From a virus: a DNA stretch of 21,091 bases. Location: the IMG/VR virus record IMGVR_UViG_3300028045_000130, positions 1 to 21,091 of that record; one strand, given 5' to 3'. Positions within the stretch are counted from its first letter, which is position 1; each line of letters begins with the position of its first letter. The translations under genes and the position numbers were made by a program. The notes beneath the pieces were generated by a model that had not been told where the DNA came from, ran no database searches, and saw only the letters and a program-made list of their open reading frames with translations. Shown here one piece after another: positions 1 through 21,091 of this stretch.

Positions 1-1
1 A

Positions 2-19
2 CCAGCAGTCATAGCTTAA
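2..19 (+). CDS. Possible 3' end of an upstream gene
   Basis: The first bases can be read as a final stretch ending in Pro-Ala-Val-Ile-Ala and a TAA stop at 17-19. This frame is preferred because its stop overlaps the ribosome binding site TTAAGGAG of the next gene. The same stop/SD overlap occurs at the 20404-20410 junction. The other two frames also close within 27 bases, so the choice is uncertain. By position the upstream gene could be the major capsid protein, but that is inference only. Confidence 0.3.
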   Translation, partial: PAVIA

Positions 20-28
20 GGAGTTGAA

Positions 29-400
29 ATGGCGACAACAGCAAGAAGAAAGAAAATAAGTAAGAAAAAAGTAGTTAAAAAAGAAGTTGTTAAAGAATTT
101 AAGGATGTTTTAGATAAAGATGATTTAATTCAATTAGAGAATATCTCAAGGGATGTAACTATAGCACAAAAAGACATGGCTTTAGAAGAACAATCGTTAA
201 GAAACATGAATTTAGAGTTAGAACTCTTCAAACACAAGATGGTTTCACAGCGTGGTCTAGTTAAGTCTAAAGCGGATAGGTACGAAAACATTAAAGAAAA
301 ATACACAAATTTTAAAAAAGAAATTTTCCCTAAATATGGACTATCCGATAGTCAGCGTTTAGGATACAATCCTGATACGGGTGAAATTATCAAGGATTGA
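29..400 (+). CDS. Small charged coiled-coil protein of the phage head region, function unknown
   Basis: A 123-residue soluble protein. Residues 1-25 are very basic (runs of Lys and Arg, with KKK at 12-14). The middle, about residues 30-95, is a charged helical stretch with heptad-like Leu/Ile spacing that looks like a coiled coil. The end has a Gly-Tyr-Asn-Pro-Asp-Thr-Gly-Glu segment typical of a short beta turn. There is no signal peptide or membrane segment. The ATG at 29 follows a strong AAGGAG with normal spacing. It is the first complete gene of the window and is followed after 22 bases by the fibre-like gene. Small Lys-rich coiled-coil proteins in this position can be minor capsid, scaffold-like or decoration-anchoring proteins, but I do not recognise the family. 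The gene call is solid; the function is open. Confidence 0.8.
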   Translation: MATTARRKKISKKKVVKKEVVKEFKDVLDKDDLIQLENISRDVTIAQKDMALEEQSLRNMNLELELFKHKMVSQRGLVKSKADRYENIKEKYTNFKKEIFPKYGLSDSQRLGYNPDTGEIIKD

Positions 401-422
401 TTTAACATAGGGGAGGGGAATC

Positions 423-1991
423 ATGGCTGATATTAAGGTACTTTATATTAACACTGACGGTTTACGTGAGGAGCATAGTGAGGCTGGTGATAGCATAAAA
501 ATGTTATCAGTAAAAACGGCAAACTATGAGTTAACAGATGCTAAATTAGGTAATCTAATTGGTGGTGTAGACGCGAATGATGAGCATATTCATGATGCTC
601 GTTACTATAGAGAAAATGAGCACATCAATGCTAGTACTGGTGTGGCTGACGCAGCAAAACCATTAGTTACTGATGCGGCTGGGCTTTTAGATCTATCTTT
701 TATAGATATTGGTGCAATTGATCACGGTGGTCTTTTAGGTCTTGGTGACGACGATCATACGATTTATACAAAGGCTGATGGTACAAGAGCTTTCACAGGC
801 GATCAGTCTATGGGTGGTTTTAAGATCACAAATATGGCTGACGGTACAAATCCTCAAGACGCTGTCACTTTAATTCAGTTACAAAATGTTGAAGCTGGTT
901 TTCAGTTAAAAGAGTCTTGTCGAGTGGCTACAGCTGCTGCGTTACCTGCAAATACCGCAGCTGGTTCCGGTGTAGGTAAAACACTTACAATGGACGCAGT
1001 AGGTGTATTGACGATTGATGGTGTTGCTACAGTTTTAGCAGACAGAATTTTAGTTAAAGATGAAGCTTTGGCCGATGTAGATAACGGTCTTTATGAAGTG
1101 ACCACTGAAGGTACAGCAGGGGTTGCTGCGATTCTAACTAGAGTTACTGATGCTGATGGTACACCTGCTGGCGAAGTAGCTAACGGAATGCTTACTTTTA
1201 TTAGAGAAGGTACAGCAAACGGGAATACAGGTTGGAGTTTAATCACAGCTGACCCTATTACTGTTGACACTACTGCTTTACAGTTTTCACAATTTCAAGG
1301 TTTACCAAGTTACACAGCTTCAAATGGTGTTGAACTTGTAGGTGTTGATTTCAGAGCTGATCTTTTAACTGGCGGTGGTTTGAAAATTGTTGGTACAGAG
1401 TTAGCTGTTGAACCAACTGATTTTGCAGGAAGTGGTTTAATTGATGTGGCTGATGACCTAGCTATTGATTGGTCTACAACTTTTACTGAAGCTAATAAAG
1501 CTATACAAGCTCAACATTTAGCTTCAAACGCAAACGGTGAAGGAGCTTCAATAATTGGGATAGAAGATTCAGGTGGTTTAATTACTGCAACTAATGTTGA
1601 GGGGGCTTTAGCTGAACTTGCTGCGGCTAGTGCTGGCCTTGGTGTTTCATACACTGTTGGAGCTGGTGGAGTTACAATTGGCGATCTTTGTTATATTTCA
1701 GCTGCGAACACTGTTTTACCTTACAGTACGCTTTCAGCGGCTCATCGTGGGATTGGTTTAGCTTTAACAACTCAAGCGGCGGCGGCGAGTGTTGTAGTTA
1801 CTGCTAACGATCAGCAAATCAGTGGTTTAACAATAGCTGGAACTCCTGCAAACGGTGATCCTATTTACTGGGATGGTACTCTTACTGCAAATTTACCTTC
1901 TGCTTCAGGATCACATGTGTGGCAAGCTGGGGTATTAGCAGCAGCTGGTGTACTACATGTTGAAGTTAGGTTCATTAAGAAAAATGCCTAA
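423..1991 (+). CDS. Modular phage fibre/decoration protein (possible head fibre)
   Basis: A 522-residue virion protein built from modules common in phage fibres. Near residue 55 is an HDARYY segment of the type seen in fibre repeats. Around residues 95-125 is an Asp-His-Gly...GLGDDDH motif followed by DGTRAFTGD. Around 130-150 comes the segment MGGFKITNMADGTNPQDAV, a standard stalk motif. Residues about 155-290 form the widespread module containing RILVKDE and NGLYEV. A NVEGALAEL helix near 390 leads to a C-terminal beta-rich domain (VTIGDLCYIS onward). The start at 423 follows GGGGAGGGG at 410-418. It lies upstream of the head-tail connector genes, where head fibre or capsid decoration genes are often found; a tail location is the alternative. 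The structural role is well supported, but its place on the particle is inferred. Confidence 0.8.
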   Translation: MADIKVLYINTDGLREEHSEAGDSIKMLSVKTANYELTDAKLGNLIGGVDANDEHIHDARYYRENEHINASTGVADAAKPLVTDAAGLLDLSFIDIGAIDHGGLLGLGDDDHTIYTKADGTRAFTGDQSMGGFKITNMADGTNPQDAVTLIQLQNVEAGFQLKESCRVATAAALPANTAAGSGVGKTLTMDAVGVLTIDGVATVLADRILVKDEALADVDNGLYEVTTEGTAGVAAILTRVTDADGTPAGEVANGMLTFIREGTANGNTGWSLITADPITVDTTALQFSQFQGLPSYTASNGVELVGVDFRADLLTGGGLKIVGTELAVEPTDFAGSGLIDVADDLAIDWSTTFTEANKAIQAQHLASNANGEGASIIGIEDSGGLITATNVEGALAELAAASAGLGVSYTVGAGGVTIGDLCYISAANTVLPYSTLSAAHRGIGLALTTQAAAASVVVTANDQQISGLTIAGTPANGDPIYWDGTLTANLPSASGSHVWQAGVLAAAGVLHVEVRFIKKNA

Positions 1992-2529
1992 TTATAAAGT
2001 TGCGATATTAGAAAAAAATGGTATTGAGTTGAGTCTCCAGGAGGAGCTTCAACTCACTGCTTCTAATGTTTCAGCGACTACTGTAAATGGTTTAATCTCG
2101 GATGAAGTTCAAGGGCAGCTTGATGAACTAGCCGCTCTTGGTGGTGCGATATTCGGTACAAATTATTCTGAGGTCCTGTCAAACGGGACTTCAGAAACTA
2201 CTTCTGCTAGTTGGCAGGATAAGATAGATAATACTTTTACAGGCCTTGTTGATGGCGGTAAGTATTTAGTAATGTGGTACTCTGAAGTGCGATTCTCAAA
2301 AGCCGAAGCAGGTGTGGATGTGAGAATTAGACTTGATAGTTCTACGATAACAAACCCAGCTATAAAAACTGGAAAGAAGCAGGAAGACGAGTGGTTTTTT
2401 TATAGTGGGTACACCACAAAAACCTTGTCTGGCGCTACACAATTAAAGGTAGAGTTTCAATATAGGAATTTAGGCGCTGGAACCTCTGGTGTACGTAAGT
2501 CTCGCCTACAAATTTGGAGGGTAGCTTAA
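1984..2529 (+). CDS. Fibre-like virion protein with C-terminal WRV domain
   Basis: A 181-residue protein. The N-terminal part (about residues 1-55) carries a helix of the NVQAALDEL type seen in phage fibres (here SDEVQGQLDELAAL). The C-terminal domain (about 57-181) is beta-rich, begins with GTNY and a Thr/Ser-rich stretch, and ends in RLQIWRV. The same C-terminal domain ends the next gene, so the two are paralogous there. I chose ATG 1984, which overlaps the upstream gene by eight bases. Upstream in-frame ATGs at 1948 and 1957 would add residues buried in the previous gene, with no better ribosome site. The last codons, TGG AGG GTA, also supply the GGAGGG ribosome site of the next gene. Likely a surface or receptor-contact protein of the virion; the exact role is unknown. 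Confidence 0.7.
   Translation: MPNYKVAILEKNGIELSLQEELQLTASNVSATTVNGLISDEVQGQLDELAALGGAIFGTNYSEVLSNGTSETTSASWQDKIDNTFTGLVDGGKYLVMWYSEVRFSKAEAGVDVRIRLDSSTITNPAIKTGKKQEDEWFFYSGYTTKTLSGATQLKVEFQYRNLGAGTSGVRKSRLQIWRVA
2516..2521 (+). promoter_or_regulatory. Ribosome binding site embedded in the WRV codons
   Basis: GGAGGG lies seven bases before the ATG at 2529 and is formed by the Trp-Arg-Val codons at the end of the upstream gene. It decides the start at 2529 over the in-frame ATG at 2514, which precedes it. Confidence 0.75.
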
Positions 2530-3257
2530 TGCTTCATACGTTTACAATTTCTACACAAACAGCAAGTGGGGTATGTAATCTTGATACTCTAACCCTTGAG
2601 ATTAGGTTGTCTGCGATTGTTACCGCTCTGGAGAGTGTTTCCAGGGATGACGATATTTTGACGGTATCTTTTAAAGCCGCATTATCGGCTGGTGAGATTG
2701 TTATCCTAGCAGGAATAATTACCGCGCACACTGGTGCGTATACAAATTCTAAAATATCTCAGTATCAGATATTGGATTCTAATGAGAACATTATAGATAT
2801 AACAGCTATCCAAGGTCCTCAAGGGGCTACTGGAGCTACTGGTGCAGTAGGCCCAGTTGGTCCTGCAGGAAGCGGCAATAATTTCGGTGCTAATTATCAA
2901 TATGCAGAAAGCGAAAGTGAATCATCTACTACATCTGGAAGTTATCAAACTAAACTGACTTTAACTACACCGTCCTTAGCATTAGGAAATTATAGAATGC
3001 AATTTAGCTATGAAATGTACACATCAGATAGTGATGCAAATTATCAGATGATTCAAAATGATGTTACTGTTTTACATCAAATAGAGCATACGTCTGTTGA
3101 TGAATTTGAAAAGCACACTTGGCTTGGCCAAAGTGGGTTTAAACATTTCACAGCTCTTTCAGGAGTGAATACTTTTAAAATCCAATATAATGACGATGGT
3201 GGGGGCTCTGCTAAAATTCGTAGAGCAAGGCTTGAATTATGGAGGGTTGATTTATGA
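2529..3257 (+). CDS. Hybrid fibre-like protein with short collagen-like linker
   Basis: A 242-residue protein with three parts. Residues 1-72 form a domain with the pattern SAIV.AL, then LSA.E..IL, then AH.G, which is shared with the N-terminus of the next gene. Residues about 96-116 are a short run of Gly-X-Y triplets (GPQGATGATGAVGPVGPAG), a collagen-like linker that suggests a trimer. Residues about 120-242 match the C-terminal domain of the previous gene, from GANY to RLELWRV. It therefore looks like a fusion of its left and right neighbours. The start ATG 2529 overlaps the upstream stop as TAATG and has GGAGGG seven bases before it. It probably forms part of a trimeric fibre or decoration complex on the virion surface. 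The domain similarity is seen directly; the trimer and surface role are inferred. Confidence 0.75.
   Translation: MLHTFTISTQTASGVCNLDTLTLEIRLSAIVTALESVSRDDDILTVSFKAALSAGEIVILAGIITAHTGAYTNSKISQYQILDSNENIIDITAIQGPQGATGATGAVGPVGPAGSGNNFGANYQYAESESESSTTSGSYQTKLTLTTPSLALGNYRMQFSYEMYTSDSDANYQMIQNDVTVLHQIEHTSVDEFEKHTWLGQSGFKHFTALSGVNTFKIQYNDDGGGSAKIRRARLELWRVDL
3241..3246 (+). promoter_or_regulatory. Ribosome binding site embedded in the WRV codons (second copy)
   Basis: GGAGGG is again formed by Trp-Arg-Val codons and again lies exactly seven bases before the next ATG (3254). It repeats the arrangement at 2516-2529 and supports a start at 3254. Confidence 0.75.
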
Positions 3258-4114
3258 TATTTTCAATAGCTGCTGATACTTTAAACGCCGCAGTTGACAC
3301 GCCTAAGCTAACTACTGAAATTACAGCAAGTGCAATTGTACCAGCGTTGGATGCTATCAATACTGATTCTGATGTTCTAGAGATATTATTTACTGGAGTC
3401 TTATCGGCTCCTGAAGAAACAATATTGATAGCTTTAGTTGGCGCGCATGACGGTATCCCAGTACCAGTTATCAAAGCTCCTACAGATGTTAACATCATGG
3501 ATAAAGATAGCGACACGGCTGGGATTAAAGTTACAACAAAATATGCTCCAGATGGATTCTATCAAAGATTACATGAAATAGAATTTACGACTGCCACAGT
3601 TGATGGAGCTATCCATGACAAAAATGCTGCAAACCAAGATACTGGTTTTTCTACTTGTGATTTTTATGAAGATGTAAATGGTGTTGAGACCTTAATGGTT
3701 AGCCCTACACAACTTGACCTTGATACGAAATGTATAAGAACAGATTATAAATTTATGCCTAACGTTGATTTTATGATTATGAGTGGGGTTGTTACACATC
3801 AAGAGGTGCCAACAACAGAAGTTTATATGTGGGGATTTATGTTAGATGTTGATCCTGCTTTAAACGCATATAATATTTTTCCAATTACAGTATTGGATGG
3901 GGGAATGGCTATGAGTTTTGTTAGCCCTAGAGATCCTGTGGGGTTAAAAGGTGTTAACGGTACAATGCTCTATCATGCTGGCGTAATGCCTCCTACTGGA
4001 GTTTTTGTTAACTTACCTCCTGGGTTAGGCACAAATAGAATTAGATTTATGATGAGACATCAACCTGGCTACCAACATAGGTTCCAAGCAATCTTTGAGA
4101 TATTTAAGGCGTAG
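3254..4114 (+). CDS. Fibre/decoration-like virion protein
   Basis: A 286-residue protein. Residues 1-75 repeat the N-terminal domain of the preceding gene (SAIV.AL, LSA.E..IL, AHDG). By eye about a third of positions are identical. From about residue 100 a larger beta-rich domain begins (APDGFYQRLHEIEF) and ends with RHQPGYQHRFQ and IFEIFK. Phage virion-surface proteins often have this layout, with an aromatic-rich end containing a conserved RH.PG. segment. The start overlaps the upstream stop as ATGA, so translation is probably coupled. There is no signal peptide or membrane segment. With the two preceding genes it forms a small cassette of related proteins, probably exposed on the particle. 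A carbohydrate-binding or receptor role is plausible but not shown by any catalytic or binding residue I can name. Confidence 0.7.
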   Translation: MIFSIAADTLNAAVDTPKLTTEITASAIVPALDAINTDSDVLEILFTGVLSAPEETILIALVGAHDGIPVPVIKAPTDVNIMDKDSDTAGIKVTTKYAPDGFYQRLHEIEFTTATVDGAIHDKNAANQDTGFSTCDFYEDVNGVETLMVSPTQLDLDTKCIRTDYKFMPNVDFMIMSGVVTHQEVPTTEVYMWGFMLDVDPALNAYNIFPITVLDGGMAMSFVSPRDPVGLKGVNGTMLYHAGVMPPTGVFVNLPPGLGTNRIRFMMRHQPGYQHRFQAIFEIFKA

Positions 4115-4116
4115 AT

Positions 4117-4629
4117 ATGACATTTATATGGACTAGATCATTATTTTTAAAAAAGATAAGTAAAGACCAGGACTTTATAGGTTACTTCTTAAAAGAACCC
4201 TGTAGTCATTTTGGTATACTTGTAAATAATAGAGTACTGCACTGGTCGTTTCGTGGGTTTATAGATGATAGTGTGGAGGATTTTTTTAAAAAACGTAAGC
4301 GTGTTTTTTCTACGTATTATGAATTAGAATCTCATGAAGATGAAGCTAAGATTTATGAGCATATGAAGTATAAACATAGAGGTTCAACTTACGATTACAT
4401 GTATTTAATTTGGTTAACTTGGCGTGGGTTTTTATTGTTCGCCTTTAACAGACCTATCCCTTACAAAGAGCCTTTTGGTGACACAACTAATAATATGATT
4501 TGCCATGAAGCACTAGAGGGCTTGCCTGCAAGGATAAGACCTAAGTATGATAGGAATAGATCTAACACGCCTTATAGATTGTATTTGGAATTAAAAAAAG
4601 GGGAGAATGATGTTAGTAACTTTAGCTGA
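4117..4629 (+). CDS. Probable permuted papain-fold (YiiX/NlpC-P60-like) protein
   Basis: A 170-residue protein. The likely catalytic residues are in the permuted order known from YiiX-type members of the NlpC/P60 superfamily. His31 is in CSHFGIL, matching the usual SHxGI strand, and Cys129 is in MICHEAL, matching the usual CSE(L) helix. A STYDYMYL segment at 90-97 fits the family's conserved G..YD region. Residues 94-110 are unusually hydrophobic and aromatic and could touch a membrane or a partner. There is no signal peptide. ATG 4117 follows AAGG with seven-base spacing. The gene sits between the fibre-like cassette and the connector genes. It could be a cell-wall or lipid-directed hydrolase carried in the virion, or a catalytically inactive structural form. 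The fold call rests on two short motifs and is moderate. Confidence 0.5.
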   Translation: MTFIWTRSLFLKKISKDQDFIGYFLKEPCSHFGILVNNRVLHWSFRGFIDDSVEDFFKKRKRVFSTYYELESHEDEAKIYEHMKYKHRGSTYDYMYLIWLTWRGFLLFAFNRPIPYKEPFGDTTNNMICHEALEGLPARIRPKYDRNRSNTPYRLYLELKKGENDVSNFS

Positions 4630-5236
4630 TATGAAAACTTATCTAGGTATTGCTGACGCATCTTATGATACGTTTTTAACTGAACAATTAACTGTGGTGA
4701 GTGAAGCTGTTGAGTTTTATTGTCGTAGAAAATTTGAAGTAACCAATTATGTTCAGACTTTTTATAACTGGGATTACCCTATCAAGATGAGAACAGATTT
4801 ATTTATGTTTCCGATGATTTCTTTAACCAGCATTGTTGAAGATGGTGCAACATTGGATACAACAGAATACGTAACCAATCTTAAGTACGCAACAGTTGTT
4901 AAAGAGACTGGGTTTTTCAGGTGTAAAGAGACTGTTGTAACTTACCAAGCAGGTCATGCCGTAATTCCTACTTTACTTCAAAACGTAGTTAAGGAAATAG
5001 TTGAAACTCGTTATAATAAAAAGACTAGCGGAGTAGCGTTAAACTTCGGGTCAGATGTGCAACGTGTTTCTATCCCTGGGACTATCTCAATAGACTTTGA
5101 TTATACATTGTCTAACAACGATAGGACCACACCCTTTGGTGTAATACTTGGTTCTCATTTAAATATTTTAGATATTTATAGAAGTGAAAGATCAGTCTAT
5201 GGATCGTCTAAAATTGAATATGTTGTGGAGTCATAA
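4610..5236 (+). CDS. Head-tail connector protein (gp6-like adaptor)
   Basis: About 208 residues. The N-terminal region (VTLADMKTYLGI, then YDTFLTEQLTVVSEAVEFYCRRKF) is the helical pattern of HK97 gp6-like and SPP1 gp15-like adaptors. These form a ring under the portal and open the way to the tail. Residues about 40-110 are beta-rich, followed by a helix (LLQNVVKEIVETRYNK) and a less ordered C-terminal tail. Two adjacent ATGs exist, at 4607 and 4610. I prefer 4610 because GGGGAG at 4600-4605 is almost touching 4607. The gene overlaps its upstream neighbour by about 20 bases and its downstream neighbour by one base. Being followed by head-closure, tail-completion and terminator candidates strongly supports the role. 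Confidence 0.75.
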   Translation: MLVTLADMKTYLGIADASYDTFLTEQLTVVSEAVEFYCRRKFEVTNYVQTFYNWDYPIKMRTDLFMFPMISLTSIVEDGATLDTTEYVTNLKYATVVKETGFFRCKETVVTYQAGHAVIPTLLQNVVKEIVETRYNKKTSGVALNFGSDVQRVSIPGTISIDFDYTLSNNDRTTPFGVILGSHLNILDIYRSERSVYGSSKIEYVVES

Positions 5237-5544
5237 TGTTAGAAGATGCTTTTAATAATTTATTAAGACTTAAACAAATGTCGGCTACTTTAAATCGTGA
5301 CGCTGATACATCTAATGTGCTTGTGTCACCGTCAAGTTATTCTCGTTCTATGGCTGGTCCTTCAAATGTTGAGATTGAGGGTGACGAGTTTGTTCTTTCA
5401 AAAAGAAATTTAGAAGCTCCTTTAACTGAACCTAAACGTGGAGACAGGTTGGTTGTTGGGGGTAATTTTTACTCCATTACACATATCATCCCATTATATA
5501 ATGTCGGCGGTACGGTAATGGGGTGGAGGATGCGTTCAGGTTAA
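5236..5544 (+). CDS. Head closure / head-tail joining protein
   Basis: A 102-residue protein. It starts with a short helix (MLEDAFNNLLRLKQM), followed by a beta-rich body with PKRGDRLVVGGNFYSI at about residues 66-81. The pattern of a small beta barrel with a 'GD.l...g..y.I' strand is typical of phage stopper and head-tail joining proteins, which plug the connector after DNA packaging. The ATG overlaps the previous stop as TAATG with GGAG a few bases before, suggesting translational coupling. The position between the adaptor and the gp10-like gene matches the usual gene order. The sequence is short and divergent, so the family assignment leans on context. Confidence 0.6.
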   Translation: MLEDAFNNLLRLKQMSATLNRDADTSNVLVSPSSYSRSMAGPSNVEIEGDEFVLSKRNLEAPLTEPKRGDRLVVGGNFYSITHIIPLYNVGGTVMGWRMRSG

Positions 5545-6338
5545 TGGAAGCGATAACCTTTAGAGTCAAAACTGAGATTAAGAGTAGGGGTAAACCTACT
5601 AAGTTTTCTGTCAATAATGACTTGAACGGTGAACTTACTCTTGAGGAGTTAGTTAAATTAATGAGGCGCACTTTAATAACCGTTTCTCATGACTTACTTA
5701 AGAAGCGCCAAGCTCAAGGTTTTGAGAAAGACCCTGTTACTATAGTGGATAACAGATTAAACAAACCTATCCTTCAAGTTAAACCATTTGGTAAGATTGA
5801 GTTTAAGAAACGAGTCAAAAGTCTAGAAATTATAGTTTTTGCTTATAAGGAAGTGTTGAAGCGTTCACCAGTTGAGTCTGGTAACTATAGGAGCTCACAT
5901 TTTGTTTTTTTAAATGGGACAAGGATAGCTTCAACTCTATCTGAGCTTTTGGCTTGGGAGAAAACTAACCCTAAGATAGAAAGAAATGATTTTATTAGGA
6001 TTGTGAATAGTGCCCCTTATGCTAGGAGGCTTGAAAGACTTGGTGTAACTAGACAAAGAACTAGACGAGTTAGAATTAAAAATAAACGTACAAATTCATC
6101 AGGTCGAGTTCGCTCGCCAACATCATTAAAACCTAATGGGGTATATTTCTTATCGACTAGAGCGGCCAAAAGAAAGTATAAAGGTAATGTGAGTATTTAT
6201 TTTGGGTTTATTCCTGGGAGCTTATTAGGCTTAACTGCTATGTTTAAAGGTGGTGGAACAAGTAAAAGGAAACCAAGAACATATTTATACCCCACCATTA
6301 AAATATATATTGGTGGAAAACGAGGAGTGTCAGATTGA
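5544..6338 (+). CDS. Tail completion / neck protein (HK97 gp10-like)
   Basis: A 264-residue strongly basic protein. Its core shows the gp10-like pattern: RSPVESGNYRSS at about residues 107-118 (helix end then 'sPv.sG..r'), IVNSAPYARRLERLG at 153-167, and a closing YLYPTIKIYI at 247-256. Between the last two lies a Lys/Arg-rich stretch (168-215) longer than in small gp10-like proteins, and an N-terminal extension of about 80 residues precedes the core. I chose ATG 5544, which overlaps the upstream stop (TAATG). The upstream GTG at 5523 has no good ribosome site. In HK97-type phages this protein sits at the head-tail junction. The extra basic segment might contact the end of the packaged DNA, but that is inference. 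Confidence 0.65.
   Translation: MEAITFRVKTEIKSRGKPTKFSVNNDLNGELTLEELVKLMRRTLITVSHDLLKKRQAQGFEKDPVTIVDNRLNKPILQVKPFGKIEFKKRVKSLEIIVFAYKEVLKRSPVESGNYRSSHFVFLNGTRIASTLSELLAWEKTNPKIERNDFIRIVNSAPYARRLERLGVTRQRTRRVRIKNKRTNSSGRVRSPTSLKPNGVYFLSTRAAKRKYKGNVSIYFGFIPGSLLGLTAMFKGGGTSKRKPRTYLYPTIKIYIGGKRGVSD
6322..6327 (+). promoter_or_regulatory. Ribosome binding site for a TTG start
   Basis: GAGGAG lies seven bases before TTG 6335. The reading frame has no ATG near its beginning, so this site decides an unusual TTG start. Confidence 0.75.
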
Positions 6339-6775
6339 GTTCAGCGTATGTAAGAACAAAGGTTAAGGATTTTTTAACAGCTAATTCTAGTGAGACTGAG
6401 ACTGTTGATTTGTCTGTTCAATATAAAGACATTTTTGAGATCGTTGTAAGTTATGATTCGGTTTGGTTAGGTCTAGAATTTTTCGGTGGGACTGAAGTAC
6501 CTATAACTGTGCCAGCTACCAATACTCAAGGTAAGTACCGAGAAACTGGAGCTGTTTACTTCCATGTGGTTGAACCTGCAAAGGCTGGTGCTGTAGATTC
6601 AATATTGACGCGTGGCGAAGCGTTGCGTAGTCTTTTGAGGGGTCAACGGATTGAGTCTATACTAATTGAGGAAGTCACACCGTTAAATTATGGCTCTGGA
6701 GCTACCTTACAATTTGAAGGTGGTTTTGTGTCAGCTAGTTTTTTGGCTTCCTATGAACGCGATTTGGATTTATAA
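6335..6775 (+). CDS. Tail terminator protein (gpU-like position), TTG start
   Basis: A 146-residue protein with the layout of siphovirus tail terminators: an N-terminal helix (YVRTKVKDFL), a central strand pair with GKYRETGAVYFHV at about residues 62-74, a helix (DSILTRGEALRSLL) and a final strand pair ending SFLASYERD. Terminators cap the finished tail tube and bind the head. Location immediately before the tail tube gene, and after the tail-completion gene, supports this. Translation begins at TTG, which overlaps the previous stop as TTGA. The start is supported by GAGGAG at seven bases and by the lack of any in-frame ATG at the beginning. A rare start may lower its yield relative to the tube protein, but that is inference. 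Confidence 0.7.
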   Translation: MSSAYVRTKVKDFLTANSSETETVDLSVQYKDIFEIVVSYDSVWLGLEFFGGTEVPITVPATNTQGKYRETGAVYFHVVEPAKAGAVDSILTRGEALRSLLRGQRIESILIEEVTPLNYGSGATLQFEGGFVSASFLASYERDLDL

Positions 6776-6796
6776 TTTAATTAAAAGGGGTAATCA

Positions 6797-8269
6797 ATGT
6801 CTTCATCAAATTTAGTGCGAGTAACATTCGCAAAAGAAACAACTTATGGGACCATTCCAACTGCTGTGTACTCAACAGTTGTGATTCAAGATTTAACTTT
6901 CACTGCTGTATTAGCAGGTACTGGTCAAGACGCAATTAGTATTGAGTATACCAACACAGGTACTGCTGGCGCAGAGACTGTTGTAGTTACTGGTAACGCA
7001 ATTGTTATAGACATTCAATCAGGTACTTCAACGGCTACTCAAGTGAAAGCTGCTTTTGATGGTAGCGCCGCCGCAATTGCTTTAGCGGCTTGTACTATTT
7101 CTGGAACTGCTGGAACAGCTCAAACAACTCAAGGTCCTACAAATTTAGCAACAGGTGCTGGTGGGTTTTCAACATCTAGATTTACTTCAGAAGCTTTAAG
7201 TGGAACTCCTGACACTGTTGAGTCAGCTCAAATTAGAGTGGATAGATTATCAAGTGGTCAAGTGGTTACAGGTCTTACAGTTGGTGGAGCAATCAATTTT
7301 GAATTAGCTAAAGAAGCTGCGATTGATTCCATGTTAGAGAGTGCTCTTTTTAACACCTTCGTTTCAACAGCTGCTGTAGTAGTGGGTTTGACTTTAGATT
7401 CAACATTAAAAACAATCACTCGCGCAGCTGGAAGTTTCGTGACTGAAGGTTTAGTCATTGGTGACATTATAGTTCTTTCAGGTGGTACAGCAAATAACAA
7501 TGTAGAGGTTGTTGTTTTAGACGTAACTGCTTTAGTAGTTACTTATCAAGGTCCTGCTGGAATGACTAATGACACACCAACTGGTTATCAACTTGCTGAT
7601 AAATTAGAAGTTGGGATTAACAAACAGTCTTTCTCAATGGAGAAAACTTTCTTAGATCTTACAACTAAAGCTATTAATTATAGTGGGATGATTGTTTCAG
7701 AAATGGAATTAAATGTTGCCTACGGTGAGTTAGTGACAGGTTCTTTTACATTTTCTGGAAACGGTTATGAAGCTGTAGAAGCTGCTGCTGATTTCAACAC
7801 TTACTTAAGAGAGATCACTGACCCTGCGACTTCCAACTCTATGAACGGTTCAATTGATATGCCTTTCTTAGTTACAAGTGCCGACGGTACTTTGGGTGAT
7901 GATGACTTTTGTATTCAAAACATTTCTTTAAGTTTGAATAACAACCTGACTCCTCAAAACTGTATTGGTCTTGCGGCACCTCAAAGTTACTCTGAAGGTA
8001 CGGCTCAAATCGGTGTGTCTCTAAGTACATATCTTAAAGATGCGGCTTGGCAGTTATTAGGTAAGAAACTATCTCAAGAAGCTTTCGGTTTAGGTTTCAT
8101 TGTTAAGAACACTGGGGGATGGTACGGGTTTTATATGCCAGCAGTTCAGGTGTCTTTTGATGATCCTGCTTCAGGTGGGCAAAACCAAGATGTAATTCTA
8201 GAAATGGAAGGTACAGCTAAGGTTGGCGTAAACGGGGAAAAATCTATTTATATTTACAAACTAGGATAA
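6797..8269 (+). CDS. Major tail (tube) protein with inserted domain
   Basis: A 490-residue protein. The beginning (VRVTFAKETTYGTIP) and the segment FSTSRFTSEALSGTP at about residues 124-138 are the two halves of the usual tail tube N-terminus. They are separated here by an extra domain of about 95 residues (25-120) with the pattern LTFTAVLAGTGQDAISIEY, VTGNAIVIDI and TATQVKAAF, a module found in many phage virion proteins. The rest fits tube proteins: FELAKEAAIDSMLESALF, a GDIIVLSGGTANNNVEVVV strand pair at about 220-240, and a C-terminal beta-rich part. The start follows GGGG at six bases. It is followed by the frameshifted chaperone and the tape measure, the standard order. The inserted domain probably projects from the tube surface. 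Confidence 0.85.
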   Translation: MSSSNLVRVTFAKETTYGTIPTAVYSTVVIQDLTFTAVLAGTGQDAISIEYTNTGTAGAETVVVTGNAIVIDIQSGTSTATQVKAAFDGSAAAIALAACTISGTAGTAQTTQGPTNLATGAGGFSTSRFTSEALSGTPDTVESAQIRVDRLSSGQVVTGLTVGGAINFELAKEAAIDSMLESALFNTFVSTAAVVVGLTLDSTLKTITRAAGSFVTEGLVIGDIIVLSGGTANNNVEVVVLDVTALVVTYQGPAGMTNDTPTGYQLADKLEVGINKQSFSMEKTFLDLTTKAINYSGMIVSEMELNVAYGELVTGSFTFSGNGYEAVEAAADFNTYLREITDPATSNSMNGSIDMPFLVTSADGTLGDDDFCIQNISLSLNNNLTPQNCIGLAAPQSYSEGTAQIGVSLSTYLKDAAWQLLGKKLSQEAFGLGFIVKNTGGWYGFYMPAVQVSFDDPASGGQNQDVILEMEGTAKVGVNGEKSIYIYKLG

Positions 8270-8273
8270 TGTC

Positions 8274-8323
8274 TCTAGATTAGTTGAAACACATAAGGAG
8301 ATATGTATGAAAACTAATCTAGA
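8274..8323 (+). promoter_or_regulatory. Perfect 12-bp inverted repeat enclosing the chaperone RBS and start codon
   Basis: TCTAGATTAGTT (8274-8285) is exactly complementary in reverse to AACTAATCTAGA (8312-8323). Within the 26-base loop a second five-base stem, ACATA (8291-8295) with TATGT (8302-8306), leaves AGGAGA (8296-8301), the ribosome binding site, in the six-base apical loop. The ATG at 8307 falls in the internal loop between the two stems. The right arm lies in codons 2-6 of the chaperone gene. The pairing is seen in the sequence. A role in controlling translation or RNA processing between the tube and chaperone genes is inferred. There is no U-run, so a simple terminator is unlikely. 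Confidence 0.6.
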
Positions 8324-8702
8324 TCAATTTTTTAAACTAGACGATCAAGCATCTAAAGACGGTAAATGGGTTCCTATTTCAGAAGGGGTTGAGTTCTTAG
8401 TTAAACCTTTTAAGAAAAGTAATCCTCAAATTAAAAAAGCCTTAGAGATTCATTATAAGCCCTACGCTAGGCAAATCGAAATGGGTTCACTATCAGATGA
8501 GAAAGCTCAAGAGATTGAGATTAAAATCTTTGTTAACTCATGTATAGTTGATTGGAAGGGTATTGAGATTGATGGTGTTGTTCAGCCATACAACTCTGAT
8601 TTAGCCATTACTCTACTTGAGAGTTTACCTGAGTTATTTGACACTTTGATGCGGTATGCCGAAGATTCAAATAACTATAAAGAAGTCTTGGGAAACTCTT
8701 AA
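8307..8702 (+). CDS. Tail assembly chaperone, short form (lambda gpG-like)
   Basis: A 131-residue protein with the pattern of siphovirus tail chaperones: EFLVKPFKKSNPQIKKAL at about residues 28-45, then a helical middle, IVDWKGIEIDGVVQPYN near 74-90, and LLESLPELFDTLMRYA near 98-113. These proteins bind the tape measure and help tube subunits assemble, and they are absent from the mature virion. The gene sits between the tube protein and the tape measure, exactly as lambda G does. The ATG at 8307 has AAGGAG six bases before it, inside a hairpin. It ends at TAA 8700-8702, only four bases after a slippery heptamer, so part of the ribosomes should continue in the -1 frame. Confidence 0.85.
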   Translation: MKTNLDQFFKLDDQASKDGKWVPISEGVEFLVKPFKKSNPQIKKALEIHYKPYARQIEMGSLSDEKAQEIEIKIFVNSCIVDWKGIEIDGVVQPYNSDLAITLLESLPELFDTLMRYAEDSNNYKEVLGNS

Positions 8703-9046
8703 GACGGTACTTAGTCTGGTATAATAAGTGGGCTGAGAAAATACCGTCGGGTTTTTACGATAACTTACTACAGAAAGGTTTCCTAGCCGATGAAGATAGG
8801 GAGCCTTACATAGGTCCCTACGAATTTTACCTTGAAGCGTTCTTTGAATTATCAAGTTGTCGCCAAATAGGTATGGACATTGGTCCTATTCCATTTACAT
8901 CTATACTGGAGTATTTTAGAGTATATGAATTAGGGGAATTTGATGATTTCTTATACATCATGCGACTTTTAGATAATACTTTGTTAGAATTATCTAGAGA
9001 GAAAAATAAAGCGTCGGGGAAAGATAGTGGCAAATCTAAAAACTGA
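8307..9046 (+). CDS. Tail assembly chaperone, long frameshift form (lambda gpGT-like)
   Basis: The second reading frame is open from 8681, just after a TAA at 8678-8680, to TGA 9044-9046. It has no ATG in its first 190 bases and no ribosome site, so it must be reached by a -1 slip at 8690-8696. The product joins 130 residues of the short form (through 8696) to 116 residues read from 8696, giving about 246 residues. The added part (LLRRYLVWYNKW, then PYEFYLEAFFEL, SSCRQIGMDIGPIP and FLYIMRLLDNTLLEL) has the helical 'R..g..ig.Ip...i..y' pattern of chaperone T-domains. It ends in a Lys/Ser-rich tail. The T part binds tube subunits in lambda. It overlaps the tape measure start by 20 bases. Confidence 0.85.
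8690..8748 (+). other. Programmed -1 frameshift signal: GGGAAAC slippery site plus two-part stem-loop
   Basis: The heptamer G GGA AAC at 8690-8696 is in the correct phase (X XXY YYZ) for a -1 slip. After a six-base spacer a stem starts: GACGGTA (8703-8709) pairs with TACCGTC (8742-8748). After a four-A bulge (8738-8741) an inner helix of about nine pairs, including G-U pairs, joins 8710-8718 with 8729-8737 around a ten-base loop. The phase, spacing and structure all fit the standard design, and lambda G/GT uses the closely similar GGGAAAG. Confidence 0.88.
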
Positions 9047-11303
9047 AATTTTAAGGATTATCGCTGACGTAAAAGGTGAGCGACAAATTAAAAAGCTTGC
9101 TAACCAAATGGGTTCACTTAATAAGAACACCAAGTCCATGGCTGGTAGCTTTAAGTTTTTAAGAAACGCTTCTATTGCCTGGTTCGGTGCTATGAGGCTT
9201 GGTGAAATTGTTAGAATGTCAGATACCATGCAACAGCTGGGTGACAGGATTGAAGTGTTAAGTGGTGGTACTGCTGACGCAGGGGAAACTTTCACTAAAC
9301 TTCGTTCAGTAGCTAAAGACACTCAGTCATCTCTAGAATTAACGGCTAAGACTTATACGAGGTTGGCTGCTGCTATTGGTGGAGCTGGGATTGAGACTGA
9401 CTTTTTAATTAACTTAACTAAAGTATTACAAGACTCGTTCTTGGTAGCTGGTGCGAGTCTTAAAGAGACTGAGGCTACTATAGTACAGCTTGCCCAAGCC
9501 TTTGCTTCTGGTGAAGTACGTGGTCAAGAATTACGTTCGGTCATGGAACAAAACGCTGTTGTAGCCAAACTCTTAAGAGAAGAATATGGAAAAGATATTT
9601 ATAAAAAAGCTGCAACAGGGGCCATTGGCGCATCTGATGTTTTAAAGATTTTATTTGATAATCAAGAGAAGCTAGCTAAACAAGCTAAAGATATAAAGCC
9701 TACCATTGAGAAAACAATCGTTGCGGCTTTAGATGGGATTAGAGAGAGTATATTCAAATTAAATGATGAGTGGGGTATATCAAGTAAGTTTGCTAAAAGT
9801 TTAGAATGGTTGATAGGTAAATTTACTCTATTTGCATTTTTAATAGGGACTGGCGCTGTAGTAGCCTTAGCTGCTATGTCATCTACTATATTAACCACTG
9901 CAATACCAGCGGTGATATCTTTTGGTGAGACTTTATTGTTGATTACCCTATTGAACCCTTGGGCTACATTAGCTACAGGTCTACTTGTTTTTACGGCTGT
10001 TGCGATTAAAAATTTAGACACTCTTGAGGCAAAATTCAAGAGATTTGAAGCGTTCATGTCTGACCTTCAAATCTCTTTATTCAAATTTCAAAAACTTTTA
10101 ATTTCACCTTTTGATAAAAATAAAGACAAAGTGGGGAAGAGATTAGATGACAGCATAGCAAAGAATATTGAAAGATCAAAAAAATTAAGAAAGGAAGCTG
10201 ATAAACTTGAAAAAGGTGATAAAGGTGGTTTCAAAGGTCTCAGTAAAGACAAATTACAAAGTCAATTAGACTTACTTAAAAGTAGGTATGGTGCAAATGC
10301 TGAAAAACTTTCTGGTGCTGTATCTTTACTTAATTTGGCTTTTAAAGAAGGTAGTTTTTCAGCAAGAGATTACTTTAGTGAACTCGGCAAAGCTAAGTTA
10401 GCTGACCTTAATCAGCAGTTTTATGATGGGAAAATAACACTTGATGCTTATAATAAGTCCTTAACGGATATTAAAAAAATAAGTGTTCAGCAAGCATTCA
10501 ATCAAGGCGCTATAAGTGCAACACAGTTTAAAGAAGTGTTGGATAGTTTAAAGCTGGAAGACATGAAGATTCAATTAGACGCTGGTAAGATAAGCTTACA
10601 AGAATATAATAAAGAATTAACTAAAACTTTTGAAGCACTTGATTTTAGTACTTACAGTACTGTTTTTAAATCTGGCGCTGAAACTTTTCTTAGTAACCTT
10701 AAAACTATGGGTGAAGGTGTAGCTGAAACTTTTAGTAAAGCTTTTGGTTCTTTAGAAAATGAATTATTCGACATGGTGAAAACAGGTAAGTTTGAGTTTA
10801 ATAGATTTGCACAATCTATCTTAGATGATTTATTAAAAATTATTATCAGATTGCAAATCATCGCACCTTTAGCTAGAGCTATTACAGGTGGAAGTGGAGG
10901 TTTAAGTTTAACTCCAGGAGCTGACCCAACACTCTCAGCGGCCAACGGTGCGGCTTTTAATCAAGGTGGTATAAGAGCCTTCGCATCAGGTGGGGTAGTA
11001 AGCTCACCAACATTATTTAATTATGGATCTAAGACTGGGTTAATGGGTGAAGCTGGGCCTGAAGCAATACTCCCCTTATCAAGAAGTAATGGTAAGTTAG
11101 GAGTTGAAGCATCGGTCAATCCTGTGAATATTAATATTATAAATAATAGTGATACTGAGATAACAACAGCAGAGACTTTTGGTTCTAATGGTGAGAGAAA
11201 TATTGAAGTTGTAATTGAGTCAAAAGTTAGAGAAGGTTTATCCAAGGGTACTTACGATAAACAATTAAGAAGTAATTTCGGCATATCTAGAAAGGGTTAC
11301 TAA
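9027..11303 (+). CDS. Tail tape measure protein (lambda gpH-like)
   Basis: A 758-residue protein. The N-terminal tape measure domain spans about residues 55-215, with SLELTAKTYTRLAAAI and the diagnostic LAQAFASGEVRGQELRSVMEQ region near 155-175. A long hydrophobic block at about 267-327 is consistent with two or three membrane-seeking helices. Charged coiled coil follows (about 345-440), then four 26-residue repeats (439-542). The C-terminus has the lambda-type motif FASGGVVSSPT...LMGEAGPEAILPL at about 650-684. Translation begins at GTG 9027 with GGGGA six bases before it. Only this start lies near the beginning of the frame. The protein sets tail length, fills the tube and is released during DNA ejection. 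At the usual 1.5 angstrom per residue the tail would be about 0.11 micrometre. Confidence 0.92.
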   Translation: MANLKTEILRIIADVKGERQIKKLANQMGSLNKNTKSMAGSFKFLRNASIAWFGAMRLGEIVRMSDTMQQLGDRIEVLSGGTADAGETFTKLRSVAKDTQSSLELTAKTYTRLAAAIGGAGIETDFLINLTKVLQDSFLVAGASLKETEATIVQLAQAFASGEVRGQELRSVMEQNAVVAKLLREEYGKDIYKKAATGAIGASDVLKILFDNQEKLAKQAKDIKPTIEKTIVAALDGIRESIFKLNDEWGISSKFAKSLEWLIGKFTLFAFLIGTGAVVALAAMSSTILTTAIPAVISFGETLLLITLLNPWATLATGLLVFTAVAIKNLDTLEAKFKRFEAFMSDLQISLFKFQKLLISPFDKNKDKVGKRLDDSIAKNIERSKKLRKEADKLEKGDKGGFKGLSKDKLQSQLDLLKSRYGANAEKLSGAVSLLNLAFKEGSFSARDYFSELGKAKLADLNQQFYDGKITLDAYNKSLTDIKKISVQQAFNQGAISATQFKEVLDSLKLEDMKIQLDAGKISLQEYNKELTKTFEALDFSTYSTVFKSGAETFLSNLKTMGEGVAETFSKAFGSLENELFDMVKTGKFEFNRFAQSILDDLLKIIIRLQIIAPLARAITGGSGGLSLTPGADPTLSAANGAAFNQGGIRAFASGGVVSSPTLFNYGSKTGLMGEAGPEAILPLSRSNGKLGVEASVNPVNINIINNSDTEITTAETFGSNGERNIEVVIESKVREGLSKGTYDKQLRSNFGISRKGY
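10341..10652 (+). repeat. Four tandem 26-residue (78-base) repeats in the tape measure protein
   Basis: Residues 439-464, 465-490, 491-516 and 517-542 align without gaps. Each begins [Phe/Leu]-x-x-Gly-x-[Ile/Phe]-[Ser/Thr], has an aromatic at the eleventh position and Leu at the fifteenth. Openings are FKEGSFS, FYDGKIT, FNQGAIS and LDAGKIS. The DNA copies have diverged, so the repeat is visible only at protein level. The pattern suggests short helical hairpins. Confidence 0.75.
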
Positions 11304-11653
11304 TGGCGACTTGGCCTGCAACACTACAGCAAAAAGTTGAGTCAACACAGTTTGAACTTGTATTTGGTGATACTAGAATTAAGTCTGATGTAGATGTCGG
11401 TCTAGCTAAAGTTAGAAGTCGGTACACTGATGGTGTTGATCAATATAGAGGATCAATCATTTTAGATAGTTCAGAGTACGCGGATCTAAAAACCTTCTAT
11501 AAGACAACATTAAATAATGGAACTGACTTTTTTGATTGGGTTGACCCAATTGATTCATCAGCAGCTAGTTTTAGATTCATTACTCCCCCTAGGATAACTG
11601 GGATGGGTGGTGCGAAATTTGGAGTAGCTTTAAGTCTTGAGAAGGCACCCTGA
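11303..11653 (+). CDS. Minor tail protein (lambda gpM position)
   Basis: A 116-residue protein starting MATWPATLQQ, followed by an 'I.sd.d.G..KVR.R.t' segment (KSDVDVGLAKVRSRYTDG) and a strand-helix-strand core with YADLKTFYKTTLNNG and FFDWVDP. Proteins with this WP.tLP-like opening and conserved R.R turn are common in siphovirus tail-tip regions just before a DUF1833 gene, as here. The position after the tape measure is that of lambda M, a distal tail/tip attachment protein, so it may form part of the distal tail ring. The ATG overlaps the tape measure stop as TAATG with AAAGGG six bases before it. No enzyme motif is visible. The role is inferred mainly from place and size. Confidence 0.65.
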   Translation: MATWPATLQQKVESTQFELVFGDTRIKSDVDVGLAKVRSRYTDGVDQYRGSIILDSSEYADLKTFYKTTLNNGTDFFDWVDPIDSSAASFRFITPPRITGMGGAKFGVALSLEKAP

Positions 11654-12123
11654 TGGCTAATCAATTATCACCAGAATTAGTCTATCAATTGTTATCTCAA
11701 GAATCTAACGATCCTTTTCTGACTTTAATAACCTTAACCCATGATAGTTTTAGTACAATCAGGTTAGTTAATAATACTAAGGATGTTGTTTCTAGAACTA
11801 ATACTTTTACAGCTTTTCCTTTTAAGATCAGGTTTCCAGTAGATGATGGTGAGACTGTGCGAGAATTTAGTATTAATTTTGATAACATATCCTTAGACTT
11901 AGTAGATGAGATAAGATCAGTCACCTCACCCATCAGTATTGTAATTGAATTAATTCTTGCTTCAATGCCTGATGATGTTCAAATCACTCAGGATAACCTT
12001 GAGATCCAAACCATTCAAATGAACAAACAGAGCATTAGTGCAAAGATTATTGTAGATGATTTTTTAAACGTAGAAATGACTGGAGAAAAATATGAACCGT
12101 CAAATTTTCCAGGCTTGTTCTAA
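11653..12123 (+). CDS. DUF1833-family tail protein (lambda gpL position)
   Basis: A 156-residue protein matching the DUF1833 pattern: PFLTLITLTHDSF near residues 21-33, then FPFKIRFPVDD near 55-66, SINFDNISLDLVDEIRSV in the middle, ASMPDDVQ near 108-115, and the typical ending SNFPGLF. DUF1833 proteins are found between the M-position gene and the NlpC/P60 gene in many siphoviruses and probably form the distal tail ring or tip plug. It contains no cysteine at all, so it cannot carry the iron-sulphur cluster described for the C-terminal domain of lambda gpL. The start overlaps the preceding stop (TGATG), with GAAGG seven bases upstream. The family call is good; the precise role is inferred from context. 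Confidence 0.75.
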   Translation: MANQLSPELVYQLLSQESNDPFLTLITLTHDSFSTIRLVNNTKDVVSRTNTFTAFPFKIRFPVDDGETVREFSINFDNISLDLVDEIRSVTSPISIVIELILASMPDDVQITQDNLEIQTIQMNKQSISAKIIVDDFLNVEMTGEKYEPSNFPGLF

Positions 12124-12472
12124 CTATGTTGGTAAACCCTATGAAGATTTTAATTGTTGGGACTTAGTTAGAAAACTATATCAAGATGTTTATAACCTAG
12201 ACGTTCACCAAGATTATGGATGTGATGTTCCAGACCGTGAAGAATGTGAGAGTTTAATTAAAACTAATAAGGGTGAGTTCTTTAAATCCGATAAACCTGA
12301 ACCTGGGGATATAATGCTTCTGAGGATTCTTGGCGTAGAGTGTCACATTGGAATGTACCTTGGAGTTGGTAAATTTATTCATTCTCTTAAAGGTAACGGG
12401 GTTGTTATAGATTCTGTTTCAAGATATTCTACCAGGGTTAATGGGTATTACCGTCATAGGAGCTTTTCTTAG
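12092..12472 (+). CDS. NlpC/P60-type tail tip peptidase (lambda gpK C-domain-like)
   Basis: A 126-residue NlpC/P60 domain. Likely catalytic residues are Cys22 (in NCWDLVRKLY), His85 (in ECHIGMYLG) and the third polar residue His97 (in KFIHS). The PGDIMLL strand at 71-77 is also typical. Such proteins sit in the tail tip and can cut peptidoglycan peptide links during entry, or act in tip assembly. Lambda gpK has an additional N-terminal JAB/Mov34 peptidase domain, which is missing here. The start at 12092 lies 32 bases inside the upstream gene but has GGAG six bases before it and begins right at the domain. The gene ends directly against the next ATG. Confidence 0.85.
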   Translation: MNRQIFQACSNYVGKPYEDFNCWDLVRKLYQDVYNLDVHQDYGCDVPDREECESLIKTNKGEFFKSDKPEPGDIMLLRILGVECHIGMYLGVGKFIHSLKGNGVVIDSVSRYSTRVNGYYRHRSFS

Positions 12473-15400
12473 ATGATAAAAGTCAAATTTCAATCATTGG
12501 AAAAAAATGATAGCGATCTTACGTTTAAGATTGTTGATGGTGAGTTATTATCTGAAGCCTTTAAAAGATGCTTGAAGGATATCAACACAGGTAAGTTTGA
12601 AAAAGATGAAGTTTTCAAAGCTGTTTTAAACGGTCATGAGATTGAAAGTGACCTTTTAGAAACTATTAAATTATCAAAAGATGATAATGTTTTAATTTGC
12701 CCAGTAATTAAGCAAGGTGAGAGTGGAGGTATATTAAAACAAATAGCTCTTATCACCGTGGCCGTACTTGTGCCAGGGTTTGGTTGGGGACCTTTAGCTA
12801 CAGCATTAGCCACTGTTGGTGCAACAATGGCTACGGGACTTTTACTTAACAGTTTGTTTCCTCCTCCAGACGTGGTTATGGAATCAGAGACAGCAGGTGA
12901 AGAGTCTCAGATGTACTCCGTTACTGGGCAAAGCAATGCTGTTAAGAAACTCGCTACTGTACCTAAAGTATATGGTAAGCACAGGATATTCCCTACAGTA
13001 GCTGCTAACCCTTACACACAACTTGAAAATGATTCTGATGGTGAGCTGGTTCAATATCTTTATGCGATTTATGACTTTGGTCTCGGGCCTGGGTTGGTTG
13101 AAGGCTTATTAATTGGTGATACCAAAATTGAAGATTTCACTGATGTTGATTATCGTTTTGTTGATCTCAATAAACCTGCTGTTGATGAAGGTATTTGGGA
13201 TGAAATTGAAAGTGAATTTGTGCTTTACAAAAATGATGTTGAGTCTGAAAACTTAGCTCTAGCTTTAAACGGTAACAGTTCAGTTAGTGGAACACCAGCT
13301 GATGAGTATCTAGCAATAAGAAACTCAGCACCTAACACGGGGTTAACCCCACAAACAATCATGTTGAGTTTTGTAAACCCTGAAGGTCTTGTGGGTTTCA
13401 GTTCACAAGGTGTAAAAATTGAAAGAAACATAGATATTAAAATCCAATATAGAAAAGTCGGGTCCAGTACATGGAGATCTTTCAATGATCCTGTATACAC
13501 CAAACACCACGTTAGTATTGGTGGACAACCATCTGTTTATGAAGGTATTGATCTTGAAGCTTTTCCTTTACCATCGTTCGACACACCTTCACCTTACACA
13601 AAATTATATGACTCTTTTGAGACACCTCAAAGACTTGATGATGTTAACGATGAGTTTATATTAGATGACAGTGCTGCTTGGATTAAAACAGCTGTAAGGT
13701 ATTATGGGGTAGCTAAAGGTTCATCTACTGTTTTCCTAAAAGAACATGCTGATTTGAAAGTCGGTAATTATTTATTCTTTTATGGGCAATACGTAGGTAC
13801 TATCGTTAGTATTACAGATACTCCTTCTCTTTATGAAGCTGTAGTAATTGACAGACCTTTAACAAAAAGTCTTGTTTTATTTACTGGTACATTTGAGGTC
13901 AACTTATTCCCTAAAGGTGGTGAGTCAACTTATTACACAGCTCTGCGTGACGTAAGTGCTGGTAACATTAAAGTCAATTTAAGCTCTACGGGTTTAGTTA
14001 GACTCACAGGGGAAGACACGAAACCCATCTATTCAACCTTCTCGTTTACACCTATTGACGTTGGTCAATTTGAGGTGAGAGTTGAACGTACTCAAACATT
14101 AGGGTCCTATGGTCCAGATAAATTTGATAAACTCACTTGGTCCAGCATTGTTACAAGACTTGAGACCATACCTATAATTACTGAAAAGCGCCACGTATTC
14201 ATGGAAATGAGAATTAAGGCTACCAACCAATTAAACGGTAGTATTTCAAATCTATCTGGGATTTACACCTCAGCTTTAGAAGTCTATGACGCAAATACTT
14301 TAACGTGGACTAGAGAGTTGAACAATAACCCTGCATGGGTGTTTACTGACTTATTGATTGGTGAAGTAAATAAAAAAGCTATAGCTAAAGATCGAGTTGA
14401 TTTAGCGGCTATTGTTGAGTGGGCTGACTACTGTGATGCTTCCCCTACTCCACCAACAGGAATTACTTTAAATTTCCCAAGGTATCAATGTAACTTTGTT
14501 TTAGATTATAGAACTACTTTACAAGAAGTTTTAAACCAAGTAGCAAACTCTGCACAAGCCACATTAAATATGGTCGATGGGAAATACTCAGCACTCTTAG
14601 ACATAGATAGGATCACACCTGTTCAGATATTCACTCCTAGAAACTCAAAAGATTTTAGTGTTACCAGAAGTTATTCTACGAAACCACACGCTGTTAAAAT
14701 CAGGTTTATAGACCCTTCAAAGAACTGGGAGTTAAACGATAAGGTAGTTTATGAAAATGGTTACACAGCTTTAACAGCTAGTGAATTTGACACACTTGAA
14801 ACCTTCGCTTGCACAAACCAAGAACAGGCTTGGCGCTTTGGTCGATTCATGATGGCTCAAAATAGATATCGACAAGAAGTAATGAGTCTCACTGTAGACT
14901 TTGAGCATTTAATTTGTAATAGAGGTGACTTCGTTCAAATCACCCAAGATGTGATGAGAGTAGGTGGGCGACCTGCTAGAGTTAAAACTGTAGTGGGTAA
15001 CACAGTGACTATTGATGACTCATTAGATTTCCCAGTAGGTCCAACATATGGTTATGTTTTCAGAGACTCAAATGATGGTGAGATTTATCAAGCTCTTTTA
15101 ACACCTCTAACTCCGAACAGTTTCACAGCAGGTGGAACCATTCCTCAAGTTGGGGATTTAATTGTTGTAGGTGAAAGTGATAACACAGTGTTTGACGCTA
15201 TTGTTAAATCAATAACACCGAATGATGACTTATCGGCTCAACTGGTTTTAATAGAGCGAGCACCAGAAGTTTATAACTATGAGTCTGACGATGAGTTTGA
15301 ACCATATGACCCTAAAATCTCTTTAATTACTGACCCTAACTTATACCCACCAACTGCTGTAGAGGATTTAACTTTAGTAGATAGTGGTTGGGATTGTGCA

Positions 15401-16753
15401 GGTGGAGGTTATGAGTTCTACGCTAATCTAGACTGGGGATACCCCATAGGTTCAGTGTTTGAATATTTTGAGATCTATGTGGATTACGGTTCAGGTTATT
15501 TGATTGTAGATAGAGCTAGTGAAACATCTTATCGTTATGTTGTGCCCGATGAAGACTTACTGGGTAGCACGTTCAACTTTAAAGTACTAGCTGTGTCTGC
15601 AACGGGTAAAAAGATCCCACTAGGTGAAGCCTTGGTAGTTTCAACCATCATTGCTCTAAAGACATCAGCACCAAGTGATATTGAAGTTTATGGTACTGAT
15701 ATCACCAATGAGGTTTTACAACTATCTTGGGATAGAATACCTGATTGTGACGCTAACGAGTATCTGATTAGATTCTCACCAAACGTCAACGGGACATGGT
15801 CATCTTCAATACCATTAATGAGAGTTGATAGTAACACCAGTACTGTGTCTACTCAGGCAAGAAGTGGAGTCTATTTAATTAAAGCTATAGATCTTGCTGG
15901 GAACGAGTCAGTAAATGCAGCAAGAGCCGTTACAACCATTCCTGAGTTATTTAATTTAAACATTATTGAAACTATTACAGATGCTCCTACTTTCGTGGGA
16001 CCTAAAGATAATATAACCCTTTCAGGTGCAGCATTGCTTTTAAAAGAGTCAGTATCAGGTGGGGCTGAGGTAGTTCAATACTACACCCCAGGTTACTATT
16101 ATTATAATAGCCTTCTTGATCTAAGTGAGATTTATACAGTGAGACTTCAGTCATTGATAGAGGCTGAAGGGTATAACATTGGTGACTTAATGGAAAACTG
16201 GACCACTCTAAGCTCTATTGATTTTATGTCAACAGTGGGTGTGAGTGACTGGGAAGTACAAACTCAGTATCGTTCAACTGATGTTTTCAACACCGTTAGT
16301 CTTTGGCCTAGTCTTGATGTTATCTCTACCTTGAGTGGAGGTTTTGATGATGTGTGGACAGACTGGCGACCATTCAACATGGGTGACGCTACTGGTCGAA
16401 TATTTCAATTTAGGCTAAAATTAATTAGCAATAAAGTTAATGTAACCCCTAGGGTTTTTGTAGCTACAATAAAAGCAGATATGCCAGACAGATTAGATGA
16501 GCATAATAACCTTGTGAGTGATGCTGTAAATGGGTACACTGTGACGTATACTCCAGCATTTAAAGGTCCTGGTACTACTCCAAATGTTCAGATATCTTTG
16601 GAGAATGCACAGTCTGGTGATTACTGGAGTTTTACGAATAAGGACCTTGACGGTTTCACTGTTAAGTTTTTTGATAAAAATGATGTTGGTGTCATAAGAA
16701 CATTCGACGCAATGACTAAAGGCTATGGTAGAAAAAATAACGTAGTAATATAA
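12473..16753 (+). CDS. Tail tip protein, I/J-type (host specificity protein J-like)
   Basis: A 1426-residue protein. Residues 1-80 resemble the beta-grasp part of lambda gpI, including SEAFKRCL and DDNVLICPVI. A hydrophobic Gly/Ala-rich stretch follows at 88-128, ending LLLNSLFPPP. The J-like body begins near 145 with PKVYGKHRIFP and YLYAIYDFGLGPGLVEGLLIG. The tail-hub region includes NPAWVFTDLL near 618 and a RQEVMSLTVDF segment near 800. Two fibronectin-III-like domains lie at about 958-1055 (PPTAVEDLTL) and 1065-1160 (APSDIEVYG). The last 260 residues are beta-rich and probably face the host or hold the fibre. ATG 12473 directly follows the previous stop, with AGGAG ten bases before it. 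It builds the tip of the tail together with the preceding three products. The I-like start being fused to J is the main difference from lambda. Confidence 0.88.
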   Translation: MIKVKFQSLEKNDSDLTFKIVDGELLSEAFKRCLKDINTGKFEKDEVFKAVLNGHEIESDLLETIKLSKDDNVLICPVIKQGESGGILKQIALITVAVLVPGFGWGPLATALATVGATMATGLLLNSLFPPPDVVMESETAGEESQMYSVTGQSNAVKKLATVPKVYGKHRIFPTVAANPYTQLENDSDGELVQYLYAIYDFGLGPGLVEGLLIGDTKIEDFTDVDYRFVDLNKPAVDEGIWDEIESEFVLYKNDVESENLALALNGNSSVSGTPADEYLAIRNSAPNTGLTPQTIMLSFVNPEGLVGFSSQGVKIERNIDIKIQYRKVGSSTWRSFNDPVYTKHHVSIGGQPSVYEGIDLEAFPLPSFDTPSPYTKLYDSFETPQRLDDVNDEFILDDSAAWIKTAVRYYGVAKGSSTVFLKEHADLKVGNYLFFYGQYVGTIVSITDTPSLYEAVVIDRPLTKSLVLFTGTFEVNLFPKGGESTYYTALRDVSAGNIKVNLSSTGLVRLTGEDTKPIYSTFSFTPIDVGQFEVRVERTQTLGSYGPDKFDKLTWSSIVTRLETIPIITEKRHVFMEMRIKATNQLNGSISNLSGIYTSALEVYDANTLTWTRELNNNPAWVFTDLLIGEVNKKAIAKDRVDLAAIVEWADYCDASPTPPTGITLNFPRYQCNFVLDYRTTLQEVLNQVANSAQATLNMVDGKYSALLDIDRITPVQIFTPRNSKDFSVTRSYSTKPHAVKIRFIDPSKNWELNDKVVYENGYTALTASEFDTLETFACTNQEQAWRFGRFMMAQNRYRQEVMSLTVDFEHLICNRGDFVQITQDVMRVGGRPARVKTVVGNTVTIDDSLDFPVGPTYGYVFRDSNDGEIYQALLTPLTPNSFTAGGTIPQVGDLIVVGESDNTVFDAIVKSITPNDDLSAQLVLIERAPEVYNYESDDEFEPYDPKISLITDPNLYPPTAVEDLTLVDSGWDCAGGGYEFYANLDWGYPIGSVFEYFEIYVDYGSGYLIVDRASETSYRYVVPDEDLLGSTFNFKVLAVSATGKKIPLGEALVVSTIIALKTSAPSDIEVYGTDITNEVLQLSWDRIPDCDANEYLIRFSPNVNGTWSSSIPLMRVDSNTSTVSTQARSGVYLIKAIDLAGNESVNAARAVTTIPELFNLNIIETITDAPTFVGPKDNITLSGAALLLKESVSGGAEVVQYYTPGYYYYNSLLDLSEIYTVRLQSLIEAEGYNIGDLMENWTTLSSIDFMSTVGVSDWEVQTQYRSTDVFNTVSLWPSLDVISTLSGGFDDVWTDWRPFNMGDATGRIFQFRLKLISNKVNVTPRVFVATIKADMPDRLDEHNNLVSDAVNGYTVTYTPAFKGPGTTPNVQISLENAQSGDYWSFTNKDLDGFTVKFFDKNDVGVIRTFDAMTKGYGRKNNVVI

Positions 16754-16768
16754 TTTAAGGGGGAGTTA

Positions 16769-19726
16769 ATGAGTCAGACTATTTGGTCAACAATTAATCC
16801 AAATACAACTTCAGGTACGCAGCTTGCGACAATTTTAGATGATTTTAAAAACGCAGTAGTTTCTGGTTTATCAGGTACTACAAGACCTAGTGAACTTCAA
16901 GCTGGTGGAGCGTGGATAGATACAACTAATGAGCTAACTCCAAATTTCTATTGGTCATATAAAGTTTATGACGGTACTAATGATATTGAAATCTTTCGAG
17001 TAAACTTAAACACACTGAAAGCTACGATCCCTTCTACTGATGCTTTTTTTGAAATTTCAAAAATCACTGCTGATATAGATGGTGCGTTGTTGAAATTCAT
17101 TAAACAAAGAATCGCTAATAACGGTCAGGTCTTAACGGGTGACACGATTTTAGATATTCAAGCTGTGGGTCGTGGCGATGATTCAAGTGATCCGAACGTA
17201 GCAAGAATTAGAGTTGAAGCATTAGATGATATGGGTGCAGCAGCTTCTGGTGCCACTATTATTTTTGAAGCAACAACTACTGGGTCTACAACCATTCAAG
17301 AAATCTTTAGAGTCATTGACGGTAAGATGGGTATTGGAACTGAAACTCCAGGCACAGCTTTGGATGTTTTATCAAATACAGGTATTCAATCAAGTAGGTC
17401 TGAAGATAGTGTGAACCCTGCTGAGATTATTTTAAATAAAAAAAGAGCTACTGGTTTCGGCGCTACTCTAATCGGGGACACCATTGGTAGAATTTCATCT
17501 AAAACAACTGATGATGCTGGAGCTTCAAATAGTGCTTTAACTATTGAAACTGTAGCTACTGAGAATCATACAGCAGCAGCACAAGGCACGAGAGTAGATA
17601 TTAAAAATACTGACATTGGTTCAGCGATACCCTCAAGTGCTATGACAATCGGTAGTACAATTGAACACGTAAAACCCACCAAGGTTAACGCTTTAGAAAT
17701 GGCGATAGTAGATATAGCAAGTGCTGCGACTATTACAGCTTTAGGTACAACGAAATCAATCGTCAGACTTACTGGGGTTACAGCAACGGAACTTCAAGGG
17801 ATAGACGCTACAGGTTCAGCGAAGGTGGTGACACTACATAATGGGTCCTCTGCTGACATAACTTTAAAAGATGAGAATGCTGGAGCTATTGCAACAGATA
17901 GAATAATTTTACCAGACAATGCCGATCTAATAATTGGCGCTGGACAATCTGTGACTTTCTTCTACTCCATAAGTGACACTCGTTGGAAGATTAAATCATC
18001 TTCTGTTGGTGGAGCTGGTGGATCAGGTGAGGGCGGAATTAATTATATTAAAGACGCTGATGCTGAGACCAGTAACAATAATGTAACTGTGACTGCAAAC
18101 ATTACAAAAGCTTTTGAAACTGTTGCTCCTTTGTTTGGTGCTCAATCTCATAAGTTTACTGTTGGGACTTTGGCGACCACGGCTGATTATTTTGAATTTG
18201 ATATGAACGATGTTGATCTTGCTTATGTTGAAGGTGGGAAGTCGATGACCATTGGTTTTTGGTATAAGACTGATGTGAATTACACCAATGATGATATTGA
18301 GATTAGATTAAGAAATGTAGACACCCCAGGTGATATATTAGTTAGAAATGACAATAACGGTAAGTTACAAGCAACAGCTACTTCAAAATACTTTTTAGCT
18401 AAGGTTGAAGTTGTTGACCCTGATAACACTTATTCATTACGTGGATATGTTTTAACAGCGCCAAGTGTTGCATCTAATATTACAGTGGATAAAGTTCTTG
18501 TAGGTCCTCAAGAAGTGGCACCTGGTGCAATGCCTTTACATAAAAACTTTGATGCCATTAGAATGACTGACCTTGGAGTCCTGACCTCACAGCTTGGAGA
18601 TATTGTCTCTAGTGTGAGTAAGTCAGCTACTGGAACATATTTAATTAACTTTACAGGCTTAACAGTTGCTCCTTCAGTTGTGGCATCAATTGATGGTGGT
18701 ATTTCAGATAATGGACAAAAGCTATCAGTCACAGCTATTAGTAATACTCAGGCTACAATTATTGTCTACACGGCTGTTACTACTATAGACAGAGGTTTGA
18801 CAGTACACGTAGCAAAACAGGGCGCTGACTATGTAAGTGGCAACCTAGTTTCAACGACTGAGACTTTGTTTAGTACATCTAAAACAAGGCATAAAACAGA
18901 CGCAGGGCAGTCAATATCTACGGGCAGTATAACAATAGTTGATTTTGATACCGTTGAATATGATAACCAAAGCTTAGTTACAACTGGAGCTTCATGGAAA
19001 TTCACAGCACCTAAAACCTCACACTATAAAGTACATTCAAATTTACTGTTCGCAGGCACAACGGCTTGGACTGAGTCAGAATCTGGTAACTTACTACTAT
19101 ATAAAAACGGAGTGTTGTATTCAAATTTAGACAGAGATACTCAGTTCGGAGCCACCTCTACTTTTATGCACTTAGGTGGAAGTGATACCATACAATTAGA
19201 TAAAGGTGATTATATAGATATTAGGGTCTCACAAAACAGCGGAGCGACAATAGCATTATACACCGGAGATCTAGCATCAACTTTTGTAAGCGTAGAAGAG
19301 CTTCCAGACTTTTCTGTATTCGGTGTTTATGGTGAAACTGAGTACATTGAAGCAAAATCTGCTGGGTTGGTTTCTTACTTAGTCACCGCAGATCAATTTG
19401 GCGACTTAACATCAATAATCTTAAGTCCTGGTGAGTGGGATATTAATTGTACTGGGACTTTTAAGTCAAATGGTACGACGACAACATCGTCCGTAATATT
19501 AGGCATCGGGACCGTATCTGGTAATGCCGGTTCGGGAATGCTGGACGGTTCGTCTAGAGCAAGACAAACAATGAGAAATGCGAGCGGCGATCATGAGAGT
19601 TTATCTGTAACTTCTTTCAACGCAATTGTTACTAGTCCGACTACTTATTATTTAAAGGCATTCGCTGGAACCAGTATTACAAATTTACAAGTAGGCTACA
19701 AAATATCAGCTAGGAGAATTAAGTAA
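16769..19726 (+). CDS. Modular tail fibre protein with C1q-like domain
   Basis: A 985-residue protein. Residues 1-75 look like a virion-anchoring domain (SGTTRPSELQAGGAWIDT, then YKVYDGTNDIEIF). A GKMGIGTETPGTALDV stalk segment lies near 185-200. A module near 320-415 has VVTLHNGSSADITLKDE and WKIKSSS. A beta-sandwich of carbohydrate-binding type starts near 424 (GINYIKDADAETS) and runs to about 585. A smaller domain follows at 596-690. A C1q/TNF-like jelly roll lies at about 700-845 (ITIVDFDTVEYDN, LLLYKNGVLYSN, LDKGDYIDI). A final beta domain at 850-985 contains LSPGEWDINCTG. The start follows AAGGGGGAG. There is no Ser-Asp peptidase S74 chaperone at the end. The last domains are the best candidates for binding the host receptor. 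Confidence 0.85.
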   Translation: MSQTIWSTINPNTTSGTQLATILDDFKNAVVSGLSGTTRPSELQAGGAWIDTTNELTPNFYWSYKVYDGTNDIEIFRVNLNTLKATIPSTDAFFEISKITADIDGALLKFIKQRIANNGQVLTGDTILDIQAVGRGDDSSDPNVARIRVEALDDMGAAASGATIIFEATTTGSTTIQEIFRVIDGKMGIGTETPGTALDVLSNTGIQSSRSEDSVNPAEIILNKKRATGFGATLIGDTIGRISSKTTDDAGASNSALTIETVATENHTAAAQGTRVDIKNTDIGSAIPSSAMTIGSTIEHVKPTKVNALEMAIVDIASAATITALGTTKSIVRLTGVTATELQGIDATGSAKVVTLHNGSSADITLKDENAGAIATDRIILPDNADLIIGAGQSVTFFYSISDTRWKIKSSSVGGAGGSGEGGINYIKDADAETSNNNVTVTANITKAFETVAPLFGAQSHKFTVGTLATTADYFEFDMNDVDLAYVEGGKSMTIGFWYKTDVNYTNDDIEIRLRNVDTPGDILVRNDNNGKLQATATSKYFLAKVEVVDPDNTYSLRGYVLTAPSVASNITVDKVLVGPQEVAPGAMPLHKNFDAIRMTDLGVLTSQLGDIVSSVSKSATGTYLINFTGLTVAPSVVASIDGGISDNGQKLSVTAISNTQATIIVYTAVTTIDRGLTVHVAKQGADYVSGNLVSTTETLFSTSKTRHKTDAGQSISTGSITIVDFDTVEYDNQSLVTTGASWKFTAPKTSHYKVHSNLLFAGTTAWTESESGNLLLYKNGVLYSNLDRDTQFGATSTFMHLGGSDTIQLDKGDYIDIRVSQNSGATIALYTGDLASTFVSVEELPDFSVFGVYGETEYIEAKSAGLVSYLVTADQFGDLTSIILSPGEWDINCTGTFKSNGTTTTSSVILGIGTVSGNAGSGMLDGSSRARQTMRNASGDHESLSVTSFNAIVTSPTTYYLKAFAGTSITNLQVGYKISARRIK

Positions 19727-20406
19727 TGAAATATATAATTAATAGGCATGGTGGATATAAAACAGAAACAACCAAGAGACATGTCCCTGTTGATGCGGTA
19801 GTCGAATACACAGGTCAAGTTCCAGAATCGGATCTCCCTTTTACTACAATTACCACCGTAGATGACACTGAGCCTGCGCCTAAGCAAGCCGTTGATGTTA
19901 ATGGAGATCCAGTATTTGAAACATTACAAACACCTTCGTTAGATATTAACGGTGATCCAATCCTTGATATTAATGGGAACCCTGTTCTTATCGACTATCA
20001 ATCTCCTGTGATTGAGCTTGACGTCAATGGTGATCAAGTAATGGAAGATATAGTCATTGGTAATCATAAAGTATTCACAGTAGACACTGTGGCAAGAGAT
20101 TTAGCAATATCTACTAAAGCAACAGCTGATGCTCATCAAGCCTCAATAGAAGCTAAGAAACAGAGACGTGAGTTTGGTGGACGAATCAAAGATGAGATTG
20201 CAGTGATTAATGATGGTAAGGGACTAACAGTACCTCAAACAATCGCCCTTATGAGTGATCCTATAATTCAAGCTGTAGATGGTTTACTAAGTGCAGGTTC
20301 CATAGACTCTGCAAGAGCTACAATAGTTGGGTCTGACCTTTCAGCTTATTATACCGCAGGGGATATAACTTATATCACAGATTTAATAGATGCTTTTTTA
20401 GCTTAA
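19726..20406 (+). CDS. Fibre-associated protein with DxNGDP repeats, function unknown
   Basis: A 226-residue acidic protein translated in overlap with the fibre stop (TAATG), with AGGAG nine bases before it. Residues 1-50 are beta-like. Residues 57-106 contain four copies of D-[VI]-N-G-[DN]-[PQ]-[VI]-x. Residues 125-150 are a charged helix, and the last 75 residues (REFGGRIKDEIAVIN, then IIQAVDGLLSAGSIDSARATI) form a helical domain. There is no signal peptide or membrane segment. The placement and coupling suggest work on the fibre: a chaperone for its folding or attachment, or a second distal fibre subunit. The C-terminal helical domain has the look of those in small proteins encoded after phage fibres, but I cannot name the family. 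The gene is certain; the role is inferred. Confidence 0.75.
   Translation: MKYIINRHGGYKTETTKRHVPVDAVVEYTGQVPESDLPFTTITTVDDTEPAPKQAVDVNGDPVFETLQTPSLDINGDPILDINGNPVLIDYQSPVIELDVNGDQVMEDIVIGNHKVFTVDTVARDLAISTKATADAHQASIEAKKQRREFGGRIKDEIAVINDGKGLTVPQTIALMSDPIIQAVDGLLSAGSIDSARATIVGSDLSAYYTAGDITYITDLIDAFLA
19894..20043 (+). repeat. Four DxNGDP-type octapeptide repeats
   Basis: DVNGDPVF (residues 57-64), DINGDPIL (73-80), DINGNPVL (81-88) and DVNGDQVM (99-106). Copies two and three are directly adjacent; the others are 8 to 10 residues apart. Each is likely a tight Asn-Gly turn between two short strands, rich in acidic side chains. Confidence 0.8.
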
Positions 20407-20418
20407 GGAGTGTTTTAA

Positions 20419-20598
20419 ATGGATAAAAACCTGATTGATTATTTCATAGATGAAACAAATAGGAAGTTTGACAAGCTCGATAAAAAAGTTGATCAGATAA
20501 TAAAGTTTAAATGGCAAATAATAGGGGGAAGCCTGGTTGCAAGTTTTGTTATCACAGCTTTTTTCCAGATAGCATTAGTATTAATTAACAAAAACTAG
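20419..20598 (+). CDS. Small single-span membrane protein, holin/XhlA-like
   Basis: A 59-residue protein starting MDKNLIDYFIDET. Residues 1-31 are a charged amphipathic helix with a heptad pattern (RKFDKLDKKVDQII). Residues 33-56 are one clear membrane segment (QIIGGSLVASFVITAFFQIA and following), and the protein ends in KN. A cytoplasmic coiled helix followed by a C-terminal membrane span is the plan of XhlA-type and other small phage holin-related proteins. The ATG follows AAGGAG eight bases upstream, which overlaps the previous stop. It begins a run of three small genes after the tail genes, the usual place of the lysis cassette. Alternatives are a membrane anchor or an antiholin. No endolysin is visible in the window to confirm lysis. 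Confidence 0.65.
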   Translation: MDKNLIDYFIDETNRKFDKLDKKVDQIIKFKWQIIGGSLVASFVITAFFQIALVLINKN

Positions 20599-20609
20599 AG
20601 GAGATTATA

Positions 20610-20864
20610 ATGGTAGAAACACCAGTAGTACCAACAGCAGACCCGAAACAAATTTTATTAGATGCAATCAAAGCAGAAGGTTTAGACATAGCAGAAGATG
20701 CTGTACTAAAATTAGCTAAAGCTATCATGCTTGCGCTGCCTGCTTTTTTAGTAGCGACGCCAAACAAAACAGACGATATTTTAATTCCAATGTTACCTTT
20801 TCTTTTACCACCTTTGGTAAAAATAATTGACCAAATCGACGGTGTTGACGATCAAGTACTGTAA
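20610..20864 (+). CDS. Small helical protein next to the holin candidate, function unknown
   Basis: An 84-residue protein with a Pro-rich start (VETPVVPTADP), an acidic amphipathic helix (residues 12-37), a hydrophobic helix KAIMLALPAFLVAT at 37-50, a TPNKTDD turn at 50-56, and a second hydrophobic stretch ILIPMLPFLLPPLVKII at 57-73 broken by prolines. The two hydrophobic parts are short and proline-rich, so a true membrane span is uncertain; they could pack in a small helical bundle or touch a membrane. The ATG follows a strong GAGGAG site at about six bases, 11 bases after the previous stop. The next gene overlaps its stop. A lysis-related function is suggested by position only. Confidence 0.7.
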   Translation: MVETPVVPTADPKQILLDAIKAEGLDIAEDAVLKLAKAIMLALPAFLVATPNKTDDILIPMLPFLLPPLVKIIDQIDGVDDQVL

Positions 20865-21091
20865 TGCATGATCAAATTAAAGCAACAGTTATAGACCTCG
20901 TGGTTAAACAAATCATGAAGTATGTAGTGGATAAGGCCTCCTATTTAACTTGGGGGCCTTTGAACATGTTCACGAAACTAATCGTTAAAAAAGTAGTGGT
21001 TAAAGCTATTGAGTTTGGCGTTTTAGAATTAGGTTCTATTATGATTAAAATAGAAGTTAATAAAGAAGTAAAAGAGATTAGAGACCTCGTT
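20864..21091 (+). CDS. Small basic protein, partial at the window end
   Basis: The open frame starts at ATG 20864, overlapping the previous stop as TAATG, and runs off the window with 76 codons read. It has basic amphipathic helices (LVVKQIMKYVVDKAS and FTKLIVKKVVVKAIEFG) around a TWGPLN turn near residues 30-35, then a mildly hydrophobic stretch VLELGSIMIKI. The Lys-rich, Val/Ile-rich composition could be membrane-associated, as in small holin-like or pore proteins, but no clear membrane span is seen. No separate strong ribosome site precedes it, so coupling to the upstream gene is likely. Function unknown, and the end of the protein is not visible. Confidence 0.6.
   Translation, partial: MHDQIKATVIDLVVKQIMKYVVDKASYLTWGPLNMFTKLIVKKVVVKAIEFGVLELGSIMIKIEVNKEVKEIRDLV

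Follow-up and report, generated by a model that had tools for sequence, protein, structure and literature searches.

Phages with long tails require many tube subunits along with a controlled dose of tail assembly chaperone, and make both from adjoining genes. Discussion of how expression steps down from tube to chaperone has mostly concerned the frameshift at the chaperone gene's end. The virus analysed here (IMG/VR record IMGVR_UViG_3300028045_000130; the window is the whole stretch studied, 21,091 nucleotides) directs attention to the other end of that gene, where a perfect inverted repeat encloses the start. What might this hairpin do, and how do related phages manage the same boundary?

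In the window, a tail tube gene on the plus strand (6797..8269; Pfam and PHROG matches to Phage_tube_2, PF18906 and PHROG 290) is followed on the same strand by the gene for the short form of the tail assembly chaperone (8307..8702; 131 aa, matching PHROG 313/8233). Near the end of the latter lies the slippery heptamer G GGA AAC (8690..8696, plus strand) for a -1 frameshift; the same heptamer occurs in 43 of 48 junction loci, and 4 further loci have AAAAAAC in its place. The -1 frame extension (8696..9046, plus strand; Pfam match to Phage_TAC_18, PF23812) overlaps the start of the tape measure gene (9027-11303). These matches and the conserved slippery site bear out the tube and chaperone identities proposed in a first-pass annotation of the DNA. 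The gene order (tube, chaperone, tape measure) and the -1 frameshift to a long form, here at G GGA AAC, are those of lambda-type G/GT. The lambda-type frameshift controls the end of the gene, whereas the window's hairpin is at its start, and we know of no start-site hairpin in the usual description of lambda-type G/GT chaperones.

The inverted repeat at the chaperone start

The tube stop (8269) and the chaperone ATG (8307) are separated by a gap of 37 nt, and the hairpin takes up all but its first 4 nt. The left arm of the outer stem, TCTAGATTAGTT (8274..8285, plus strand), is intergenic and starts 4 nt past the tube stop codon. It pairs perfectly with the right arm, AACTAATCTAGA (8312..8323, plus strand), across a loop of 26 nt, so the perfect 12-base repeat reported earlier is fully complementary. 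The right arm lies in chaperone codons 2-6 (K-T-N-L-D), where the protein sequence is conserved.

For positions 8250-8350, RNAfold gives a minimum free energy of -21.1 kcal/mol, with z = -3.4 relative to dinucleotide shuffles, and the structure is the nested one that had been claimed. Inside the 12-bp outer stem is a 5x5 symmetric internal loop, formed by GAAAC on the 5' side (8286..8290) and by 8307..8311 on the 3' side, the latter containing the ATG (8307-8309). Then come a 5-bp inner stem (ACATA, 8291..8295; TATGT, 8302..8306) and a hexaloop, AGGAGA (8296..8301), which is the Shine-Dalgarno sequence; all of these are on the plus strand. The idea that the hairpin presents the Shine-Dalgarno sequence in a loop thus survives in part: both it and the ATG are in loops, but this does not amount to free access, because the ribosome's mRNA track must melt the paired codons 2-6.

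Perfect arms of at least 12 bases are seldom expected by chance: over 1500 dinucleotide-shuffled copies of the window, they occurred on average 0.074 times per window with loops of up to 40 nt, close to an earlier estimate of about 0.05, and 0.11 times with loops of up to 60 nt. At this particular start, a stem of at least 12 bp enclosing the Shine-Dalgarno sequence arose in 17 of 60,000 trials (about 3e-4) in which the coding side and the Shine-Dalgarno sequence were held fixed and the gap was shuffled. At 12 bp, the stem also leads a survey of 231 gene starts from the window and its relatives: the next longest perfect stem around a start has 9 bp.

It is not the window's sole repeat of this kind, because two others lie inside the tape measure gene. 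One is a perfect 13-bp inverted repeat at 10038-10077, AAGAGATTTGAAG/CTTCAAATCTCTT, with a 14-nt loop and a 40-nt fold of -16.9 kcal/mol; the other, at 10298-10364, is a perfect 12-bp repeat, TGCTGAAAAACT/AGTTTTTCAGCA, with a 43-nt loop. Together with the hairpin, the window holds three perfect repeats of at least 12 bp against 0.11 expected (P about 0.0007). Either structure has been selected at several places or this genome is prone to inverted repeats.

The same boundary in related phages

Scans of IMG/VR and GTDB yielded 47 distinct related junctions besides that of the window, the closest chaperone being 57% identical. An intrinsic terminator lies between tube and chaperone in 35 of these 47 relatives (33 found by a simple scan; L028 and L042, with a long loop or a bulge, recognised by eye in the same output). 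The rest of these 3-9 kb loci has few such terminators, and in most loci the one at the junction is the sole example. Junction terminators are found 20-160 nt 5' of the chaperone ATG in loci L002-L066 (e.g. L003:2941-2965 and L005:2932-2954), have a GC-rich stem followed by a T-run, and mostly end 35-50 nt before the ATG. Where the junction gap is 50 nt or less, as in the window, there are no terminators; at 65 nt or more, nearly all junctions have one. The suggestion in the first-pass annotation that expression drops between the two genes therefore gains support from the relatives.

A second element accompanies the terminators. The sequence TTGAC is present in 31 of 48 junctions, against 4.6 expected, and lies at -48 to -69 from the ATG in 27 of 38 long-gap junctions after removal of near-copies. 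Depending on the locus, it falls within the terminator or after it (examples are L002, L003, L005, L009, and L046). Hexamers resembling a -10 element are commoner 16-18 nt 3' of TTGAC than in shuffles (P 0.006), yet they are weak in many loci, and the box was accordingly rejected as a strong sigma-70 promoter. Nonetheless, TTGAC is perhaps a promoter -35, which would place a putative module of terminator plus promoter between tube and chaperone. The window's junction has no predicted terminator and no TTGAC box.

Comparable structures exist in some cultured phages whose chaperone is distant. A similar junction hairpin with a T-rich tail is present in Pseudomonas phage Ab26 and in Stenotrophomonas phage Bhz59, both of which share the window's gene order. 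In Bordetella phage MW2, Caulobacter phage CcrPW, and Microcystis phage Mwe-JY26 there is a junction hairpin with no clear T-rich tail, and metagenome-derived phage ctUnS216 has no such hairpin at the junction. An incomplete literature search found no paper on a terminator or hairpin at the tube/chaperone junction. Two junctions among the relatives are unusually long: L054:2233-3000 (on the same contig as L014:2810-3576) has a tube-chaperone gap of 767 nt, seemingly with an extra reading frame, which from its length and place we guess is perhaps an HNH-type endonuclease insertion, and in L032:1996-3000 a 1005-nt gap, perhaps also holding an inserted gene, precedes the chaperone.

The window's own hairpin is not conserved. 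Its 12-bp stem is in none of the 47 related junctions, identical arms with a 20-34 nt spacer have no exact match in IMG/VR, and a nucleotide search of cultured phages with tube plus chaperone as query gave no match. Rfam returned nothing at gathering score, the best weak match being on the other strand at 20.5 bits against 57. With no homologous structure among the relatives from which covariation could be read, and no Rfam match, the hairpin does not behave as a conserved structured RNA family. The first-pass annotation had proposed looking for compensatory changes in relatives and had named their absence as grounds for refutation. The pairing is in fact missing from almost all relatives, with no base-pair compensation. 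This tells against conservation of the hairpin, and less so against its function, as most relatives have a terminator and one (L029) has another start hairpin.

L029 is probably the window's sister, as the two group together in the chaperone tree with moderate support (bootstrap/SH-aLRT 80/83). It too has neither a terminator nor a TTGAC box, and it has a strong hairpin of its own at this start, unlike the window's. Among orthologs, fold z-scores for -45..+25 are -4.2 for the window, -4.0 for L006, and -3.8 for L029, the next being -2.6. Strong start-region structure thus recurs at the chaperone gene in these three. The hairpins of L029 and L006 are no evidence of homology, because they differ from the window's in sequence and register. 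At L006:2960-3002 the structure is a different 9-bp hairpin, TGCCCTATC/GATAGGGCA, which includes part of the Shine-Dalgarno sequence and the chaperone start, and this locus has an upstream terminator too. Such a hairpin is not required at a short junction, since the short-gap loci L020, L044, L055, L056, and L048 have neither a terminator nor a strong start hairpin.

Predicted action of the hairpin and competing explanations

In exactly the place of the hairpin, most relatives have a transcription stop, and this suggests a role for the hairpin in limiting how much chaperone is made after the abundant tail-tube protein. Both are stem-loops in the same place that would be expected to lower chaperone expression after the tube gene. 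However, the relatives' terminator is transcriptional and GC-rich with a T-run, whereas the window's hairpin is AT-rich and encloses the start. The reading we favour, tentatively and at a little under even chances, is translational control: the hairpin would clamp the chaperone start, be opened by ribosomes terminating on the tube gene, and stand in for a lost terminator module.

Predicted opening costs bear on the clamp. For -12..+12, the stretch that has to be open in the ribosome's mRNA track, the cost is 12.4 kcal/mol, whereas the median chaperone start needs 5.2; the window's start ranks 20th of 236 on raw values and 4th of 236 after adjustment for GC. The strict Shine-Dalgarno and ATG region (-16..+5) is average at 7.3 kcal/mol against a mean of 7.1; it is not unusually hard to open because both elements sit in loops. 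Wider opening costs that include the Shine-Dalgarno sequence rank 20 to 49 of 236 without GC adjustment.

Opening of the clamp by ribosomes finishing the tube gene is suggested by the 4-nt spacing and by simulated coverage that opens the outer stem. A terminating ribosome has a footprint of about 12-15 nt past the stop. When ribosome coverage beyond the tube stop was simulated as a block of 12 or 15 nt, the outer stem fell from 12 bp to 4 or none, and the energy rose from -19.4 to -6.4 (12 nt) or -4.6 kcal/mol (15 nt). In this model, the tube stop is near enough for its ribosome to disrupt the stem. Translational coupling of the unfolding type is known at such spacings, as in Escherichia coli rpmI-rplT at +52 nt (the window's stop-to-start spacing is +37), and phage f1 VII-IX is another example, although structure just past a stop codon can also reduce coupling (PMC12548453). 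In those systems the upstream ribosome can disrupt structure at the downstream start, as it may in the window; their coupling has been measured (PMC12548453), whereas the window's is inferred. The window's arm also differs from theirs in lying wholly outside the upstream gene, within reach only of the terminating ribosome's footprint.

The favoured mechanism, start clamp with translational coupling, would run as follows. On free full-length RNA, the Shine-Dalgarno sequence would lie in the small loop, while codons 2-6 and the upstream flank would form the 12-bp clamp. A ribosome landing independently would have to melt about 12 kcal/mol, and the chaperone would be made sparingly. A ribosome ending the tube gene would cover part of the left arm, open the clamp, and render the chaperone start usable, whether a new ribosome initiates there or the same one reinitiates 37 nt downstream. 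The chaperone would then be made as a damped, tube-dependent fraction, and the hairpin would do in translation what the terminator with its TTGAC box would do in transcription in most relatives. Of the three functions guessed at in the first-pass annotation (dose tuning, processing, and protein binding), the tuning of chaperone dose fits best and is partly borne out, by the junction comparison and not by any conservation of the hairpin; nothing found here favours the other two.

Its most serious competitor, though we consider it unlikely, is that the repeat owes its perfect arms to chance or to a template switch that copied the conserved chaperone start, inverted, into the gap, and that it has little or no regulatory effect. 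The hairpin's absence from every relative found would fit, as would the window's excess of long perfect inverted repeats, which extends to the tape measure gene (3 against 0.11 expected), and the average opening cost of the Shine-Dalgarno and ATG region. Moreover, 18 of 22 positions flanking the 6-nt Shine-Dalgarno loop match between the arms, as expected of an inverted copy that later changed. Such an origin is harder to square with a per-start probability of about 3e-4 and with the strong hairpins that relatives keep at the tube/chaperone junction. Apart from terminators at that junction (L004, L015/L016), the loci of the relatives contain no perfect repeat of at least 12 bp, and in the probable sister L029 the start region likewise folds strongly.

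A promoter switch like that of T4 gene e has rather less to recommend it, and we regard it as quite improbable. RNA reading in from the tube gene would carry the clamp, and a promoter in the left arm would yield a short clamp-free RNA (from about 8288), the only one freely translated. In T4, the long transcripts of genes e, soc, 49, and I-TevI have hairpins at the start site; two of these genes, e and I-TevI, operate by a switch in which a late promoter, lying in or close to the 5' arm, provides a short RNA that lacks the arm (PMC3014915, PMC2988022). Like the window's, these phage mRNA hairpins have the 5' arm upstream of the Shine-Dalgarno sequence and the 3' side over the start region, and on long read-in RNA they are predicted to block initiation (PMC3014915, PMC2988022). 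The T4 helices, however, contain the Shine-Dalgarno sequence and/or the AUG, and T4 has a strong late promoter in the 5' arm (PMC3014915, PMC2988022), whereas in the window both start elements are in loops, codons 2-6 are paired, and there is just a weak promoter-like site. This site, TTTACA-N17-TAGATT (8253..8281, plus strand), has its -10 (8276-8281) in the left arm, lies at -54, and scores 9/12; its function is doubtful. It is placed like the TTGAC box of the relatives, for which the position (-48 to -69 in 27 of 38 long-gap junctions) and the better-than-shuffled -10 matches (P 0.006) lend the switch some support, and an RNA beginning no earlier than 8286 is predicted to need about 4.2 rather than about 12.4 kcal/mol for opening. 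The switch nevertheless stays a minor rival, because such sites are no commoner than in shuffles (14 in the scanned region against 18.4, with a consensus that may not fit the host's sigma factors) and because TTTACA lies within the coding sequence of the tube C-terminus; the TTGAC box itself is absent. The window's hairpin would work like known start-site and coupling hairpins, which does not establish membership of the T4 e class.

The remaining explanations place the hairpin's action elsewhere. RNase III sites in phage T7 have two stems with an internal loop between cistrons, and the same layout here could mark a processing site of that type splitting tube mRNA from chaperone mRNA; with an inner stem of just 5 bp, a cut that would hit the chaperone start, and a structure kept in no relative, this seems very unlikely. 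Hardly credible is a transcription terminator or attenuator made of the hairpin and TTTTTT at 8328-8333. Relatives do have terminators at this junction and the T-run is 4 nt past the stem, but the scan did not call it, the T-run encodes FF in a coding stretch common to the relatives, and termination there would fall inside the chaperone gene. With 3 G-C pairs, a 26-nt loop, and a T-run set off by a 4-nt spacer, the hairpin was rejected as an intrinsic terminator. Just as far-fetched is a protein-binding site, whether for autoregulation by the chaperone on RNA or as a DNA operator: the arms are symmetric and binding had been proposed earlier, but there is no Rfam family, the chaperone is conserved where the hairpin is not, and no second copy of the arm exceeds chance in the window. 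As a repeated operator the arm was discarded, with 6 matches at up to 2 mismatches against 3.7 expected.

Implications for the tube-to-chaperone step

Beyond the single hairpin, this family has a conserved terminator/TTGAC junction that is absent from the window's lineage. Control by a start-site hairpin is already known in kind, and the window's version, if it acts in this way, would be new. A broader scheme, which we put forward as possible though on the unlikely side, is that two interchangeable devices serve the boundary: a terminator-plus-promoter module in most members, and start-site hairpins that would tie the chaperone to tube translation in the window and L029. Control of stoichiometry would then have moved from transcription to translation, with structures that arose independently in each phage. 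While attention has centred on the end of the chaperone gene, the sequence comparison points to a second control at its start, exerted by a terminator in most relatives and by a hairpin in one lineage. If true, this would be a natural case of one expression step met by either transcriptional or translational means.
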